The translations under genes were made by a program, and so were the position numbers. The notes under the pieces are model-generated. The model had not been told where the DNA came from, did no database searches, and saw only the letters and a list, made by a program, of their open reading frames with translations. A DNA stretch of 64,000 bases, taken from a virus. How positions within the stretch are numbered: position 1 is the first letter of the stretch; each line of letters begins with the position of its first letter. Below are positions 1-64,000 of the stretch, one piece after another. The stretch spans positions 1 through 64,000 of IMG/VR virus record IMGVR_UViG_3300009181_000055; one strand, written 5' to 3'.

Positions 1-10
1 ATCCCACCAT

Positions 11-81
11 AGTCAGGTGGTGAAACGGTAAACACAAAGGGCGCTGCTCTAAATGTACAGGTTCGAATCCTGTCCTGACTA
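11..81 (+). tRNA. tRNA-like element with degenerate anticodon arm
   Basis: A 7-bp acceptor stem (11-17 with 74-80), a 3-bp D stem with an AAACGGTAAA loop (20-35), and a perfect 5-bp T stem with loop TTCGAAT (57-73) are all present, followed by A81. The 20 nt between the D and T arms do not form a normal 5-bp stem with a 7-nt loop. The best pairing is AGGGC with GCTCT around only three bases (GCT). No anticodon can be assigned. It could be a decayed tRNA, an atypical one, or a tRNA mimic. No CCA is encoded. Confidence 0.6.
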
Positions 82-85
82 CTAA
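70..85 (+). repeat. 16-bp direct repeat, copy 1 (tRNA 3' end)
   Basis: CTGTCCTGACTACTAA covers the end of the tRNA-like T arm, the 3' acceptor strand and the first trailing bases. It recurs exactly at 207-222. The two copies flank a 33-residue membrane ORF. Confidence 0.85.
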
Positions 86-96
86 AATTAAAAAAT

Positions 97-198
97 ATGA
101 AAGATTTTGATAAAGAATATTCCAAATGGAAAAAGGAAGTATACACTGTTCTGATACTGGGGTTTGTCTTAGGACTTATTGCTAGAATATTAATTTAG
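97..198 (+). CDS. very small membrane protein
   Basis: This 33-residue ORF begins MKDFDKEYSKWKKEVY and continues into one hydrophobic helix (about residues 18-33, VLILGFVLGLIARILI). It lies between the tRNA-like element and a second copy of the tRNA 3' end. The charged N-terminus and single helix suggest a small inner-membrane protein. No family is recognised. The AT-rich upstream sequence gives no Shine-Dalgarno support, so coding status rests on the ORF and its plausible topology. Confidence 0.45.
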   Translation: MKDFDKEYSKWKKEVYTVLILGFVLGLIARILI

Positions 199-222
199 TC
201 AGATAGCTGTCCTGACTACTAA
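196..222 (+). repeat. truncated tRNA copy / hairpin with direct repeat copy 2
   Basis: AGTCAG (197-202), identical to the first six bases of the tRNA-like acceptor stem, is followed almost at once by CTGTCCTGACTACTAA (207-222), identical to its 3' end. It looks like a tRNA whose interior was deleted. The arms TAGTCAG and CTGACTA (196-202/212-218) form a 7-bp hairpin with a 9-nt loop. It may be an RNA processing or termination structure, or a remnant. Confidence 0.65.
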
Positions 223-236
223 TAAATAAATAGATT

Positions 237-551
237 ATGAAAAAACAATTAATGATTATAGGGCTTGCAATAGCTCTAGGAAGTTGTTCAGTTGATAAAG
301 AGATTATCAGTAAAGCTGAATTTGTAAAATGGTCAACAAAAAATGACACTATCTTTTATAATGCTAAGTCAGTTGCTTATTATGACCATTCAGAATATGA
401 ATTGAATCCAGTACATGGCAAATTTGCTAAACCAATTCAAGAACTATCTATAACTCAATTGTATTTTAATGTTAAGACTGATGAGCTAATTAAATTTGTG
501 CATACATTGCACCCTAGACAAAAAGTAGAAATAGTAGTACCTCGCCATTAA
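237..551 (+). CDS. small lipoprotein, unknown function
   Basis: This 104-residue protein starts with a lipoprotein signal: MKKQ, a hydrophobic stretch (LMIIGLAIALG) and Cys17 in the lipobox LGSC. It should be exported, lipidated and anchored on a cell membrane facing the periplasm. The mature part is mixed charged/hydrophobic with no recognised domain. Phage lipoproteins can be superinfection-exclusion factors or outer spanins, but nothing here allows a choice, and it is far from the lysis genes. It stands first in a run of small unknown genes. Confidence 0.75.
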   Translation: MKKQLMIIGLAIALGSCSVDKEIISKAEFVKWSTKNDTIFYNAKSVAYYDHSEYELNPVHGKFAKPIQELSITQLYFNVKTDELIKFVHTLHPRQKVEIVVPRH

Positions 552-564
552 TAAATAAAAAGTT

Positions 565-981
565 ATGATGCATAAAATAAAAAGATTTGTACAAAAAGTA
601 GCACTTAAAGTGTTAAAGGCTACTCAATCTAAGCCAAATCAACATGAAAAATCGGAATATGAAAGAGAATGTATTTCAGTTTGCAAAGCACTTATTCATA
701 AAGAATCTAGCGTGTTATTACTTTCTCCTATATCAGGTAAGCGATATATAAAAAGTCACGATGAGCAATTATTTATTATCATTGAGTCAAATTTAATTAC
801 AATCGTTAATCATCAATACTCTTATAATATTAGTATGTGGGGTAAACCAATGGAAACTATTATTAGAATGTTTGACATTGAAGTTGAAAAGCGTAGAGAA
901 GCTATGGAAATGGAAATTCGTTCCAATGTTAAGCATTCGCTAGCGAATATATTTAAAAATCTATCCGATGAAAAAATTTAA
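565..981 (+). CDS. hypothetical protein, 138 residues
   Basis: The N-terminus is basic (MMHKIKRFVQKVALKVLK), followed by a central beta-rich stretch and a charged helical C-terminus rich in Glu, Arg and Met. Two adjacent ATGs (565, 568) could both start it. It overlaps the next gene by 14 nt, implying translational coupling. No family recognised. Confidence 0.65.
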   Translation: MMHKIKRFVQKVALKVLKATQSKPNQHEKSEYERECISVCKALIHKESSVLLLSPISGKRYIKSHDEQLFIIIESNLITIVNHQYSYNISMWGKPMETIIRMFDIEVEKRREAMEMEIRSNVKHSLANIFKNLSDEKI

Positions 982-1252
982 TTCTTTGTTTTATTTAGGA
1001 TTGACATTATTGTCAATGCCTGTAATTATTTTTATTATTGTAGCTTTTGTAAGTTCTCGACCAGCTAATATTCAAATTCCTGAAGTTCACAAAGTAGCTC
1101 TCATTAACATAAAGCCAAAAGAAATTATAATAGACACAATTAAAGAACCAGAACCAGTTAAGCCTATTAAAAAGAAAAAAATAAAAATAATAGATTCCAT
1201 TCAGCCTGTAATTCATTTGGATACTTTAATTCAAAAGGATACATTACACTAA
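968..1252 (+). CDS. single-pass membrane protein with Pro/Lys-rich periplasmic region
   Basis: After MKKFNS there is one transmembrane helix (about residues 7-29), then a stretch rich in Lys-Pro and Glu-Pro (KEPEPVKPIKKKK) and a short C-terminal tail. This is the layout of the N-terminal half of TonB-type proteins: anchor plus extended proline-rich spanner. The globular TonB C-terminal domain is absent. It may interfere with or mimic a TonB-like partner, or simply span the periplasm. The function is inference. Confidence 0.6.
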   Translation: MKKFNSLFYLGLTLLSMPVIIFIIVAFVSSRPANIQIPEVHKVALINIKPKEIIIDTIKEPEPVKPIKKKKIKIIDSIQPVIHLDTLIQKDTLH

Positions 1253-1289
1253 TAATTTCAAAAGAAATCTTAAAATATCCAAAAGAAAA

Positions 1290-1320
1290 TTTGGTATTAT
1301 GAAAGTAATTAATTATTTTT
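1290..1320 (+). promoter_or_regulatory. putative host-type (Bacteroidota) early promoter
   Basis: TTTG (1290-1293) is followed after 20 nt by TATTTTT (1314-1320), fitting the Bacteroidota -33 TTTG / -7 TAnnTTTG arrangement. The extended box ATTTGGTA recurs at two other gaps (near 4840 and 26973) in front of probable early genes. The next ATG is at 1347. Confidence 0.5.
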
Positions 1321-1346
1321 ATATATAGAAAATAAAAAATAAATAT

Positions 1347-1574
1347 ATGGCAGACCAAGTTAAAACAAATGCTGTGAAATTCGGCATCTATGGAATTATT
1401 TTAAATAAAGAACAATTATTCTATTATGTAGAAGGAGAGTTGTTTCGAGTGACAGACGTTTCTTATGAATTCAATTTCAATGACTTAATGGAATTAGCTG
1501 TGAAAATTGCTGTAAAGAAAGACGCATCAAAAGTAAGTTTTGTTCACAGAGATGATATCGTTAACGTAAAATAA
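1347..1574 (+). CDS. hypothetical protein, 75 residues
   Basis: A small soluble alpha/beta protein (MADQVKTNAVKFGIYGIILN...), with no recognised domain. It is the first gene after the putative promoter at 1290-1320 and lies 1 nt before the next gene's ATG, so it likely leads a small early operon reaching at least to 4.8 kb. Confidence 0.65.
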   Translation: MADQVKTNAVKFGIYGIILNKEQLFYYVEGELFRVTDVSYEFNFNDLMELAVKIAVKKDASKVSFVHRDDIVNVK

Positions 1575-1575
1575 T

Positions 1576-1785
1576 ATGATGCCAAAAAAATCTAAATACC
1601 GTATTGTGCCAACTACCAATGAAAAATTTGGAGCTTGCTGGGCACTTAAAGAAGGCGATGCTGTCATTGGAACTTTTATTAGTAAGCAGCATGCTGAAAC
1701 TAAAAAAGCGTCGTTGGAAAAGAAATCCAAAGAAGATTTTCTTTTAATTAAGACTGTCAATCAAGAATTGAAAATTGAAGATTAA
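1576..1785 (+). CDS. hypothetical protein, 69 residues
   Basis: A small, basic, lysine-rich soluble protein (MMPKKSKYRIVPTTNEKFG...). Its TAA overlaps the ATG of the next gene by one base (1785), a translational coupling arrangement. The fold looks like a short beta-hairpin followed by a helix (KQHAETKKASLEKKSKED). No family recognised. Confidence 0.6.
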   Translation: MMPKKSKYRIVPTTNEKFGACWALKEGDAVIGTFISKQHAETKKASLEKKSKEDFLLIKTVNQELKIED

Positions 1786-2051
1786 TGAAAGTTAAAATTA
1801 AAGAAGCTGTTATTTTAGCAGTAATACAAATTGTACTTTATTCATTAATATGTGTAAATTATCGAGCAATTGCTTTGTTGCATTATCATGAAGCCGCATT
1901 GGCAGATTTTTTAATTGCTTCGATGAACTTTTTTGTAATTAGAAAAATTGCTCAATCCGGAGATGCATTTCATCAATGGATAGGGTATGTAATAGGATCT
2001 GTAATAGGATCTTATTCAGGAATTTATTTATCCATAATTATTAATTCCTAA
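1785..2051 (+). CDS. small polytopic membrane protein
   Basis: 88 residues with hydrophobic segments at about 9-25, 40-55 and 66-86, the last Gly/Ile-rich (YVIGSVIGSYSGIYLSIII). Probably three inner-membrane helices. Proteins of this size and shape are common in T4-type phages, but the function is unknown. It is translationally coupled to the upstream gene. Confidence 0.65.
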   Translation: MKVKIKEAVILAVIQIVLYSLICVNYRAIALLHYHEAALADFLIASMNFFVIRKIAQSGDAFHQWIGYVIGSVIGSYSGIYLSIIINS

Positions 2052-2095
2052 CCCTATAACAATCTTAAACATTAACGTATATAAAGTATTATATC

Positions 2096-2461
2096 ATGAA
2101 TAAACTGTCAGTACAGGAGAAGAAACTAATTGAAAAATACAAGAAAAAGGTGTGTAAGCAATACCCAGGAGCATATTTAACTGCTATTGGTAAAACTCAC
2201 TATACTATTATGCAGGAGCAGGATGGTTTGCAACCAAAAGACATTTTAGCTGAGTGGTGTATATTGCCTACTACCAATCCTATTAAAGCTTGGGAAATGG
2301 CACAAATAGGAGCAAAGTCCAATCAAAATTTAAACAGAACTCATCCTTTACGAATTGAAGGAATGAATATGGAAAATAAAATTGCTCGAGTAGAAGCTAG
2401 AAGATCAAAGACAGAATCTGTTAGAGAATCGCGAAAAACAAAAGAATATCATATTTATTAA
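2096..2461 (+). CDS. hypothetical protein, 121 residues
   Basis: A soluble protein with a lysine-rich helical N-terminus, a central alpha/beta part (YLTAIGKTHYTIMQEQDG) and an Arg/Glu-rich helical C-terminus (RVEARRSKTESVRESRK) that could bind nucleic acid. No recognised family. It sits in the run of small early-type genes. Confidence 0.6.
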   Translation: MNKLSVQEKKLIEKYKKKVCKQYPGAYLTAIGKTHYTIMQEQDGLQPKDILAEWCILPTTNPIKAWEMAQIGAKSNQNLNRTHPLRIEGMNMENKIARVEARRSKTESVRESRKTKEYHIY

Positions 2462-2475
2462 TAAATTAAAAAGTT

Positions 2476-3249
2476 ATGTTTAAAAACCTTTTTGGCTCGA
2501 AAAAAGAGTCAATAGAAATTAAAATTGCAGAGGAAGAAGCTCAAATGCTTCAAGACTTTGAGCAAGCTTCATTAGAAGATTTTAAGATTTTAGAAAACGA
2601 AGAAAATAAGGCTATAGAAGAACCTAAAAAAGAAGTAGCATCTGAGCTTGCTAATCTAGATGATTTTTCGGAAGATTATTTATTAAATGCTCCTGAAATT
2701 GCTGGATGGATGTCCACTAATGAACAAGAATTACTTTTTTCGGCATTGCTGTTATTTTACTCACCTAGCTATTCTGTATTAGATGTAGGCTGTGGGCGTG
2801 CTGACTTATATGGATACCTGCGTAGATTCTTTCCTGAGCAAGATGATATTAATTATACAGGCATAGATTTCAATGCAAATATGATTTCAGTTGCTGAAAG
2901 AAAATATCCCGTGCTTTTAAATAAATTATCTGGGAATGACATTCTTACTGCAACCACTCTTAATCAACATGATTGGGTATTTGGTTCTGGATTGTTCAAT
3001 TTAAACGATCATCCTGATATGTTTGAATATGGTAAAACGGTAATTGATAAAATGTATGAGAATGCTACTATCGGAGTTGCATTTAATTTATTGACAGGGC
3101 TTCCTGCCGATATGAACCAATCCGATATTGATCAATTAATTGTGCATAACACAGCTGATTGGTTAACTTATTTAGTTAGTAAATATACTAAAGTAGTTTG
3201 TCGCACAGATTATATGATCGGTGACGTAACTTTCTTTATTTTTAAATAA
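2476..3249 (+). CDS. class I SAM-dependent methyltransferase
   Basis: 257 residues. The first ~75 are acidic and low in complexity. A Rossmann methyltransferase domain follows: motif I VLDVGCGRADLYGYL (about 102-116) binds S-adenosylmethionine, and GIDFNANMI (about 132-140) holds the acidic residue that contacts the ribose. There is no NPPY/DPPY motif of N6-adenine or N4-cytosine DNA methylases and no PCQ of C5 enzymes, so the substrate may be a small molecule, protein or RNA. The fold assignment is strong and the substrate is unknown. Confidence 0.85.
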   Translation: MFKNLFGSKKESIEIKIAEEEAQMLQDFEQASLEDFKILENEENKAIEEPKKEVASELANLDDFSEDYLLNAPEIAGWMSTNEQELLFSALLLFYSPSYSVLDVGCGRADLYGYLRRFFPEQDDINYTGIDFNANMISVAERKYPVLLNKLSGNDILTATTLNQHDWVFGSGLFNLNDHPDMFEYGKTVIDKMYENATIGVAFNLLTGLPADMNQSDIDQLIVHNTADWLTYLVSKYTKVVCRTDYMIGDVTFFIFK

Positions 3250-3267
3250 ACAAAAAAACAAAAACAA

Positions 3268-3609
3268 ATGATTATTACAATCGTAACAGTTGCTGCTTTA
3301 ATTGCAGTGACAATTTATGGCTTAGGTCAAAAAAGTAAATTAAAAATTGCAATGGAAGAAATTGCAACTAAAGAATCAGTTAATGATTTATTACGCGCAC
3401 ATACAAAACGTATAGAAGCTGAAAAGATTGCTGATAAAGATTATATTAGAACTTTACGTTCTGATTTGCAATCTTGCAAAGACAAATCTAGAATATCAAT
3501 TAAGTCAATGCCAAATCCAGTAATGGGTGAGTCTAAACCAAAAAAAGCTAATCCAGTAATGGGCGCCCCCGTTAAGTCTAAAAAGCCTTACAAGAAAAAA
3601 GAAGCTTAA
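3268..3609 (+). CDS. single-pass membrane protein with coiled coil
   Basis: 113 residues: an N-terminal transmembrane helix (MIITIVTVAALIAVTIYGLG), a charged helical part (about 25-80) and a basic tail in which NPVMG occurs twice (SMPNPVMGESKPKK, ANPVMGAPVKSKK). Its stop overlaps the next start (TAATG), so the two are coupled. Function unknown. Confidence 0.6.
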   Translation: MIITIVTVAALIAVTIYGLGQKSKLKIAMEEIATKESVNDLLRAHTKRIEAEKIADKDYIRTLRSDLQSCKDKSRISIKSMPNPVMGESKPKKANPVMGAPVKSKKPYKKKEA

Positions 3610-3971
3610 TGAAACCGGCTCCATTTGAGCAGTTTATTAAAAGTTTACTAGATCAAACTGAAGCTGCAGACGCACTAAGAAATTTAGCAGAAAGAAATAT
3701 TCCATTGCAAGACAATAAACTAATGTCAGCAGTAGATTCAATTCTTTTAGAAGAAGCCATTGCAGCGCAGTTTGATTCTATGGGTTATGCGGAGAAAGAT
3801 ATTAAGCTTAAAGTTTTATCTAAACTATATAAGTTATCAGACTCTATCAATGATACAAAATGTAATGAACATTTAACTGTATATGTATGTATTAAATATG
3901 TAAACGACGGGTATTCATTGACAAAGGAAATTACAGAAGTCTTAAACACTATTTGGAAGAAGTATGGCTAA
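3609..3971 (+). CDS. hypothetical protein, 120 residues
   Basis: A mainly helical, slightly acidic soluble protein (MKPAPFEQFIKSLLDQTEAADALRN...). It is coupled to both neighbours: it starts in the upstream stop and overlaps the next gene by 8 nt. No recognised motif. Confidence 0.6.
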   Translation: MKPAPFEQFIKSLLDQTEAADALRNLAERNIPLQDNKLMSAVDSILLEEAIAAQFDSMGYAEKDIKLKVLSKLYKLSDSINDTKCNEHLTVYVCIKYVNDGYSLTKEITEVLNTIWKKYG

Positions 3972-4182
3972 TGATATTATATCGTTCCTTCGCAGTGCAT
4001 TGGAGCAAGAAGAGTTAGTAAAATTAAATTTTGCTAATCAAGAAAAAGATTTAGATGCTAGATCATTAATACTGCGTGGATTTTTCAATCGACCTGAAAT
4101 CTTTAATAAAATTAAAGTAATAGTAGATCCTTCTTGGCTCTGCTCTGAGATAATTATTAAGGGGAAGGCGTATGAATTTTAA
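3964..4182 (+). CDS. hypothetical protein, 72 residues
   Basis: A small acidic/helical protein (MANDIISFLRSALEQEELVKL...). It overlaps the upstream gene by 8 nt and the downstream gene by 11 nt, so these three genes are probably made in fixed ratio. No family recognised. Confidence 0.55.
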   Translation: MANDIISFLRSALEQEELVKLNFANQEKDLDARSLILRGFFNRPEIFNKIKVIVDPSWLCSEIIIKGKAYEF

Positions 4183-4624
4183 TGAATATATAATCGATCA
4201 AGAAGACTACGATTTTTTCGCGAGTCTACCAAAGGATGAAAAGATTCTATTCTTATACGATTTAATTTGTGTAGATGCTTATGGAATAGGTTCGGAAGAT
4301 ACGAATTTCGAAAATGATAGTGAGTATGAAACTCACCCTGACTTTGAAGTTGATATTGAGCATTTTAAAGATAAACTGTCGTCTATTATAACTGGAAGTA
4401 TAAATCCAGATGCTAAAGTTAATGTGTTAATCGTTAACAATCGAGTAATATTAAATTCCAATTCGCAAGAGTTTTTAAATGAAGCCATTACAGAAATGTT
4501 CATGGATGGCTGTATAATGATTGCATATAAATTTTCAGATATTGCAATGGAAGTATTTAAACAGCAAAAGTTTTGTAAAGCCTTTACTTTAATAGGGCGA
4601 CATGAAAAAATTTCTAATAATTAA
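4172..4624 (+). CDS. hypothetical acidic protein, 150 residues
   Basis: An acidic soluble protein with many Asp, Glu and aromatic residues in its first half (MNFNEYIIDQEDYDFFASLP...) and a beta-rich middle (VNVLIVNNRVILN). The upstream GGGGAAGG (4160-4167) is one of the better Shine-Dalgarno-like sequences in this region and supports this start. DNA mimicry is possible given the acidity, but nothing specific shows it. Confidence 0.6.
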   Translation: MNFNEYIIDQEDYDFFASLPKDEKILFLYDLICVDAYGIGSEDTNFENDSEYETHPDFEVDIEHFKDKLSSIITGSINPDAKVNVLIVNNRVILNSNSQEFLNEAITEMFMDGCIMIAYKFSDIAMEVFKQQKFCKAFTLIGRHEKISNN

Positions 4625-4626
4625 TT

Positions 4627-4839
4627 ATGGTTACTATACAAAGAGAATTTATCCAATGGGAAGGTGGCCTAGTAGAAGTCATCAAAAAATACGTATCCCA
4701 TCGAATTAAAGATGCTAATGGTCTTAGAACCCTATTGGATTGTGATGTAGTATTACGCAAAAACGAAACTACTTACATCTGCCGCAAAGTAAGTGAAGCG
4801 GAGCTAGTAGAAGATGAAGTAAATGAATTGCCAAATTAA
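4627..4839 (+). CDS. hypothetical protein, 70 residues
   Basis: A small beta-rich protein (MVTIQREFIQWEGGLVEVIKK...) with a stretch ETTYICRKVSEAEL near the C-terminus. No family recognised. It ends just before the putative promoter of the UV-damage endonuclease gene. Confidence 0.6.
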   Translation: MVTIQREFIQWEGGLVEVIKKYVSHRIKDANGLRTLLDCDVVLRKNETTYICRKVSEAELVEDEVNELPN

Positions 4840-4840
4840 A

Positions 4841-4872
4841 TTTGGTACATTCAATAGAATATCTTATCTTAA
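4841..4872 (+). promoter_or_regulatory. putative host-type promoter of the UV endonuclease gene
   Basis: TTTG (4841-4844), a 20-nt spacer, then TATCTT (4865-4870) fits the Bacteroidota promoter form. The box is embedded in ATTTGGTA as at 1289 and 26973. The downstream ATG at 4892 lies about 20 nt after the -7 box. Confidence 0.55.
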
Positions 4873-4891
4873 ATTAAATAAAAAATATACA

Positions 4892-5803
4892 ATGACAAAT
4901 ATAGGTTACGCATGCATCAACATGACATTAGGTAAGAGAGGTATTCTTACTGGCAGAGCAATGAGAGCTGCTACATTGAAAGAGAAGGGTATAGCCCACG
5001 CGTCTCAATTAGCATTAGCCAATGCAAAAGATTTAGAATTAATTTTAGAATGGAATTTACTAAATGGAATTCATTTTTTTCGTTTAGGTAGTGATTTGTT
5101 TCCATGGGGCAATAAAGTAGATGTAACTCAGTTCCCTGACTATGCAGAGATAGTAACTGTCTTAGCTCGTTGTGGTCAATTTGCTAAGGATAATAATATT
5201 CGCATTACTACTCATCCAGGTCCATTTAACTTACTTGCATCTCCTAAAGAGTCTGTAGTTATTAATACTATTAAAGATTTAGAAATGCATGGTTTACTAT
5301 TTGACTTAATGGGTCTTTCTCGAACTCCGTATAATAAAATTAATATACATGTAGGAGCGACGTATGGAGATAAGTATAGTGCAGCTGAAACATGGTGTAA
5401 GAATTTTGTTAGGTTGTCTGAAGGAGTTCGTTCTCGCTTGACTATTGAGAATGACGATAAAGCTTCTATGTATTCAGTTAAAGACTTACATGAATTGATT
5501 TATGCTCACGCAGGAATTCCAATTGTATTTGATTATCATCACCATACATTTAATGATGGAGGTCAGTCAGCAGAAGAAGCTTTGAAATTGGCTATGTCTA
5601 CTTGGAAAGACGTAAGGCCAGTTGCTCATTATTCAGAGTCAAGAGCTCTTCATGAAAATGATTCCACAATTAATCCTAGAGCTCATTCAGTATTAATAAC
5701 CAATTATATTGATACTTTTGGTTTAGATATTGACGTGATGATTGAAGCGAAAGGTAAAGAATTGGCCCTTTTAAATTATAGAATTTTGCATGGCACCAAT
5801 TAA
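4892..5803 (+). CDS. uvsE: UV DNA damage endonuclease (UvsE/UVDE family)
   Basis: About 303 residues from the chosen ATG (MTNIGYACINMTLG). An in-frame ATG at 4823 exists, but the promoter lies between the two. Family signatures of the TIM-barrel UVDE enzymes are visible: NIGYACINM at the start, FFRLGSDLFPW, RITTHPGPFN, INIHVGATYGDK, LTIENDDK, IVFDYHHHTFN and a late ARAHS-like segment with metal-binding His and Asp/Glu residues. These enzymes nick DNA 5' of UV photoproducts and other lesions. The phage gene likely starts damage repair independently of host excision repair, suggesting a sunlit habitat. Confidence 0.9.
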   Translation: MTNIGYACINMTLGKRGILTGRAMRAATLKEKGIAHASQLALANAKDLELILEWNLLNGIHFFRLGSDLFPWGNKVDVTQFPDYAEIVTVLARCGQFAKDNNIRITTHPGPFNLLASPKESVVINTIKDLEMHGLLFDLMGLSRTPYNKINIHVGATYGDKYSAAETWCKNFVRLSEGVRSRLTIENDDKASMYSVKDLHELIYAHAGIPIVFDYHHHTFNDGGQSAEEALKLAMSTWKDVRPVAHYSESRALHENDSTINPRAHSVLITNYIDTFGLDIDVMIEAKGKELALLNYRILHGTN

Positions 5804-5872
5804 TATATTATAATATTATTATATTAATAATTATTATTATATTCAATATTATATATATTATTTATAATTATA
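5804..5872. repeat. AT-only low-complexity island
   Basis: Between the UV endonuclease stop and base 5872 there is a single C and no G. The tract is built of overlapping TAATATTA-type palindromes. It could be a transcription stop, a melting point for replication, or neutral spacer. No gene is seen in it. Confidence 0.7.
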
Positions 5873-5913
5873 CAAACGTTTAAAAAAATCAAACAAAAAA
5901 CAAAAATAAATTT

Positions 5914-6093
5914 ATGAGATACAAAGAACACACCGTAAGAAAATTAGAAGCTCAAGCTACTAAATTGAAAACCTTACAACGATCGATATCAAATTCGGAT
6001 ATGTCCGGCACTGAAGCTGTACAATTCCTAGCTTTAATTATTAAAGAAATTGAACTAGTCGTCGAACGTTTAGGATTAGAGCCTAATGAATAA
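5914..6093 (+). CDS. small helical protein, 59 residues
   Basis: ATG at 5914 gives MRYKEHTVRKLEAQATKLKT... ending LGLEPNE, almost entirely helical with a basic N-terminal and acidic C-terminal half. It overlaps the next gene by 8 nt (6086-6093), which supports real translation. Function unknown; a small coiled-coil adaptor is plausible. Confidence 0.6.
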   Translation: MRYKEHTVRKLEAQATKLKTLQRSISNSDMSGTEAVQFLALIIKEIELVVERLGLEPNE

Positions 6094-7186
6094 ATTGGCA
6101 CTTAAGATATTTGTAGGAATAGTAGCACTTTCCCTTGCGGGTTGTGCTGCTTTCTTTTCTATTGTCGGATTAGCTAAACTATTCGCCGGCGCTGCTGTAG
6201 CTGTCATTGTCATGACATCGACGTTAGAAGCTTCAAAATTAGTAATTGCTTCTTTTCTATATAGATTTTGGACAATTGTAAATAAAACATTAAGATTTTA
6301 TTTATTAATTGCTATTACTATTATTGCATTGATTACTTCAATTGGTATTTATGGATTTTTATCCGGTGCTTATCAAACTACAAAATCTAAATATGATTTA
6401 ACTCGCACTCAAACTGACAGTTTATCAACTCAAAAATTATATTTTGAATCATCAGCCAACACATTTAAAACTCAATTAGAATCTAAAAATATTCAGTTAA
6501 CCAATTTAACTTCAATTAGAAATTCTCAAGAGTTAAGAGCAACCCAATTAGTAACTTCAAATCGATCGTCTCGCTCAGCTGATCGGTCAGCAAAAGAAAC
6601 TGACGCGTCTATTAAGACTTTAAACAAAGACATTGATGAATTAAATAAAAAAGTAATAGCATATTCCGACTCTGCTTCAAAAACGCAAGTTTCTATAACT
6701 CAATTAGGATTGAAAAATGAAATATCATCTGAATTAGGTTCTTTAGCTTATATATCTAGAGTCTTAAATGTAGATATGGATAGTGTAGTTAATGTATTAA
6801 TATTACTTTTTATTATTGTATTTGATCCATTAGCAATTTGCATGGTGCTAGCATTTAATTTTATGTCTAAGAACTCAGAAGATAATAATCCAAAAGAAGA
6901 ACCTCAAAAAGAAATTAATTTTCCAGAAGAAGATGAATTTCCATTCAAACCTGATTTTTTTGTAGATACTAACCCTTATAATACGTATAATGTGGTTGAA
7001 CAGCCGTCAGAACACCCCTTGACACAGCCTGAACCGGAGGCAGTAATAACAATATCCCAGCCCCGAAACAAGGAGGATTTAAAGGAGTTTAAACGCCGTG
7101 AAATTGATAAGGAGCGAAAGGAAAGTTTAGAAAAAAAGAAGCTAAAAGAAAATTTATATAACGAAGACAATTCTAAAACATATTAA
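6086..7186 (+). CDS. multi-pass membrane protein with periplasmic-type coiled coil
   Basis: 366 residues. Hydrophobic segments lie at about 6-28, 31-52, 69-92 and 228-255. Between the third and fourth is a long coiled coil (about 100-215) rich in Ser, Thr and Gln. The C-terminus is charged and proline-rich (KEEPQKEINFPEEDEF...). LAGC near residue 19 resembles a lipobox, but the following residues are hydrophobic, so a transmembrane reading is better. It may tether a complex to the membrane or alter the envelope. No named family. Confidence 0.7.
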   Translation: MNKLALKIFVGIVALSLAGCAAFFSIVGLAKLFAGAAVAVIVMTSTLEASKLVIASFLYRFWTIVNKTLRFYLLIAITIIALITSIGIYGFLSGAYQTTKSKYDLTRTQTDSLSTQKLYFESSANTFKTQLESKNIQLTNLTSIRNSQELRATQLVTSNRSSRSADRSAKETDASIKTLNKDIDELNKKVIAYSDSASKTQVSITQLGLKNEISSELGSLAYISRVLNVDMDSVVNVLILLFIIVFDPLAICMVLAFNFMSKNSEDNNPKEEPQKEINFPEEDEFPFKPDFFVDTNPYNTYNVVEQPSEHPLTQPEPEAVITISQPRNKEDLKEFKRREIDKERKESLEKKKLKENLYNEDNSKTY

Positions 7187-7199
7187 TTAAATAAAGGTT

Positions 7200-7730
7200 A
7201 TGAAAAAAGTAGAAAAAGTAAAACCACAATACGCTACGACTAAATTCTCAACTAAAATGGTTGAAGGTCGTAGATTTATGATTTGCCAAAATTCCGAACC
7301 AGGAGGCAAATATTATAGAGAGCGTATATGCAATACATGGACTGTAGTAGGTAATGACGCTAATGCAGTAATATGCTGGAAATGCGTAGCTGCTGTATGT
7401 GAAGGTCCTGTAGTCAGAGCATCTATTCCAAAATCAGATAAACCTAAAGGTTGGAAATTTATGAAAGAATATGTAGCCACAGACGGCACTGTATATCATA
7501 AAGGAGAAGAACAGCCTTCACTAAAAGGTACGTTGCCTGTAACGGTAATTGAACCTAAACCAGAAAAGAAAAAATTATCTAAACAAGAGAAGTCAGATGC
7601 ATTTAATGACTTAGGTAAAGACATTGAAAAATTAAAAGTTCAATTATTTCATGAAACTCGTAAAGGTAAAAAAGCTGAGTTAATGCGATCGCTATCTAAA
7701 GCTAACAGACAGCTTAAAAAATTAATGTAA
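7200..7730 (+). CDS. Cys-containing, probably metal-binding protein
   Basis: 176 residues. The N-terminal half contains Cys in RFMICQNSE, ERICNTW, ICWKCVAAVC: a CxxC pair plus two isolated Cys that could make one zinc site. The C-terminal half is a Lys-rich helical region (KKKLSKQEKSDAFNDLGKD...) typical of nucleic-acid-binding tails. No family is recognised; a zinc-ribbon-like nucleic acid binder is the best guess. Confidence 0.6.
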   Translation: MKKVEKVKPQYATTKFSTKMVEGRRFMICQNSEPGGKYYRERICNTWTVVGNDANAVICWKCVAAVCEGPVVRASIPKSDKPKGWKFMKEYVATDGTVYHKGEEQPSLKGTLPVTVIEPKPEKKKLSKQEKSDAFNDLGKDIEKLKVQLFHETRKGKKAELMRSLSKANRQLKKLM

Positions 7731-7785
7731 GAAAAATTAGGATACTTAATATTAATTTCATATATTATGTAGATAAATAGAAAAT

Positions 7786-8433
7786 ATGACTAAAATAAAT
7801 AATAACACAGTCTACAAAGGTTTGTATGACGATGAGCCTGAATCTAAAAAGAAAAGGTTAGAAGATAAAAAAGACGAAAAGTCAAGTAAAGATCTTTATA
7901 ATGAAATAGACTATGGCGTTAGTGTTACCGACTCTGTTATTTATTTACATGGAGATATAATGTTAGGCAATTGCTTCGATTTTATTTCAAAAGTTAGATT
8001 AATATTAGAACATCGCCCTGAAGATAAAAAAGAAGATCCAATTACATTGTTATTAAACTCCAATGGGGGTGACGTGTACGAAGCTTTAGGTATTATTGAT
8101 TATATGGAATCAGTATCAGTGCCAATTAATGTTATTGCAAGAGGAAGAGCAATGTCAGCAGGTGCAATGATTTTATGTTGTGGTACTGGAATAAGAGCTG
8201 CTTCTAAAAATACTACTATTATGGTTCACGAAGCTTCAGCTAATATATTTGGTAAGTCTGCCGACATTAAAGCAAATGCAGAACATATTGACGAGTTAGA
8301 AGAAGACTTTTATAAAATGATGGCTGCCAAAACAAAACATGATGAAGAGTTTTGGCGCAAAGCATGTAGAAAAGATTATTATATGACCGCAGCTAAAGCA
8401 GCTGAGTTAGGTTTAATTGATCAAGTAATATAA
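7786..8433 (+). CDS. ClpP-like serine protease (S14 family)
   Basis: 215 residues with a charged ~45-residue N-terminal extension and then the ClpP fold: VIYLHGDIMLGN, LLLNSNGGDVYEALGIID, Ser124 in GRAMSAGAM (nucleophile), His148 in MVHEAS, and an Asp (probably D197) before the C-terminal MTAAKAAELGLID segment. ClpP peptidases form barrels that degrade proteins fed by AAA+ partners. No Clp ATPase is seen in this window, so it may work with a host ATPase, act alone on small substrates, or process phage proteins. It is separate from the gp21-type prohead protease at 47.7 kb. Confidence 0.88.
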   Translation: MTKINNNTVYKGLYDDEPESKKKRLEDKKDEKSSKDLYNEIDYGVSVTDSVIYLHGDIMLGNCFDFISKVRLILEHRPEDKKEDPITLLLNSNGGDVYEALGIIDYMESVSVPINVIARGRAMSAGAMILCCGTGIRAASKNTTIMVHEASANIFGKSADIKANAEHIDELEEDFYKMMAAKTKHDEEFWRKACRKDYYMTAAKAAELGLIDQVI

Positions 8434-8436
8434 GTT

Positions 8437-9177
8437 ATGGGAAAACAAGATACAGAATTGCAATGGAAAACGTTAATGGAATATATTGAAAAATATATTT
8501 CTGGCACACGTAAAGAAGTGCTAATTAAAATGTATGAAGAATTGTCTGATAGAGTTTTAACAGCTCCAGCATCGTCACATTCAACTAGGCATAACTGCTT
8601 TCCAGGAGGATATATCGATCACGTTAATAGAGTTGTAAAGACAGCTATTAAATTATTTGAAGTATGGACTGAAGCAGGCGCCGGCACAAATAAATTTACT
8701 TTGGAAGAAGTAGTATTTGCAGCTATTAATCATGACTTAGGTAAAGTAGGTTCTAGCTCTGAAGATTATTATGTTCCAAACGATTCAGATTGGCACGTAA
8801 AGAGAGGACAAATTTATAAAATTAATCCTGCATTGCAATTTATGAAAGTTCCGGACAGAAGTATTTTTCTATTACAAGAATATGGAGTTAAATTTTCAGA
8901 GAATGAATATTTAGCAATTAAATTGCATGACGGATTATATGGAAAAGGTAATGAATCTTATTTAATGGCAGGTATGCCAGAATTTTCTTTAAAAACTGAT
9001 TTGCCTATTTTATTACATCACGCTGATCATTTAGCTACTTTAATTGAAGGTAATTTAACTCACACTCCACAAATAGTAGAAGTAGCTCCAACAAAAGCAA
9101 AATCTAAATTAGGAGGATTTAATGATCCAATTGGTGATGATAACTTAAAAACAGCATTTGATAAAATATTCGGATAA
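8437..9177 (+). CDS. HD-domain phosphohydrolase
   Basis: 246 residues. Metal-binding HD-type motifs are in order: the His of GGYIDHVNRVV (about 67), the His-Asp pair in INHDLGKVG (about 104-105), a later LHDG, and HHADHLA near 195. HD enzymes hydrolyse phosphate esters of nucleotides, nucleic acids or signalling nucleotides. A phage enzyme could act in dNTP metabolism or against nucleotide-signalling defence, but the substrate cannot be read from sequence. It follows the ClpP gene after 3 nt and is likely cotranscribed. Confidence 0.8.
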   Translation: MGKQDTELQWKTLMEYIEKYISGTRKEVLIKMYEELSDRVLTAPASSHSTRHNCFPGGYIDHVNRVVKTAIKLFEVWTEAGAGTNKFTLEEVVFAAINHDLGKVGSSSEDYYVPNDSDWHVKRGQIYKINPALQFMKVPDRSIFLLQEYGVKFSENEYLAIKLHDGLYGKGNESYLMAGMPEFSLKTDLPILLHHADHLATLIEGNLTHTPQIVEVAPTKAKSKLGGFNDPIGDDNLKTAFDKIFG

Positions 9178-9178
9178 T

Positions 9179-9469
9179 ATGATAGCATTAATTATAATTT
9201 TCTTCTTAGCCGTAATTGGATTTATGGGTTATGGAATGTGGAATCTTGTTAAACAAAATGAGGACTTAGAAGAGACTGTAGTATATTATCAAGATAAATT
9301 AGATGAGATACGTGAGAAGGTATTAGAGACTGAAACTCAATTAAAAGACCTAGACATTCGTGGAGCTTTTGAAGCAGACGACGAGGTAGGTTTTGTATTT
9401 AAAGAAATAAAAGAATTGTCTTCGGACTTAACTAAAACAGTAGAATCAGTATATGAATTTAGAACTTAA
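9179..9469 (+). CDS. small membrane-anchored coiled-coil protein
   Basis: Start chosen at ATG 9179 (MIALIIIFFLAVIGF), immediately after the upstream TAA; an in-frame ATG at 9158 lies inside the HD gene. One N-terminal transmembrane helix is followed by an acidic coiled coil (about 27-95). It overlaps the sigma-factor gene by 17 nt. Function unknown. Confidence 0.65.
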   Translation: MIALIIIFFLAVIGFMGYGMWNLVKQNEDLEETVVYYQDKLDEIREKVLETETQLKDLDIRGAFEADDEVGFVFKEIKELSSDLTKTVESVYEFRT

Positions 9470-10265
9470 TCAAGAAGCAGTTAGTGAAGTGACTGTTGAA
9501 GCTGTAGTAGCAATAGAACCGGAAGCTCCAAAAACTCGAGGTCGTAAGCCAAAGACAAAACAATACTTTACAAAAGACACTGAAAATGCTATTTTGCTTT
9601 ATAATCTTTTAGAAGATGAAATAGAGCGTAATAAACTTTACGAAGAAAAAATTAAATATCCATTGGATAAGTTAGTTGAAAATATTATTCATACTTTTAA
9701 GTTTTATCATTTTGATATTCCATATGAAGATGTAAAACATGAAGTAGTTGCTTTCTTAAATGAAAAAATTCATAAATACACAGATCCTAATAAAGGTAAA
9801 GCATTTTCGTATTTTTCAATCATAGCAAAAAACTATTTAATTATCCATAACAATGGGAATTATAATAAGTTTAAAAATACGGAACAGCCTGAAGCAATTG
9901 ATGATAATAGAAATGTTATCAATGAAGTAATGCGTGACGACGAATTAAACGAGAAAAAAGAATTCATGGATTTATTCACAACATACATGGATGACAATTT
10001 AGTTTTATTTTTTAAAAAGCAACCTGATATTGGAGTTGCAGATTCAGTATTAGAATTATTTCGCAACAGAGAAAATATAGAAAACTTCAATAAGAAAGCT
10101 CTTTATATATTAATAAGAGACCGTACCGGAGTTAAGACTCAATATATCACTCGAGTTATTAATATTATGAAAAGTGCTTATATAGAAATGTATACCAATT
10201 ACAAGCACACGGGAAGAGCAACATTAAATCACGCTAAATTTAAAAAGTCAGAATTCCTAGAATAA
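9453..10265 (+). CDS. late-transcription sigma factor, T4 gp55-like
   Basis: 270 residues. After a low-complexity N-terminus with an AT-hook-like TRGRKPK (about 28-34), a sigma-region-2-like helical core follows: LDKLVENIIHTFKFYHFDIP, then DPNKGKAFSYFSIIAKNYLI (about 108-130), the segment that in gp55 proteins resembles sigma-70 region 2. The C-terminal part is helical. gp55 replaces host sigma to read short late promoters. Context fits: the gene is followed at once (10266) by the first copy of the GATATTTATT motif that recurs before structural genes. The assignment rests on recalled family pattern and not on a search. Confidence 0.72.
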   Translation: MNLELNQEAVSEVTVEAVVAIEPEAPKTRGRKPKTKQYFTKDTENAILLYNLLEDEIERNKLYEEKIKYPLDKLVENIIHTFKFYHFDIPYEDVKHEVVAFLNEKIHKYTDPNKGKAFSYFSIIAKNYLIIHNNGNYNKFKNTEQPEAIDDNRNVINEVMRDDELNEKKEFMDLFTTYMDDNLVLFFKKQPDIGVADSVLELFRNRENIENFNKKALYILIRDRTGVKTQYITRVINIMKSAYIEMYTNYKHTGRATLNHAKFKKSEFLE

Positions 10266-10275
10266 GATATTTATT
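10266..10275 (+). promoter_or_regulatory. late-motif site GATATTTATT
   Basis: Exact motif directly after the sigma-factor stop, 11 nt before the ATG at 10287. AAAGGA lies between motif and start. It would head the baseplate operon. Confidence 0.55.
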
Positions 10276-10286
10276 TTAAAGGATAT

Positions 10287-10721
10287 ATGGATTTTGATGT
10301 AGAAATTTTTAAAGGTAAGTCATTTTCCGATTTAATGAAAGATATTTATTCGAACAGTTCTAAAAAGGACCGCCAGATAAATATGATGATTGGAGAGCTA
10401 AGACCTCTAATTAAAAATGTCGGAGATGCGACGGTAATAGTTCCGTTAATAAAAGAATATTTAGAAGTAGGTGTTAAGAATGATGAACACCTTGTTAAGC
10501 TAGCCGCTGTTGTGCAGAGGTTAGTTTCTACTAGTAGTAAAGTACAAGCAGAGACAGGCAACTCTTGGATGTTATCTGATGAAGAGAAAAAACAGTTAAT
10601 GGGTGAGTTAGATGAAATTACCGGCTCAACTCAAGAGATCAATGCTAAAGTGGTTGATTTAACTTCTAAACAAAATTCAATTGAATCTGAATTAAACGAT
10701 ATACAAGACGGATTAGTATAA
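10287..10721 (+). CDS. hypothetical helical protein at head of baseplate operon
   Basis: 144 residues, nearly all helical, with a coiled-coil C-terminus (EINAKVVDLTSKQNSIESEL). It sits 1 nt before the spike/hub gene and behind a late-motif site, so it is probably a late structural or assembly protein such as a hub chaperone. No family recognised. Confidence 0.6.
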   Translation: MDFDVEIFKGKSFSDLMKDIYSNSSKKDRQINMMIGELRPLIKNVGDATVIVPLIKEYLEVGVKNDEHLVKLAAVVQRLVSTSSKVQAETGNSWMLSDEEKKQLMGELDEITGSTQEINAKVVDLTSKQNSIESELNDIQDGLV

Positions 10722-10722
10722 T

Positions 10723-12099
10723 ATGCCAGATAATAATAGTAACGCATCGCCATTTTTCTCAGCTGAGGTTAAAGAAGTAATTTATACTGACAATAATCCT
10801 TCATTGGTATATGGCATTAAAGTAAAGATATTAGATAATACTATATCCAATGACGACGAGTCTGTTACGCTAATTACAGCAATTCCGATAAATTATAATA
10901 TACTGCGTATACCAATTGTAGGTGAAGTTGTTTTAATTATTCAAGCTCCGAGCTCATATGCTTCGGGTACGAGAAAAACGACAACTTATTATTATACAGA
11001 CATTGTAAGTTTACAGTCCAGTATACATCACAATTCTATACCGTCAGTATCTAAAATAACTACTACTCAAGGACAAAGTGGAGACTCAAAAGATTATAAT
11101 GAAACTTCAACGGGTAACAGCAAAAAAGAAAAAGATCCTGTGCCTGATGTAAATTTTCAAGAGAATGCAGCGTCCAAACCGTTACAGCATTATATAGGAG
11201 ATGTAATATTATCAGGTCGTTACGGAAACTCTATTAGATTTTCAACTTCACCTAAAAGTGGAGGATTTAAAGTGCCCGCTAAATTTTCAGGAGCTCCTGG
11301 CTCTCCAATTACTATATTTAGAAATACTACTCAAAGTAAAGACACTAAAAAAATTAATGACTTTGTAACTGAAGACTTTACTAAAGAAGAAAATATAATT
11401 GTACAAGCATCAGGGCAAAAATTAGAATTTGAACAAGCTTCTGGATTGCTAACTGCAATTAAAAAACATAAAATAACTTCCTGGAAAGATGAGAATTGGG
11501 GAACTACTCCACAAACATTGATATCTTCAGGCAGGATTGTATTTAATAGTACTCAAAAAGAAATTATAGCATTTGCAAAAAACGGAATTGGATTATCTTC
11601 AGAGACTACAATTGCATTAGATGCGAAAGACGTTATATCATTAAATGCTGATAAAATTGAATTAGGTACTGATGCAAAAGAAGCATTGATATTAGGTAAC
11701 GCATTTAAAACTTGGATGGAAAATTTAATTCAAGCTTTAGGCACACTAGCTCCAATATCGCCTGTAGGCCCTTGCTCTCCATTAATAGCAGCACCGCAAT
11801 GGGCTTTAATTGAAGGATTAAAAGCTCAAATTGAACCGACTTTATTAAGTCAAGTTGCATTTACTAAAAAGAAAGCAATAGCAACAAAAGAAAAATCTGC
11901 TAAATTTAAAAATATACCCGAGCCTGATTTTAAAATGACAGAGGCTGATGTTGCTAAGGCCCAAAAAGAAAAAGAAAAAGCAGCTGAAAAAGCAGCAGAT
12001 CCTGAATTAACAGCAGATGAAAAAAATGCGAATAAAGATTTGCATAATAGAGCAGATCAAGAAATTAAAACTTTAGAAAAAGTTAGAAGTGTAATTTAA
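10723..12099 (+). CDS. baseplate spike/hub protein with OB-fold domain (gp5-like)
   Basis: 458 residues. The N-terminal ~110 show the beta-barrel pattern of gp5/VgrG-type OB domains (GIKVKILDNT..., RIPIVGEVVLIIQAP). A beta-rich region with GDVILSGRYGNSIRFS follows, then a repetitive stretch IALDAKDVISLNADKIELG typical of the trimeric beta-helix needle. The C-terminus (~390-458) is a Lys/Glu/Ala-rich helix. No lysozyme domain is fused, unlike T4 gp5. A peptidase-like protein is encoded next, which may supply the wall-cutting role. Confidence 0.7.
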   Translation: MPDNNSNASPFFSAEVKEVIYTDNNPSLVYGIKVKILDNTISNDDESVTLITAIPINYNILRIPIVGEVVLIIQAPSSYASGTRKTTTYYYTDIVSLQSSIHHNSIPSVSKITTTQGQSGDSKDYNETSTGNSKKEKDPVPDVNFQENAASKPLQHYIGDVILSGRYGNSIRFSTSPKSGGFKVPAKFSGAPGSPITIFRNTTQSKDTKKINDFVTEDFTKEENIIVQASGQKLEFEQASGLLTAIKKHKITSWKDENWGTTPQTLISSGRIVFNSTQKEIIAFAKNGIGLSSETTIALDAKDVISLNADKIELGTDAKEALILGNAFKTWMENLIQALGTLAPISPVGPCSPLIAAPQWALIEGLKAQIEPTLLSQVAFTKKKAIATKEKSAKFKNIPEPDFKMTEADVAKAQKEKEKAAEKAADPELTADEKNANKDLHNRADQEIKTLEKVRSVI

Positions 12100-12110
12100 A
12101 ATAAAAAACA

Positions 12111-13469
12111 ATGCCAGGCGTAGTAATAGAAGACGACGAAATTATAGAAAATGCTCAATTGAATAAAGTAATTATTCAAAAAGCAGAATTAACTCCAGAT
12201 GAAGAAAAAGCTTTGGATGACGAAGGTTCGCAAGCAGAAAGTGATGGGAGCATTGATGATGTTGGAGATGATGTAGAAGAGGATGATCCGGCAGAAGATT
12301 TTTTTGAATTTTTAGAATCAGATTTTCCTAACGAATCAAAAGAAGGATTTAGTAATACAACTACATTAAATGACAAAACAATTGATACCGGAATTAAAGT
12401 AGCTACGATTGCTAATAAAGATGTTAATGATTTAGTTAGAGAAGCATCTTCAGGTTCATTAAGTGGTCCACGTGTCGACGTAATGTTAGGTAATGTCAAA
12501 TGCCGTCCGGGTAAAGCTCCATGGCATGCAGCAGCGGTGACTACTTGGTTTATAGAAGCGGGAGCCCCAATTCCCACTGAAGGAGCTTCAACAGCCGCCG
12601 GCTGGCTTAAGTGGGCAAAGGATACTCATAGATTAATAGCTAATCCAATAGTCGGGGCAGCTGCTATATATGGCGCCACTGAAAGAGAAGTCGTAACTGC
12701 GCATCATTTAGGATGTGTAGTGCAAATATTAGATGGCGACAATGCTCATAATGTTATATGTGCTGAAGTTGTTGACACGCAGCTGCAATTAGTACAATCA
12801 AATGTTAGTACAATTTTAGGATTTGTTCTTCCAGCTGCTGACCCTCCAGCTAGACCTAAACTACCAGTTAACGCAGCTGGCTCTCTTAGCTTCGGCCCAA
12901 TTAAAGGATTAACACCGCAGGAGCAATCGTCAGGTATACATTTTTTTGACGGTCAATTAGTATTTAGACAAAACAAAGCTCCGAATTGGTCTAAAACAGT
13001 ATATGGTCCGGACATTTCATATTCAGATGTACAAGAGGGTGGGTGTGGTATATGCGCGCTAGCATCTGTGTTGAGAAATTTAACAGGAAATGCTTCTATT
13101 AATCCAGGAGAGTTTGCTAAGACTCATGGAAAGTATCACGTCAAAAATGTTGGCAGTAGTTGGTCACTTATGACAGAAGTTCCTTCATTATATAAATGTA
13201 AAGGAGAGGCTATTGGAAAAGTAAAAGCAAAGGCAGTAGCTACTTTATTAAAAGGAGGATATGTAACTTCAGTCGGAAGTGGTAAAACTCCATATTCTAA
13301 AGGAGGACATTTTATTTATATAAGACGTTATGACAAAGCCGCAGATGTTTTCTATGTAGGAAACTCTTGGTATCAAGGTAAGTCCGCGGCCTCAAATACA
13401 ACTCCGTTTACTTGGGAACAATTAGTAGCAGCTGGAATGAAAAACAGTTGGTCTATTACAAAGGCATAA
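12111..13469 (+). CDS. two-domain papain-fold-like protein: degenerate CHAP-like plus C39-like peptidase
   Basis: 452 residues. An acidic N-terminus (1-85) precedes a domain (about 120-235) patterned like CHAP/NlpC-type amidases: GKAPWHAAAVTTWFIEAG, GWLKWA, a Pro-Ile-Val-Gly-Ala-Ala stretch and HHLGCVVQI. The usual catalytic Cys of PWCAAFV is His here. The C-terminal domain (about 300-452) resembles C39-like peptidases: Cys in EGGCGICALASVLRNL, His in GGHFIYIRRYD and Asn in VGNSWYQ. Placed after the spike gene, it may cut peptidoglycan peptides or process baseplate proteins. The fold calls are by pattern. Confidence 0.65.
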   Translation: MPGVVIEDDEIIENAQLNKVIIQKAELTPDEEKALDDEGSQAESDGSIDDVGDDVEEDDPAEDFFEFLESDFPNESKEGFSNTTTLNDKTIDTGIKVATIANKDVNDLVREASSGSLSGPRVDVMLGNVKCRPGKAPWHAAAVTTWFIEAGAPIPTEGASTAAGWLKWAKDTHRLIANPIVGAAAIYGATEREVVTAHHLGCVVQILDGDNAHNVICAEVVDTQLQLVQSNVSTILGFVLPAADPPARPKLPVNAAGSLSFGPIKGLTPQEQSSGIHFFDGQLVFRQNKAPNWSKTVYGPDISYSDVQEGGCGICALASVLRNLTGNASINPGEFAKTHGKYHVKNVGSSWSLMTEVPSLYKCKGEAIGKVKAKAVATLLKGGYVTSVGSGKTPYSKGGHFIYIRRYDKAADVFYVGNSWYQGKSAASNTTPFTWEQLVAAGMKNSWSITKA

Positions 13470-13481
13470 AAATACATTAAA

Positions 13482-13491
13482 GATATTTATT
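13482..13491 (+). promoter_or_regulatory. late-motif site GATATTTATT
   Basis: Exact motif in the 36-nt gap before the gene at 13506, which leads the gp25-gp6 group. Distance to the ATG is 14 nt. Confidence 0.55.
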
Positions 13492-13505
13492 TAAAAGACA
13501 GTAAC

Positions 13506-13991
13506 ATGAATTCAAAGGATTTTATACAAGCACTTAGAAAAGTTATTCGTGAAGAAGTTTCGAATGCCGTACGTACGGAATTAAGTAAAATAACTCCTAT
13601 AATAAACGAACGAGTAACAACCGCCAAATATACACAAGCTGTAATACCGGCTGTTACAACTAAAGTAATCGCCAAGACACCGGTTAAAAAACAATACACT
13701 GAGAACCCAACTTTAAATGAGTTGTTAAATGACACAGCTGGTTTTAGAAATGAATATGCTGGTGCTAGTTTAGATGAAAGTATAGATTATAATAATTTTG
13801 AAGAGTGGCCGACAATGGGTCGTAAACCGGCGCCGTCCGCAAAATCAATTATACCAACGTATGATACTGAAGGTAGACGAGTTGATGTTTCTAAATTAGC
13901 TGAAACAGAAGCAGGCGCGGCAGTTGTAAAAGCATTAACAAGAGATTATTCGTCTTTGATAAAAGCAATGGATAAGAAAAAAGGTAACTAA
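13506..13991 (+). CDS. hypothetical protein preceding gp25
   Basis: 161 residues. The N-terminal helix MNSKDFIQALRKVIREEV resembles the leader-like starts of other head/tail genes here. The middle is Thr/Lys/Pro-rich and probably disordered. Its TAATG junction couples it to the gp25-like gene, so a baseplate role is likely. No family recognised. Confidence 0.6.
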   Translation: MNSKDFIQALRKVIREEVSNAVRTELSKITPIINERVTTAKYTQAVIPAVTTKVIAKTPVKKQYTENPTLNELLNDTAGFRNEYAGASLDESIDYNNFEEWPTMGRKPAPSAKSIIPTYDTEGRRVDVSKLAETEAGAAVVKALTRDYSSLIKAMDKKKGN

Positions 13992-14446
13992 TGTCATACG
14001 AAATAAGATATAATCCTATAGATTTAGAAGAAAATGTAGCAATTGGTATTAAGCTTCCTTTAGTTGGGAAGACTGGAATACTATTTGATTTATCTTATTC
14101 CACTGAAGAGCAAGCACTTTCAAATTTAAAAAATTTAATACTTACTCGTCAAGGCGAGCGAGTATTACAACCTTTATTTGGTACACGTCTTCAAGATTCG
14201 CTTTTTGAACAAAATACGGATTTATTAAAAGAACAAATACAATCTTCTATATTAGAAGCTATATCATTTTGGTTACCATATATTCAAGTTAATGATTTAA
14301 TAGTTCAAACTGTCATAGCAGCAGGACCGTCAAATGAAGAACATGGAATAACAATATCATTAAAGGTATCTGTTAATGAGCAAGAAGTTAATAAACCAGT
14401 TACATTTTTAGTAACATCTACAACCGTTGAAGAAGTAATAATATAA
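13991..14446 (+). CDS. baseplate wedge protein, gp25-like (GPW/gp25 lysozyme-like family)
   Basis: 151 residues, the usual family length. Family features are FDLSYSTEEQALSNLKNLILTRQGERVLQPLFG (about 31-63), the most conserved gp25 segment, followed by LQDSLFEQNT and a beta-rich C-terminus. gp25 caps the baseplate wedge and initiates sheath contacts. The stop and next start overlap (TAATG) with the gp6-like gene, the classic T4-type order. Confidence 0.92.
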   Translation: MSYEIRYNPIDLEENVAIGIKLPLVGKTGILFDLSYSTEEQALSNLKNLILTRQGERVLQPLFGTRLQDSLFEQNTDLLKEQIQSSILEAISFWLPYIQVNDLIVQTVIAAGPSNEEHGITISLKVSVNEQEVNKPVTFLVTSTTVEEVII

Positions 14447-16320
14447 TGGCACAAATAAAAAAAGATATACGATATCTAAATAAAGATTTTAGTCAATTTA
14501 GAGCAAACTTAATTGAGTTTTCTAAAAACTATTTTCCTAATACTTATAATGATTTTAACGAATCATCACCTGGTATGATGTTTATTGAAATGGCATCATA
14601 TGTAGGAGATGTATTGTCATACTATACTGATAGTCAATTAAAAGAATCGCTAATGCCATTGGCCTCTGAACGTGGAAATGTATTAGCTTTATCTGCTAAC
14701 TTAGGATATAGAACTAAAAATAAAATACCTGCGACTGTTGATATAGATGTATTTCAGTTATTACCAGCCAAAACCACTGTCGACGGAAAAGTACCTGATT
14801 GGGACTATGCATTAACATTGAAAGAAGGAATGTTAATTGGAGCGGAGGGTACGGAGCTTGAATTTAGAACTTTATCTTTAGTTAATTTTAAAGTTTCTAG
14901 CAGTTTTGATCCTACGGATGTAAGTATTTATCAAATTAATGACGTAGACAGCACTCCGGATTTTTATCTTCTTAAGAAAAAAGTAAAAGCAATTGCAGGA
15001 ACACTTCGTACAGAAACTTTTGATTTTGCGTCTGCTAAAAGATTTGATAAAATATTATTAAATCCTGCCGATGTTATTGAAATAGTGTCAATAACAGATT
15101 CAGATAATAATTCATGGACTGAAGTACCTTATCTAGCTCAAGACACTGTATTTGAATCAATAGCAAACACTATACAAAATGATCCTGATTTATCAGTATA
15201 TACAAACGTACCTTATTTAATAAAATTAAAGAAAACTGCTAGACGATTTATTACTAAATTTAGATCAGACAAAAAATTAGAAATTCAATTTGGCCCGGGA
15301 GTATCAGATAATGACGATGAAGAGATTATTCCAAATCCTGATAATGTAGGATCTAGTTTAAATGGATTAAGAACTCAATTTGATCATCCAATTGACCCGT
15401 CAAACTTTATGTACACTAAAACATATGGGTTAGCGCCGTCTAATACTACTTTAACAGTTTCATATACTACAGGTGGCGGAATTGAATCAAACGTAGCTTC
15501 ATTTACATTAAAAAATATTAATTCTATACAATATCAAATTGACTCACAAAATTTAAGTATAGCACTATTAAGTAGAATTAAAGCGTCTGTAGCGTGCACA
15601 AACCCACTACCAGCAATAGGCGGTAAGAGTGAAGAGTCTATTGAAGAGATTAGGCAAAATGCAATGGCTACCTTTGCATCACAGCAGCGTGCAGTAACAG
15701 CACAAGATTATATTATTAGAGCTTATTCAATGCCGTCTAGATTTGGTTCGGTTGCGAAAGCATATATCATACAGGATCAGCAACTTAATCCAGATAACGG
15801 TCAAGAAATGATTCCAAACCCATTGGCATTAAATTTATATACATTAGGATATGATTTAAATGGAAGCTTAACAGTTTTAAATGATGCAGTAAAAGAAAAT
15901 TTAAAAACTTATCTTAATAGCTATAGAATATTAACCGATGCAGTAAATATTAAAAATGCGCATATAATTAATATAGGATTGCAGTTTGAAATAATTACTC
16001 TTCCAGAATATAATTCAAATGAAGTTTTATTAAAATGTATTGATAAATTAAAAACTAGTTTTAACTCTAAAATATGGCAAATTAATCAGCCTATAATATT
16101 ATCAAAAATATATACAGATTTAGATAGAGTTGAAGGAGTTCAGTCAGTACCTTCGATAAAAATTGTTAATTTATATAACGCTACTCAAGGCTACTCTGGA
16201 AATGTGTATGACATCGCCGCTGCTACAAAAGCAGGAGTTATATATCCTTCATTGGACCCTAGTATTTTTGAAATTAAAAACTTAAATAGAGATATAATTG
16301 GTAAGGTAGTATCACTTTAA
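14446..16320 (+). CDS. baseplate wedge protein, gp6 / baseplate J-like
   Basis: 624 residues, close to T4 gp6. The N-terminus DIRYLNKDFSQFRANLIEFSKNYFP and SPGMMFIEMASYVGDVLSYYTD are hallmarks of gp6-type wedge proteins. The central J-like region contains GGKSEESIEEIRQNAMATFASQQRAVTAQDY (about 386-416). Two copies of this protein bind each gp7-type core in the wedge. It follows gp25 with one-base overlap. Confidence 0.92.
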   Translation: MAQIKKDIRYLNKDFSQFRANLIEFSKNYFPNTYNDFNESSPGMMFIEMASYVGDVLSYYTDSQLKESLMPLASERGNVLALSANLGYRTKNKIPATVDIDVFQLLPAKTTVDGKVPDWDYALTLKEGMLIGAEGTELEFRTLSLVNFKVSSSFDPTDVSIYQINDVDSTPDFYLLKKKVKAIAGTLRTETFDFASAKRFDKILLNPADVIEIVSITDSDNNSWTEVPYLAQDTVFESIANTIQNDPDLSVYTNVPYLIKLKKTARRFITKFRSDKKLEIQFGPGVSDNDDEEIIPNPDNVGSSLNGLRTQFDHPIDPSNFMYTKTYGLAPSNTTLTVSYTTGGGIESNVASFTLKNINSIQYQIDSQNLSIALLSRIKASVACTNPLPAIGGKSEESIEEIRQNAMATFASQQRAVTAQDYIIRAYSMPSRFGSVAKAYIIQDQQLNPDNGQEMIPNPLALNLYTLGYDLNGSLTVLNDAVKENLKTYLNSYRILTDAVNIKNAHIINIGLQFEIITLPEYNSNEVLLKCIDKLKTSFNSKIWQINQPIILSKIYTDLDRVEGVQSVPSIKIVNLYNATQGYSGNVYDIAAATKAGVIYPSLDPSIFEIKNLNRDIIGKVVSL

Positions 16321-16331
16321 AATAATTAACT

Positions 16332-17450
16332 ATGATTTGGTCAATACCAGCATTACAAGACGCAACAATATACGAAAAAGATCCGTACAGAAATTCAGGA
16401 TTAGATGAGATATTAGAACTCCGTAAACAAGGAGACGTGACAACTGCAGATTTAACAGAATCTAGAATTTTAATTAAGTTTGATTTAACAGCCCTATCAT
16501 CAATATTATCTGAAAATAGTATACCAATTACTAGCGTATCAGCTAGCTTAAAATTATATACGGTTCAAGAATCACAGCTACCTAAATCATATACTGTCGA
16601 AGCTAAACCTGTGTCAGTTAACTGGGAAAACGGTTCAGGATATGCAGCATCGCCTGTGGGTTTAATTGCTAGCACAGCAGTTACCGACGGAGCTACTTGG
16701 ATGTCGACAGCCGGCTACGGAACTACGACATGGTCTGCGTCATTAGCAGCTAATTCTCAAATAGTATTTAATGATAAAACGTATCCAGGTGGCGGAACTT
16801 TTATTACGGGGTCTACAGTAAGTCAGTCATTTGCATATAAAACTACAGACACTGTTGATATCAACATTACTAATATTGTACAAAATTGGTATAATCAAGT
16901 ATACACTAATAATGGAGTTGTATTGACATTTAATAATACAGCTATATCATCTAGTAATTATCCAGAAACGCTAATTCAATTTTACTCTTCAGATACTAAT
17001 ACAGTATTTGAACCTCAATTATATATTAGTTGGACAGGATCTATTACTTACAATACAGGATCAATGTCTTTAATAACTTACGAAGACAGCCCAATACTAT
17101 ATACTAGAGCATTTAAAGGAGAATTGATAAAAGACAAAAAAACTAGAATATTATTAGGGTCTCGACCTAGATATCCTAGACCTTCATTTGCACAAAATTC
17201 TTCATTTGCTACTCAAAAAGCTTTGCCTAGAAATTCATATTATCAAATCAAAGACGCGCATAACGATCAAATAGTTATACCGTATAGTTCATTTACGCAA
17301 GTTAATACTAATGTATCAGGAGCTTATTTTGATTTTTACACGACAATGTTGTATCCGGAAAGATATTACAAATTTGAAATTAAAGCAGAATTTTCCGACA
17401 TAACTGAATATTTCAATGCATCGGACTTTACATTTAAAATAATTAAATAA
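16332..17450 (+). CDS. virion structural protein, DNRLRE-like beta domain
   Basis: 372 residues. Residues ~1-235 follow the pattern of DNRLRE-type secreted beta domains: ATIYEKDPYRNSG, ILIKFDLTAL, SASLKLYTVQ, VNWENGSGY, DINITNIVQNWYN and NNGVVLTF. A C-terminal beta region follows. It is positioned after gp6 with a 1-nt overlap into the next fibre-like gene, so it is probably a baseplate-attached or tail-fibre network protein. The domain call is by pattern. Confidence 0.6.
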   Translation: MIWSIPALQDATIYEKDPYRNSGLDEILELRKQGDVTTADLTESRILIKFDLTALSSILSENSIPITSVSASLKLYTVQESQLPKSYTVEAKPVSVNWENGSGYAASPVGLIASTAVTDGATWMSTAGYGTTTWSASLAANSQIVFNDKTYPGGGTFITGSTVSQSFAYKTTDTVDINITNIVQNWYNQVYTNNGVVLTFNNTAISSSNYPETLIQFYSSDTNTVFEPQLYISWTGSITYNTGSMSLITYEDSPILYTRAFKGELIKDKKTRILLGSRPRYPRPSFAQNSSFATQKALPRNSYYQIKDAHNDQIVIPYSSFTQVNTNVSGAYFDFYTTMLYPERYYKFEIKAEFSDITEYFNASDFTFKIIK

Positions 17451-18463
17451 TGGGAACGATCTCAAAAACTCCTGAATATCAAATTGTCAATTCTGCGCAG
17501 GTCGTATCAGCACAAGCACCTAAATCTTTAGTAGAGTCTTTTCAATTAATTGAAGTGCCACCTGCACAAGCACCTAAACCTGCACAAGCACCTAAACCTG
17601 CACCGGATAGGATTTATGAATTACATGAATTTGATCCCGATAAAATCGTTACTGGTCAAATAAACCCTGACCAAATAGATCCATTATTATACAAACCGTT
17701 TGATAGAAGTTCTAATGGAACTGTATTAATTGATAAAAATAAAGATTTAACTAATCAAAAAACTTTAATTAGTTTAAATGTTTCAAAAACATCCAATGTC
17801 AAATTTAATCAAGTAATTGATGCTGTGATACAGGAGTTTACGGAAGATTTAGACTCAACTCTAGCATTTTTAGAAAATAAAGTAGCTTCATTAGAATCAG
17901 GTACTCAGCGTAATCGAGCAGATAAAGCAGTTTTAACTACACAGATAGACGAGTTAAATGCACAAATAGCTTCATTAAGAGATCAATTAGCATTAGCAGT
18001 TGACCCGGGCAGAGATAATATCGTTAGTGATACGTTAGTAGCTGGAAGTGAATTATATTCTAACCAAACCGGTGCTAATGGAGATCGTATTAGAAATATA
18101 CTATTATCTAGAAATAGAATGGCAAAAGGTATAATGCAAGGAGATGGTAATTTTATAATACGCACTGGTAATTATGATTATAATGGAAATGCGCTTGGCG
18201 AAGAATCTATAGTTTGGGGCAGAGGCTATGACGGCAAACAAGATGGCCCGGGCCGCTTTATGGGATTAAAAATAACTCCTGGAAGTAATGGATTGTTAGA
18301 AGTAGTTAGAGTTGATTATAATAACGTATCTACACCGTTCAAACGTACTTGGGGAGTGTTTGTTGGAAACATTTCATCAAAAGCAAGAATTCAATTAACA
18401 GACTCAGGTATATTAAATTTATATGATGGGTCAAATGTTGTTTGGTCTAGCTATGGCACTTAA
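17450..18463 (+). CDS. tail-associated protein with C-terminal B-lectin-like domain
   Basis: 337 residues: a Pro/Ala/Gln-rich hinge (about 35-52, APKPAQAPKPAP), a region ~60-130, a coiled coil (about 130-180, ending LNAQIASLRDQLALA), and a C-terminal beta region with MQGDGNFIIRTGNYDYNG and LTDSGILNLYDGSNVVW. The latter match the repeat pattern of bulb-type mannose-binding lectins (QxDxNxVxY variants). This suggests sugar binding at the host surface. The coiled coil implies an oligomeric fibre. Confidence 0.7.
   Translation: MGTISKTPEYQIVNSAQVVSAQAPKSLVESFQLIEVPPAQAPKPAQAPKPAPDRIYELHEFDPDKIVTGQINPDQIDPLLYKPFDRSSNGTVLIDKNKDLTNQKTLISLNVSKTSNVKFNQVIDAVIQEFTEDLDSTLAFLENKVASLESGTQRNRADKAVLTTQIDELNAQIASLRDQLALAVDPGRDNIVSDTLVAGSELYSNQTGANGDRIRNILLSRNRMAKGIMQGDGNFIIRTGNYDYNGNALGEESIVWGRGYDGKQDGPGRFMGLKITPGSNGLLEVVRVDYNNVSTPFKRTWGVFVGNISSKARIQLTDSGILNLYDGSNVVWSSYGT
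17561..17604 (+). repeat. 18-bp tandem repeat in coding hinge
   Basis: CCTGCACAAGCACCTAAA occurs twice in direct succession (17561-17578, 17579-17596), followed by a partial unit, with an isolated GCACAAGCACCTAAA at 17510-17524. It encodes PAQAPK units and can vary in copy number by slippage. Confidence 0.85.
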
Positions 18464-18485
18464 GATACCTAGAATATCTATTTAA

Positions 18486-18495
18486 GATATTTATA
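18486..18495 (+). promoter_or_regulatory. late-motif site GATATTTATA
   Basis: Motif followed by TTAAAGG and then the ATG at 18503, only 7 nt away. This is the shortest motif-to-start distance in the window; if it is a -10 element the transcript would be almost leaderless. Confidence 0.5.
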
Positions 18496-18502
18496 TTAAA
18501 GG

Positions 18503-21500
18503 ATGTTATCAGTATATACTAATCAGCAAGATTTATTAAACTCAACTAATACTATAAAGGTATCTAGATTAGAGTCTGTTGATAAAGAACTTTTAGATAC
18601 TAGAAAGTTTGCTATTAAGTTTAAATCAACCGGTGAGACCAATCTTAATTCAACTGCGGATTTAGAATTACATGTATATACTCCAGACGGTGTTTATTTA
18701 ACAGGTAATCACGATACTCATTATAGCGTTGATTTTAACGGTACTAGTTCATTAACATACCAACATTTATCAGTTGATACTAATACTGAATTAGATGGCT
18801 TAGGAATACATAGAGGTCAATATAAAGTAGTATACAATTTATTTAATAATTTATTAGGCTCTTATAAAGGTCAAAAGCTTTGGATTAAAGAAATTTCTCC
18901 GTCTAGACGAGAATTAAGAATTCAATTATCTGATAATGAAAGCATCACTTTACGTGATCAATTAAATTCTTTTCGTAATCGTTGGAATGATTTACTAACC
19001 AATGACGATGTATTTGATTCATTTTTATTAAACTTTGGTTTTAATGAAACGTATCAAATAATTAATATGCGATTTGATACTTTTGGGCCAACGCCTGAAA
19101 TTATTGTTAGATTGTATGCCCCATTACCAGCTAAGTATGGAGAGAAATCTAGATTATGGGTTTCAGAAGAAATAATTGAATCAGTATTAGATACGGTATC
19201 GATTATACCACAGCATATTCCAGATCCAGTTACAGCATTAGCTGGTCCTAATTTTGAATTAGAAGAATTTGATGGAGGTTCGGTAGCTACTAGCTTTAAA
19301 AATTGGAATAATTTACTTACTGAAAATGTACAAACATCGCAGCAATTAATCGACAATTACTTTTCCGGTTCATTAGCAGGAATAAAATTAAATACCAATC
19401 ATAGAATATTTGATAGTTTTATTCATTATGGCTCTGCCGTTGAACGAGTTAAAAACTTCAAGTATAAATTAGAATTAATTGAATATTATTCAGCTCAAGT
19501 TCAAACTATATCTCAAGTTAATGGAGGAGATATAACTCAAATTAATTTAGCTGATATTTACATTAAACGAAATCGTGTAGTTAGTGGATTTGATGATTTT
19601 GAAAAATATTTATTTTTCGAATCAACGGGAAGTGCTTTATATACACACGTTAATGAAACTACGGGGTCATATACTCCTAGAATAGTTAATCCATGGCCAA
19701 AGACAACTCCGACTGCATTGAAATGGAACGAAGCTTTTACGATGTGGAGTACGGCAGCTACTCAATGGACACTAGGAGCTGCACCTGACCCTTATGGATA
19801 TTTTGCAACTCAAGTTTCTTCAACTTCTAACACCGGGCAGATATATTATAATGATTTATTAGAGATTGCTGAAATTTTTGATTATAATAATATTCATAAA
19901 TTAATAGAAACTGTTCCTTTATATATAAAGGAATCTACAGATAATGAAGAGTATTTGCTCTTTATTAATATGATGGGGCAACATTTTGATATATTATGGA
20001 CATATATTAAAGCACTTACGTCAATACATTCTCGAGAAGAAAATCCAAAAGATGGAATGCCAGATAATTTGCTGTACGATGTTGCTAAATCTTTAGGATT
20101 TGATTTATTAAATGGCAAATCAACTTCTGAGCTTTGGAAATATGCTTTAGCTGTTGATGAAAATGGCGTAGCGTTGGAAAGTGGCGTTAATAATATTACT
20201 ACGATTACTGATGAAAAAAATACTAAAGAAATTTGGAGAAGAATTGTAAACAATCTTCCTTATATATTAAAATCAAAGGGTACTTCTAGATCTATAAAAG
20301 CTTTATTGGCTTGTTATGGAATACCTTCTACCGTATTAACGATTAAAGAATATGGCGGTCCTAGCACATTCACTGATAATAATCATTATCCTGAATATGT
20401 GCATGACAAATACCATTATGCATGGCTTTCTCAAACTGGTAGCTTAAGTTTAACAGCCGGCCAATTCATAAATGGTGCTAAGACTTATGTTTATGCTAAC
20501 ACCTTGGAATTCCGGTTTAAAACGGATAATAACTATATCTATGGTGTAGGAACTCCTTATAACATTTTATCTATTAAAAGTGGATCAATTGACGATGTTT
20601 ATAATTTAATTCTTAACAAAGAAACCAATGATGATAATCAAGGTACTATTACATTATTTAATGGTATAACTGGTCAAGCTATTACAGCATCTAATTTAGA
20701 AATATTTGACAATAGTTGGATTAGCGTCGTTATTAATAATAACAACTTAACTTCTTCATTGAATGTAGTAAAATCTTTATACGGCAATACAATATATAAT
20801 GTATCTGCTAGTGTAATTGGAGCGCCTAATCCATTTAAGCAATCGACTATAACATTTGCGTCAGGATCTAGAGCAATAACTCCAGTATTTGTTAATAGCA
20901 CTACTATATCTTCTCTAGGTAAGTTTCATGGTCACTTTCAAGAAATTCGTTTATGGTCTGGGTCGCTAAATAACGCTACTATTCAAGAGCATGCAGCATC
21001 CCCAAATACATACACTTATAATGTTGATAGAACTTTATTAACAACCGGAGAAGAAGCTGCTAAGCCATTTGATCATTTATTGCAAAGATTTACTTTATCA
21101 GATAAAACAATAAAGAGTGGTTCATTTTATCAATCGTCAACTCACCCTAATCAAACTATTAATACAGGTTCACTTTTCTTCAATGGATTTGGAAGTAGTT
21201 CAGGGTCAATAGTATTTGAAGGATTTGAAGAAACATATTACACACCATCTCCTTCGTTAGGAGCTTCTAGTTTATATTCAAACAAAGTAAGAATTGAATC
21301 TGCTAGTTTAGATGTTAATAAAAGATTAAATACTAAAACAAGAATTGAGAAATCATCATTTGACAGATACTCTTTAGACTCTAATAGAGTAGGAGTTTAT
21401 TTCTCCCCTCAAACTGCAATCAATGAAGACATATTCAATCAATTAGGATATTTTGAAATTGACGATTATATCGGAGACCCAGGAGATATTTTAAATGACA

Positions 21501-22678
21501 ATTATACAAAGCTAAATAACTTTGCAATTAATTACTGGAAGAAGTATGAAAATAGAAATGACTTTGAAGCGTATTTCAGAGCTCTTCAAATTTATGACTT
21601 TACTTTATTTAAGTATATTAAGCAGCTACTTCCTAAAAGAGCAAATGCAATTGTAGGATTAGTTGTAGAGCCAAATGTTTTAGAAAGAAGTAAAGTTAAA
21701 CTTATTAACAACCCTGTAATTGAAAATTTAAAGCACGATGTAACTTTAAATGCAGTTAATGACGTATCAGCTTCTGGAGTATATCAAAACTTAAATGGAT
21801 TAATTACTCAACCAATAACCGTTGCAGACTCTAGTATATTTCCTAATTTAACAGGAGTAATGAGTAGCTCGTTAGCGATGACTTCTGAATATCAATCTTA
21901 TGCCGGTCTTATTGAAAATAATACCACAGACATTGATAAGCTAGGAACTTCATGGGTTCAGCATAGATACATAGATAAATATAAAATAACAGAATCAGGA
22001 TCTTATAAGCCTATTCAAACTACTATATACGATCAAAGACCGTTTGGACAATATTCATTTACTTCTTCATATACAAATGTTAGCAGTAGCGTTGCCTTGG
22101 TACAGCGATTGTATGATGCTACGGTAGCTTATTTAATGCCAGGAGATAAAGTAACTTTTACAATGCCAGCCACGTATACAGGATCACTGTATTGTTATTT
22201 TGAAGTAACTTCATTTGCAGGTAACCCGGTAAGTATAGATGTGATAGATTTTGCTACTACTTCAATAGTAGCAAATATACCTATTAATGGCGTGGGAACA
22301 TATCAAACCACAAACGCGGTTACATTAACCGGACCTAAATTTACACTAAAAAATAAAATTACCTCTATCAAAGACGTAGAAATTGCCGACATTTATATAT
22401 ACGAATCTGTAACTTCATATAGTAGTTCATTAATTCCATATCCGGTAACTGCTAGTTTAGGAAATAAATTTCAAGGAACTGGATATGCAAATGCTAGATT
22501 AAACGGTTCTAAATTGGTAGGATCGGCAGTTAACGCAAATTCAAGACAAACTGTCGACGGAGGACCTGTAGTTAAAGTGACGCAAGTAAATCCAAATCAA
22601 GTAGTGTTTGCAAATAATCAATTAACAACAATAGACAGAGCAACATCAGGTAGATCTACAAACTCCAGGATTGGATAA
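18503..22678 (+). CDS. large baseplate/tail structural protein
   Basis: 1391 residues, the second largest protein here. The N-terminal ~250 residues are mixed (DSFLLNFGFNETYQIINMRF). Residues ~430-630 contain YNNIHKLIETVPLYI and NLPYILKSKGTSRSIKALLACYGIPSTVL, a helical segment seen in large tail proteins of marine T4-like phages. A LamG/concanavalin-like jelly roll is likely at about 660-840 (TLEFRFKTDNNYIYG, NSWISVVINNN). The far C-terminus is beta-rich. Position after gp6 suggests the role of T4 gp7/gp10-type wedge parts or fibre attachment, but homology to either cannot be claimed. Confidence 0.7.
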   Translation: MLSVYTNQQDLLNSTNTIKVSRLESVDKELLDTRKFAIKFKSTGETNLNSTADLELHVYTPDGVYLTGNHDTHYSVDFNGTSSLTYQHLSVDTNTELDGLGIHRGQYKVVYNLFNNLLGSYKGQKLWIKEISPSRRELRIQLSDNESITLRDQLNSFRNRWNDLLTNDDVFDSFLLNFGFNETYQIINMRFDTFGPTPEIIVRLYAPLPAKYGEKSRLWVSEEIIESVLDTVSIIPQHIPDPVTALAGPNFELEEFDGGSVATSFKNWNNLLTENVQTSQQLIDNYFSGSLAGIKLNTNHRIFDSFIHYGSAVERVKNFKYKLELIEYYSAQVQTISQVNGGDITQINLADIYIKRNRVVSGFDDFEKYLFFESTGSALYTHVNETTGSYTPRIVNPWPKTTPTALKWNEAFTMWSTAATQWTLGAAPDPYGYFATQVSSTSNTGQIYYNDLLEIAEIFDYNNIHKLIETVPLYIKESTDNEEYLLFINMMGQHFDILWTYIKALTSIHSREENPKDGMPDNLLYDVAKSLGFDLLNGKSTSELWKYALAVDENGVALESGVNNITTITDEKNTKEIWRRIVNNLPYILKSKGTSRSIKALLACYGIPSTVLTIKEYGGPSTFTDNNHYPEYVHDKYHYAWLSQTGSLSLTAGQFINGAKTYVYANTLEFRFKTDNNYIYGVGTPYNILSIKSGSIDDVYNLILNKETNDDNQGTITLFNGITGQAITASNLEIFDNSWISVVINNNNLTSSLNVVKSLYGNTIYNVSASVIGAPNPFKQSTITFASGSRAITPVFVNSTTISSLGKFHGHFQEIRLWSGSLNNATIQEHAASPNTYTYNVDRTLLTTGEEAAKPFDHLLQRFTLSDKTIKSGSFYQSSTHPNQTINTGSLFFNGFGSSSGSIVFEGFEETYYTPSPSLGASSLYSNKVRIESASLDVNKRLNTKTRIEKSSFDRYSLDSNRVGVYFSPQTAINEDIFNQLGYFEIDDYIGDPGDILNDNYTKLNNFAINYWKKYENRNDFEAYFRALQIYDFTLFKYIKQLLPKRANAIVGLVVEPNVLERSKVKLINNPVIENLKHDVTLNAVNDVSASGVYQNLNGLITQPITVADSSIFPNLTGVMSSSLAMTSEYQSYAGLIENNTTDIDKLGTSWVQHRYIDKYKITESGSYKPIQTTIYDQRPFGQYSFTSSYTNVSSSVALVQRLYDATVAYLMPGDKVTFTMPATYTGSLYCYFEVTSFAGNPVSIDVIDFATTSIVANIPINGVGTYQTTNAVTLTGPKFTLKNKITSIKDVEIADIYIYESVTSYSSSLIPYPVTASLGNKFQGTGYANARLNGSKLVGSAVNANSRQTVDGGPVVKVTQVNPNQVVFANNQLTTIDRATSGRSTNSRIG

Positions 22679-22716
22679 AATGATTCTTAAATATAAATCT
22701 GAATTTTTCAATAGTC

Positions 22717-22726
22717 TATATTTATT
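22717..22726 (+). promoter_or_regulatory. late-motif variant TATATTTATT
   Basis: A variant of the late motif lies in the 65-nt gap before the ATG at 22744 (17 nt spacing), with AAAAAGG following it. Confidence 0.45.
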
Positions 22727-22743
22727 AAAAAGGTATAAACAAG

Positions 22744-23421
22744 ATGGGATACTTAAATAATAGTACAATAACCGTTGACGCAATTCTTACTAAAAAAGGA
22801 AGAGAATTGCTAGCTCGCGGAAAAGATGAATTTAAAATCACTCAATTTGCAGTAGCAGATGATGAGATTGATTATGATTTGTGGAACCCTGCACACCCAT
22901 TAGGGTCTGATTATTATGGCATTATCATTGAGAATATGCCATTAGTAGAAGCTAGTGCAGATGAATCAAATGTAATGCGTTACAAATTAGTAACATTGCC
23001 AAAGAAAACAGCAAGAATACCAGTTATTCAAGTTGGTCAATCTTCAATAACGCTAACATCTCCAGGTCAACAGTCGACTATTAATCCGACAACGACAAAC
23101 TTTACTTCTGGAAATGCTACATTAGGATACACTGCAATTTTATCTAATTCAGACACAGCAACACTTCAAGTAGTGCAACCTGTTAATGCAGGTGTTAGTC
23201 CTACAGTACCAAGATTTATTGGAGATTCTGAATCAGCTCAAACTGTATCAGCAGTTGGATTTAGCTTTAATATCATTGCTAAGCAGCAATTAGTTGCAGA
23301 CTCTGTAGCTACTATCACTATTATAGGAAATGAAACTGGTGGTAGAGTAACTGTTAATTTAACTGTTAAAAAAGTACAATTAGCGACAGCTTCAAATACT
23401 TCAATAACTAACGCACAATAA
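22744..23421 (+). CDS. virion structural protein, 225 residues
   Basis: The N-terminus MGYLNNSTITVDAILTKKGRELLARG and KITQFAVADDEIDYDLWNPAHP is a pattern I recognise from tail-region proteins of marine T4-like phages. The second half is Thr/Ser-rich beta, resembling an Ig-like module. It is part of a group with the two following genes. Exact role unknown. Confidence 0.6.
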   Translation: MGYLNNSTITVDAILTKKGRELLARGKDEFKITQFAVADDEIDYDLWNPAHPLGSDYYGIIIENMPLVEASADESNVMRYKLVTLPKKTARIPVIQVGQSSITLTSPGQQSTINPTTTNFTSGNATLGYTAILSNSDTATLQVVQPVNAGVSPTVPRFIGDSESAQTVSAVGFSFNIIAKQQLVADSVATITIIGNETGGRVTVNLTVKKVQLATASNTSITNAQ

Positions 23422-23434
23422 TTAAAAAAATAAC

Positions 23435-24709
23435 ATGGGAGTAATTAGAACACCATTAGTGGTAAATAATTTAGCGGCAGCACCTAGAGCAGCTGCAGCT
23501 GCAAATATACAAGCAGTTACATTACCAAATTCAAACGCTAATTTAGTGAACGAAATTGAAACTCGAGCTCGTGCTATTGCAGCTGAAATGGTAGCACAAG
23601 TAGCTAGACAATCTCAAGTAGCTTCAAGTGGAAGAGTATTTACTCGCTTTGACGTTGCATCTGATATCATTGAAAATCAAAAAACATTTGTAACGACTGG
23701 TTTATTTACTGGTAATGCAGCTACAATGTCATTAGCTTATTCTAGCTCAGCTCAATCTACAGCATCTAAAACATATTATTATGATATGTTAAATGCCAAT
23801 CCTGCTCTTTCAACTTCAGAAGTTCAATTTGCAGTAGCTCATGGTCATAGATTAGGTTCAGGATCTTCAGCTGCTGGAACATTAAATGATTCTCCGGCAA
23901 GAGCAGTATATTCTCAATATCGTTTGCTATTATTAAATCCAGGAGACACGACATTTACCTTTGGTGGTAGTCAATCTTCAGATTCAATATATGCTTTGAA
24001 TTTCAATCGCGCAAGAATTAAAGATAAATTAGACCCAGGTAACTGGCAATTAACTTTAACTAATTTAAGTGGTTCAGGATTTACTAATAATACTCATACT
24101 GGATCAAATGTAAAACCGTTAAATACCAATTTTATTTCATTAATAGATGATTCAGGTCAAACTCAAGAAACAAATTTATCTACCGGAGGTAGAGTATTTA
24201 ATGTTGTATCTGGATCTATTACCGGAGGAGTTTTTAACTCAACCGATCCTAAATATTATGGATTAGCTTATCCTGATATGGGTATTTTAATTTTAAATGG
24301 ATTAGCGTTAGACACTTCAATGTCATTTAATACAGTAACAGGTTCAAATATAGCTGGAGATAATGCTTGGAAATTATTTACTTCAATTTCAGGAGGATTG
24401 GCTTATGGGGTTGGAAATAGTCTACCAAATTTAGCATTCTCAGCACGTAATGAAGAAACAGTAACTTCGACTCACTTTTTTGTTCGAGTTAAAAATGGTG
24501 AATATAATTTTTCAAATAACCCAACATTTACTACCGGTTCAGTAGGAGAGCTTTTGCAACCAACATTTATCGGAGACCCTAAGACGTATATTACATCAAT
24601 TGGTATGTATAACGATCGTCAAGAATTGTTAGCAGTAGCAAAATTATCTAAACCAATACAAAAATCATTTAGTAACGAAGCTTTAATAAAAGTTAAGTTA
24701 GATTTTTAG
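23435..24709 (+). CDS. virion structural protein with shared C-terminal module
   Basis: 424 residues. The N-terminus is Ala-rich and helical (AAPRAAAAANIQAV), followed by a long beta-rich body. The last ~80 residues (VRVKNGEYNFSNNPTF... YITSIGMYNDRQELLAVAKLSKPI... VKLDF) closely parallel the C-terminus of the next protein, so both probably dock on the same partner. It ends before a perfect terminator hairpin. Confidence 0.6.
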   Translation: MGVIRTPLVVNNLAAAPRAAAAANIQAVTLPNSNANLVNEIETRARAIAAEMVAQVARQSQVASSGRVFTRFDVASDIIENQKTFVTTGLFTGNAATMSLAYSSSAQSTASKTYYYDMLNANPALSTSEVQFAVAHGHRLGSGSSAAGTLNDSPARAVYSQYRLLLLNPGDTTFTFGGSQSSDSIYALNFNRARIKDKLDPGNWQLTLTNLSGSGFTNNTHTGSNVKPLNTNFISLIDDSGQTQETNLSTGGRVFNVVSGSITGGVFNSTDPKYYGLAYPDMGILILNGLALDTSMSFNTVTGSNIAGDNAWKLFTSISGGLAYGVGNSLPNLAFSARNEETVTSTHFFVRVKNGEYNFSNNPTFTTGSVGELLQPTFIGDPKTYITSIGMYNDRQELLAVAKLSKPIQKSFSNEALIKVKLDF

Positions 24710-24735
24710 TAGTACTTAAAATAAACCTATTAAAT

Positions 24736-24770
24736 TGGCTCTTTGATATTTATATTAAAGAGCCATTTTT
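24736..24770 (+). terminator. hairpin terminator with late motif in its loop
   Basis: TGGCTCTTT (24736-24744) pairs perfectly with AAAGAGCCA (24757-24765), followed by TTTTT. The 12-nt loop (24745-24756) is GATATTTATATT, i.e. exactly a late-motif copy. Confidence 0.8.
24745..24754 (+). promoter_or_regulatory. late-motif site GATATTTATA inside terminator loop
   Basis: The motif occupies the loop of the hairpin. The downstream ATG (24776) follows 21 nt after it. A transcript starting just downstream would contain only the 3' arm. Confidence 0.55.
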
Positions 24771-24775
24771 ACATT

Positions 24776-26548
24776 ATGGGGAAACCAGGAGTATTTAAAA
24801 GAATTGACGGTCAGGATAAGACTATCACGCCATTCAAGGTTTATAAATCTTGGAGGTATGATACTACATCTAGTTTAGATAGTGATAACATTGATCGATT
24901 AGTAGCAATCAAACCTAATCCAGCATTATATTCCGGAAATAAAGTTACATTAGATACTTGGCAACGACAATTAGATTCTTCTTCACTATTAGTTAATATA
25001 GCTAATAATAAAGAAGCTTCAATGATTTGGTATAGCTTAAATCATTTATATTATAAGAGAGCAGGTCAGCCTTTTGAAACATTTGGATATGCAGACCCAC
25101 AGGCTATTGAAAGAACTATATTTAATGAAGCTTCAGTTATATCTATTCCGCAAAAAAAGTTTGGAGAAACTATCAAACCAGGTACTGTTAAATTGCGTTT
25201 TAAAAATACTCAATTAAATACTGTTACAATGTCATTGTATGATGACGGTAAAGGAAATTTAATTGATTCTGCATTAAGTGCTTCCGTGTCAGGAGAAATA
25301 TTATACTTAGGGTTTAATTCATCTACATATTCCAGAACTTATTTAGACACCGTATATAACACGGGATCATTATTATCTACCGAATTAAATACTAGAAATG
25401 AAATTAATAATATTTACGTAGACACTTTAATACCTGAGTATTTAGTTAATAGTAAAAATGTTAGCATAACACCTAATCCTTTACTTACTATCGGAGCTAC
25501 TAAATGGGGTAACGCTGCTACATTTGCAGGAGAAGGATATATTCGTTTACCAAATAGAGAAGATGTTAATTTTAAACAAAGTCAAAATTATGCTGTTTCA
25601 TTTTGGGCTAATATGGCTACTACGGGTTCTGGAATTGTATCGTTATTATCAAAAAGAACGACAGGTACGGGAACTGTATTTAATTCAAAAACAGGAGTTT
25701 ATGACACTGGAGATATAAATTATAATATTTCTCAATATCCATTTGATATAACGTATAATATTGTAACGAAAACGGTATTCGCAAATCAATCAACAGGTGC
25801 AGAAACGGTATCTATCTCATCAAACTTAGCAACTACATCATCAGCACATATATTAGTAAATAAAACAGGTTCTAGATTTGAATTGTATATAAATGGAGCT
25901 TTAGCTGATGTAGGCTTTACTCCTAGTTTAGGAAATATATACAATGAAGCTGATATCTTTATTGGATCTTTAGGAATTGATAAAGACGGAAAAGCTGTTA
26001 ATGGAATGTTTGGCGACATCGACGAATTTTTTATATTTAATAAAGGATTAAGCCAAAGTGAAATTACCCAATTATCATATACAGGCTCTGAAAATTTAAT
26101 GGTTACTAATACCAATGCCGTAGGTAATGTATTTTATGAGCATGGAATGATTGTTTTATCAGATCCTAGACCTAAATATGGTACTTCACAATATAGACCA
26201 TTCAGTGATAGAGTTTATAATTATCTTTCGTCAGTAACTCAATCTGCTTATATAGATGATTTTTATTTAGAATATAATTCAACAGTAACTCTTTATGAGC
26301 ATGAATATATTTGTAAATTAAAGGAAGATGAATTTAACTTTACTTCTAATCCGACGATTAGATTAGACAATGATCCTTCGTCAGAAGTTCCAAAACCAAT
26401 TACTTCTAATAGTGAATTTGCTCCTTACATTACAACCGTTGGACTATATACATCTTTCGGAGAGTTAGTAGCGATAGGAAAACTAGGAACACCAATTAAA
26501 AAACGAGACAACGTTGATTTGAACTTAATAGTTCGATTTGACATATAA
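24776..26548 (+). CDS. tail structural protein with LamG/concanavalin-like domain
   Basis: About 590 residues from ATG 24776 (MGKPGVFKRIDGQDKTI). The in-frame ATG at 24743 lies inside the terminator and is rejected. A jelly-roll domain lies at about 235-440: WGNAATFAGEGYIRLP, NYAVSFWANMATTG, HILVNKTGSRFELYING and FGDIDEFFIFNKGLS are the LamG_3 pattern. The C-terminal ~80 residues resemble those of the upstream protein. A carbohydrate- or protein-binding fibre/baseplate role is likely. Confidence 0.7.
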   Translation: MGKPGVFKRIDGQDKTITPFKVYKSWRYDTTSSLDSDNIDRLVAIKPNPALYSGNKVTLDTWQRQLDSSSLLVNIANNKEASMIWYSLNHLYYKRAGQPFETFGYADPQAIERTIFNEASVISIPQKKFGETIKPGTVKLRFKNTQLNTVTMSLYDDGKGNLIDSALSASVSGEILYLGFNSSTYSRTYLDTVYNTGSLLSTELNTRNEINNIYVDTLIPEYLVNSKNVSITPNPLLTIGATKWGNAATFAGEGYIRLPNREDVNFKQSQNYAVSFWANMATTGSGIVSLLSKRTTGTGTVFNSKTGVYDTGDINYNISQYPFDITYNIVTKTVFANQSTGAETVSISSNLATTSSAHILVNKTGSRFELYINGALADVGFTPSLGNIYNEADIFIGSLGIDKDGKAVNGMFGDIDEFFIFNKGLSQSEITQLSYTGSENLMVTNTNAVGNVFYEHGMIVLSDPRPKYGTSQYRPFSDRVYNYLSSVTQSAYIDDFYLEYNSTVTLYEHEYICKLKEDEFNFTSNPTIRLDNDPSSEVPKPITSNSEFAPYITTVGLYTSFGELVAIGKLGTPIKKRDNVDLNLIVRFDI

Positions 26549-26566
26549 TTATATAAAATAAAAGTT

Positions 26567-26971
26567 ATGGCTAGAAGAAATCCTTATAGTAAAAAAGCAG
26601 TTGCGGCTAAGTACGGATTCCGTAGTGGCTTAGAAATGGAAATTGACGAATCACTTAAATCTAAAGGGATAGACGGTGATTATGAAAAGCATATTATTGA
26701 ATATGTCAAACCAGAGACTAAACACAAATATCATCCTGACTTCAAATTGCCTAATGGTATTTTTGTAGAAACCAAAGGAAGATTTTTAACTGACGATCGA
26801 AAGAAACATATCTTAATCAAAGCTCAACATCCTGAGTTAGATATTCGCTTTTTATTTCAAAATTCAAAAACAAAAATTAGTAAAGCATCTAAGACTACTT
26901 ATGCAGATTGGTGTATCAAGTATAACTTTAAATTTGCGGACAAGATAATACCGGAAGATTGGTTAGTATAA
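26567..26971 (+). CDS. endonuclease I / Holliday-junction resolvase, T7 gp3-like
   Basis: 134 residues, close to T7 endonuclease I. The pattern KYGFRSGLEMEI, YHPDFKLPNGIFVETKGRF, DRKKHILIKAQHPELDIRFLFQN and SKTTYADWC is that of the family. Catalytic acids and lysine are visible: Glu in GLEMEID, Asp in HPDF, Glu and Lys in VETKG. It resolves branched DNA before packaging. T4 itself uses an unrelated enzyme (gp49), so this is a lineage difference. Confidence 0.9.
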   Translation: MARRNPYSKKAVAAKYGFRSGLEMEIDESLKSKGIDGDYEKHIIEYVKPETKHKYHPDFKLPNGIFVETKGRFLTDDRKKHILIKAQHPELDIRFLFQNSKTKISKASKTTYADWCIKYNFKFADKIIPEDWLV

Positions 26972-26973
26972 TA

Positions 26974-27003
26974 TTTGGTATATTGAAATAAATATACTAT
27001 ATT
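26974..27003 (+). promoter_or_regulatory. putative host-type promoter of the replication island
   Basis: TTTG (26974-26977), a 20-nt spacer and TATATT (26998-27003). The upstream box reads ATTTGGTA as at 1289 and 4840. It precedes the primase and nuclease genes, which are expected early. Confidence 0.55.
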
Positions 27004-27011
27004 AATCGAGT

Positions 27012-27959
27012 ATGATAAATAGTAAACTGACTAATTTAATAGAATCTGTTTTAGGTAAAGGTAAAACTACAAACAAAGGTAACATTGCACATCATTGTCC
27101 TTTTTGCCAATCCCCTAGAAGAAAATTAGAAGTTCAATCTTTAACTAATGAAAAAGGAGAAAACCCTTGGCATTGTTGGGTTTGTAATAAATCAGGAAAA
27201 AAGCTATCTACCTTATTTAAAGCCTTAAACGTAAGCCGTGATAGACTAACGGAGCTATACAGTATACTTAACATCCAACCCAAATATAACTCCGGTAAGT
27301 TCGACAGTTTACATTCAAATACGACAGTACTCGACATGCCTAAAGAGTTTATTCCACTTTACAAAACTTCAGATACTACAGAATATAAAAATGTAATGCA
27401 TTATTTACGTTCTAAAAGAAAAATTACACTATCTGAAATAGTAAAGTATAATATTGGCTATTGCGAATCTGGAGAATATTCTAAAAAGATTATAATTCCA
27501 TCGTATGATGAGATGGGTAGATTGAATTATTTTGTAGGAAGAGCATATTATGAAGCGGAATCATTTAAACATAAAAATCCAGACACGTCTAAAAATTGTG
27601 TTGGCTTTGAATTGTTTATTAATTGGACTTTGCCAATCGTTTTAGTTGAAGGTAGTTTTGACGCAATAGCAGTTAGGCGCAATTCCATTCCATTATTCGG
27701 AAAGACTATATCAGAAGACTTACGTAAAAAGATTATTGAAAATAAAGTTACTAAATTATATATTTGTCTTGATAAAGACGCTCAAAAGCAAGCTCTAGAA
27801 CACGCTGAATACTTTATGAATAATGGAGTAGAAGTGTATTTTGTAGATTTGCAAGAAAAAGATCCTGCTGAAATTGGTTTTGAACGAATGTGTACGTTGA
27901 TTAAGGAAACACCTGCATTGACTTTTACACAATTTATGAAATATAAATTATTTGCATAA
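27012..27959 (+). CDS. DNA primase, zinc-finger plus TOPRIM
   Basis: 315 residues. An N-terminal zinc-binding region carries HHCPFCQSP and HCWVCNKSG (about 23-60). The TOPRIM domain includes VLVEGSFDAIAVRRNSIPLFG (about 213-233; the catalytic Glu is in VEG) and LYICLDKDAQKQALE (about 253-267; DxD-type motif). Length and layout fit phage primases of the gp61/DnaG class. It makes RNA primers for lagging-strand synthesis. The stop overlaps the next gene's ATG. Confidence 0.88.
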   Translation: MINSKLTNLIESVLGKGKTTNKGNIAHHCPFCQSPRRKLEVQSLTNEKGENPWHCWVCNKSGKKLSTLFKALNVSRDRLTELYSILNIQPKYNSGKFDSLHSNTTVLDMPKEFIPLYKTSDTTEYKNVMHYLRSKRKITLSEIVKYNIGYCESGEYSKKIIIPSYDEMGRLNYFVGRAYYEAESFKHKNPDTSKNCVGFELFINWTLPIVLVEGSFDAIAVRRNSIPLFGKTISEDLRKKIIENKVTKLYICLDKDAQKQALEHAEYFMNNGVEVYFVDLQEKDPAEIGFERMCTLIKETPALTFTQFMKYKLFA

Positions 27960-30900
27960 TGAATAGAATAGAAATAGGAATAAATCACATTGAAAAAATA
28001 TATCACGTAGCTGATATTCACATTCGAAATTTAAAAAGGCATCAAGAATATAAAACTGTATTTGAAAGAACTGTTGAAGCTATTAAAAAGACAGTAGGGC
28101 CAAATGATATTATCTTTTTAGGAGGAGATATTGTTCACGCTAAGACTGATATGACGCCTGAGTTGATTCAATCAGTGCAAGAATTCTTTAAAATGTTTGC
28201 AGATATTGCTCCTACAATATTAATTACAGGTAATCACGATTGCAACTTAAACAATATGTCTAGGTTAGATGCATTAACTCCTATTGTCAATGCACTTAAT
28301 CACCCAAATCTACATTATCTCAAAGAGTCAGGGGTATATCATATATCCGATAAACACTTTACAGTTATGTCTGTTTTTGATAAGCCTAAAGATTTCATCA
28401 AAGCAAATAGTTTTGAAGGAGATTTTAAAATTGCGTTACATCACGGAGCTGTAAATAATGCAATGACTGATATTGGATTTAGATTGCAAAATGATCATGT
28501 AGACATTGATACATTTGAAGGATATAAATTAACTTTGTTAGGAGATATTCATAAACCAGCTCAATACCTCAATCAAGAAAAGACTATTGCATATTGTGGT
28601 TCGTTAATTCAACAAAATTATGCAGAAGCTTTAATACATGGAATGTTAGTATGGGATACTGCAACTTGCAAAGCTGACTTTGTAGAAATTGCAAATGACA
28701 TTTGTTATTATACATTGGAAATTGACAATGGTGTACATGCTCCAATATTGCCAGTTGTATTAGATAAAAAGATTCGATTGAGTATTAAAGTTAAAAATAC
28801 TGAATCAGCAGATTTAAAAACGATATTAGCTGACATTAAGTCTCAGTATGATATTGAAGAATATACAATTCAAAAAATAAATGATTTCAGTCAAAATAAT
28901 ACACGAGTTCATAAAATTAATATAGGTGATGTTCGAGATGTAGAATATCAAAATGAACTTATTACTAAATATCTAGATAATAAATTTGCTTTAGATGATG
29001 ATATACTCGACGGCATTCGTCACGTTAATAGAACAGTTAATTCAGGATTGCCTCATTTAGAAATTTCTAGAAATGTATCGTGGATTCCTAAGAAATTTGA
29101 ATTTTCAAATATGTTTAGTTACGGTGTAGATAATGTAATTGACTTTACAAATATGCAAGGAGTGCTAGGCATATTTGCACCTAATGCCTCTGGAAAGTCT
29201 ACCATGTTAGATTCAATTACTTATTGTATATTTGACAAATGTGGAAGAACATCTAAAGCTTCAAGTGTATTAAATAATAAATCAGGTTCGTTTAAATGTA
29301 AATTTAATTTTGAATTAGATGGTCGAGATTACTTTATTGAAAAAACAGGAACTAAAGGAAGAGGTGAACACGTTCGAGTTGATGTTGATTTTTATTGTAT
29401 AGATGATTTAGGAAATAAAGAATCTTTAAATGGAAAAGAACGAAGTGAAACAAATGATCACATTAGAAATTTGCTAGGTACCTATGAAGATTTTGTCTTA
29501 ACTGCATTGTCAGTACAAAATAACAATACTGGATTTATTGATATGGCTCAAAAAGATCGTAAAGACTTACTAGCACAGTTTCTAGACATTAATATATTTG
29601 AAGACTTAAATAAAATAGCAAATGAAGATATTAAAGAAGTAGCTACGCTAGTTAAAGAATATCAAAAGCAAGACTTTGCTACTCAATTGTCAGGAGCATT
29701 AATTAACATTGATACTTACTCTAAACAGCATAAAGGTCATTTAATGGACAAGGCAGAGTTAGATACTAAAATTGCAGATATCCATGCACAAATATTAAAT
29801 CTAACTTCAGATTTAGTACCAATTGATTCTTCAATTGAAAATATATTTGAATTGGAAACTTTAGTATCTAAATGCAATGCGTTATTAGATCAAATCAATA
29901 CTCAGTTAAACGCTAATGACATTTCACTGTCTGAAGCTAAAGCTGCTGTAGATAAAATTGAAAAGGAATTAGAAAATTATAATATTGTAGAGATAAAAGC
30001 ACGTATAGCCGTTTATAATGGATTGAAAAATTCAGAATTAATATTTCATGGACAAATAGAAAAACGCAAGGCAGAGATTCGTATCAAAGAAGATAAAATG
30101 GCCAAGCTTAATGATCTTAAGTATGATGAGAATTGTTCATATTGTATGGATAATATTTTTGTTAAAGATGCTATTGCTACAAAATCTTCAATACAAGATG
30201 ATAAAGAAGGTCTAGTATCTTTAAATGCTAAGCTGCAGGAAGTAGTTGATAAAATGACAGAGTTGTCAAAGTCAGTTACTGAACAAGAAACGTATTATGA
30301 ATTACAAAGGAAATTAACTCAAGCTAATACTAATAAAAATAATACCGAATCTACGATTAATGATTTAAAAACTAAACGTGGGCTAGCAGAAACTAAATTA
30401 CTAGAAACTCAAAGAAAGGTTGATGAGTATTATACTAAAGAAGCTGTAATTAAAAAGAATAAAGAAAATAGAACTTCTATATCTTTACTAAATACTACAA
30501 TGGATGTACTTAAAGATGAATTAAGTGATGTAAATGATTTAATTTTAACTTGCCATTCCAATTTACTAGTAGCTCAAAAAGATAAAGAAAAATCTGAAGA
30601 GTCTATTGCCAAACTAAAAGATTTAACTCAACAATATAAATTTTACGAATATTATTTAATAGCAGTCAATCGTGACGGAGTTCCTTACGATTTAATTACC
30701 ACCGCTGTACCATTTATAGAACAGGAAATAAATAACATCCTAACTCAGTTAGTTGATTTTAGTATAATGCTGGAAATGGATGGTAAAAATATTAATTGTT
30801 ATATTGTTTACGATCAAGATAATTTTTGGTCTATAGAATTAACTTCTGGTATGGAGAAATTTATATCGTCTTTAGCTATTAGAACTGCGTTAATAAATAT

Positions 30901-31117
30901 ATCATCACTACCTAGACCTAATTTCCTAGCTATTGATGAAGGCTTTGGAGTTTTAGATTCTAACAATTTAAACTCTATGTTTAATTTATTTGAGTATCTT
31001 AAAACTCAATTCTCTTTTATGTTAGTTATATCTCATATAGATTCCATGAGAGATGTAGTTGATAAATTAATTGAAATTGTTAAAACCAACGGAAATTCTA
31101 AGATCTATTACATTTAG
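27959..31117 (+). CDS. fused recombination nuclease: SbcD/Mre11 (gp47) plus SbcC/Rad50 (gp46)
   Basis: 1052 residues. Residues 1-~340 are a calcineurin-type nuclease: VADIHIR (D19, H21), FLGGDIVH (D57), TGNHDCN (91-95), LHHGAV and LLGDIHKP. Residues ~370-1052 are an SMC-like ATPase: Walker A IFAPNASGKST (~404-414), coiled coils, a zinc-hook CSYC (C726, C729), signature TSGMEKF (~961) and Walker B FLAIDEGFG (~990). In T4 and bacteria these are two genes. The pair resects DNA ends for recombination-dependent replication. A single uninterrupted frame links them, so this is a natural fusion. Confidence 0.92.
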   Translation: MNRIEIGINHIEKIYHVADIHIRNLKRHQEYKTVFERTVEAIKKTVGPNDIIFLGGDIVHAKTDMTPELIQSVQEFFKMFADIAPTILITGNHDCNLNNMSRLDALTPIVNALNHPNLHYLKESGVYHISDKHFTVMSVFDKPKDFIKANSFEGDFKIALHHGAVNNAMTDIGFRLQNDHVDIDTFEGYKLTLLGDIHKPAQYLNQEKTIAYCGSLIQQNYAEALIHGMLVWDTATCKADFVEIANDICYYTLEIDNGVHAPILPVVLDKKIRLSIKVKNTESADLKTILADIKSQYDIEEYTIQKINDFSQNNTRVHKINIGDVRDVEYQNELITKYLDNKFALDDDILDGIRHVNRTVNSGLPHLEISRNVSWIPKKFEFSNMFSYGVDNVIDFTNMQGVLGIFAPNASGKSTMLDSITYCIFDKCGRTSKASSVLNNKSGSFKCKFNFELDGRDYFIEKTGTKGRGEHVRVDVDFYCIDDLGNKESLNGKERSETNDHIRNLLGTYEDFVLTALSVQNNNTGFIDMAQKDRKDLLAQFLDINIFEDLNKIANEDIKEVATLVKEYQKQDFATQLSGALINIDTYSKQHKGHLMDKAELDTKIADIHAQILNLTSDLVPIDSSIENIFELETLVSKCNALLDQINTQLNANDISLSEAKAAVDKIEKELENYNIVEIKARIAVYNGLKNSELIFHGQIEKRKAEIRIKEDKMAKLNDLKYDENCSYCMDNIFVKDAIATKSSIQDDKEGLVSLNAKLQEVVDKMTELSKSVTEQETYYELQRKLTQANTNKNNTESTINDLKTKRGLAETKLLETQRKVDEYYTKEAVIKKNKENRTSISLLNTTMDVLKDELSDVNDLILTCHSNLLVAQKDKEKSEESIAKLKDLTQQYKFYEYYLIAVNRDGVPYDLITTAVPFIEQEINNILTQLVDFSIMLEMDGKNINCYIVYDQDNFWSIELTSGMEKFISSLAIRTALINISSLPRPNFLAIDEGFGVLDSNNLNSMFNLFEYLKTQFSFMLVISHIDSMRDVVDKLIEIVKTNGNSKIYYI

Positions 31118-31126
31118 ATATTTATA
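31117..31126 (+). promoter_or_regulatory. late-motif site GATATTTATA
   Basis: Overlaps the last base of the nuclease stop codon and lies 26 nt before the ATG at 31153. It would switch from the early replication island back to late fibre genes. Confidence 0.5.
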
Positions 31127-31152
31127 TTTATATAAGTATTTTTACGTAATTC

Positions 31153-33648
31153 ATGGCTAAAAAAGAAATAATTTATCAAGGGCTTGCTGATTTAAATGTA
31201 TTAGTTGAGGACAACTCTATATCATCGCCAGATTATTTTAGAGTCACTAACATACCTTCCGAATTCTTTTCCGGTAGAAATATTTTAAAGTTCAAAGGAA
31301 ATCCTAATTTATTTAATGAAGGATCTCCTGTTTATATAGAGGTATTAGATTCTAATGGAGACCCAATTTATTATGAAATTGGATTAGATAGAGAATCAGA
31401 ATCGCAAGCAGCCGTAATTACAGTATTTGTAAACCAAGATACAACTCCTGGAAATGGTCTTATAACAATTTGTGGAACTGCTTCAAAAGATGCAGCAGGT
31501 AATTTTTTAGATACTAAATTACTTAATGTACGTTGGTCAACTCTTGTCTATATAGATCCTTCCAAAGAAAACAACGCTGAAATTATATTTGAATCTCTAC
31601 CGACAGCTACAATATCAGCTTCGACGGGGTCATATACCAATTTAGGATATGCTGGTGGCACAAGAATAATATCACAATCAGTAAGTAATTTAGAATATTA
31701 CTATTATAATAATACTCCAGTTTTAACTACTAGCTCTTTAGCAGGAGCAGGATTCAGTGGCTCTGCATTAGCAGCTGCCGTGTCAATTCCATATACTTCT
31801 ATTAGCTCAGTTAATCCGTCACCTCAAGGTACTGTGTCAGCGTCGTTAATATTTACGTCAAGCATTAGTTCATTTAGTGGAGATGGAATTGCATTTTTAT
31901 CAAACCCGTTAATATTTCCATTACAAAATAGTAATTCAGACTATGCTCCAACTTATGCAGCTTTAACAGCTACAATTACTTACGAGCAGTCTGCTTCATT
32001 AGCTTCAGTTCCAACACAAAATACATTTAATGTAGCTACGGTATTTTTTACAGGACTTCAACCTCAAATAGGAGTTGTTAATAAAATTAGATCGTATGTA
32101 AAATCTTCAGGAGTAGGAGAATATGTGTTATCAAATGAAACAAATATTTCAGAACAAGCTGATGAGTTAGGATTTACGGCAAATGTAGTAACAGCTTCAT
32201 TTGCTTTGCCAACGGTACATCGAAATGATAGATTAGATTTCAAATTTGAATTTGTTAATCCTGTAGGTTTAGTTTCCGCACAGTACGTAGAACTTTTAAA
32301 TAATTTATTTTTAGGAGGTAATACTTACATAGGAGGAAATGATAATTTACTAACAGGATCTTTATTTGTCGCAGGAGCTACGGGAACTGGCGTTGAAATT
32401 ACAGGAAAAGCACAATCTGCAATGATTAGGTCTCTAGGATATCAAGGGTTTCAAAATGCTATTACAAACAATGGCGGAGCTTATTCTGGATTTGTAATTT
32501 ATTCAGGTTCAGTGCAATCTATTTTAGGATCAGCAGAATCATATAATGGAGTAGGATTAGAATTAGTAGCTAATACATCATCTTATTTTAAATACGCGTC
32601 GTCTGGTAGTGGTATATTAGATATTAAAACAAATACATTCTTTTTAGGAAGTACTACAGGAACATTTATATCAGGCTCGGACGGAAAGTTACAAATATCA
32701 GCTTCTAATTTTTCCGTATCAGTAACCGGTAACGTTACTGCTAGTAATATGATATTAAAAAATGTATCATATGCTGACTTTTTTGCTAACAGACAAATAG
32801 TTGTTAATAATACTAATTCCGGTTCATATTTTAAATATTTTTATGATGGTGGAAAGGCGTATACGATATTAAATTTAGCTGGAATTACTGGCCCGTCTAG
32901 TAACAATTGGTCCGGATTTTCTGCAATGTATGTAAGATTTTTTGTTAATCCAGCTGCCCCAATAGCTGGAATAATAACTCCTGCAGATTTTGGGTATGAC
33001 GGTCAAGTTATAATTGAAACGTATGGCCCGGCATATAATACCGGCATACTAGGATCGGGGTGTACAACTACATCTTCTTTAGGAGCTAATGTATTAATAG
33101 AGGCTAACCGTATTTCTGTTGGAAATTATTATGCAGTTGGCAACTTTTATGATAACGTTTACGCAGTACAATACAATATACCCATAAAAGGCGGCGGTTA
33201 CGGCACCCAATGGGTATTTAATGGAGACGATGCTGGCAGCGGTTCTGCGTGGTTTAGTGACGCTACATCAATAACTCCACCTCCAGGACTACCCACTGTC
33301 GATACATTAGGTAAACGACGATCTTTACGTAGTCGAATTACATATGAAGTTAATGATTGGGCAAGTTACTCTTATACTGTGAGTAGAGACAACCCTGCAT
33401 ATTATGTTGACCCTAATCCACTTTTTAATGTATGCCCAAATAATTACAATGATATGTTAGAATGTGCACCGGGAGGACGCTACGCTTTCGCTCCAGGAGA
33501 CTCGGGATGGCGGTTGCAGTCAGTAACTAATTATGGAGGTTCGGTAGTTCCACTATTTTCTGGTAGTCTTGCATTAAACTCACCCAATGGTACCGTATAT
33601 AGAATTGACGTCAGCAACGCCGGCTTATTATCAACAACAGCAATTTAA
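31153..33648 (+). CDS. tail fibre/virion structural protein
   Basis: 831 residues rich in Ser, Thr, Gly and Asn. An N-terminal beta domain (~1-140: YFRVTNIPSEFFSGRNILKFKG, VYIEVLDSNGDPIYYEI) probably attaches it to the virion. A repetitive shaft with GSDGKLQISASNFSVSVTGNVTASN (~510-530), typical of fibre shafts, follows, and then a Gly/Tyr-rich C-terminal head containing several Cys. Probably a receptor-binding or whisker-type fibre. No named family. Confidence 0.65.
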   Translation: MAKKEIIYQGLADLNVLVEDNSISSPDYFRVTNIPSEFFSGRNILKFKGNPNLFNEGSPVYIEVLDSNGDPIYYEIGLDRESESQAAVITVFVNQDTTPGNGLITICGTASKDAAGNFLDTKLLNVRWSTLVYIDPSKENNAEIIFESLPTATISASTGSYTNLGYAGGTRIISQSVSNLEYYYYNNTPVLTTSSLAGAGFSGSALAAAVSIPYTSISSVNPSPQGTVSASLIFTSSISSFSGDGIAFLSNPLIFPLQNSNSDYAPTYAALTATITYEQSASLASVPTQNTFNVATVFFTGLQPQIGVVNKIRSYVKSSGVGEYVLSNETNISEQADELGFTANVVTASFALPTVHRNDRLDFKFEFVNPVGLVSAQYVELLNNLFLGGNTYIGGNDNLLTGSLFVAGATGTGVEITGKAQSAMIRSLGYQGFQNAITNNGGAYSGFVIYSGSVQSILGSAESYNGVGLELVANTSSYFKYASSGSGILDIKTNTFFLGSTTGTFISGSDGKLQISASNFSVSVTGNVTASNMILKNVSYADFFANRQIVVNNTNSGSYFKYFYDGGKAYTILNLAGITGPSSNNWSGFSAMYVRFFVNPAAPIAGIITPADFGYDGQVIIETYGPAYNTGILGSGCTTTSSLGANVLIEANRISVGNYYAVGNFYDNVYAVQYNIPIKGGGYGTQWVFNGDDAGSGSAWFSDATSITPPPGLPTVDTLGKRRSLRSRITYEVNDWASYSYTVSRDNPAYYVDPNPLFNVCPNNYNDMLECAPGGRYAFAPGDSGWRLQSVTNYGGSVVPLFSGSLALNSPNGTVYRIDVSNAGLLSTTAI

Positions 33649-33657
33649 TTTTAATTT

Positions 33658-34020
33658 ATGAATACAGTTTATTTTTTTACCGATACTGTTTATTGTGAAG
33701 GATCTCCGGGAGCTCCTACATGTAGAATACTTAGACAAATGCTAACTGATTTAGGAGTTAGCTTTATTACAAAAGATTTACATCGGAATCGTAATAATAA
33801 TGATGAAATACGTAATATATCCGGAAGAAATTATTATACTCCTTACATTATAATTCGTGATTCTAGCCAATCTTTAATTTTTCACTTTGGATATCCATAT
33901 ATTAATGAATTAATACGACAAAGCGAAATTATTTACAATACACAAGAAGAATATAATGCAGCGGCACAAGAGCATATTAAAAATACATTAATCTTATATA
34001 ATGCTTTATCAGAATCCTAA
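33658..34020 (+). CDS. thioredoxin-fold / glutaredoxin-like protein
   Basis: 120 residues. Pattern: beta strand TVYFFTD, then Cys13 and Cys22 (YCEGSPGAPTC), helix RILRQMLTDLG, strand VSFITKDL, and YYTPYIIIRD with a possible cis-Pro after Thr. This is the glutaredoxin layout, but the CxxC is expanded to C-x8-C, so redox activity is uncertain. It overlaps the SET-domain gene by 20 nt. It may be a redox factor or a degenerate fold used structurally. Confidence 0.5.
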   Translation: MNTVYFFTDTVYCEGSPGAPTCRILRQMLTDLGVSFITKDLHRNRNNNDEIRNISGRNYYTPYIIIRDSSQSLIFHFGYPYINELIRQSEIIYNTQEEYNAAAQEHIKNTLILYNALSES

Positions 34021-34366
34021 TATATATGTCGACGATTCATTAATACATGGAAGAGGTGTATTTACTTCTGCGTTAATTAATTCGGGCAGTTTAATTGAGG
34101 AATGCCATTTTTTTAAGTTAAATGAGTTTAATATTAACAATATTAATTATAGTAGTTTAAAAGAAAGAGTTATGCCATGGCCAAATAAAATAACAGTAAA
34201 CACATATATACTTGCGTTAGGATATGGATGTATATACAATCATTCTATATATCCTAACGCTATTTGTAATTCAAATATACAAAAATCAGTAATAGAACTA
34301 TATTCAATACAAGATATTCAGCCCGGTGAAGAAATAACATATAATTACAATACGAATTTTAATTAA
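34001..34366 (+). CDS. SET-domain protein (putative lysine methyltransferase)
   Basis: 121 residues forming a minimal SET domain: SLIHGRGVFTSALINSGSLIEE (~13-34), YILALGYGCIYNHSIYPNAIC (~69-89; NHS is the characteristic N-H-S cofactor motif) and IQDIQPGEEITYNYN (~105-119; catalytic Tyr in YNY). There is no post-SET cysteine cluster, as in small viral and bacterial SET proteins. It would transfer methyl groups from SAM to protein lysines. The target may be host chromatin/ribosomal or virion proteins and is unknown. Confidence 0.85.
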   Translation: MLYQNPNIYVDDSLIHGRGVFTSALINSGSLIEECHFFKLNEFNINNINYSSLKERVMPWPNKITVNTYILALGYGCIYNHSIYPNAICNSNIQKSVIELYSIQDIQPGEEITYNYNTNFN

Positions 34367-34372
34367 AATTTA

Positions 34373-34382
34373 GATATTTATT
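34373..34382 (+). promoter_or_regulatory. late-motif site GATATTTATT
   Basis: Exact motif 13 nt before the ATG at 34396, in a 29-nt gap. Confidence 0.55.
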
Positions 34383-34395
34383 ACAAAAGATAGAA

Positions 34396-34668
34396 ATGGC
34401 AATTTCAAATTTAACAACCCAGTATATATCATCATCGTTTCAGAACTTAATGCAAGTATCAAGTTCTGGTCAGATATATAATGGTACAGGAACGCAAGTA
34501 ACTAATTTAACTGGATTTAATTTAATTGGAAGTGTTACTGGTTCCGCTACTACAGTTACAACTAACGTTCCTACTACGCCAGTTACAGGATCTATATATT
34601 TTAATACTAGCACAAATTATTTGTACATTTACAATGGTACCAGCTATAAATCAAGTTCGTTTAGTTAA
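34396..34668 (+). CDS. small fibre-like virion protein
   Basis: 90 residues, Ser/Thr/Gly/Tyr-rich. PVTGSIYFNTSTNYLYIYNGTSYKSSS is a pattern frequent in fibre tips and chaperone-like caps of tail fibres. The stop lies 1 nt before the ATG of the next gene. Probably a small structural or fibre-tip protein. Confidence 0.55.
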   Translation: MAISNLTTQYISSSFQNLMQVSSSGQIYNGTGTQVTNLTGFNLIGSVTGSATTVTTNVPTTPVTGSIYFNTSTNYLYIYNGTSYKSSSFS

Positions 34669-34669
34669 C

Positions 34670-37435
34670 ATGATAAAAAATATAATAGCAATATACCCTG
34701 GCAGGTTTCAACCTTTTGGTCAACATCATGCTGCGGCATTCAAATGGCTTCAAAAAGAGTTTGGAGCTGCTAACGCTTACATCGTAACGTCAAACGTCGT
34801 ACAACCCCCAAAGAGCCCTTTTTCTTTCAAAGATAAGCAAGACATTATAAGACATTATGGTTTCGACGATCGACTTGTACAGGTAAAGAATCCATATAAA
34901 TCGGAGGAGATTTTATCTAAATTAAATCCTAAAGACACTGCAGTAGTGTTTATGGTAGGAGCAAAAGATATGGCAGAAGATCCTAGATTTAAAATAGGAA
35001 AAAAAGTTAGCGGCGGGGATTCATATTTTCAAGATTATAAAAAAAATAAATCAAGTCTTCAAGGATTTGATAAACATGGATATTTAGTAGTAGCTCCTCA
35101 CGTTCGCATAACCATTCCTGGATATGGAGAAATGTCAGGTACTACATTGAGAAAAGCTTTAGGAGCTAAAATACCTAGAGATAAAAAAGTTAAACAATTC
35201 GAAGCTGTATTTGGTTGGTATGATAAAAAGACAGCTGATATGGTATTTGATAAAATAGAAGGAATTAAAGAGTCAAATCTATTTTCCAAACATTGGTGGA
35301 GAGAATCGTTAGAGTTAACGGAAGCAGTGTCCATGAATGAATTAAAAATGAAATTTAAAAAATTCATTGCAGCTTTAAAACAAGAAGGCACTGAAACCAA
35401 AAAAGCTTTTTCTTTATTAGCAAAAGCAGCAATGGGTAAAATAGAATTAACAGATGCTCAAAAATCTGAAATTGGCGAGCAAATGAAAGACATTTTAAAG
35501 GCTATTGGATTAACTACCATAGCTATTGCACCGGGAGGCTTGATTGCAGGATTTCTAATTAAAATGATAAAAGCAGAAAAGTATATTACTCCTTCAGCAT
35601 TTATGAAAGAAGCTGCATTGAAACCAAATACATGGAAAGATTTCAATTTAGCTGCTTTATCAAAAGAAGATATGGACATTGTATGGAGTATGTATTCGGA
35701 TACTTATTCTAAAGCAGGATTAGATTTTTCAGCTAATGATGCCACAGAATTGCAAACAAAATACAAAGCAGTTTATTTAGAAGATGTAGATGCTGATACT
35801 ATTGCAGATGCATTTATTATATTCAAACCAACACTTTTTGGAAATAAAATTTCATTGTTAGGTACCAATAATAAAAAAGAAGCTAAAAAAGAATTAATAT
35901 CTAAATTATTTAATTTATTAAAAACTAAAAGTTGGTATATAGAAGCTTCTATGAAAATGGAAGAAATACTTGCGAAACGATCAGATATCGATGTAGTAAC
36001 CGACGAGACTGTTATTAAAGGAGTTGCCGGAGATAAAAGTTTAGAAATGATGAAAGATGGTTATTATAAAAGAAAATTATCTAAAGTAGACAAATCAATT
36101 GTTAAACGAATTTATGGTAAGCCGACAGTTACTTCTATTAAAGAAGATAAAAACGATCCATGTTGGTCAGGATATCATCAAGTTGGAATGAAAAAGAAAG
36201 GATCTAAAAAAGTTCCTAATTGTGTTCCAGAATCTGTTTCTGAAGGTTCTATGTCTCCAGAGCAGTTAAAAGCTCATAATGAAAAAATTAACAAACTTAA
36301 AACATTTTTAGATTCAAACATTGGTCGTGAATTTGAATATGACTTTGATGTATTTTCTAAAACAGTATTCGGAGTTAAAATGCCTACTCAAGAATCTCTT
36401 TTAAAAGAAGGAGGAGCTGGAGGACATATGGCGCATCCATTTAATATTGATTGGGTAAAGACAGGAAAAGATTTAGTAACTGTATTTCAACAATCAGTAA
36501 ATTATTTAAAGAAAGGACCTGCGTCTGTTAAAATAGATGGAGTTAATGCTTCTATTCGTTTAATTACTTTAGATGGTAAAAAAGTCTTTGTAATGGATAG
36601 AGGTTCTAATAAACCATTAGATGTTAAAGGAATTACCAAAGCAGAATTAACAGATAGATTTGGAGCTGGTCATGGAATGATTAAAGTAGGCGGAAAAGTA
36701 TTAGATATTTTTAACGATTCAATACCAGCTTGTACTCCGGCATTGAAAAAGTTAGGATTATGGGACAACCCAAATATTCTATTTAATATAGAGTATGTAG
36801 CAGGTTCAACCAATGTGTTGTCTTACAATAAGAATTTTCTAGCAGTTCATGGTTTATTAGAAATAGAGCAAGTAACTCCAACTAAAAGAGCTACTAAAGA
36901 AAAGTCAGCTAACAAAGCAGCAATGCAAGATTTACTAAATAATCTAGCTGTAGTAGCTAATAAAAATGGCTATGAAGTTTTAGGATCTATTCCGACGACT
37001 TTAAAAGGAGAACCTGACTTAGCTGGAGAATTAAGTAAAAAATATACAGTGTCTAGAACAGCAGCTGAAAAAGAAACTAAAACTCTTTCTCAATGGCTAG
37101 CAAAAGCACAGGTACCAGACGTGACTATTAAGACTGTTGACGGCAAAACAATATCAGCTTTATCCAAAGAAGTTTTAATTAAAATTTCCGATGGTATACC
37201 ATTAAGTGAGTTTGTAGCAAACCCTAAAGACTTCCAAGCAGCAATAGATGGATATATTATTTATTTAGCTACTATGAAATTAGGAGATGCTGTATTAGAA
37301 AAGTTAGATTCGCCTTTAGGACCTGTATCAGATCATGAAGGAATTGTCATCAGAGATAAATCAATTTACGCCAAACCCTTTAAAATTACCGGAAAATTTA
37401 TATTAGGTGGATTAGCCAGTTCTTTTAGAAAGTAG
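34670..37435 (+). CDS. adenylyltransferase-like domain fused to ligase-type nucleotidyltransferase domain
   Basis: 921 residues from ATG 34670, directly after the upstream stop; a longer reading from 34526 only overlaps the preceding gene. Residues ~1-165 are HxGH-type nucleotidylyltransferase: IIAIYPGRFQPFGQHH, VQPPKSPFSFKDK, VVFMVGAKDM and MSGTTLRKAL, as in NMN adenylyltransferases. The middle (~220-560) is helical with CWSGYHQVGMKKKG. The C-terminal ~320 carry motifs of covalent nucleotidyltransferases: KIDG (~621), LFNIEYV (~704), EGIVIRD (~890) and AKPFKI (~901), as in DNA/RNA ligases. It may act in NAD or RNA repair, or NAD-capping chemistry. The substrate is unknown. Confidence 0.75.
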   Translation: MIKNIIAIYPGRFQPFGQHHAAAFKWLQKEFGAANAYIVTSNVVQPPKSPFSFKDKQDIIRHYGFDDRLVQVKNPYKSEEILSKLNPKDTAVVFMVGAKDMAEDPRFKIGKKVSGGDSYFQDYKKNKSSLQGFDKHGYLVVAPHVRITIPGYGEMSGTTLRKALGAKIPRDKKVKQFEAVFGWYDKKTADMVFDKIEGIKESNLFSKHWWRESLELTEAVSMNELKMKFKKFIAALKQEGTETKKAFSLLAKAAMGKIELTDAQKSEIGEQMKDILKAIGLTTIAIAPGGLIAGFLIKMIKAEKYITPSAFMKEAALKPNTWKDFNLAALSKEDMDIVWSMYSDTYSKAGLDFSANDATELQTKYKAVYLEDVDADTIADAFIIFKPTLFGNKISLLGTNNKKEAKKELISKLFNLLKTKSWYIEASMKMEEILAKRSDIDVVTDETVIKGVAGDKSLEMMKDGYYKRKLSKVDKSIVKRIYGKPTVTSIKEDKNDPCWSGYHQVGMKKKGSKKVPNCVPESVSEGSMSPEQLKAHNEKINKLKTFLDSNIGREFEYDFDVFSKTVFGVKMPTQESLLKEGGAGGHMAHPFNIDWVKTGKDLVTVFQQSVNYLKKGPASVKIDGVNASIRLITLDGKKVFVMDRGSNKPLDVKGITKAELTDRFGAGHGMIKVGGKVLDIFNDSIPACTPALKKLGLWDNPNILFNIEYVAGSTNVLSYNKNFLAVHGLLEIEQVTPTKRATKEKSANKAAMQDLLNNLAVVANKNGYEVLGSIPTTLKGEPDLAGELSKKYTVSRTAAEKETKTLSQWLAKAQVPDVTIKTVDGKTISALSKEVLIKISDGIPLSEFVANPKDFQAAIDGYIIYLATMKLGDAVLEKLDSPLGPVSDHEGIVIRDKSIYAKPFKITGKFILGGLASSFRK

Positions 37436-37454
37436 ATAATTATATATAAAAGTT

Positions 37455-38090
37455 ATGGCAAAATTACAAAATATAAGAGCTGTCCGACAAATGTTAGACG
37501 GAACTCATAAAACGCAAACCAAACAAACTATAGGATTTGCGGGAGGTAAAGGTACGGAACAAAAGCGTGAAGTTGGAGAAACTTGGTTAGACATTCATGG
37601 AGTTGAATGGGAACAAAGAAATGGGTTTAAAATTCAAAAAGGTAAACTTGATGAATTGCGTGAAATGCTAGCAAAAACAAAAATGCCTGCTGCGTGCCCT
37701 AAATGTAACCAAGCAATGGCAAAGCGTTTAGATAAAAAGTTTTGGGCATTAGAAAAACATTGTTTCGATTGTCAAGTAGAACTTGAACATAATCTTCGTA
37801 TTGAAGGAAAATATGAAGAGTATGAAAAGCAAAGAATGTTAGCTAATGCAGAGAATTGGTTAAAGGATGCAGAGCAAGAAGCTAAAGAATTAGCTACTGC
37901 GTTTCGTAATCCATTGACATTTGCCAATGCAGACGGCACCATTGAAAATTGGTCTGGCGGTATGACAGGTGAAGAGCTAGCCGATAAAATAGAGAATGAA
38001 TTTAACTTATTTAAAGAAAATTTTATAAATAAACTAACACAAGATTTATATGAATCCAAAAATATCCAAGGAGCTAAAGAAAGCAACTGA
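37455..38090 (+). CDS. zinc-ribbon protein, 211 residues
   Basis: A basic N-terminus is followed by a four-Cys ribbon: CPKCNQAM (~80) and HCFDCQVE (~103-110). The C-terminal half is helical and acidic (AENWLKDAEQEAKELA). I recognise the general form as a zinc-finger protein seen in T4-like phage structural regions, but have no name for it. It overlaps the next ORF by 41 nt. Confidence 0.6.
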   Translation: MAKLQNIRAVRQMLDGTHKTQTKQTIGFAGGKGTEQKREVGETWLDIHGVEWEQRNGFKIQKGKLDELREMLAKTKMPAACPKCNQAMAKRLDKKFWALEKHCFDCQVELEHNLRIEGKYEEYEKQRMLANAENWLKDAEQEAKELATAFRNPLTFANADGTIENWSGGMTGEELADKIENEFNLFKENFINKLTQDLYESKNIQGAKESN

Positions 38091-38406
38091 AGACCTTCAA
38101 GCTAAAATGCTTGAAATGCAAGCTGAAGAAGCTAAAATGCTTAAACTTAAAACTGCATTTGTTAACGAGTCCGATCCTGTAAAGCGTGAGAAGTTGAAAA
38201 AAGCTTTGATCATGCAACATAAAATACTTAAAACTGTAGAAGCAGCTGCTGACAAAGCAGATGTTAATTTCCATAGCATATTATCTTCAGAGCCTGAAGA
38301 AGATGTTCAAGATTTACTTGATCATAAACTTCAAGAGCATGTAGTTAGAATGAGAGTTCGCAAAATAGTTAAGGAATCTATCAAATCTCTTAAAAGAAAG
38401 AAATAA
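38050..38406 (+). CDS. helical coiled-coil protein, 118 residues
   Basis: Almost wholly helical and highly charged (ELKKATEDLQAKMLEMQAEEAKMLKLK). The C-terminus is strongly basic (RMRVRKIVKESIKSLKRKK). It begins within the upstream gene, and its TAATG stop overlaps the next ATG. A head core or DNA-binding packaged protein is possible. No family recognised. Confidence 0.6.
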   Translation: MNPKISKELKKATEDLQAKMLEMQAEEAKMLKLKTAFVNESDPVKREKLKKALIMQHKILKTVEAAADKADVNFHSILSSEPEEDVQDLLDHKLQEHVVRMRVRKIVKESIKSLKRKK

Positions 38407-38834
38407 TGATTAAGTTAAAAGATCTATTAAAATTAAAAGAAGCTACAGAAATTGAAAAGCCAGAATATTCTGAAGAAGCTGTGTTTAAATTCTTTGGTAA
38501 GAATAAAGCCAAATTAAAAAATTATTATGAAGATGATGATTGGGACGCGTTTTATGAATTAGCTTTTGATGAATTTGCGGAACAAGATCAAGATGTAGTT
38601 GCAACTGCTTTAAATAGAGCAGCGACTATGGAAGGTTGGTTTGACAATGAAACTGAAGATTATAGACAATCTGAAGCTGAGTTAGATATGATGGCTAATG
38701 GAACTAAGAAGCAGCAAAAAGGTGTTGATACTGCAGACTATGATAAAAAGGCAAAGATGCCAAAAACTTCTTCAACAGATTTAGTAGTAGGAGATTTAAA
38801 GAAGCTTAAAGAATCGAAAAAAAAAAGATTCTAA
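38406..38834 (+). CDS. leader-bearing protein, upstream part of a frameshifted gene
   Basis: 142 residues. The N-terminus MIKLKDLLKLKEA belongs to the recurrent MIKLxDLLxE leader family of this region. An acidic domain follows (VFKFFGKNKAKLKNYYEDDDWDAFYELAFDEF). The frame ends just after a run of ten A (38817-38826) with KKKRF. A well-formed domain continues in the +1 frame with no ATG of its own, so the intact product probably needs a frame change at the A run. Confidence 0.7.
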   Translation: MIKLKDLLKLKEATEIEKPEYSEEAVFKFFGKNKAKLKNYYEDDDWDAFYELAFDEFAEQDQDVVATALNRAATMEGWFDNETEDYRQSEAELDMMANGTKKQQKGVDTADYDKKAKMPKTSSTDLVVGDLKKLKESKKKRF

Positions 38835-39093
38835 AACAAAAATAGAGGAAGCAGAATATCACGGACGTAAAGTTAAATTAGGAAAGCCATTTTACACTCC
38901 AGGCGGCCCTAGAAAACGTGCTGTATACGTAACAAATGACAAAGGTAATGTAGTTAAAGTAGGATTTGGAGACCCGAATATGAGAATTAAAAAATCTATT
39001 CCGGCTCGTAGAAAATCTTATAGAGCTAGGCATCATTGTGAAAATCCAGGACCTAGATGGAAAGCAAATTATTGGTCATGTAGAATGTGGTAA
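38818..39093 (+). CDS. downstream part of frameshifted gene: small Arg/Trp/Cys-rich domain
   Basis: This frame is open from the A run to TAA 39091-39093 (about 91 codons) and has no ATG until mid-domain (NMRIKK). It reads EYHGRKVKLGKPFYTPGGPR, AVYVTNDKGNVVKVGFGDPN, RRKSYRARHHCENPGPRW, then NYWSCRMW. I recognise this compact domain from other phages, typically as the C-terminus of a larger protein, which argues that the upstream frame is its natural partner. Either transcriptional/translational slippage at the A run joins them, or the break is an indel, natural or from sequencing. Confidence 0.7.
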   Translation, partial: KKKDSKTKIEEAEYHGRKVKLGKPFYTPGGPRKRAVYVTNDKGNVVKVGFGDPNMRIKKSIPARRKSYRARHHCENPGPRWKANYWSCRMW

Positions 39094-39114
39094 TATATTA
39101 TAATATAAATTAAA

Positions 39115-40179
39115 ATGAAACAAGAATTAATTACAGAAGCCGCTAGATTACAAAAGTTAGCGGGTATTTTAAAAGAAGCTAAATCTAAAGAAGAATTAGC
39201 TGCTGAATTAAACAAAGCATTTCAAACAGGCCCTGCAGCTACTAGAGCATTTTTAGATACCCCTGAAGGTAAATCTGATATCGTACGTAAAGATATTTTA
39301 CTAAATCCACAAACAGACGGATCAAATACAGACGATACTGTCGCTACGTCAACAGCTAGCGGACAGGCAATGGGTTATAAACCAACACAAAGCGAAATTG
39401 ATTTAATGAAATCAGTGTCATATCCATTAGGATCAGCTAAAACGCTTACGGATGCTATCTCTTCGGGACCAACAGCTCAAGGAGTTGTAACTTCCGGAGA
39501 TTTAATTATTGACGGACATCATCGATGGTCAGGTGCTATTTCAATTGGAGGAGACAAAGCTAAAATTTCAGGAACTAATGTTAATTGGCCTGGCAAAGGC
39601 ACTAATGAAAAACTAGCAGCGGCACAAATTGCAATTGCTGCTGATTTAGGCCCTGGTAAAGATATTCCATCTCAATCTGAAGGATTTAAAACTAACATCA
39701 TGGGTAAAGGAGCTGGAGATATAGCTAAAATGATTATGTCTAATATTAATAAGCAAACAGATAAAGGAGCGCCCGGGGCACTACTTAATGACAAAATGAT
39801 GGAAGATTTAACTGCAGGAGCTAATAAAGACATTAATATTGTATTAAAATGGCTTGGAGATTTAGGAGATAGAGTAACGGATAAAGTAGGACCTGGAAAA
39901 CCTAGCACTCCAGAAGCTATTTATGCATTAAGACTTGCAATTGCAGAAAAAATAGGAGAAAATTTAAGCAATTTGCCTAATAACCCAGATGCTCCAGCAC
40001 GTAAAGATATGCCTCAATTCGATCCAAAAGTTGGCGGACCTGAATTAAGTGCTATTAAAAGTAAATTAGGAGGAAAAGGTCAAGGAGATATTAATGTAGG
40101 ACCTCCATATGCAAAAGAATCTGTTAATAAACGATTAGATACCATGCTTACCAATACAATTATCAAAGTTAAAAAATAA
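39115..40179 (+). CDS. ParB-like (Srx-fold) protein with leader-like N-terminus
   Basis: 354 residues. The N-terminus MKQELITEAARLQKLAGILKEA carries two LxxE sites like other leader-bearing proteins here. Around residues 125-145, GDLIIDGHHRWSGAISI matches the core DGHHR motif of ParB/sulfiredoxin-fold proteins, which use nucleotide triphosphates or cut nucleic acids. The rest is Gly/Lys/Asp-rich and helical. The stop overlaps the next start (TAATG). Possibly a nuclease/CTPase delivered with the DNA. The domain call is by motif only. Confidence 0.65.
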   Translation: MKQELITEAARLQKLAGILKEAKSKEELAAELNKAFQTGPAATRAFLDTPEGKSDIVRKDILLNPQTDGSNTDDTVATSTASGQAMGYKPTQSEIDLMKSVSYPLGSAKTLTDAISSGPTAQGVVTSGDLIIDGHHRWSGAISIGGDKAKISGTNVNWPGKGTNEKLAAAQIAIAADLGPGKDIPSQSEGFKTNIMGKGAGDIAKMIMSNINKQTDKGAPGALLNDKMMEDLTAGANKDINIVLKWLGDLGDRVTDKVGPGKPSTPEAIYALRLAIAEKIGENLSNLPNNPDAPARKDMPQFDPKVGGPELSAIKSKLGGKGQGDINVGPPYAKESVNKRLDTMLTNTIIKVKK

Positions 40180-40703
40180 TGATTAAGTTAGTTGATTTAT
40201 TAAAGGAAGCAGAAGGAGAAACTCCTAAATGTCCTGTAGCTACTCAAAATATCGAAGTTAATTTGGCTCATCGTCAAATTGCTATTGATAAATACGGATA
40301 TGGTCCTTTAAATCCTAACAATCCAAATATTAAATTTTGGAAAGCAAAAGCTGCGCAATGGAAAATGGCTACTATAGATGAAGCTAAATCATCTCGTTGT
40401 AATAATTGCGCCGCATTTAATATCACATCAAGAATTTTAGGTTGTATTGAAGGAGGACTAGTTTCTACCGAACCAGGTCCAAAAGCAGAACCAACTCAAG
40501 AAGCTCCTGTAGCTGAAGCAGAAGAGCCAGTAGTACCAACTGCAGAACCAGAAACAGACGATACAGAAGGAGCTGAAAAGGACGCTTGGGATACTATTGA
40601 AGCTGGAAAATTAGGATACTGCACAATGCACAAATTCAAATGTGCTGGGTCTCGTACTTGCAATGCTTGGATAGTAGGCGGTCCTGTTAAAGATAAAAAA
40701 TAA
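40179..40703 (+). CDS. leader-bearing cysteine-rich protein
   Basis: 174 residues: leader MIKLVDLLKEAEGE, a Cys-containing domain (PKCPVATQNIEVN, SSRCNNCAAFNITSRILGC), a Pro/Glu/Ala/Thr linker (~108-138), and a second Cys group (GYCTMHKFKCAGSRTCNAW). The Cys arrangement would suit zinc or an iron-sulfur centre. I recognise the two Cys groups as one recurring protein type in marine T4-like phages. Its function is unknown. Confidence 0.65.
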   Translation: MIKLVDLLKEAEGETPKCPVATQNIEVNLAHRQIAIDKYGYGPLNPNNPNIKFWKAKAAQWKMATIDEAKSSRCNNCAAFNITSRILGCIEGGLVSTEPGPKAEPTQEAPVAEAEEPVVPTAEPETDDTEGAEKDAWDTIEAGKLGYCTMHKFKCAGSRTCNAWIVGGPVKDKK

Positions 40704-40925
40704 ATGATTAAATTGCGTGATATACTTAATGAATCCATTGACTTTGACAATTTTAAAAAGTTAGTAGATGAATTTGAAGGACGTGATTTAGAGTTTGTAA
40801 CAGCACAAACTATTACTCATTTATTAAATACATTTCGTGAAATTAAATCAACTCAAGAAAAAAAGCTAGCTGTTAAAATGCTTATCAAAGCTGGCTTATT
40901 AGATAAAGTTAAAGCTGCAATATAA
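40704..40925 (+). CDS. small leader-bearing helical protein
   Basis: 73 residues starting MIKLRDILNESIDFDNF, again the shared leader with an ILNE-S site; the remainder is a compact helical bundle. The ATG directly abuts the upstream stop and the next gene begins 1 nt later, so it is part of one operon. Unknown function. Confidence 0.6.
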   Translation: MIKLRDILNESIDFDNFKKLVDEFEGRDLEFVTAQTITHLLNTFREIKSTQEKKLAVKMLIKAGLLDKVKAAI

Positions 40926-40926
40926 T

Positions 40927-41175
40927 ATGCCATTAATTAAACCTTTACTCGAACAACAAATATACGCTGCTTTTAAAAAGTTACAAGCAACTGCTAAAGA
41001 CACTGAAACTGCTCAAAGAGAGCTAGCAAAAGATTTAGCGACAGCTATTGACTTATATATTAGAACGGCTACGATTATCGTTCCTCCGGGACAAGTAATT
41101 TCCGGAGCTGGCGGTGGCACGGTGCCAGTAATTGGATCGACAGTAACCCCTTCAGCCCCCGCTACGATAGTATAA
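40927..41175 (+). CDS. small protein with Gly/Thr/Pro-rich tail
   Basis: 82 residues: MPLIKPLLEQQIYAAFKKLQ and a helical part, then a low-complexity beta-type tail (VPPGQVISGAGGGTVPVIG). The N-terminus has an LLE like the leader family but is a weaker match. Probably structural. No family recognised. Confidence 0.5.
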   Translation: MPLIKPLLEQQIYAAFKKLQATAKDTETAQRELAKDLATAIDLYIRTATIIVPPGQVISGAGGGTVPVIGSTVTPSAPATIV

Positions 41176-41187
41176 TATTACTAGTCT

Positions 41188-41197
41188 TATATTTATA
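41188..41197 (+). promoter_or_regulatory. late-motif variant TATATTTATA
   Basis: Variant motif within the palindrome CTTATATTTATAAG (41186-41199), 15 nt before the ATG at 41213. It would head the lysis-like pair and terminase genes. Confidence 0.45.
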
Positions 41198-41212
41198 AGA
41201 TATAAGGCAGGT

Positions 41213-41557
41213 ATGCAAATAAATAAACTTTCAGGAACATTATTAATTATAATTGCAATTTTAGTTGCAGTTATATTCATGACTTCACCTAATTCAGTTG
41301 AAGTAGATAAGTATGCAAAGCAAAAAAGCGAAATAGATAGCTTATCTAAAATGATTGAAGCTTTGAAAAAAGATCAATTAAAGTATGACAGTCTTATTAC
41401 TCAATACAAAGATAATTTGATGATTATGGATCGTCAAATAGATTCGACAAAACATAAAATAACACAAATCCAAAATTATTATGGAAATAAAATTAAAGCT
41501 ATTGACACCGCTACTCATGATGAGCTTGGCGATTTTTTCACAAACCGTTACAAATAA
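41213..41557 (+). CDS. inner-membrane coiled-coil protein (possible i-spanin)
   Basis: 114 residues: one N-terminal transmembrane helix (SGTLLIIIAILVAVIFM) and then a continuous coiled coil (~30-105). This is the architecture of inner spanins, and its end overlaps the next exported protein by 77 nt, as spanin pairs often do. Spanins fuse inner and outer membranes in the last lysis step. The GH19 endolysin is 12 kb away, so the lysis role is inference. Confidence 0.5.
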   Translation: MQINKLSGTLLIIIAILVAVIFMTSPNSVEVDKYAKQKSEIDSLSKMIEALKKDQLKYDSLITQYKDNLMIMDRQIDSTKHKITQIQNYYGNKIKAIDTATHDELGDFFTNRYK

Positions 41558-41897
41558 AACTCAAATACACTGCTTTCCAGATAGTATTGTAAAGAAAGTA
41601 GCAAAAGATTTATTAAGAGGTGATTCGACCCGTGCTGAATTAACTGAAACTAAAATATTAGTGCATGAGTTAGAATTAAAAAATTTCACAAACGAACGAT
41701 TAGTTAATACTTACGTACGTAAAGTAGCTAATTATTCTTCTCAAATTGATTTATATAGACAAAAAGAAGTTAAGTATGTGGATATAATTACTGGATTGGA
41801 AAGAGACGTTAAGAAAGAAAAGAAAAGAAATAAAATATTTAAAATAGTTACAGGAATTCTAATTACATCCACTGTTATTGGGTTTGTAGCACGCTAA
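41481..41897 (+). CDS. exported coiled-coil protein with C-terminal membrane helix (possible spanin partner)
   Basis: 138 residues. A signal peptide is plausible (MEIKLKLLTPLLMMSLAIFSQT), followed by FPDSIVKKVAKDLLRGDSTRAEL, a coiled coil (~45-110) and a C-terminal hydrophobic segment (FKIVTGILITSTVIGFVA). It lacks a lipobox, so it is not a classical outer spanin. It overlaps the upstream gene by 77 nt in another frame. Similar proteins occur in Bacteroidota phages by recollection. A lysis or envelope role is inferred. Confidence 0.5.
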   Translation: MEIKLKLLTPLLMMSLAIFSQTVTNKTQIHCFPDSIVKKVAKDLLRGDSTRAELTETKILVHELELKNFTNERLVNTYVRKVANYSSQIDLYRQKEVKYVDIITGLERDVKKEKKRNKIFKIVTGILITSTVIGFVAR

Positions 41898-41909
41898 ATT
41901 AATTAAGTT

Positions 41910-42758
41910 ATGAGTCAAGCAAAGACATTAAAAGAAATAATAAAAGAAGAGTACAAGAAATGTTTAACAGATCCTGTTCACTTCATGAAAAAGTTTTGCC
42001 AAATTCAACATCCTCAAAAAGGAAAAATACCTTTTCATTTATATACATTTCAAGAGGAGACCTTAAGAAACCTACGAGATCACGATTATAACGTCATACT
42101 AAAATCAAGGCAATTAGGTATATCAACTCTAAGTGCCGGCTATGCTCTTTGGCTTATGACGTTTTTTGGGGATAAAAATATTCTAGTTATCGCTACTAAA
42201 CAAGAAGTAGCTAAAAATTTAGTATTAAAGGTAAAAGTCATGTATGAAAATTTACCTTCATGGCTTAAATTGCCAGCAACAGAAGATAATAAATTATCAT
42301 TACGTCTTAATAACGGTTCTCAAATTAAAGCAACTTCATCGTCAGGAGACTCTGGACGTTCAGAAGCATTGTCTTTATTAATAATAGATGAGGCTGCGTT
42401 TATTTCCAATGTAGAAGAAATTTGGATATCATCGCAACAGACTTTAGCAACGGGAGGAGGAGCAATTATATTATCCACTCCTAATGGCACCGGTAACTTT
42501 TTTCATCAAACATGGGTAGGAGCTGAGGAAGGTAGAAATAGGTTTAATACTATTCGTCTTCGCTGGGACGTTCATCCTGACAGAGATCAAATATGGAGAG
42601 ATAAGCAAAATGAATTGTTAGGAGTTAAAGGAGCAGCTCAAGAATGTGATTGTTTATGGGGCGAATCAAAAGTAACGGTACGAGATAAGCTAACTAATGA
42701 AGAATTTAAAATAACATTAGAAGACTTATATAATTTAGATTATTTAGATAGCTATTAG
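41910..42758 (+). CDS. terminase large subunit (gp17) N-terminal ATPase part fused to intein N-fragment
   Basis: 282 residues. Residues 1-247 are the packaging ATPase: NVILKSRQLGISTLSAGYAL (Walker A, SRQLGIST like T4 gp17), LSLLIIDEAAFI (Walker B) and LSTPNGTGNFFHQ (coupling motif). The protein then reads AAQECD and passes into CLWGESKVTVRD (Cys248 onwards), an intein block A, stopping after 35 intein residues. The nuclease half is encoded by the next gene behind an intein C-fragment. The two products should be joined by trans-splicing. Confidence 0.92.
   Translation: MSQAKTLKEIIKEEYKKCLTDPVHFMKKFCQIQHPQKGKIPFHLYTFQEETLRNLRDHDYNVILKSRQLGISTLSAGYALWLMTFFGDKNILVIATKQEVAKNLVLKVKVMYENLPSWLKLPATEDNKLSLRLNNGSQIKATSSSGDSGRSEALSLLIIDEAAFISNVEEIWISSQQTLATGGGAIILSTPNGTGNFFHQTWVGAEEGRNRFNTIRLRWDVHPDRDQIWRDKQNELLGVKGAAQECDCLWGESKVTVRDKLTNEEFKITLEDLYNLDYLDSY
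42651..42755 (+). other. intein N-fragment (35 residues)
   Basis: Starts at Cys248 (TGT 42651-42653), the splice nucleophile. CLWGESKVTV fits block A (C-x4-T/S-x-V). It ends NLDYLDSY at the stop codon. No block B is present in this fragment. Confidence 0.88.
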
Positions 42759-42772
42759 AATTAAACAATAAA

Positions 42773-43105
42773 ATGCAAATAAAACGCAATACAAGATTTG
42801 AAATATTGACGCCTAATGGGTATCAAGATTTTGCCGGCGTACGTAAGTTACGAAAAGATAAAATTTATGTAATTACATTATCATCAAATATTATATTAAG
42901 ATGTTCTGAAACACATAAATTTATTGGTAATAGATTAGAATTAGAGGCTAACAAGCTTCAAATAGGTAGTATTATAGATTCAATTGATAATAATATCGTG
43001 ACCGTTATTGATATTAATATCGAAACTCAGCCTATAGAGTTATATGATATTATAGAAGTCGATCGCGGAAATATTTTTATAGTAGATGGAATTGTATCAC
43101 ATAAC
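42773..43105 (+). other. intein C-fragment (111 residues)
   Basis: Contains block B-like ILRCSETHKFI (T-x-x-H-type: THK preceded by SE), block F-like ELYDIIEVDRGNIFIVDGI and block G VSHN, directly followed by Cys (TGC 43106-43108) as the +1 extein residue. There is no endonuclease domain. Confidence 0.88.
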
Positions 43106-43951
43106 TGCGACTTTATCACTTCAGGTCATTCTGTAATTGAAGGTCAGGTATTAAAATGGTATGAAACAACTCATATTAAAGATCCTATTGAAACTAGAAA
43201 TAGTGGAGATTTATGGATATGGGAACCAGCAAATTACCAAAGAGATTATGTAGTTGTAGCTGACGTTGCTCGAGGTGACGGAGCTGACTACTCAGCATTT
43301 CATGTTATTGATGTAGAATCTGTAACGCAAGTAGCTGAATATAAAGGACAAATATCCACTAAAGAATATGGAAATATGTTAGTGAATATTGCAACAGAGT
43401 ACAATGACGCTTTGCTAGTGATTGAAAATGCTAATGTGGGTTGGGCTTCAATTCAAGTAGCAATTGACAGAGGCTATAAAAATTTATACTATTCTTCTAA
43501 AGATAGTGGATTGTCAGATGTATCTCAACAATTAGCTAGATATGTTGATTTAAGAGACACTTCTGCAATGACAGCTGGGTTTACAACTTCATCTCGCACT
43601 CGCCCTTTAGTAATTTCCAAATTGGATACTTACATGAGAGAGCGAGTTCCTGTAATTCACTCTAGACGATTAATAGAAGAGTTGTATGTTTTTGTGTGGA
43701 ATGGGTCAAAACCTGAAGCACAGCATGGTTATAACGACGATTTAGTAATGGCGTTTTCTATTGGATTATGGATAAGAGACACTGCCTTAAAGCTTCGACA
43801 GCAAGGAATGGATCTAAATAGAAAAACTTTAGATTATTTTGGTAATGGACGAGGCGTTTACAGTAATACTGCTGGAATGAGAAAAGAAACTGGATGGTCT
43901 ATGGACACCGGTAAAAGAGGCGAAGACGAAGATTTAACGTGGCTTCTTTAA
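42773..43951 (+). CDS. intein C-fragment fused to terminase large subunit (gp17) nuclease part
   Basis: 392 residues. Residues 1-111 are the intein C-fragment ending SHN. Residues 112-392 (CDFITSGHSVIEG...) are the RNase-H-type packaging nuclease: VVVADVARGDGADYSAFHVID (first catalytic Asp region), LLVIENANVGWASI (Glu) and HGYNDDLVMAFSIG (Asp pair). The expected joined sequence across the splice is AAQECD-CDFITSG, which fits the QE-CDF type junction of T4-like terminases. The gap from the first gene is 14 nt. Confidence 0.92.
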   Translation: MQIKRNTRFEILTPNGYQDFAGVRKLRKDKIYVITLSSNIILRCSETHKFIGNRLELEANKLQIGSIIDSIDNNIVTVIDINIETQPIELYDIIEVDRGNIFIVDGIVSHNCDFITSGHSVIEGQVLKWYETTHIKDPIETRNSGDLWIWEPANYQRDYVVVADVARGDGADYSAFHVIDVESVTQVAEYKGQISTKEYGNMLVNIATEYNDALLVIENANVGWASIQVAIDRGYKNLYYSSKDSGLSDVSQQLARYVDLRDTSAMTAGFTTSSRTRPLVISKLDTYMRERVPVIHSRRLIEELYVFVWNGSKPEAQHGYNDDLVMAFSIGLWIRDTALKLRQQGMDLNRKTLDYFGNGRGVYSNTAGMRKETGWSMDTGKRGEDEDLTWLL

Positions 43952-43975
43952 AAAAGCTTGGTTATTAGGAAAATA

Positions 43976-43985
43976 GATATTTATT
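43976..43985 (+). promoter_or_regulatory. late-motif site GATATTTATT
   Basis: Exact motif 19 nt before the portal ATG at 44005, in a 53-nt gap. Confidence 0.55.
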
Positions 43986-44004
43986 TTAAATAGTTTAATT
44001 AAAA

Positions 44005-45912
44005 ATGGCAGCAGATAAAACATTATACGGTCGATTAAAGCGTCTCTTTAATACCAATGTTATCGTGCGTAAAGTGGGTAAGAATCAACTTAAAGTAGTT
44101 GATAATGATCATTTACAATCAATGGGTAACGCACATAACTCAAAATTTATTGATCGATTTACTAGGTTGCATGGGGTTCGTCCTAATTCATTAAATACAT
44201 ATAATCCAAATTACAATTACTTTTCATCTAAGACTGAATTGTATACAGATTATGAAGTTATGGATCAAGACGCAATTTTATCATCGGCATTAGATATCTA
44301 TGCAGACGAAACAGTTATGAAAGATGACTTTGGTGATGTATTGCGCATTACCAGTGACAATGAAAATATTAAAAAAATACTACATAATTTATTTTATGAT
44401 GTTTTAAACATTGAATTTAATTTATGGCCATGGGTTCGTAATATGTGTAAATATGGAGATTTATTTTTGCATTTAGACATTCAAGAAGAAATTGGAATTG
44501 TAAATGTTACTCCGATGTCTGCATATGAAATTATCCGTGAAGAAGGAATGACATTAGACAATCCATACCACGTGCAATTCAAGCAGTTAGGTGGAGGAAA
44601 TATTATATATGAAAACTTTGAGATTGCTCATTTTCGTTTAATTAATGACTCAAACTTCTTACCCTATGGTAAGTCTATGCTTGAAGGAGCTAGAAAAGTT
44701 TGGAAACAATTAACGTTAATGGAAGATGCGATGTTAATTCATCGTGTAATGAGAGCTCCTGAGAAACGTATATTTAAAGTAGACGTAGGAAATATTCCTC
44801 CTCAAGAAGTTGACGCTTACATGCAAAAAATTATTAATCAAATGAAAAAGGTACCTTATGTAGACCCTCAGACAGGAGATTATAATTTAAAGTTCAATAT
44901 GCAAAATATGCTTGAAGATTATTTCTTACCAGTAAGGGGTGGGTCTTCAGGAACCGAAATTGATACTTTAGCAGGTATGGAATTTACAGGTATTGACGAT
45001 ATTGAATATCTTCGTAATAAAATGATGGCAGCTTTAAAAGTTCCCAAAGCATTTTTAGGATATGAAGAAGGAATTTCAGGAAAGGCTACACTAGCTGCTG
45101 AAGATGTTCGATTTGCTAGAACCATTGAAAGAATTCAAAGAATTGTAATTTCTGAATTACATAAAATTGCTATTGTGCATTTATATGCTCAAGGATTTGC
45201 AAATGCAGAATTAGTTGATTTTGAATTGACAATGACTTCTCCGTCGACAATTTACGAACAAGAGAAATTAACTTTATACGCTACTAAAGTAACTTTAGCA
45301 GGCGATATGATTGAAAAGAAAATAATGTCTAAAGAATGGATATATAAAAATATATTTAATTTTACGTTGGATGAAGCGGCAGAAATACAATCAGGTTTAA
45401 TCACCGATGGTAAAGATACTTTCCGTCTTACTAAAATTGGAGAAGAAGGTAAAGATCCAGCAGACCCTAAAAATCAAGAGCCAGAGGAAAAAGAAGGTGG
45501 TGAAGAATCAGCAAATCCGTTTGGTGGAGGAGGTGAAGAAGAAGAAGGTGGCGAAGAAAAAGGAGCAAATCCATTTGCCGGCGGCAAGGAAGAGAAAAAA
45601 GAACCTACTAAAGAAGAAGGCGTAGATAAATCTCTTCAGAAAAAATACGATACAAAAGCTAGACAAAAACAAACACCTGCAGGAGGTTGGCCAGGAGCCG
45701 GTCGCCCAAAAGAAGGTATGAAATATAATACTCACGAGCATCCTAGAGGATATGATCCCATTGGAAAAGTAGCTTGGAAGAACTCTAGAAATGAATCAGC
45801 TATGGATACTATTAAAAAGTATGGATTAGCTAAGTATACTTCTAAGAAACCAAAGGTATTAAATGAGTCTGAAGGTAAATTGCTAGATGAAACAAATATT
45901 ATCCCAGAATAA
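44005..45912 (+). CDS. portal protein, gp20-like
   Basis: 635 residues, slightly longer than T4 gp20. The family pattern is clear: LYTDYEVMDQDAILSSALDIYADETV (~75-100), LWPWVRNMCKYGDLFLHLDI, LRNKMMAALKVPKAFLGYEEGISGKATLAAEDVRFARTIERIQ (~334-376). The last ~140 residues are a Gly/Glu/Lys low-complexity linker and a basic tail (PAGGWPGAGRPKEG) not typical of gp20. Forms the dodecameric DNA gate. Confidence 0.93.
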   Translation: MAADKTLYGRLKRLFNTNVIVRKVGKNQLKVVDNDHLQSMGNAHNSKFIDRFTRLHGVRPNSLNTYNPNYNYFSSKTELYTDYEVMDQDAILSSALDIYADETVMKDDFGDVLRITSDNENIKKILHNLFYDVLNIEFNLWPWVRNMCKYGDLFLHLDIQEEIGIVNVTPMSAYEIIREEGMTLDNPYHVQFKQLGGGNIIYENFEIAHFRLINDSNFLPYGKSMLEGARKVWKQLTLMEDAMLIHRVMRAPEKRIFKVDVGNIPPQEVDAYMQKIINQMKKVPYVDPQTGDYNLKFNMQNMLEDYFLPVRGGSSGTEIDTLAGMEFTGIDDIEYLRNKMMAALKVPKAFLGYEEGISGKATLAAEDVRFARTIERIQRIVISELHKIAIVHLYAQGFANAELVDFELTMTSPSTIYEQEKLTLYATKVTLAGDMIEKKIMSKEWIYKNIFNFTLDEAAEIQSGLITDGKDTFRLTKIGEEGKDPADPKNQEPEEKEGGEESANPFGGGGEEEEGGEEKGANPFAGGKEEKKEPTKEEGVDKSLQKKYDTKARQKQTPAGGWPGAGRPKEGMKYNTHEHPRGYDPIGKVAWKNSRNESAMDTIKKYGLAKYTSKKPKVLNESEGKLLDETNIIPE

Positions 45913-45931
45913 AGTAAAAGAACAATAGTAC

Positions 45932-45941
45932 CATATTTATT
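45932..45941 (+). promoter_or_regulatory. late-motif variant CATATTTATT
   Basis: 24 nt before the ATG at 45966, in the 53-nt gap after the portal gene. Confidence 0.45.
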
Positions 45942-45965
45942 ATTAAGAAAACAAAAAGCCTATTA

Positions 45966-46811
45966 ATGAAAAATTTAAAGCATTCAAAGTTTAAAAACAC
46001 GGGTGTTCTATTCGAACTTCTTGTACGTCAAGTTGCATCGGATACTTTGAACAATAATGATTCAAAGGCGATTCCAATTATTAAAAAGTATTTTGCTAAA
46101 TCTACGGAATTAGCAAAAGAATTAAACCTGTACCAAACTCTTGTAAAAGAAAAATTTGCTAAAGAAGATAAAGCAGGTCATTTAATAGATGCTGTATCGG
46201 CTGCCAAAGCGAAATTGAACCAAACCGTTATAAACAGACAGAAATATAATTTAATTAAAGAAATTAAAAATACTTATGTATTAGAAGATTTCTTTAAAAC
46301 AAAAGTTAGTAATTATAAAACTCTAGCTGCTATATATAAGTTATTTGAATATACAATAGCTGATAGCCCTGTAGAGTCTGTTAATAATAGATATACATTA
46401 ATTGAGCATATAACTCGTAAAGACGTTAAGAAGATTGCTCCTTTAAATGAAATGTCTTCTTTTATTAAACAAGACAAAGAAGTTCGTTTATTATCATATA
46501 AAATTTTAGTTGATAGATTCAATGAAAAATATTCTGATTTAAATGAAGGACAGAAATCTATATTAAGAAATTATATTAATGCAGTGTCAGAAGGAACTGA
46601 ATTGAAATCTTTTATAGGAGAAGAAGTTTTTAAACTTCAAAAGTCACTTAAATCATTGACTTTAAAGGTTGATGATAAAGTAGTTAAAATTAAATTAACT
46701 GAAGTATCTAATTTATTAAGTAAGATAGCATCTGCTAAAACAGTTAAAGATACTCATATATTAAGTTTGTTACGTTATCATGAATTAGTAAAAGAACTTA
46801 AGAAAGTATAA
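45966..46811 (+). CDS. head-module protein of unknown function
   Basis: 281 residues, largely helical and basic (MKNLKHSKFKNTGVLFELLVRQV...). Placement between portal and prohead protease, where T4 carries small head proteins, suggests an assembly role. I recall similar proteins at this place in marine T4-like phages without a function. LFELLVRQVASDTL marks the conserved start. Confidence 0.65.
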   Translation: MKNLKHSKFKNTGVLFELLVRQVASDTLNNNDSKAIPIIKKYFAKSTELAKELNLYQTLVKEKFAKEDKAGHLIDAVSAAKAKLNQTVINRQKYNLIKEIKNTYVLEDFFKTKVSNYKTLAAIYKLFEYTIADSPVESVNNRYTLIEHITRKDVKKIAPLNEMSSFIKQDKEVRLLSYKILVDRFNEKYSDLNEGQKSILRNYINAVSEGTELKSFIGEEVFKLQKSLKSLTLKVDDKVVKIKLTEVSNLLSKIASAKTVKDTHILSLLRYHELVKELKKV

Positions 46812-46813
46812 TA

Positions 46814-47137
46814 ATGGCAAACGAAAATCCAATATGCGGACCTTACTCAGCTCCCGCAGCGACATATAATTCATCAAAAATTAATGCAACGTATTCTCGT
46901 ACAGTTCGCGTAACTGCTACAACTAATAATCCGTTTATAGCAACAGGGTCATTTTTAAACCCTGCAGGGTTTCTTATTATGAATACCGGAAGTTTACTCA
47001 TATCAGCATCAAATGGCACAGGATATGTTGGCGCTGATTTTCACGAGCCAAGTCAAAATCATCAAATATTTCCAATTAGCTTAAGATATGTATCTGCATC
47101 TGATGCAGGTGATATTACTATATTATACAATTATTAA
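46814..47137 (+). CDS. small beta-rich head-module protein
   Basis: 107 residues with beta strands and many Ser, Thr, Asn and Gly (SRTVRVTATTNNPFIATGSF). It resembles a capsid decoration or fibre-like module by composition only. Located 2 nt after the upstream gene. No family recognised. Confidence 0.55.
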   Translation: MANENPICGPYSAPAATYNSSKINATYSRTVRVTATTNNPFIATGSFLNPAGFLIMNTGSLLISASNGTGYVGADFHEPSQNHQIFPISLRYVSASDAGDITILYNY

Positions 47138-47146
47138 AATTAATTT

Positions 47147-47680
47147 ATGTCATATACAACTACATTTAAAAAATTCCTTAAAGAATCCGGAGAGCCCGAA
47201 GATAATTCTCGCTTAATAGATGATGAGGAAGACGACTTTCAATTAGACGACATGGAAGAAATGTCGACGTCAGCAGGTGCAGGTGGATATGAAACTCCTA
47301 ATGCTTTTGGTGAGTTAGGTGATGACACTATTGAAATGTTAGGATATAAAAAAGTTAAGAAAGTTAAAAAAGAAGTTAAGAAACCGGTTAAAGAATCTGA
47401 GTTTATGAGACTTTCAAAAGAACTTTATCTTAATGAAATTTCATATAATGAATATAGAAAAGATCCTATAGCATCGCCTAAGGCAAAAATAAATAACTCA
47501 ATTAATTACATTAATAGAGGTTTAAAAGAAATTGAAAAAGTTGTTAACCATAATGTTCGTTTAAAGCAAGAAATGGGTGTAGACAACAATGTTTATTGGA
47601 AATCGTCTCGTGAAAATCTCTCTAAAATTAGTGAGCGTTTATTGAGAGTATCAAAACAATTAAAGGAATTAGCGTCTTAA
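47147..47680 (+). CDS. head-module protein with leader-like N-terminus
   Basis: 177 residues. MSYTTTFKKFLKES begins with an FLKE-S site like the leader family. An acidic stretch is followed by EEMSTSAGAGGYETPNAFG, a Lys-rich linker and a conserved helical C-terminus (VNHNVRLKQEMGV, YWKSSRENLSKISERLLRVSKQLKEL). I recognise the pattern from pelagic T4-like phages next to the protease gene. Probably a prohead core protein processed by the protease. Confidence 0.65.
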   Translation: MSYTTTFKKFLKESGEPEDNSRLIDDEEDDFQLDDMEEMSTSAGAGGYETPNAFGELGDDTIEMLGYKKVKKVKKEVKKPVKESEFMRLSKELYLNEISYNEYRKDPIASPKAKINNSINYINRGLKEIEKVVNHNVRLKQEMGVDNNVYWKSSRENLSKISERLLRVSKQLKELAS

Positions 47681-47681
47681 T

Positions 47682-48296
47682 ATGGAAAATAAGAAATTAA
47701 TAGTAGACTATATTACATTTAACATTTCTCCGGAAATGATTAGTGAGTCTATGGAAAAGAATAATGGCCGTCTAATGGTTAAAGGAGTATTGCAAAGAGC
47801 AGATGCTCAAAACCAAAATGGACGAGTTTATCCTAGAAATATATTAATGCGTGAAGCTAAAAAATATGCTGACGTTAATATAAAAGAAAGAAGAGCTTTA
47901 GGAGAATTAGATCATCCAGATTCTTCAGTAGTAAATCTAAATAATGTTTCTCACAATATAACAGAAATGCATTGGGAAGAAAATGATTTAGTTGGAACTG
48001 TAGAAGTTTTATCAACACCGTCAGGTAACATATTAAAAGAGTTATTTAAGTGTGGTATTAAATTAGGTATTAGTTCTCGTGGATTAGGATCTGTTAAGCA
48101 ATTAGGAGAAGGGTCTGTAGAAGTGCAAGACGACTTTGAATTAATTGCATTTGACTTTGTGTCTAATCCATCAACTCAAGGAGCTTTCCTAAAACCAACT
48201 GCAATGCATGAGTCAGTACAGCATGGTTTAATTAAGCCAGCTAAATATGAAAAAGTAAATCGTTTAATTACAGATATATTGTCAGACATTAAATAA
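47682..48296 (+). CDS. prohead core protease, gp21-like
   Basis: 204 residues. Features: GRLMVKGVLQRADAQNQNGRVYPRN, then RALGELDHPDSS with the catalytic His78, and KLGISSRGLGSV with the nucleophilic Ser (131/132). This is the herpesvirus-protease-like fold of gp21/U9-type phage proteases. It should cleave scaffold, capsid and internal proteins after LxE/IxE-type sites during head maturation. Neighbours are portal, scaffold and capsid, as in T4. Confidence 0.92.
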   Translation: MENKKLIVDYITFNISPEMISESMEKNNGRLMVKGVLQRADAQNQNGRVYPRNILMREAKKYADVNIKERRALGELDHPDSSVVNLNNVSHNITEMHWEENDLVGTVEVLSTPSGNILKELFKCGIKLGISSRGLGSVKQLGEGSVEVQDDFELIAFDFVSNPSTQGAFLKPTAMHESVQHGLIKPAKYEKVNRLITDILSDIK

Positions 48297-48304
48297 ACCA
48301 AATC

Positions 48305-48436
48305 ATGAATTTAGAAGAAAAATACAAAGCTAGTACTAATAATACAAAGCCAAAGGCTTATAGCCAAAAAACTAAACAGGCCAAAGACAATTCAAAATTG
48401 AATGTCGACGTAACTCCTAAAAAATACAAAGGATAA
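48305..48436 (+). CDS. small Lys/Asn-rich protein, 43 residues
   Basis: ATG 48305 gives MNLEEKYKASTNNTKPKAYS... ending TPKKYKG. It is highly polar, basic and probably disordered. The TAATG stop overlaps the next start, supporting translation. It could be a packaged DNA-binding peptide or a core component. No family recognised. Confidence 0.55.
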   Translation: MNLEEKYKASTNNTKPKAYSQKTKQAKDNSKLNVDVTPKKYKG

Positions 48437-48843
48437 TGAAATTAAAAGATCTATTAGAATTCAAAAAAGGAAGACTTAACGAAGAAGTAGTTGAGCCGTC
48501 AGAGCAAATTATCAAAGGAGTTCAAAAAGAACTTAAAATGAAAACTGGTATTATTGCTGTATTGGGTTTAGATAAAAAGAAACCAGAGATATTATATTAT
48601 ATGTCTGATTTATCTAAAGAGATACGTACACCAGTACTTCAGTCTTTATTTAACTCTATGACGTTAGATGTATCTTGCTCTACTTTAACTAATTCAGTAG
48701 GTGGATATATATTCAACGTGTCAATTAATTATACTCATCCAGGAGCAGGATCTAACGGAAGAGATATTGGTACTATCTGGTATCAAGACGGTAAGTTTAA
48801 ATCAAGATTCAATACTTCAACCACTGTAAACGTAGCTTCTTAA
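48436..48843 (+). CDS. leader-bearing head-module protein
   Basis: 135 residues. The N-terminus MKLKDLLEFKKGRLNEE matches the MIKLxDLLxE leader, with an RLNE-E site as a possible protease cut. The remainder is a compact alpha/beta domain (IIAVLGLDKKKPEILYYMS, GGYIFNVSINYTHPGAG). Position between protease and scaffold favours an internal head protein. Function unknown. Confidence 0.62.
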   Translation: MKLKDLLEFKKGRLNEEVVEPSEQIIKGVQKELKMKTGIIAVLGLDKKKPEILYYMSDLSKEIRTPVLQSLFNSMTLDVSCSTLTNSVGGYIFNVSINYTHPGAGSNGRDIGTIWYQDGKFKSRFNTSTTVNVAS

Positions 48844-48844
48844 T

Positions 48845-49579
48845 ATGCCTTATACTTATAAGAAAGAAGGAGATAAATACGTTGTCTATAAAAAAGATGG
48901 TGGAAAGCGAGTAGGTGCTACTAAAGGTACTAAAGAAGCTTTGAAAAAGTATTTAGCTGCGTTACATATGCATGAAATGAAATTAAAAGAAAATATGAAA
49001 ACAAACAAATCTATTAAATTAGCAGACTTACTAAAAGAGGGTGAAGATTTAACTCAAAGTATGACTACTGAGCAAAAGAAAGCTTTTTTAGAAGCTGTAT
49101 ATAAATTTGCTGAACATTCAGACTCTATTTATAGACCTCATTCTTTAAAAGAAACTTCTCAATATTTAGGAGAGCTTATCGAAGCTGCTCATCATTTAAC
49201 TTTGTCTGAAACTGAAGATTGGTTTGACGCTAATACAGTTAATCGTCATATGAAGCATTTAGGTGAAGCATATAAGATATTTGAAAAGACTTCTCAAGAA
49301 ATGTCAGTACTTCAGCAACGTTTAGAGTCTGCTTATGAAGATATCGGAGGTACTTTAAATAAGTATTATGATGTAGGTGGAATGGTTACTGAAGCGGCTT
49401 CGGGAGATGATTATCAAAAGTTCTTTTCAAAAGCAATGAAGAAGTTTAAAATTCAAGAACCTTCAGATTTAGAAACTCCTAGAGATAAAAAGAAATTTTT
49501 CAATTGGGTAGATAAAAATTACGTAGCTAAGGAAGAACCTAGCAAAGACAAAGGTGTTAAGACAGTAGCTAAGAAATAA
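48845..49579 (+). CDS. head-module protein with internal leader-like motif
   Basis: 244 residues. An N-terminal ~42-residue domain (YTYKKEGDKYVVYKKDGGK, ALKKYLAALHMHE) is a small module common in phages. Next comes MKTNKSIKLADLLKEGED (~50-67), the leader motif placed internally. The rest is helical (AHHLTLSETEDWFDANTVNRHM). A translation restart at an internal Met (48987 or 48996) would place the leader near a true N-terminus. Unknown function. Confidence 0.6.
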   Translation: MPYTYKKEGDKYVVYKKDGGKRVGATKGTKEALKKYLAALHMHEMKLKENMKTNKSIKLADLLKEGEDLTQSMTTEQKKAFLEAVYKFAEHSDSIYRPHSLKETSQYLGELIEAAHHLTLSETEDWFDANTVNRHMKHLGEAYKIFEKTSQEMSVLQQRLESAYEDIGGTLNKYYDVGGMVTEAASGDDYQKFFSKAMKKFKIQEPSDLETPRDKKKFFNWVDKNYVAKEEPSKDKGVKTVAKK

Positions 49580-49663
49580 TATGAAATTAGCACCTATAGC
49601 ACATATTAAAGAACATCAAGCAGAAATTAAAGCTGCTTAAAATTTATTAAAAATATTTCATTC

Positions 49664-49698
49664 ATATGGGCGTGTTTACTTAAGCATGCCCATATTTA
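49664..49698 (+). terminator. long hairpin, probable terminator
   Basis: ATATGGGCGTG (49664-49674) pairs with CATGCCCATAT (49685-49695), 11 bp with one G-U, loop of 10 nt, then TTTATT. It lies before the scaffold-capsid operon. A late-motif variant (CATATTTATT, 49691-49700) overlaps its 3' arm. Confidence 0.65.
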
Positions 49699-49715
49699 TT
49701 GATATAACGCACAAT

Positions 49716-49735
49716 ACCTTATCTCTATATAAGGT
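49716..49735 (+). promoter_or_regulatory. 7-bp hairpin in leader before scaffold-capsid operon
   Basis: ACCTTAT (49716-49722) pairs with ATAAGGT (49729-49735) around CTCTAT. There is no T-run after it, so it is less likely a terminator. It may stabilise or regulate the leader of the most highly expressed operon. Confidence 0.4.
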
Positions 49736-49742
49736 GCTAGAA

Positions 49743-49752
49743 AATATTTATT
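49743..49752 (+). promoter_or_regulatory. late-motif variant AATATTTATT
   Basis: Lies 52 nt before the scaffold ATG (49805). If this is the promoter, the scaffold-capsid transcript has one of the longest leaders in the window. Confidence 0.45.
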
Positions 49753-49804
49753 CTATTAAGATTTCCAATAATCTTATTTCCAATTAAAAAACAATAAAAG
49801 GACA

Positions 49805-50689
49805 ATGAAAGACCTATTAAAAGAGGCAATTGCTGATGCAAAAGCCGTAAGAGAAACAGCCTTAGCCAACGCTAAACTTGCTCTTGAGGAAGCTTTCACT
49901 CCAAGACTTCAATCTATGTTGTCTGCTAAATTAGCTGAAGAAATGTCTGAAGAAGACGAAGAAGAACCAGCTGAAGAAGAGATGCCAACAGAAGGAGAAG
50001 AAATGGGTGATGAAGGAATGCCTGCAGAAGAGCCAGTTGAAGAAGGCGAAGACGATGAAGAAGAAATGCCAGAAGAAGAAATGACTGAAGAAGGCATGGA
50101 CATGGAAGGCGAAGAAGATGATTTAGATTTAGAATCTATTATCAGAGAATTAGAAGGCGATGAAGAGCCCGCAATGGAAGAACCTAAAGAGGATGATTCT
50201 ATGGAAGAAGGCGAAGAAATGTCTGATGATGATGAAGATATCAATATTGAAGAAATTATCAAATCTTTACGTGAAGAAGACGAGACTGAAGAAAAAGAAG
50301 AAATGAAAGAAGAAGATGAAAAAGAAGAAGAGTCAAGCGAAGATCTAGAAGAAGCGTATAATGTTATCCGTTTCCTAAAAGGTAAAATTAATGAAGTAAA
50401 TTTATTAAATGCTAAACTTTTATATTCTAATAAATTATTCCGTAATTTCACTTTAAACGAAGGTCAGAAAATGAAAGTTATCGAAAACTTCGATAGAGCT
50501 TTTACTTTACGTGAAGTTAAGTTAGTATATTCGACTTTAGCTGAAGGCTTTAAAATGCCATCGACTAAGAGAGTAGTTAAAGAATCGTTTGCTTCAAAAC
50601 CGGTAGGATCTACCAAACCTGCAAAGCAAGTAATTTCTGAAGGTACAGAATTAGCTAATCGTTTCAAAAAACTAGCAGGATTAAAATAA
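49805..50689 (+). CDS. prohead scaffold (core) protein, gp22-like
   Basis: 294 residues. The leader MKDLLKEAIADAKAV contains an LLKE-A site. A helical region follows, then an extremely acidic stretch (~55-190, runs of Glu/Asp/Met) and a helical C-terminus ending RFKKLAGLK. Acidic, helical composition, position directly before the capsid gene and LxE-type sites all fit the T4 gp22 scaffold, which is degraded by the protease during maturation. Confidence 0.82.
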   Translation: MKDLLKEAIADAKAVRETALANAKLALEEAFTPRLQSMLSAKLAEEMSEEDEEEPAEEEMPTEGEEMGDEGMPAEEPVEEGEDDEEEMPEEEMTEEGMDMEGEEDDLDLESIIRELEGDEEPAMEEPKEDDSMEEGEEMSDDDEDINIEEIIKSLREEDETEEKEEMKEEDEKEEESSEDLEEAYNVIRFLKGKINEVNLLNAKLLYSNKLFRNFTLNEGQKMKVIENFDRAFTLREVKLVYSTLAEGFKMPSTKRVVKESFASKPVGSTKPAKQVISEGTELANRFKKLAGLK

Positions 50690-50715
50690 TTAATTAACTT
50701 AAAACAAAATTTAAA

Positions 50716-52413
50716 ATGTCATTACATTCAATTTTAAACGAAAGCACATCAGCTGTTCGTAAACAAATGGACGAGACCAAAGGCCTAGTAGGCAAATGGG
50801 CAAAAACCGGTTTGTTAGAAGGCATCACTACCGAGTACGATAGACACGGTATGGCCATTATGCTTGAAAATCAAGCTAAACAATTAGTAACAGAAGCTAA
50901 CTCAACTGGTACAGCAACTAACTCAGAACAATGGTCAGGCGTTGCTTTACCTTTAGTACGTAGAGTATTTGCTGAAATCGCAGCTAAAGACTTCGTATCT
51001 GTTCAGCCAATGAATTTACCATCAGGTCTAGTATTTTACATGGACTTCAAATATGGTTCAGCTCAACCTGGTTTCATTAACTCAACTTCTGGTAATAGTA
51101 ACTCATTATCTAGCCCTGATTCAGGTTACCAAAATAACTCTGTATTCGGTGTAACTAACACAACTTCAGATCCAAGCCAAGGTTTATATGGTGCTGGTCG
51201 TTTCGGTTATTCAATTAACAAAACCACTGCTACTATTGACGCTTCTGGATCTTATTCTCCAGACGCTACTAAAATCAAAATTAGCTCTGCTTTAAGCATG
51301 ACTGCTGATTTAGATTCTGATGAATTTAACTATGACAGCAAATTTACTGCAGCTTATTCTGCTTCAATTGCTGCTGGTGCATTCAAGAAAATCACTGTTG
51401 CTGCTGCTGCTTTAACTAACCCAGATTTAGAAGGTGTTCGTGCTTACGCATTATCAGGTTCTAGTGTTGGTCATATTGCTGCTTATTTCCCACAGTTTAC
51501 TAAAAACGTAAATGACACTACATTTACATTTATTGTATCTGGTTCTATTGTAGCTACCGCTGCATTAGCCGCAGTTAATGTACAATATCAAAAACAACCA
51601 ACAGCAGCTGCTCGTGGTGACTTTGAAGATACTGCAGGAACAGGAACAGACATCAATATTCCAGAAATTAATGTTGAATTGAAATCTGAAGCTATTGTTG
51701 CTAAAACTCGTAAGTTAAAAGCAGTTTGGTCTCCAGAATTTGCTCAAGATTTAAATGCTTACCATTCAATTGATGCTGAAGCTGAATTGACTTCTATGTT
51801 ATCTGAATATATCTCTCAAGAGATTGACTTAGAAATTTTAGATATGTTAATCCAAAATGCAGTGACTACTGAATCTTGGTCTGCACAATTAGGATTTGAA
51901 TATAACTCTTCGACAGACAATTTTGCTGCTTCTAGCAACGCTGCTGCTCAAGCTTATACTCAAAACACTTGGTTTCAAACTTTAGGTACTAAGTTACAAA
52001 AGGTATCAAACAAAATTCACCAAAAGACAATGCGTGGTGGTGCAAACTTTATGGTTTGTTCTCCTGATGTTGCTACTATATTAGAATCTATCCCAGGATA
52101 TGCTGCTGATACTAATGGCGACAAAATGCAGTTTGCAATGGGTGTACAAAAAGTAGGTTTATTAAATAGCCGCTTCACTGTATACAAAAACCCATATATG
52201 ACTGAAAACGTTATTTTATTAGGTTACCGTGGTTCTCAATTCTTAGAGACTGGCGCTGTATATGCTCCATACATTCCATTAATTATGACTCCATTAGTGT
52301 ACGATCCGACTAACTTTACTCCACGTAAAGGTGTTATGACTCGTTATGCTAAGAAAATGGTTAGACCCGAATTTTATGGCGTTGTTAAAGTTCATGGTTT
52401 ACACTTAGTGTAA
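50716..52413 (+). CDS. major capsid protein, gp23-like
   Basis: 565 residues, close to T4 gp23. The N-terminal propeptide MSLHSILNESTSAVRKQM precedes GLLEGITTEYDRHGMAIMLENQAKQLVTEAN, with several LxE-type sites at which gp21 could trim. Core signatures: WSGVALPLVRRVFAEIAAKDFVSVQPMNLPSGLVFYMDFKYG (~76-117) and the C-terminal TPLVYDPTNFTPRKGVMTRYAKKMVRPEFYGVVKV. Forms the hexameric shell. Transcribed with the scaffold and followed by a strong terminator. Confidence 0.96.
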   Translation: MSLHSILNESTSAVRKQMDETKGLVGKWAKTGLLEGITTEYDRHGMAIMLENQAKQLVTEANSTGTATNSEQWSGVALPLVRRVFAEIAAKDFVSVQPMNLPSGLVFYMDFKYGSAQPGFINSTSGNSNSLSSPDSGYQNNSVFGVTNTTSDPSQGLYGAGRFGYSINKTTATIDASGSYSPDATKIKISSALSMTADLDSDEFNYDSKFTAAYSASIAAGAFKKITVAAAALTNPDLEGVRAYALSGSSVGHIAAYFPQFTKNVNDTTFTFIVSGSIVATAALAAVNVQYQKQPTAAARGDFEDTAGTGTDINIPEINVELKSEAIVAKTRKLKAVWSPEFAQDLNAYHSIDAEAELTSMLSEYISQEIDLEILDMLIQNAVTTESWSAQLGFEYNSSTDNFAASSNAAAQAYTQNTWFQTLGTKLQKVSNKIHQKTMRGGANFMVCSPDVATILESIPGYAADTNGDKMQFAMGVQKVGLLNSRFTVYKNPYMTENVILLGYRGSQFLETGAVYAPYIPLIMTPLVYDPTNFTPRKGVMTRYAKKMVRPEFYGVVKVHGLHLV

Positions 52414-52438
52414 TCGCTGAGGCTTAATCGTTAAGTTT

Positions 52439-52468
52439 GAAAAGGGGTTAGTAATTAGCCCCTTTTCT
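52439..52468 (+). terminator. strong hairpin terminator after capsid gene
   Basis: GAAAAGGGG (52439-52447) pairs with CCCCTTTTC (52459-52467) around an 11-nt loop. The 3' arm itself carries TTTT. A late-motif copy follows 24 nt later. Confidence 0.8.
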
Positions 52469-52490
52469 ACTGATTAAAAGGAACGATCCT

Positions 52491-52500
52491 GATATTTATT
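52491..52500 (+). promoter_or_regulatory. late-motif site GATATTTATT
   Basis: Exact motif between the capsid terminator and the ATG at 52515 (14 nt). Confidence 0.58.
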
Positions 52501-52514
52501 AGAAATAACTTATT

Positions 52515-52769
52515 ATGGATAAACTTAGAAAAGCCGTTCAAAAAATGGTAAAAGAAGAAATGAGCAATATGTTACCGGCGAAGGAACATGATCATGAAGC
52601 TGCAATGGCCAAAGCAGAATTGCGTGCTATGATAACTAACGGAGCCACATTATATAAAATGATACAAGAAGGGCAGGAATTATCAGGATGGGTATCAGCA
52701 TATATTACATTGGCATCAGATTATATTAATAGTGTACATGAATACATGGTAGAAGATCAAAGTAAATAA
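52515..52769 (+). CDS. small helical protein, 84 residues
   Basis: MDKLRKAVQKMVKEEMSNMLP is a basic amphipathic start; the rest is helical with ELSGWVSAYITLASDYINSVHEYM. It stands first in the post-capsid unit, before PhoH. I recall similar short proteins next to the capsid gene in marine phages, without function. Confidence 0.55.
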   Translation: MDKLRKAVQKMVKEEMSNMLPAKEHDHEAAMAKAELRAMITNGATLYKMIQEGQELSGWVSAYITLASDYINSVHEYMVEDQSK

Positions 52770-52792
52770 ATTTTATATTAAAAGGTTATATT

Positions 52793-53476
52793 ATGGAATC
52801 ACCTAGTAAATTAAACAATTCAGAAAAGAGAAAACCAAAAGGGCCAGTTAAATTTCATTTAACATTAAATGAAGAACAAAAAACTGCTAAGGCAGACATA
52901 TTAAATAATACCGTTACTTTATTAAAAGGTCAAGCAGGTTCCGGAAAAACACTATTGGCGTGTCAAATAGCATTGGATATGTTTTTTACTCGTCAAGTTG
53001 AAAAGATTATTATAACTCGTCCTGTCGTTGCAGCGGCCGATGACATTGGGTATTTACCAGGAGGTTTAAAAGAAAAAATGGATCCATGGTTAGCTCCAAT
53101 TTATGCCAACTTATACATGTTGTACAATAAAGAGACAGTCGATAAGATGGTCGAAAGCCAAGACATTGAGATTCTGCCGTTCGCGTTTGTACGGGGAAGG
53201 ACATTTGTTAACGCAGTGGTTATAGTAGACGAGGCACAAAATGTTAATGGCAATCAAACAGAAATGATTGTAGGTCGTTTGGGTTTAAATTCTAAAATGA
53301 TTTTTTGTGGAGATACTTCGCAAATTGATTTAAGGAATAAAAAAGAATCTGGCATTGATTTCTTTAAAACGCTAGAAGCACGAGTACCAGGGGTAAAGGT
53401 AATTACTTTACTTAAAAACCACAGACATCCAATTGTTCCGGAAATATTAAATGTATATAAAGAATATAATTCATAA
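52793..53476 (+). CDS. phoH: PhoH-like P-loop ATPase
   Basis: 227 residues. Walker A LKGQAGSGKTLLACQIA (~45-61), IIITRPVVAADDIGYLPGG-type segment (~78-96) and Walker B VVIVDEAQNVNGNQ (~142-155) with FCGDTSQID are diagnostic of PhoH. Common in marine phages and proposed to have helicase/RNA-related activity; the role is unproven. The TAATG stop overlaps the next start. Confidence 0.93.
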   Translation: MESPSKLNNSEKRKPKGPVKFHLTLNEEQKTAKADILNNTVTLLKGQAGSGKTLLACQIALDMFFTRQVEKIIITRPVVAAADDIGYLPGGLKEKMDPWLAPIYANLYMLYNKETVDKMVESQDIEILPFAFVRGRTFVNAVVIVDEAQNVNGNQTEMIVGRLGLNSKMIFCGDTSQIDLRNKKESGIDFFKTLEARVPGVKVITLLKNHRHPIVPEILNVYKEYNS

Positions 53477-54108
53477 TGGCAGACATATTAGATAATCACT
53501 TTGGAGCGGCAATGCAACAGTATCTACCTAAATATGAATTAGGTAAAGTATACACGTTTAAAGACACGTTTAAATCAATTAATGAAGGACCAGCAGTTAA
53601 GAAACTTCGTATATTTGACTTTGACGATACTTTGGCAAAAGTGAAATCAAATATATATGTTAAAAATAACGGAAAAGAATTTACTTTAACTCCTGCAGAA
53701 TTTGCAGTATATAAACCTAAAAAAGGAGATGTATTTAATTTTAAAGAATTCAATACTGTTATTAAAACTGCAGTACCTATTCAAGCAAATATAAAGCTAC
53801 TTAAACAAGCTGCTGAGTCTTCAACGACTAAGACAACGATATTAACTGCTAGACTATTAGGATATCCAGTAAAAAGATATTTAAAGAAATTATATAATTT
53901 AGACGTGTATGTAGTTCCTTTAGGGGACGGTAATCCACAGAAAAAAGCAGACTACATAGAAAAAGAAATAAAGAAAGGATACAATGACATTGTGTTTATT
54001 GACGACTCTTATAAAAATATAAAAGCGGTTGAAGCGCTTCAGTCACAATATCCCGAGATTAGTTTAAAGGTTATACACACAACAGAAGCAGAACACATTA
54101 AATTTTAA
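53476..54108 (+). CDS. HAD-superfamily phosphatase
   Basis: 210 residues. Motif I LRIFDFDDTLAKV (~44-56, nucleophile Asp), motif II TTILTARLLG (~117-126), and motif IV DIVFIDDSYKNIKAVEAL (~173-190) define the HAD fold. The layout resembles 3'-phosphatase domains of phage polynucleotide kinases or acid phosphatases, but no kinase domain is fused. The substrate is not determinable. Coupled to phoH. Confidence 0.82.
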   Translation: MADILDNHFGAAMQQYLPKYELGKVYTFKDTFKSINEGPAVKKLRIFDFDDTLAKVKSNIYVKNNGKEFTLTPAEFAVYKPKKGDVFNFKEFNTVIKTAVPIQANIKLLKQAAESSTTKTTILTARLLGYPVKRYLKKLYNLDVYVVPLGDGNPQKKADYIEKEIKKGYNDIVFIDDSYKNIKAVEALQSQYPEISLKVIHTTEAEHIKF

Positions 54109-54113
54109 CTAAT

Positions 54114-54713
54114 ATGATAACACCAGACAAACTTAAAGGACATATTCCTGATGCAGTTATTGCACAAATTCCAGACACAGCAGCAAAGTTTAATATCACT
54201 AACACTTTACGTTTAGCTCATTTTTTAGCTCAATGTGGTCATGAAAGTGGTGGCTTTAAAGCGGTATCTGAAAATCTAAATTATTCAGCAGATGGTTTAG
54301 TTAAAATCTTTGGTAAATATTTCAATGCTACTACAGCAGCTGGATATGCTCGCAATCCAGAAAAAATAGCTAATAAAGTTTATTCAGCTAGAATGGGTAA
54401 TGGAGATGAAGCTTCAGGAGAAGGATTCAAATTCAGAGGTCGTGGATATATACAATTAACGGGTAAATCTAACTATTCATTATTTGACAAAACGGTTGAA
54501 GATGATATTTTATCAAACCCAGATTTAGTAGCTACTAAATGTCCATTAGCTTCAGCAGCATTCTTTTTCAACAACAATAATCTTTGGTTAATTTGTGATA
54601 AAGGAGCAGACGACGCTACCGTAACTGCAGTAACTAAAAGAGTTAATGGCGGTACAATTGGATTACCTCATCGTATTAAACATTTCAAAGAATATTATTC
54701 TTTACTAGTATAA
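54114..54713 (+). CDS. GH19 chitinase-like endolysin
   Basis: 199 residues. LAHFLAQCGHESGGFKAVSENLNYSADGLVKIF (~39-72; catalytic Glu in GHESGG) and GEGFKFRGRGYIQLTGKSNY (~102-121) are the GH19 lysozyme pattern. No signal peptide is seen, so release would need a holin or similar. It hydrolyses peptidoglycan glycan strands at lysis. Followed by a clean terminator. Confidence 0.92.
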   Translation: MITPDKLKGHIPDAVIAQIPDTAAKFNITNTLRLAHFLAQCGHESGGFKAVSENLNYSADGLVKIFGKYFNATTAAGYARNPEKIANKVYSARMGNGDEASGEGFKFRGRGYIQLTGKSNYSLFDKTVEDDILSNPDLVATKCPLASAAFFFNNNNLWLICDKGADDATVTAVTKRVNGGTIGLPHRIKHFKEYYSLLV

Positions 54714-54734
54714 TATTAATACATATTAAGTGAG

Positions 54735-54762
54735 AAGGTCCAATTGTTTTTGGACCTTTTTT
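54735..54762 (+). terminator. hairpin terminator after endolysin
   Basis: AAGGTCCAA (54735-54743) pairs perfectly with TTGGACCTT (54750-54758), loop TTGTTT, then TTTT. Confidence 0.88.
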
Positions 54763-54770
54763 ACTGTAAT

Positions 54771-54780
54771 GATATTTATT
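54771..54780 (+). promoter_or_regulatory. late-motif site GATATTTATT
   Basis: Exact motif 9 nt after the endolysin terminator and 17 nt before the neck-protein ATG at 54798. Confidence 0.58.
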
Positions 54781-54797
54781 AATAAAGATATACTATC

Positions 54798-55955
54798 ATG
54801 GCAGTACAAATTCCAATATGGCCGGGTTCTAGTAGTTTTACTACAGGATCAACTCCGTTTCAATTTTTTGATACAGATGCGACATTTGCAATACACGCAG
54901 ATAAAGTTGCATCATGGTGTGGGACTCGATTAGGATGGCCTTTAAGTGATATTGAACTTCAATCTAAACATTTCTATGCTTGTTTTGAAGAAGCCACGTT
55001 AGAATATTCTAATCAATTAAATCAATATGCTATTAGAGATAATTTATTTAATTTACAAGGAACAAAGACAGGTACTAATTTAACAGCAAAACCTGTTAAT
55101 CCTACTTTGGATAGATTAATTAATATATCTAAGAACTATGGAACAGAAGCAGGATCGGGTGGATATTTAATTTACAAGTCAGCTTCAGTAGCAGTTACGA
55201 CTGGGCAGCAAGTATACGATCTAGCTAATTTTGTATATGAAGGAGCCGGAGACAGCACAAAGACTGTAGAGATTAAAAAAATCTTTCATGACAATCCTCC
55301 TGCTATTACTAGATACTTTGACCCGTTTATAGGTACTGGATTAGGCTCTCAAACAATGTTAGAAAATTTTGGTTGGGGTAACTATTCACCAGGCGTATCA
55401 TTTATGATGATGCCCATATATGCCGATTTATTAAGACTTCAGGCTATTGAGTTTAATGATATGATTCGCAAGTCAGCTTATAGTTTTCAAGTAGCTGGGA
55501 CTCGAGTTAAAATATTTCCGGTACCGACGTATGATTATACAATGTATATTGAATATATCACTACAGAAGACAGAGCGGCAGAAGCTTATGCCTTTGCATC
55601 CGGGTCAAATGTAGTAGGAGACTTTTCAAATGCACCCTACGAATTACATACATACGCCAACATTAATCCAGCGGGCAAGCAGTGGATATTCAAGTATACC
55701 CTGGCACTAGCTAAGGAAGTGTTAGGCAATATACGCAATAAATACAGCACTGTTCCTATACCAGGAGCAGAAGTTACATTAAATGGAGCTGATTTAATAG
55801 CACAGGGGCAAACGGAAAAAGAAGCGTTGGTTACTCAAATAAGAGAAAACCTAGAAGCAGTATCTCGTCAATCACAATTAGCTAAAATGACAGAGGAAGC
55901 AGACAATATGCAGTCTCAATTAAATAAGGTACCAATGGTAATTTATATAGGATAA
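54798..55955 (+). CDS. neck protein, gp13-like
   Basis: 385 residues. TFAIHADKVASWCGTRLGWPLSDIELQSKHFYACFEEATLEYSNQLNQYAIRDNL (~29-83) is the conserved front of gp13-type neck proteins, and KYTLALAKEVLGNIRNKYSTVPIPG (~298-322) the conserved back. It completes the portal vertex and binds gp14. The TAATG stop overlaps the gp14-like gene, as expected for the T4 order 13-14-15. Confidence 0.85.
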   Translation: MAVQIPIWPGSSSFTTGSTPFQFFDTDATFAIHADKVASWCGTRLGWPLSDIELQSKHFYACFEEATLEYSNQLNQYAIRDNLFNLQGTKTGTNLTAKPVNPTLDRLINISKNYGTEAGSGGYLIYKSASVAVTTGQQVYDLANFVYEGAGDSTKTVEIKKIFHDNPPAITRYFDPFIGTGLGSQTMLENFGWGNYSPGVSFMMMPIYADLLRLQAIEFNDMIRKSAYSFQVAGTRVKIFPVPTYDYTMYIEYITTEDRAAEAYAFASGSNVVGDFSNAPYELHTYANINPAGKQWIFKYTLALAKEVLGNIRNKYSTVPIPGAEVTLNGADLIAQGQTEKEALVTQIRENLEAVSRQSQLAKMTEEADNMQSQLNKVPMVIYIG

Positions 55956-56485
55956 TGGCATTATTTGGAGGAGAAAGAGACATATCTTTATTTAGAAATA
56001 TAAATAAAGAACTAATTCATCGTATCATAGATACCGAGGTGCTAGTTTACAAAATAAACTTAGTAGCTACGGATACTAATTTATATGACGAGTCTGATAA
56101 TAAGGTTTATGATGCTCCGACATTAATTCCATGTTTAGCTAATGTAGACGCTCAACAATGGACTTCTGAAGATTATGGATCCGACGTTACTCAAACAGCA
56201 ACATTTGCTTTTCTTCGTGATGATTTAGTTGATTTAGATATTTCAATAGAAATTGGAGATACTTTAGAATATCGTTCAAGATTTTTTGAAATTGATGGAA
56301 TTGAAGAAAACCAAAATTTTGCAGGTAAAAATCCTGACAATTGGTTTGGTGGGTCAACTCATGGTTATAGCGTGTCTATTATATGTCAAGCACATATGAC
56401 TCGTCAATCTAAACTTAATATTGTTAAAACTAGATTTGGTAATTCAGAAACAATTAAAAATAAAATATTACCTAAAAATCTATAA
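55955..56485 (+). CDS. neck protein, gp14-like
   Basis: 176 residues, shorter than T4 gp14. RNINKELIHRIIDTEVLVYKI at the start and IEIGDTLEYRSRFFEIDGIEENQNFAGKNPDNWFG in the second half match the gp14 pattern. It joins head and tail together with gp13. Both ends overlap neighbours by one base. Confidence 0.78.
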   Translation: MALFGGERDISLFRNINKELIHRIIDTEVLVYKINLVATDTNLYDESDNKVYDAPTLIPCLANVDAQQWTSEDYGSDVTQTATFAFLRDDLVDLDISIEIGDTLEYRSRFFEIDGIEENQNFAGKNPDNWFGGSTHGYSVSIICQAHMTRQSKLNIVKTRFGNSETIKNKILPKNL

Positions 56486-57648
56486 TGAGGCCACTTAAAC
56501 CAAATAAGACAGAATCTACTTTTTCTTCCAATAAAGAAGTAAAACGTAATGCTACAGGCGAAGATTGGAAGCGAGATGGTACAGTTAAAGATGTGTCTAT
56601 TGCTTTATATGACGTCGACTATGCAGTTAAATGGCATTTGGAAAATATTATCAATCCAACATGTATAGAAGATAATTCTGTTATTACAGTGCCTATTTTA
56701 TTTGCAGCAGGAGAGAAATGGGCGTCAGTACAAAAGCATGGATATTTAAGAGATAATCAAGGAAGAATACTTACTCCAATGATTATGATTAAAAGAAATT
56801 CAGTATCTAAAAGAGAAGACATTCAAGATTTAAAAGTTTTAGAAACTGCAGACGCTCGAATTACTTTTGAAAGAAAGTATACTAAGGCAAATAGATATGA
56901 TAGGTTTTCTTTATCTCAAACTTCGCCTATTAAAGAATTTTATTCCATAGACGTTCCAAAATTTGTGCAAATAGAATATGAGCTTTTAATTTGGACTAAT
57001 AACTCTATTCAATTAAATGAAGTTGTAGAGCAATTAATTTGGTTTGATGGTAAAGCATTTGGTGATGCTCATAAATTTATAACTCACATTGACCCTCCTT
57101 CATTTGAATCTGTAAATGCCAATGGAGATGATAGAATTGTGCGAGCTACTATGGGAATGAGAACAAAGGCTCATATATTAAATACTCATGGGCCTAATGC
57201 TCCTGCAATGTATAAACTTAATCCAGTTAATAAAATTGTAACTGCGTTTGAAGTTGATATGACATTTGAAACGACAACATCGAGTACGGGATTAAGCCCT
57301 ATGACAGTTTTGTCGGGACCGAGTATACCAGGTGGAAGTCAATCTGCAAATCCAGCAAATATTAACGCTGCGTTGGTATATATTAATTCAAATACACAAA
57401 AAACAGGAACCGTTACTTCAACTACTTCAGCAACATTTGCTTCTGGTTGGTTAGCAGCTCCGTCATCATTACCAAATACAAGTATAGATAATTTTATATT
57501 TTATGTCAATGGAGTTTTATTAGAAAGAACAGCAATAGTATCTTTTACTCAAAGTAGTAATGTAAGTACTTTAATTATTGATGTAGCACAATTAGGTTTC
57601 ACATTAGCATTAACAGACGAAATAGTCGCAATAGGAAAATTCATATAA
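56485..57648 (+). CDS. tail completion / sheath stabiliser protein, gp15-like
   Basis: 387 residues. The middle part shows the layout of T4 gp15: VITVPILFAAGEKWASVQ, ILTPMIMIKRNSV, a hydrophobic YELLIWTNNSIQLNEVVEQLIW, and DDRIVRATMGMRTKAHIL. A Ser/Thr-rich C-terminal extension (~265-387) is beta-like and not typical of gp15. Gene order 13-14-15 supports the call. It caps the tail and binds the neck. Confidence 0.68.
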   Translation: MRPLKPNKTESTFSSNKEVKRNATGEDWKRDGTVKDVSIALYDVDYAVKWHLENIINPTCIEDNSVITVPILFAAGEKWASVQKHGYLRDNQGRILTPMIMIKRNSVSKREDIQDLKVLETADARITFERKYTKANRYDRFSLSQTSPIKEFYSIDVPKFVQIEYELLIWTNNSIQLNEVVEQLIWFDGKAFGDAHKFITHIDPPSFESVNANGDDRIVRATMGMRTKAHILNTHGPNAPAMYKLNPVNKIVTAFEVDMTFETTTSSTGLSPMTVLSGPSIPGGSQSANPANINAALVYINSNTQKTGTVTSTTSATFASGWLAAPSSLPNTSIDNFIFYVNGVLLERTAIVSFTQSSNVSTLIIDVAQLGFTLALTDEIVAIGKFI

Positions 57649-57649
57649 A

Positions 57650-60600
57650 ATGTCATTAATAGCAGGAAGACAAATATCAGGTAGTGTTGCAAGTGCAAGT
57701 TATGCACAAACTGCATCATTTGCTTTAAATAGTAGTGGAATAACAATTGACACCGGTTCATTTGCAATTACTGGTTCAAATACATTTAATGGTAATCAAA
57801 CAATAAATGGTAGAACAATTATAACAGGAAGTTTACAAGTAACAGGAAGTGTAAATATACCAAGTATAACTGGTTCATTACAAGGTACATCATCATACGC
57901 TACACAAGCTATAAGTTCATCGTTTGCAGCAACCGCATCTTATGTAGTATTAACTCAAACTGCAAGTTATGCTCAAAATGCTCAAACTGCTTCGTATGTT
58001 TTTCAAGCTGTAAGTGCATCATACGCTACGACTGCATCTTATGTTGCTAACGCTTCTTCATTTCCATACACCGGAAATGCAATTATAACAGGAAGTTTAA
58101 TTATAACAGGATCAACTATCTCAACATTAGGATTTACAGGATCATTATTTGGAACGTCAACTACAGCTTCTTATGTTCAACAAGCAGTAAGTAGTTCATT
58201 TGCTACATCAGCTAATACAGCATCTTACGTTACAACAGCTCAAACAGCTAGTTATGTTTTACAAGCAGTAAGTGCATCATACGCTTTAACAGCTTCGTAT
58301 GCAGTAAATGCCTCTTCAACACCTACTTTTCCATACTCAGGAAGTGCAATAATTACAGGATCATTGTTAATATCAGGTTCAGGATTAACTGTGATAGGTA
58401 ATCAAATAATAAGCGGTTCAATAACATTTGCTAGTGGAGCTCGAATAACATCAACTTATTACGGCAATGCTTATCCTGGATATATTGATATTGTAGCAGG
58501 AGCACCGGGTGGATTTGTTGAATTACTATCATATAATCAATCATCTTCTGTTAACGTTGATGATTTTAGTGTGTATATAACAACAAACTCAAGCTCACTA
58601 TTTAATTTATGGGAATTTAAAAATAATGGTAGATTAGTAGCTCCTAGAGGAATAGAAGCTACTTCATTTACTGGATCACTACAAGGTACAGCTAGTTATA
58701 CTAACCAATCATTAAGTAGTAGTTATGCATTAACAGCATCATTAGCACCTAATTATGTACTTACAATTGCAACTAGTTCAATGTCTGTAGCTACTGCGTC
58801 ATATGTATTGCAAGCAGTAAGTAGTTCATATTCAACAACTTCTTCCTATGCATTACAAGCATTAACAGCTTCATACGCTTCAACATATGCTCCTGTATTT
58901 CCATTTACAGGCAGTGCAATTATAAGTGGTAGTTTAGTCGTAACAGGTTCAATATTTAGTCCATTAGTTAACGGAGCAAGTACAGCAAGTGGAACTTTAA
59001 CTTTAGCATCAACTTCAAATGCAACTAAGGGCAAAATACTATTTGGAACTTCTGCTTATGATGAAGTGAATAATAGACTAGGATTAGGCACAACTTCTCC
59101 TGCTTTTGATTTTGATTTAATAAAAAGTGTACCTGCAAGTTATGTTGGCGCAAATATTCAAAACACAAATGCAACAGGATATTCATTTATAGAAGTTTTA
59201 GGTGATAATAATACAACTTATTCTTCATTAAATGCTTTTAATACGGCAGGTGGTGTAGGAACTTTTTATGATAATAATACAGCAGGTGTTGCAACTAACT
59301 CACCAACTTTGTCATTTTTAACAAATGAAAATGCAACAGGTGGATGGGTATTAACAGCAGGAGGATATGGTTCAGGAAGCGAAAAAGCAAGATTCACAAT
59401 AAATGCAACATCTTTTAAACAAGCCGTTACTGCATCAGGGGCTATAACGCAATTTACTTTTACAAACGCAGCCAATACCAACCAAACCTTATCAACTAAC
59501 ATACCAAACTTCAAAATAACAGGAGCGAATAAGCAATGGGCAACAGGAACTTTAGCAACTCAATACTTCAATTACTTTAGTGCTAACACGGTTAGTTTTG
59601 TTGGAGCGAGTACAGCGACTAATGTTTATGGTCTATATGTAGAAGCATCAACAGCAGGGACTAATGCAACTATAACTAATAATTATGGAATGGGCATTAA
59701 TGGTGGGTTGATACTAACTCCAATAGCCAGCCAGACTGGATTAGTTATTAATGGTCAAACTAATTCAGCAACAGGAATAACATTATTTAAAATAATAAAT
59801 AGCGCAGGTTACACCGCATTTACCATTGATGATTCTAATTTAATTGCTAAGTTTTACGGCGGCGGCGGCATTGCGAACGCATCAATATCATCAACTGCAG
59901 ATGCTACCGTTGGTATAGGTCAAGCAACTAAGCAAATATCATTCATAACTGATAGCGCAGTAAGGTTTAAAGTAACTGGAGCAACATCAAGTGGAGCAGT
60001 TCCTAGATTTTTATTTACCCCAGCAAATCAAACTGGAATAACTGCGAGTACAGAAACACCAACTTTACAACAAGATAGCTCAACTCAAACTTACGCAACT
60101 GGAGCTGTAACAAATCATCGTGACTGGTGGCTAAAGACCACAACTTTGGCTGCGGCAGCAGCAAGCACATTCACCAATGTTTATGGTCTCTACGTAGAAG
60201 CCCCTACTGCTGGAACTAATGCTACAATAACAAACAATTACGCTGCTGGGTTTAGTGGTAGTGTTCAAATACTAACAGGTGGTTTAAATGTAACAGGTTC
60301 ATTAAACGTAACCGGTGGGATTACAGGTTCATTACTTGGTACAGCTTCATTTATAACAGGATCTATATTTACTAATGGAAATCTAGCATTAAGTGCTTCA
60401 AACTCACAAACCGCTTCGTATGTTTTTCAAGCTGTAAGTGCATCATACGCTACGACTGCATCTTATTATAGTGGTAGTGTTATAAGCGCTTCTTACGCTA
60501 TTTCATCTTCGCAGTCGCAAAATTCAATTTCTGCATCTTATTCAATAACAGCTTCATACGCTTCAACATATGCTCCTGTATTTCCATACACCGGAAATGC

Positions 60601-62215
60601 TATTATAACTGGTAGTTTAGTCGTAACAGGTTCAATAAGAGCATTAGTTACCGGAAGTGATTTTGTAAACATTGGAAATGCTGTAACTGCATCACAAAGA
60701 TTAGTTAGGATAGGTCAAGATACAGCGTGGATTGATATTGGTTCACAATCAGGAAGTACAGCTAGGGCAGCTATTTATTTAAATACAACAACTCCTGACA
60801 CGACTAATTATTCTTTATCAGCACATCAAACAGTAGGTAATACTTATTTGAATGGCAAGTCTGGAATACAATTATTAATTAATGGTAATATTTTACATAC
60901 GTTTGATATTAATACTGTAACTTTTGCACCTACATTAAAAAATGGAGGTTCAAATACTCCATTTACTTTTACTTGCGGTGCAGACTTAAATCAAGTAGCA
61001 AGTACAAATGCGCCTTATTTTAAAATTACAGGGTCTACTAAAACATTTTTAACAGGGACTTTAACTACTCAATACTTCAATTACTTTAGTTCTAATACAC
61101 TTGCTTTTACTGGTGCTAGTACTGCTACAAATGTTTACGGTTTATACGTAGAAGCAGCAACAGCAGGAACTAATGCAACAATTACTAATAACTATGCTGC
61201 TGGATTTAGTGGCAGTGTTCGAATACTAAATGGAAATTTAACTGTAACAGGAAGTGTAAATGCTTCTTCATTTACAGGATCATTATTTGGAACTTCTAGT
61301 TGGGCTACTAATGCAACTTTAGCGTCTACGGCTTCGTATGTAGCTGGAGCTAATGTAGTTGGAGCTGTAACTGATTCAAATGGATTAGGTGGATTAAACG
61401 CTGGGTCTTATGCTTTAACTTCTTCATTAACTAACTACGCGTTATCGACGTCGACGACAGGATTTGCAACAACAGGTTCGAATACCTTTGCAGGAAATCA
61501 AAGTGTAACAGGAAATGTAAATATTACAGGATCTTTATCTATACTAGGAACTATCAATGCAGACACGGGAGGAATTACCGGATCTTTCAAAGGTGATGGT
61601 ACTGGCTTAACAGGAATTACTGCTGCTTTCCCGAATACAAGTGTATCAGATTTAACATCTTCAGATCAATTTTATATCAATGACGGAGCTAGCAAATACA
61701 TTACCTATGGTGATTTACTAACAGACTTAGCTGGTACTAATTTAGTTGTCGAGTCCACAGACAGCTTAGCTTTATCTAGCAATGTTACTGGATTGAACTC
61801 TGTAGTAAGTACAACTTTATCTGGGTCTTATGTTGAAGCTTCGACGTATACAAATATTGGAAATGTTTCTAAGACATTTGCAAATGAAGGAACGTTTGCT
61901 CCAGGCACTAATTCAGTTATTACAGCCGACTTCTCCGCATATACTCATCATGCAATTTTTGTAAAATATGTGTTATGGAGTATTGGCCCACCGGTAATGC
62001 AAAATTATGCAAATATGAGAGCGGGTACTCTTATGGCAGTAAGAAATAACGCTGGATCTTCTTTTAATATAACAGATACAAAATCTCAAGACATTGGAGA
62101 TACTTCGACAATCGGTTTTACAATAACTGCGTCTGCTACTAACACTGAAATTATAATGGATACTAGTGCGGTATCTACAAATACTGTTATCAAATTTGAA
62201 TACACTCTTCTTTAA
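57650..62215 (+). CDS. giant repetitive tail fibre protein
   Basis: 1521 residues. Dominated by short repeats of form TASYVxQAVSxSYA and ITGSLxVTGS (trimeric beta shaft). NVYGLYVEAxTAGTNATITNNY recurs three times (~660, 845, 1160) within larger repeated blocks. The C-terminal ~200 residues are non-repetitive (NTSVSDLTSSDQFYINDGASKY...) and may be the receptor-binding head or a foldon. It starts 1 nt after the gp15-like gene. The fold is inferred from repeats; the exact fibre type is not known. Confidence 0.82.
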   Translation: MSLIAGRQISGSVASASYAQTASFALNSSGITIDTGSFAITGSNTFNGNQTINGRTIITGSLQVTGSVNIPSITGSLQGTSSYATQAISSSFAATASYVVLTQTASYAQNAQTASYVFQAVSASYATTASYVANASSFPYTGNAIITGSLIITGSTISTLGFTGSLFGTSTTASYVQQAVSSSFATSANTASYVTTAQTASYVLQAVSASYALTASYAVNASSTPTFPYSGSAIITGSLLISGSGLTVIGNQIISGSITFASGARITSTYYGNAYPGYIDIVAGAPGGFVELLSYNQSSSVNVDDFSVYITTNSSSLFNLWEFKNNGRLVAPRGIEATSFTGSLQGTASYTNQSLSSSYALTASLAPNYVLTIATSSMSVATASYVLQAVSSSYSTTSSYALQALTASYASTYAPVFPFTGSAIISGSLVVTGSIFSPLVNGASTASGTLTLASTSNATKGKILFGTSAYDEVNNRLGLGTTSPAFDFDLIKSVPASYVGANIQNTNATGYSFIEVLGDNNTTYSSLNAFNTAGGVGTFYDNNTAGVATNSPTLSFLTNENATGGWVLTAGGYGSGSEKARFTINATSFKQAVTASGAITQFTFTNAANTNQTLSTNIPNFKITGANKQWATGTLATQYFNYFSANTVSFVGASTATNVYGLYVEASTAGTNATITNNYGMGINGGLILTPIASQTGLVINGQTNSATGITLFKIINSAGYTAFTIDDSNLIAKFYGGGGIANASISSTADATVGIGQATKQISFITDSAVRFKVTGATSSGAVPRFLFTPANQTGITASTETPTLQQDSSTQTYATGAVTNHRDWWLKTTTLAAAAASTFTNVYGLYVEAPTAGTNATITNNYAAGFSGSVQILTGGLNVTGSLNVTGGITGSLLGTASFITGSIFTNGNLALSASNSQTASYVFQAVSASYATTASYYSGSVISASYAISSSQSQNSISASYSITASYASTYAPVFPYTGNAIITGSLVVTGSIRALVTGSDFVNIGNAVTASQRLVRIGQDTAWIDIGSQSGSTARAAIYLNTTTPDTTNYSLSAHQTVGNTYLNGKSGIQLLINGNILHTFDINTVTFAPTLKNGGSNTPFTFTCGADLNQVASTNAPYFKITGSTKTFLTGTLTTQYFNYFSSNTLAFTGASTATNVYGLYVEAATAGTNATITNNYAAGFSGSVRILNGNLTVTGSVNASSFTGSLFGTSSWATNATLASTASYVAGANVVGAVTDSNGLGGLNAGSYALTSSLTNYALSTSTTGFATTGSNTFAGNQSVTGNVNITGSLSILGTINADTGGITGSFKGDGTGLTGITAAFPNTSVSDLTSSDQFYINDGASKYITYGDLLTDLAGTNLVVESTDSLALSSNVTGLNSVVSTTLSGSYVEASTYTNIGNVSKTFANEGTFAPGTNSVITADFSAYTHHAIFVKYVLWSIGPPVMQNYANMRAGTLMAVRNNAGSSFNITDTKSQDIGDTSTIGFTITASATNTEIIMDTSAVSTNTVIKFEYTLL
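57989..58042 (+). repeat. 54-bp direct repeat in fibre gene, copy 1
   Basis: An exact 54-bp match to 60413-60466, encoding ASYVFQAVSASYATTASY. The third-base identity shows recent duplication or gene conversion and not just protein repeat constraint. Confidence 0.9.
58863..58904 (+). repeat. 42-bp direct repeat in fibre gene, copy 1
   Basis: An exact match to 60546-60587 (encodes TASYASTYAPVFP), continuing as a near match for about 45 further bases. Confidence 0.9.
60413..60466 (+). repeat. 54-bp direct repeat in fibre gene, copy 2
   Basis: Exact copy of 57989-58042, about 2.4 kb downstream. Confidence 0.9.
60546..60587 (+). repeat. 42-bp direct repeat in fibre gene, copy 2
   Basis: Exact copy of 58863-58904, about 1.7 kb downstream. 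Confidence 0.9.
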
Positions 62216-62237
62216 TATTATATTTACAAAAAAAAAC

Positions 62238-62447
62238 ATGAAAACACTAATTTATTTTAACAAACCTGACTGCCCAACAAATATTGGTATCAGTCAACTT
62301 ACAGATGACGTACAAACTTTCTTAGCTGAAAGAGCTGACATTTTAATTAACCCAATTATAGTAGGTAATATCCTTGAATTTGAAATTGCAGAAGGCGTAA
62401 AAGGCTATGCTGTTATGACTGAAACTCCTGAAAACTTTGAAAACTAA
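62238..62447 (+). CDS. small protein downstream of fibre gene
   Basis: 69 residues from ATG 62238 (MKTLIYFNKPDCPTNIGISQL); the longer reading from 62166 lies in the fibre gene. An alpha/beta protein with two beta strands (ILEFEIAEGVKGYAVMTETP). Its TAATG stop overlaps the next gene. It may be a fibre assembly chaperone by position. No family recognised. Confidence 0.55.
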   Translation: MKTLIYFNKPDCPTNIGISQLTDDVQTFLAERADILINPIIVGNILEFEIAEGVKGYAVMTETPENFEN

Positions 62448-62638
62448 TGAAACCAGATAACATAGAAGTTGCTAATGAAGTTGCAACGGAAAAAACAATT
62501 GAAGACTATTCAATAATTGAATTAAAGGCTATAGTTTATGATTCATTAGCAATCATTGAACAAAACCAAGCTAACATTAAATTTATTAACGAGGAATTAT
62601 CTAAAAGAAGTGCTAGAAACTTTAATACAACCAGTTAG
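62447..62638 (+). CDS. small helical protein, possibly frame-disrupted
   Basis: 63 residues, helical (YSIIELKAIVYDSLAIIEQNQANIKFINEELSKR). The last residues RSARNFNTTS look out of character, whereas the +1 frame continues with a plausible protein (CTAAAAGAAG onward). The gene may be intact and short, or disrupted near the AAAA at 62603-62606. Confidence 0.5.
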   Translation: MKPDNIEVANEVATEKTIEDYSIIELKAIVYDSLAIIEQNQANIKFINEELSKRSARNFNTTS

Positions 62639-62714
62639 AAAATTAGTTGATGAACAAAAAACATATGTTCAATGGGAAGGTACAACCTATTCTGTCAGGA
62701 GAAGATTGGTTTAG
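62601..62714 (+). other. open +1 frame continuing the preceding small gene
   Basis: Without any ATG, this frame reads LKEVLETLIQPVRKLVDEQK and then TYVQWEGTTYSVRRRLV before TAG 62712-62714. The composition looks coding. It is either a frameshifted continuation of the 62447 gene or chance. Confidence 0.35.
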
Positions 62715-62759
62715 AACAATAAATTTTTCAGTCATAGTCAATGTTTGAAATGGTTATAC

Positions 62760-62844
62760 TATAATTATATTAAATATATAATATATTAATAAATAATATT
62801 AATTATAATATATAATATATAATATATAATAATAATATAAATTA
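62760..62844. repeat. 85-bp AT-only island
   Basis: No G or C in 85 consecutive bases. It contains three to four tandem TATAATA-type units near 62808-62830 and lies just upstream of the gene at 62848. No gene is visible. It may be a melting region, a promoter region or spacer. Confidence 0.75.
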
Positions 62845-62847
62845 GTT

Positions 62848-63123
62848 ATGGCAAATCCAATCAAAATATCTCCAGAAGAGATTCAGGCTATCAATAGTCT
62901 TCAAACCAAATATGCTGATATCACAGCTAAATTAGGTCAGTTAAAAATAGAACAAATTCTATTAAATTCTCAAGTTAATCGTTTAGCTCAGTTAGAGCAA
63001 ACATTTTCAAATGATTATTTAACTATTCAAACAGAAGAAATTAAATTTGCAGAAGATGTTACTAAAAAATATGGCCAAGGTGAAATTAACATTGAAACTG
63101 GTGAGTTTACGCCATCTGTTTGA
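62848..63123 (+). CDS. helical protein preceding the tail sheath
   Basis: 91 residues, a long helix/coiled coil (INSLQTKYADITAKLGQLKIEQILLNSQVNRLAQLEQTF). Similar short coiled-coil proteins stand near tail genes in marine T4-like phages. Unknown function, probably assembly. Confidence 0.6.
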   Translation: MANPIKISPEEIQAINSLQTKYADITAKLGQLKIEQILLNSQVNRLAQLEQTFSNDYLTIQTEEIKFAEDVTKKYGQGEINIETGEFTPSV

Positions 63124-63134
63124 GTCAACTAAAT

Positions 63135-63144
63135 CATATTTATA
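63135..63144 (+). promoter_or_regulatory. late-motif variant CATATTTATA
   Basis: In the 63-nt gap before the tail sheath ATG (63187), 42 nt upstream of it. Confidence 0.45.
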
Positions 63145-63186
63145 AGTAGATAAAAATCTTTAACAATCAATTAATCATAAATTACA

Positions 63187-64000
63187 ATGGCAGAAAAAAT
63201 CGTTAGCCCCGGTGTGTTTACTGAAGAAAAAGATTTGTCTTTCTTACCTCAAGGTATTGCCAATATTGGCGCAGCATTTATTGGTCCGACAATTAAAGGA
63301 CCGGCAATGGTGCCAATTTCAGTAACATCCTATGGAGAGTTTGTGCAAATTTTCGGAGACACAAATCCAAACTTATACTTACCTTACACCGCTAAGGAGT
63401 ATTTAAACAATTCAGGACAATTAACAGTTGTTCGAACATTACATGATGACGGATATAGCTTAGCTAATCCAATTGCAGTAGTAGCTACAGGATCGTTCGG
63501 AAGTAGACAAATTGCTTTACTTCACCCTTCTCAAGTGTTATCTGAAACAGATGCATTTTATGATGCAACGACAAACTTGTTTCATCAATCAGTAGTAACC
63601 GCTAATACTAGTGGATCGTTTGTAATTCAAATTTCAGGATCTTATACAGTAGACACCGCTGCATTCCCTAATGCAAAAGGACCTTCAAGTGCTATTTATA
63701 GCGCTTCATTGTCTAGCTTAAGCGCAAACTATATGTCTAAGGTATTTAGTAAGCAAGCTAATGTATCATCCACTCCGGCTTATTTATATACATTCTTTGG
63801 AACAGCAGCATCTGCTTCGCTAGCAGCTGACCCGGCTTGTACAATAACATTGCAATCAGGTTCATTTAATTTCTCTGATGCTTATTTAGAAGCTCAAACT
63901 CCATATATCATTTCACAAAAAGTAAATGGAGTAAGTCAAAATCTATTTAAACTTCATACACACGCTGACGGAGTTCACGCTAATTATGAAACTAAAGTTG
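63187..64000 (+). CDS. tail sheath protein, gp18-like (partial, runs off window)
   Basis: The first 271 codons are visible and the frame is still open at the window end. MAEKIVSPGVFTEEKDLSFL, GAAFIGPTIKGPAMVP, SYGEFVQIFGD and YLPYTAKEYLNNSGQLTVVR are the standard N-terminal signature of contractile tail sheath proteins. It polymerises around the tube and contracts during injection. The T4 tube gene (19) would be expected next. Confidence 0.93.
   Translation, partial: MAEKIVSPGVFTEEKDLSFLPQGIANIGAAFIGPTIKGPAMVPISVTSYGEFVQIFGDTNPNLYLPYTAKEYLNNSGQLTVVRTLHDDGYSLANPIAVVATGSFGSRQIALLHPSQVLSETDAFYDATTNLFHQSVVTANTSGSFVIQISGSYTVDTAAFPNAKGPSSAIYSASLSSLSANYMSKVFSKQANVSSTPAYLYTFFGTAASASLAADPACTITLQSGSFNFSDAYLEAQTPYIISQKVNGVSQNLFKLHTHADGVHANYETKV

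What the first reader, a model, noticed from the sequence alone, without database searches (positions are those of the whole stretch)
41910..43951. Large terminase made from two genes through an atypical split intein
Seen: the ATPase-half gene ends with 35 residues starting at Cys248 (CLWGESKVTV, block A). After a stop and 14 nt, a second gene starts with 111 residues carrying block B-, F- and G-like sequence ending SHN, then Cys and the nuclease half (CDFITSG). Known: inteins begin with Cys/Ser, end HN and need a C/S/T +1 residue; classical split inteins divide late (about 100 + 35). Here the break is after block A, giving a very short N-fragment, with no homing endonuclease. Inference: the packaging motor needs trans-splicing, which could delay or gate terminase activity, and the fragments might be compact orthogonal splicing partners.
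Basis: partly seen in the sequence, partly recalled or inferred. Interest (0 to 1): 0.93.

Follow-up and report, generated by a model that had tools for sequence, protein, structure and literature searches.

The report
Phage terminase spliced from two genes
This phage very probably makes its DNA-packaging motor protein as two separate pieces that a split intein stitches together; the intein belongs to a family already known from phage terminases, and here it has lost the DNA-cutting gene that close relatives still carry between the two halves.

Summary
TerL is encoded by two adjacent genes in different frames: the ATPase half ends in a 35-residue IntN, the nuclease half begins with a 111-residue IntC ending SHN|C. 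Relatives whose TerL is 96/98% identical have an uninterrupted 528-residue TerL that joins exactly at the predicted junction. IntC matches the solved consensus atypical TerL intein CatC (E=1.7e-11), and a family IntN profile matches CatN (2.9e-4). AlphaFold models of the window's IntC, and of a naturally contiguous homologue at the same site, are intein (HINT) folds. So this is a new member of the known AceL/GOS/Cat-TerL type of naturally split intein, not a new kind. Two things were added. (1) The 14-nt gap is a deletion scar: the last codons and stop of a probable homing endonuclease gene (HEG) that relatives keep between the halves; 23 nt are identical in L001. (2) Against L001 the IntC is far less diverged than the C-extein (dS 0.045 against 1.08), so the element moved between phages. 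Among 43 distinct inteins, HEG-bearing, remnant, HEG-less and contiguous forms are interspersed. In passing, some relatives appear to build TerL from three genes with two split inteins. Splicing itself, and any gating role, is untested.

The parts
41910..42650 (+). N-extein: TerL ATPase half, 247 residues
   Evidence: T4 gp17 match E=2.3e-31; Pfam Terminase_6N; 96% identical to uninterrupted TerL in L003
42651..42755 (+). IntN, 35 residues starting at Cys1 (block A)
   Evidence: 97% identical IntN in L002; profile of 19 homologues matches PDB CatN E=2.9e-4
42753..42772 (+). Deletion scar: 3' tail of a lost endonuclease gene; supplies the last Tyr codon, the TAG stop and the 14-nt gap
   Evidence: These 20 nt plus the following ATG (23 nt) are identical in L001, where they are the end of the endonuclease ORF (..IRIKQ*), and in L002
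42773..43105 (+). IntC, 111 residues (blocks B, F, G; ends SHN)
   Evidence: PDB CatC E=1.7e-11; AlphaFold pLDDT 90.5, top Foldseek hit CatC
43106..43948 (+). C-extein: TerL nuclease half starting at Cys+1, 281 residues
   Evidence: T4 gp17 match; 98% identical to uninterrupted TerL in L003/L004

Best explanation
The phage makes its TerL as two proteins. IntN (35 aa) on the ATPase half and IntC (111 aa) on the nuclease half associate, fold into one HINT domain and splice in trans by the ordinary class 1 route (Cys1 thioester, transfer to Cys+1, Asn111 cyclisation), giving a 528-residue TerL with the layout of uninterrupted relatives. The element descends from a mobile cassette IntN - endonuclease - IntC of the AceL/GOS/Cat-TerL type. 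In this lineage the endonuclease gene was deleted between GATAGC(TA) and (TA)TTAGAATTAAAC, leaving a split intein that the terminase still depends on. Shown: gene layout, homology, predicted fold, exact empty site, the shared 23-nt tail, reduced divergence of the intein. Inferred: that splicing occurs, the chemical steps, the direction of the change (endonuclease loss), that the lost gene was an active homing endonuclease, and that spliced TerL is the functional form.
For: IntC to CatC 1.7e-11 and profile 1.3e-26, then gp41-1 and VidaL inteins; IntN profile to CatN 2.9e-4; TIGR01443 above cut-off. Fold: window IntC pLDDT 90.5, Foldseek top hit 6dsl CatC E=4.3e-8; contiguous homologue L143 pLDDT 93.7, top hit gp41-1 intein. 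Empty site exact in L003 and L004. Scar: 23-nt identity to L001 and L002; L001's upstream frame matches the endonuclease family (6.8e-67). 48 of 48 gap ORFs of at least 150 aa match one endonuclease family (near-copies counted). Window against L001: IntC dS 0.045 against C-extein 1.08; fourfold sites 2/32 against 44/87 (Fisher p 4e-6). Block B His48 and block F Asp92 invariant in 36 of 36 rows. No member of the endonuclease family in the window's record or the 181.6-kb record with the identical locus, while 3 of 3 control records rang.
Against: No splicing was measured. Pfam's intein models stay below cut-off for the window protein (Intein_splicing E=0.081, PT-HINT 0.05). The 35-aa IntN alone finds nothing significant in the PDB, and in the profile search two Tako8 sequences ranked above CatN. 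L001's IntN lies off its contig, so the cassette with >95% intein identity is seen only in its 3' part. No co-conversion tract beyond the junction is visible. The intein tree is unrooted and cannot by itself show loss.
Confidence: 0.93

Rival explanations
1. TerL works as two separate, unspliced subunits; the intein pieces are decaying leftovers.
For: Two-piece enzymes are possible: a phage reductase gene cut by an endonuclease gene into two working peptides is mentioned in PMC10448857 (passage). The endonuclease is already lost here.
Against: IntC keeps block B His and block F Asp in 36 of 36 homologues, the frames are open, and window-L021 IntC shows dN 0.41 against dS 1.11, i.e. constraint. 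Unspliced halves would carry 35 and 111 foreign residues at the ATPase-nuclease junction.
Confidence: 0.04
2. Sequencing or assembly error, or a frameshift, splits what is really one contiguous intein gene.
For: Contiguous forms exist at the same site (L143) and at the neighbouring site (L037, L146).
Against: The same layout at 100% identity in a second, 181.6-kb record (L040); the gap matches endonuclease 3' sequence; 11 of 35 distinct site-B inteins, the window included, are split with no or only a remnant endonuclease gene.
Confidence: 0.02
3. The split is a timer that gates packaging: TerL becomes active only after both halves accumulate and splice.
For: No data here bear on it directly.
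Against: The junction is uninterrupted in 68 of 79 related loci by motif search, including TerLs 96/98% identical, so the device is dispensable; a mobile cassette explains its presence without such a function.
Confidence: 0.05

Closest known systems
AceL-TerL and GOS-TerL naturally split inteins (Thiel 2014; Bachmann and Mootz 2015; seen only through passages of PMC11766414 and PMC13014065)
   Same: TerL inteins by name, split after the first helix (S2), IntN 25 and 37 aa, longer IntC. GOS-TerL's 37-aa IntN is close to the 35 here.
   Different: Cys1 here (GOS uses Ser1). Sequences of AceL and GOS were not held, so identity was not measured.
Cat consensus atypical TerL intein, PDB 6dsl
   Same: IntC homologous at 1.7e-11, Cys+1 followed by an acidic residue in both; same fold (top Foldseek hit of the window IntC, 29% identity).
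   Different: Cat is an engineered consensus with no genome context.
'Fractured genes': split inteins with endonuclease genes (Dassa 2009; title seen in reference lists only, content recalled)
   Same: Relatives L048, L103, L112 and others have IntN - endonuclease ORF - IntC.
   Different: The window has lost the endonuclease and keeps only a scar.
VidaL and PolB16 atypically split inteins (PMC13014065 and PMC10189870, passages)
   Same: Very short IntN; VidaL is a distant sequence and fold relative.
   Different: Split earlier (S1, after strand beta2) than AceL/GOS TerL (S2), according to PMC13014065.

Membership tests
Class 1 intein (HINT splicing domain) | HINT fold | tested here: met
   Window IntC pLDDT 90.5 and contiguous L143 homologue pLDDT 93.7; best Foldseek matches are inteins or intein-like domains (top 50 rows seen). 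The window's own pair was not folded together.
Class 1 intein (HINT splicing domain) | Nucleophile at position 1, block B His, block F Asp, His-Asn at end, C/S/T at +1 | tested here: met
   Cys1, His48, Asp92, His110-Asn111, Cys+1 present in the window. Invariance of Cys1 and HN-C among homologues is partly built in by the search patterns; that of His48 and Asp92 is not.
Class 1 intein (HINT splicing domain) | Removal restores an uninterrupted host protein | tested here: met
   L003 and L004, 528 aa, abut at D|C with no missing residue
Class 1 intein (HINT splicing domain) | Protein splicing activity | not testable with these tools
   Needs expression and mass spectrometry
AceL/GOS/Cat-TerL atypically split inteins | Sequence homology of both halves | tested here: met
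   CatC 1.7e-11; CatN 2.9e-4 by family profile, not by the single IntN
AceL/GOS/Cat-TerL atypically split inteins | Located in TerL, split after the first helix | tested here: met
   TerL exteins; in the contiguous L143 model the helix is residues 23-29, and the window IntN aligned to it ends 6-8 residues later
AceL/GOS/Cat-TerL atypically split inteins | Same insertion point in TerL | tested here: inconclusive
   CatC is followed by Cys-Glu where the window has Cys-Asp; the native AceL/GOS junctions were not held
Endonuclease-bearing fractured gene | Endonuclease ORF between the halves | tested here: not met
   Only a 14-nt gap; no family member in G000 or G001, 3 of 3 controls positive

The most novel reading that the evidence does not exclude
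TerL of these T4-like phages is a recurrent home for IntN - endonuclease - IntC cassettes at several sites (after AAQE, after AAQECD, and in the Walker B motif). The endonuclease is lost again and again, leaving permanently trans-spliced terminases like the window's, and some of these re-fuse into contiguous mini-inteins. Some phages have two split inteins at once and so build one motor protein from three polypeptides by two separate trans-splicing reactions.
Probability: 0.7. Interest if true: 0.6.

Novelty: new member of a known kind. Interest (0 to 1): 0.42.

Why it matters
The window's intein is a natural Cys1/Cys+1 TerL split intein with a short IntN, of the type used for protein labelling. 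More usefully, its lineage shows three states of nearly the same intein (endonuclease present in L001, internally deleted in L002, deleted here), which makes the fate of split inteins after endonuclease loss testable on natural sequences. In the four annotated phage records looked at, such halves are called hypothetical, coil-containing or separate terminase genes, so split terminases may be under-recognised.

Tried and rejected
Programmed frameshift joining the two genes: rejected by eye. Intron: at gathering thresholds Rfam finds only a tRNA at 11-81 in the window. Endonuclease moved elsewhere in the genome: no match in G000 or G001 with working controls (alone lacked a control); both records may be incomplete. 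Naming the endonuclease family: weak Pfam hits only (of 20 members: NUMOD3 8, DUF5417 8, Ros/MucR 4 with best 1.3e-4, DUF559 4 with best 1.8e-3, MTES_1575 nuclease 1 at 4.5e-4), nothing useful in the PDB, no PHROG for the two members tried. 'Homing endonuclease', and any likeness to Vsr, is therefore inference and recall. Co-conversion tract: not visible with L001; the L002 comparison was ungapped and broke at an indel. Host: left open; the nearest named phages infect Flavobacterium and Microcystis, and the genome-collection search was not accepted. Polarity: the tree counts changes but cannot tell loss from gain, and the label 'endonuclease present' is no more clustered on it than shuffled labels (15 changes against a shuffled mean of 15.3); loss is argued from scars and remnants.

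Full report
Observation. The two ORFs lie as described, 41910-42758 and 42773-43951, 14 nt apart and in different frames. The first is the T4 gp17-like ATPase half (PDB gp17 E=2.3e-31; Pfam Terminase_6N), the second carries the nuclease half after 111 residues (gp17 E=1.7e-8). By eye neither frame runs through into the other, so two proteins are expected.

Identity of the extra residues. IntC matches the PDB chain CatC, a consensus engineered intein with atypical split site (4e-11 for the whole protein; 1.7e-11 for the fragment; 1.3e-26 with a profile of 36 homologues, followed by gp41-1 and VidaL inteins). NCBIfam's intein C-terminal model is above its cut-off, while Pfam's intein models are below theirs. 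The 35-aa IntN alone finds nothing significant, but a profile of 19 IntN homologues finds CatN at 2.9e-4 (two Tako8 sequences rank higher by many weak repeats). The window's IntC is modelled at pLDDT 90.5 and its best Foldseek match is CatC. A homologue at the same site that is naturally contiguous (L143) is modelled at 93.7; the 50 best matches shown are inteins or intein-like domains, gp41-1 first. Cys1, block B His48, block F Asp92, His110-Asn111 and Cys+1 are present; His48 and Asp92 are invariant in 36 of 36 rows. Conservation of Cys1 and of HN-C in that set is partly built in by the search patterns. Block names are recalled.

Empty-site test. A search of IMG/VR with the C-gene kept the best 80 of 183 relatives, 79 distinct loci. 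By a motif search 68 of the 79 have this junction uninterrupted; of the other 11, eight carry intein matches here and three do not (L066 is cut off, L071 and L072 abut). Three of the 68 (L018, L019, L064) are interrupted elsewhere, in the Walker B motif. L003 and L004 are 96% and 98% identical over the two exteins and join them directly at D|C, giving 528 residues, exactly 247+281. The Flavobacterium phage immuto and Microcystis phage Mel-JY01 TerLs are also uninterrupted at QECDC[DN]F.

Where the split comes from. In relatives such as L048, L103 and L112 an ORF sits between the halves at this site (231-281 aa where full), and 48 of 48 gap ORFs of 150 aa or more at the two neighbouring sites match one family by blastp (E<=1e-5; near-copies counted). 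It is a probable homing endonuclease: weak NUMOD3, Ros/MucR, DUF559 and MTES_1575 similarities, no solved relative. L001's upstream frame, cut by the contig end, belongs to it (6.8e-67) and ends ..TTTTATTAGAATTAAACAATAA-A-ATG, the ATG being IntC's start. The window has TATTAGAATTAAACAATAAAATG, 23 nt identical, directly after GATAGC of IntN. Hence the gap, the stop codon and the last Tyr of IntN are read as endonuclease sequence. L002, with 97% IntN and 89% IntC identity, keeps an N-terminal endonuclease remnant (9.5e-11) and the same tail. Three states therefore occur inside one intein lineage (100/99 support). No member of the endonuclease family is found in the window's 80.9-kb record or in the 181.6-kb record that holds the identical locus; 3 of 3 control records were positive.

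Mobility. Window against L001: IntC dS 0.045 and 2 of 32 fourfold sites differ, C-extein dS 1.08 and 44 of 87 differ, Fisher p=4e-6. Window against L002: IntN 0.05 and IntC 0.13 against 1.33 and 0.99 for the exteins, p=2e-5. The intein thus moved between lineages, while L003 and L004, with extein dS 0.28-0.37, lack it. The IntC difference to L001 is not significantly below the extein difference to L003 (p=0.08). No co-conversion tract was visible.

Wider pattern. A second search with an IntC alignment kept the best 80 of 346 relatives, so the counts below describe a capped sample. After removing duplicates and unparsable rows, 67 rows were labelled, 43 distinct by sequence and class, the window included. 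Site B (after AAQECD, 35 distinct): endonuclease present 22, remnant 5, none 6 including the window, fused to IntN 1, contiguous 1. Site A (after AAQE, 8 distinct): present 4, remnant 1, none 1, contiguous 2. The label 'endonuclease present' needs 15 changes on the intein tree, at least 8 forced by well-supported branches, about as many as shuffled labels (mean 15.3); contiguous forms fall in 3 separate places, one of them sister (100/94) to a 14-nt-gap split form, L130. Intein and endonuclease distances agree (Mantel r=0.75, 24 representatives, 0 of 2000 permutations), more closely than intein and C-extein (r=0.45, 40 representatives, 0 of 2000). This fits a cassette inherited and moved as a unit, with repeated loss of the endonuclease. 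The unrooted tree cannot prove direction; the scar and the remnants in gaps are most simply read as loss.

Novelty. Papers read in passages describe AceL-TerL, GOS-TerL and Cat with short IntN (PMC11766414; PMC13014065), so the class is known. Of the primary papers, Bachmann 2015, Stevens 2018 and Dassa 2009 were looked up and are not held; Thiel 2014 was not looked up. In the listings of searches for split inteins with terminase, with endonucleases and loss, or with two split inteins in a phage I saw no report of the deletion series or of a three-piece terminase; most listed papers were not opened and subscription papers were not searched. I file the window as a new member of a known kind.

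Noticed in passing
L168:2393-6736 and L050:1669-5185: TerL encoded in three genes by two split inteins (Walker B site and AAQE site). L168 has an endonuclease-like ORF in each gap, of two kinds by eye; L050 keeps only the first. The middle gene is IntC1 - TerL middle - IntN2. L167 matches the middle gene equally, its N-gene was not examined.
   Followed up: partly
L018, L064, L072, L171, L173, L174: A separate split-intein site in TerL's Walker B motif (DE|..|CAF), with an endonuclease-like ORF in the gap (L064, L072 TnsA-like above cut-off; L173, L174 by eye) or without (L018, L171).
   Followed up: partly
L159 (Vibrio phage K469), L163 (Vibrio phage 1.244.A), L164 (Vibrio phage VP-1), L162 (Providencia phage PSTRCR_127): Phage records with TerL likewise cut into IntN- and IntC-bearing genes, by eye with a GIY-YIG-like endonuclease fused after IntN (Vibrio) or as its own ORF (Providencia); none matches the endonuclease family of the window's relatives (blastp). 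VP-1 also has a contiguous intein-like insert in the Walker A motif.
   Followed up: partly
L005:3058-6117 and L037:5185-8211: The downstream portal protein gene carries a contiguous intein with an HNH-like domain (above cut-off in L005, just below in L037). The window's portal gene (44005-45912) shows none.
   Followed up: partly
L091:3163-4006: IntN runs in frame into endonuclease-like sequence, giving one ATPase-IntN-endonuclease protein that overlaps the IntC gene.
   Followed up: no
window 11-81: A tRNA gene, the only Rfam match in the window at gathering thresholds.
   Followed up: no
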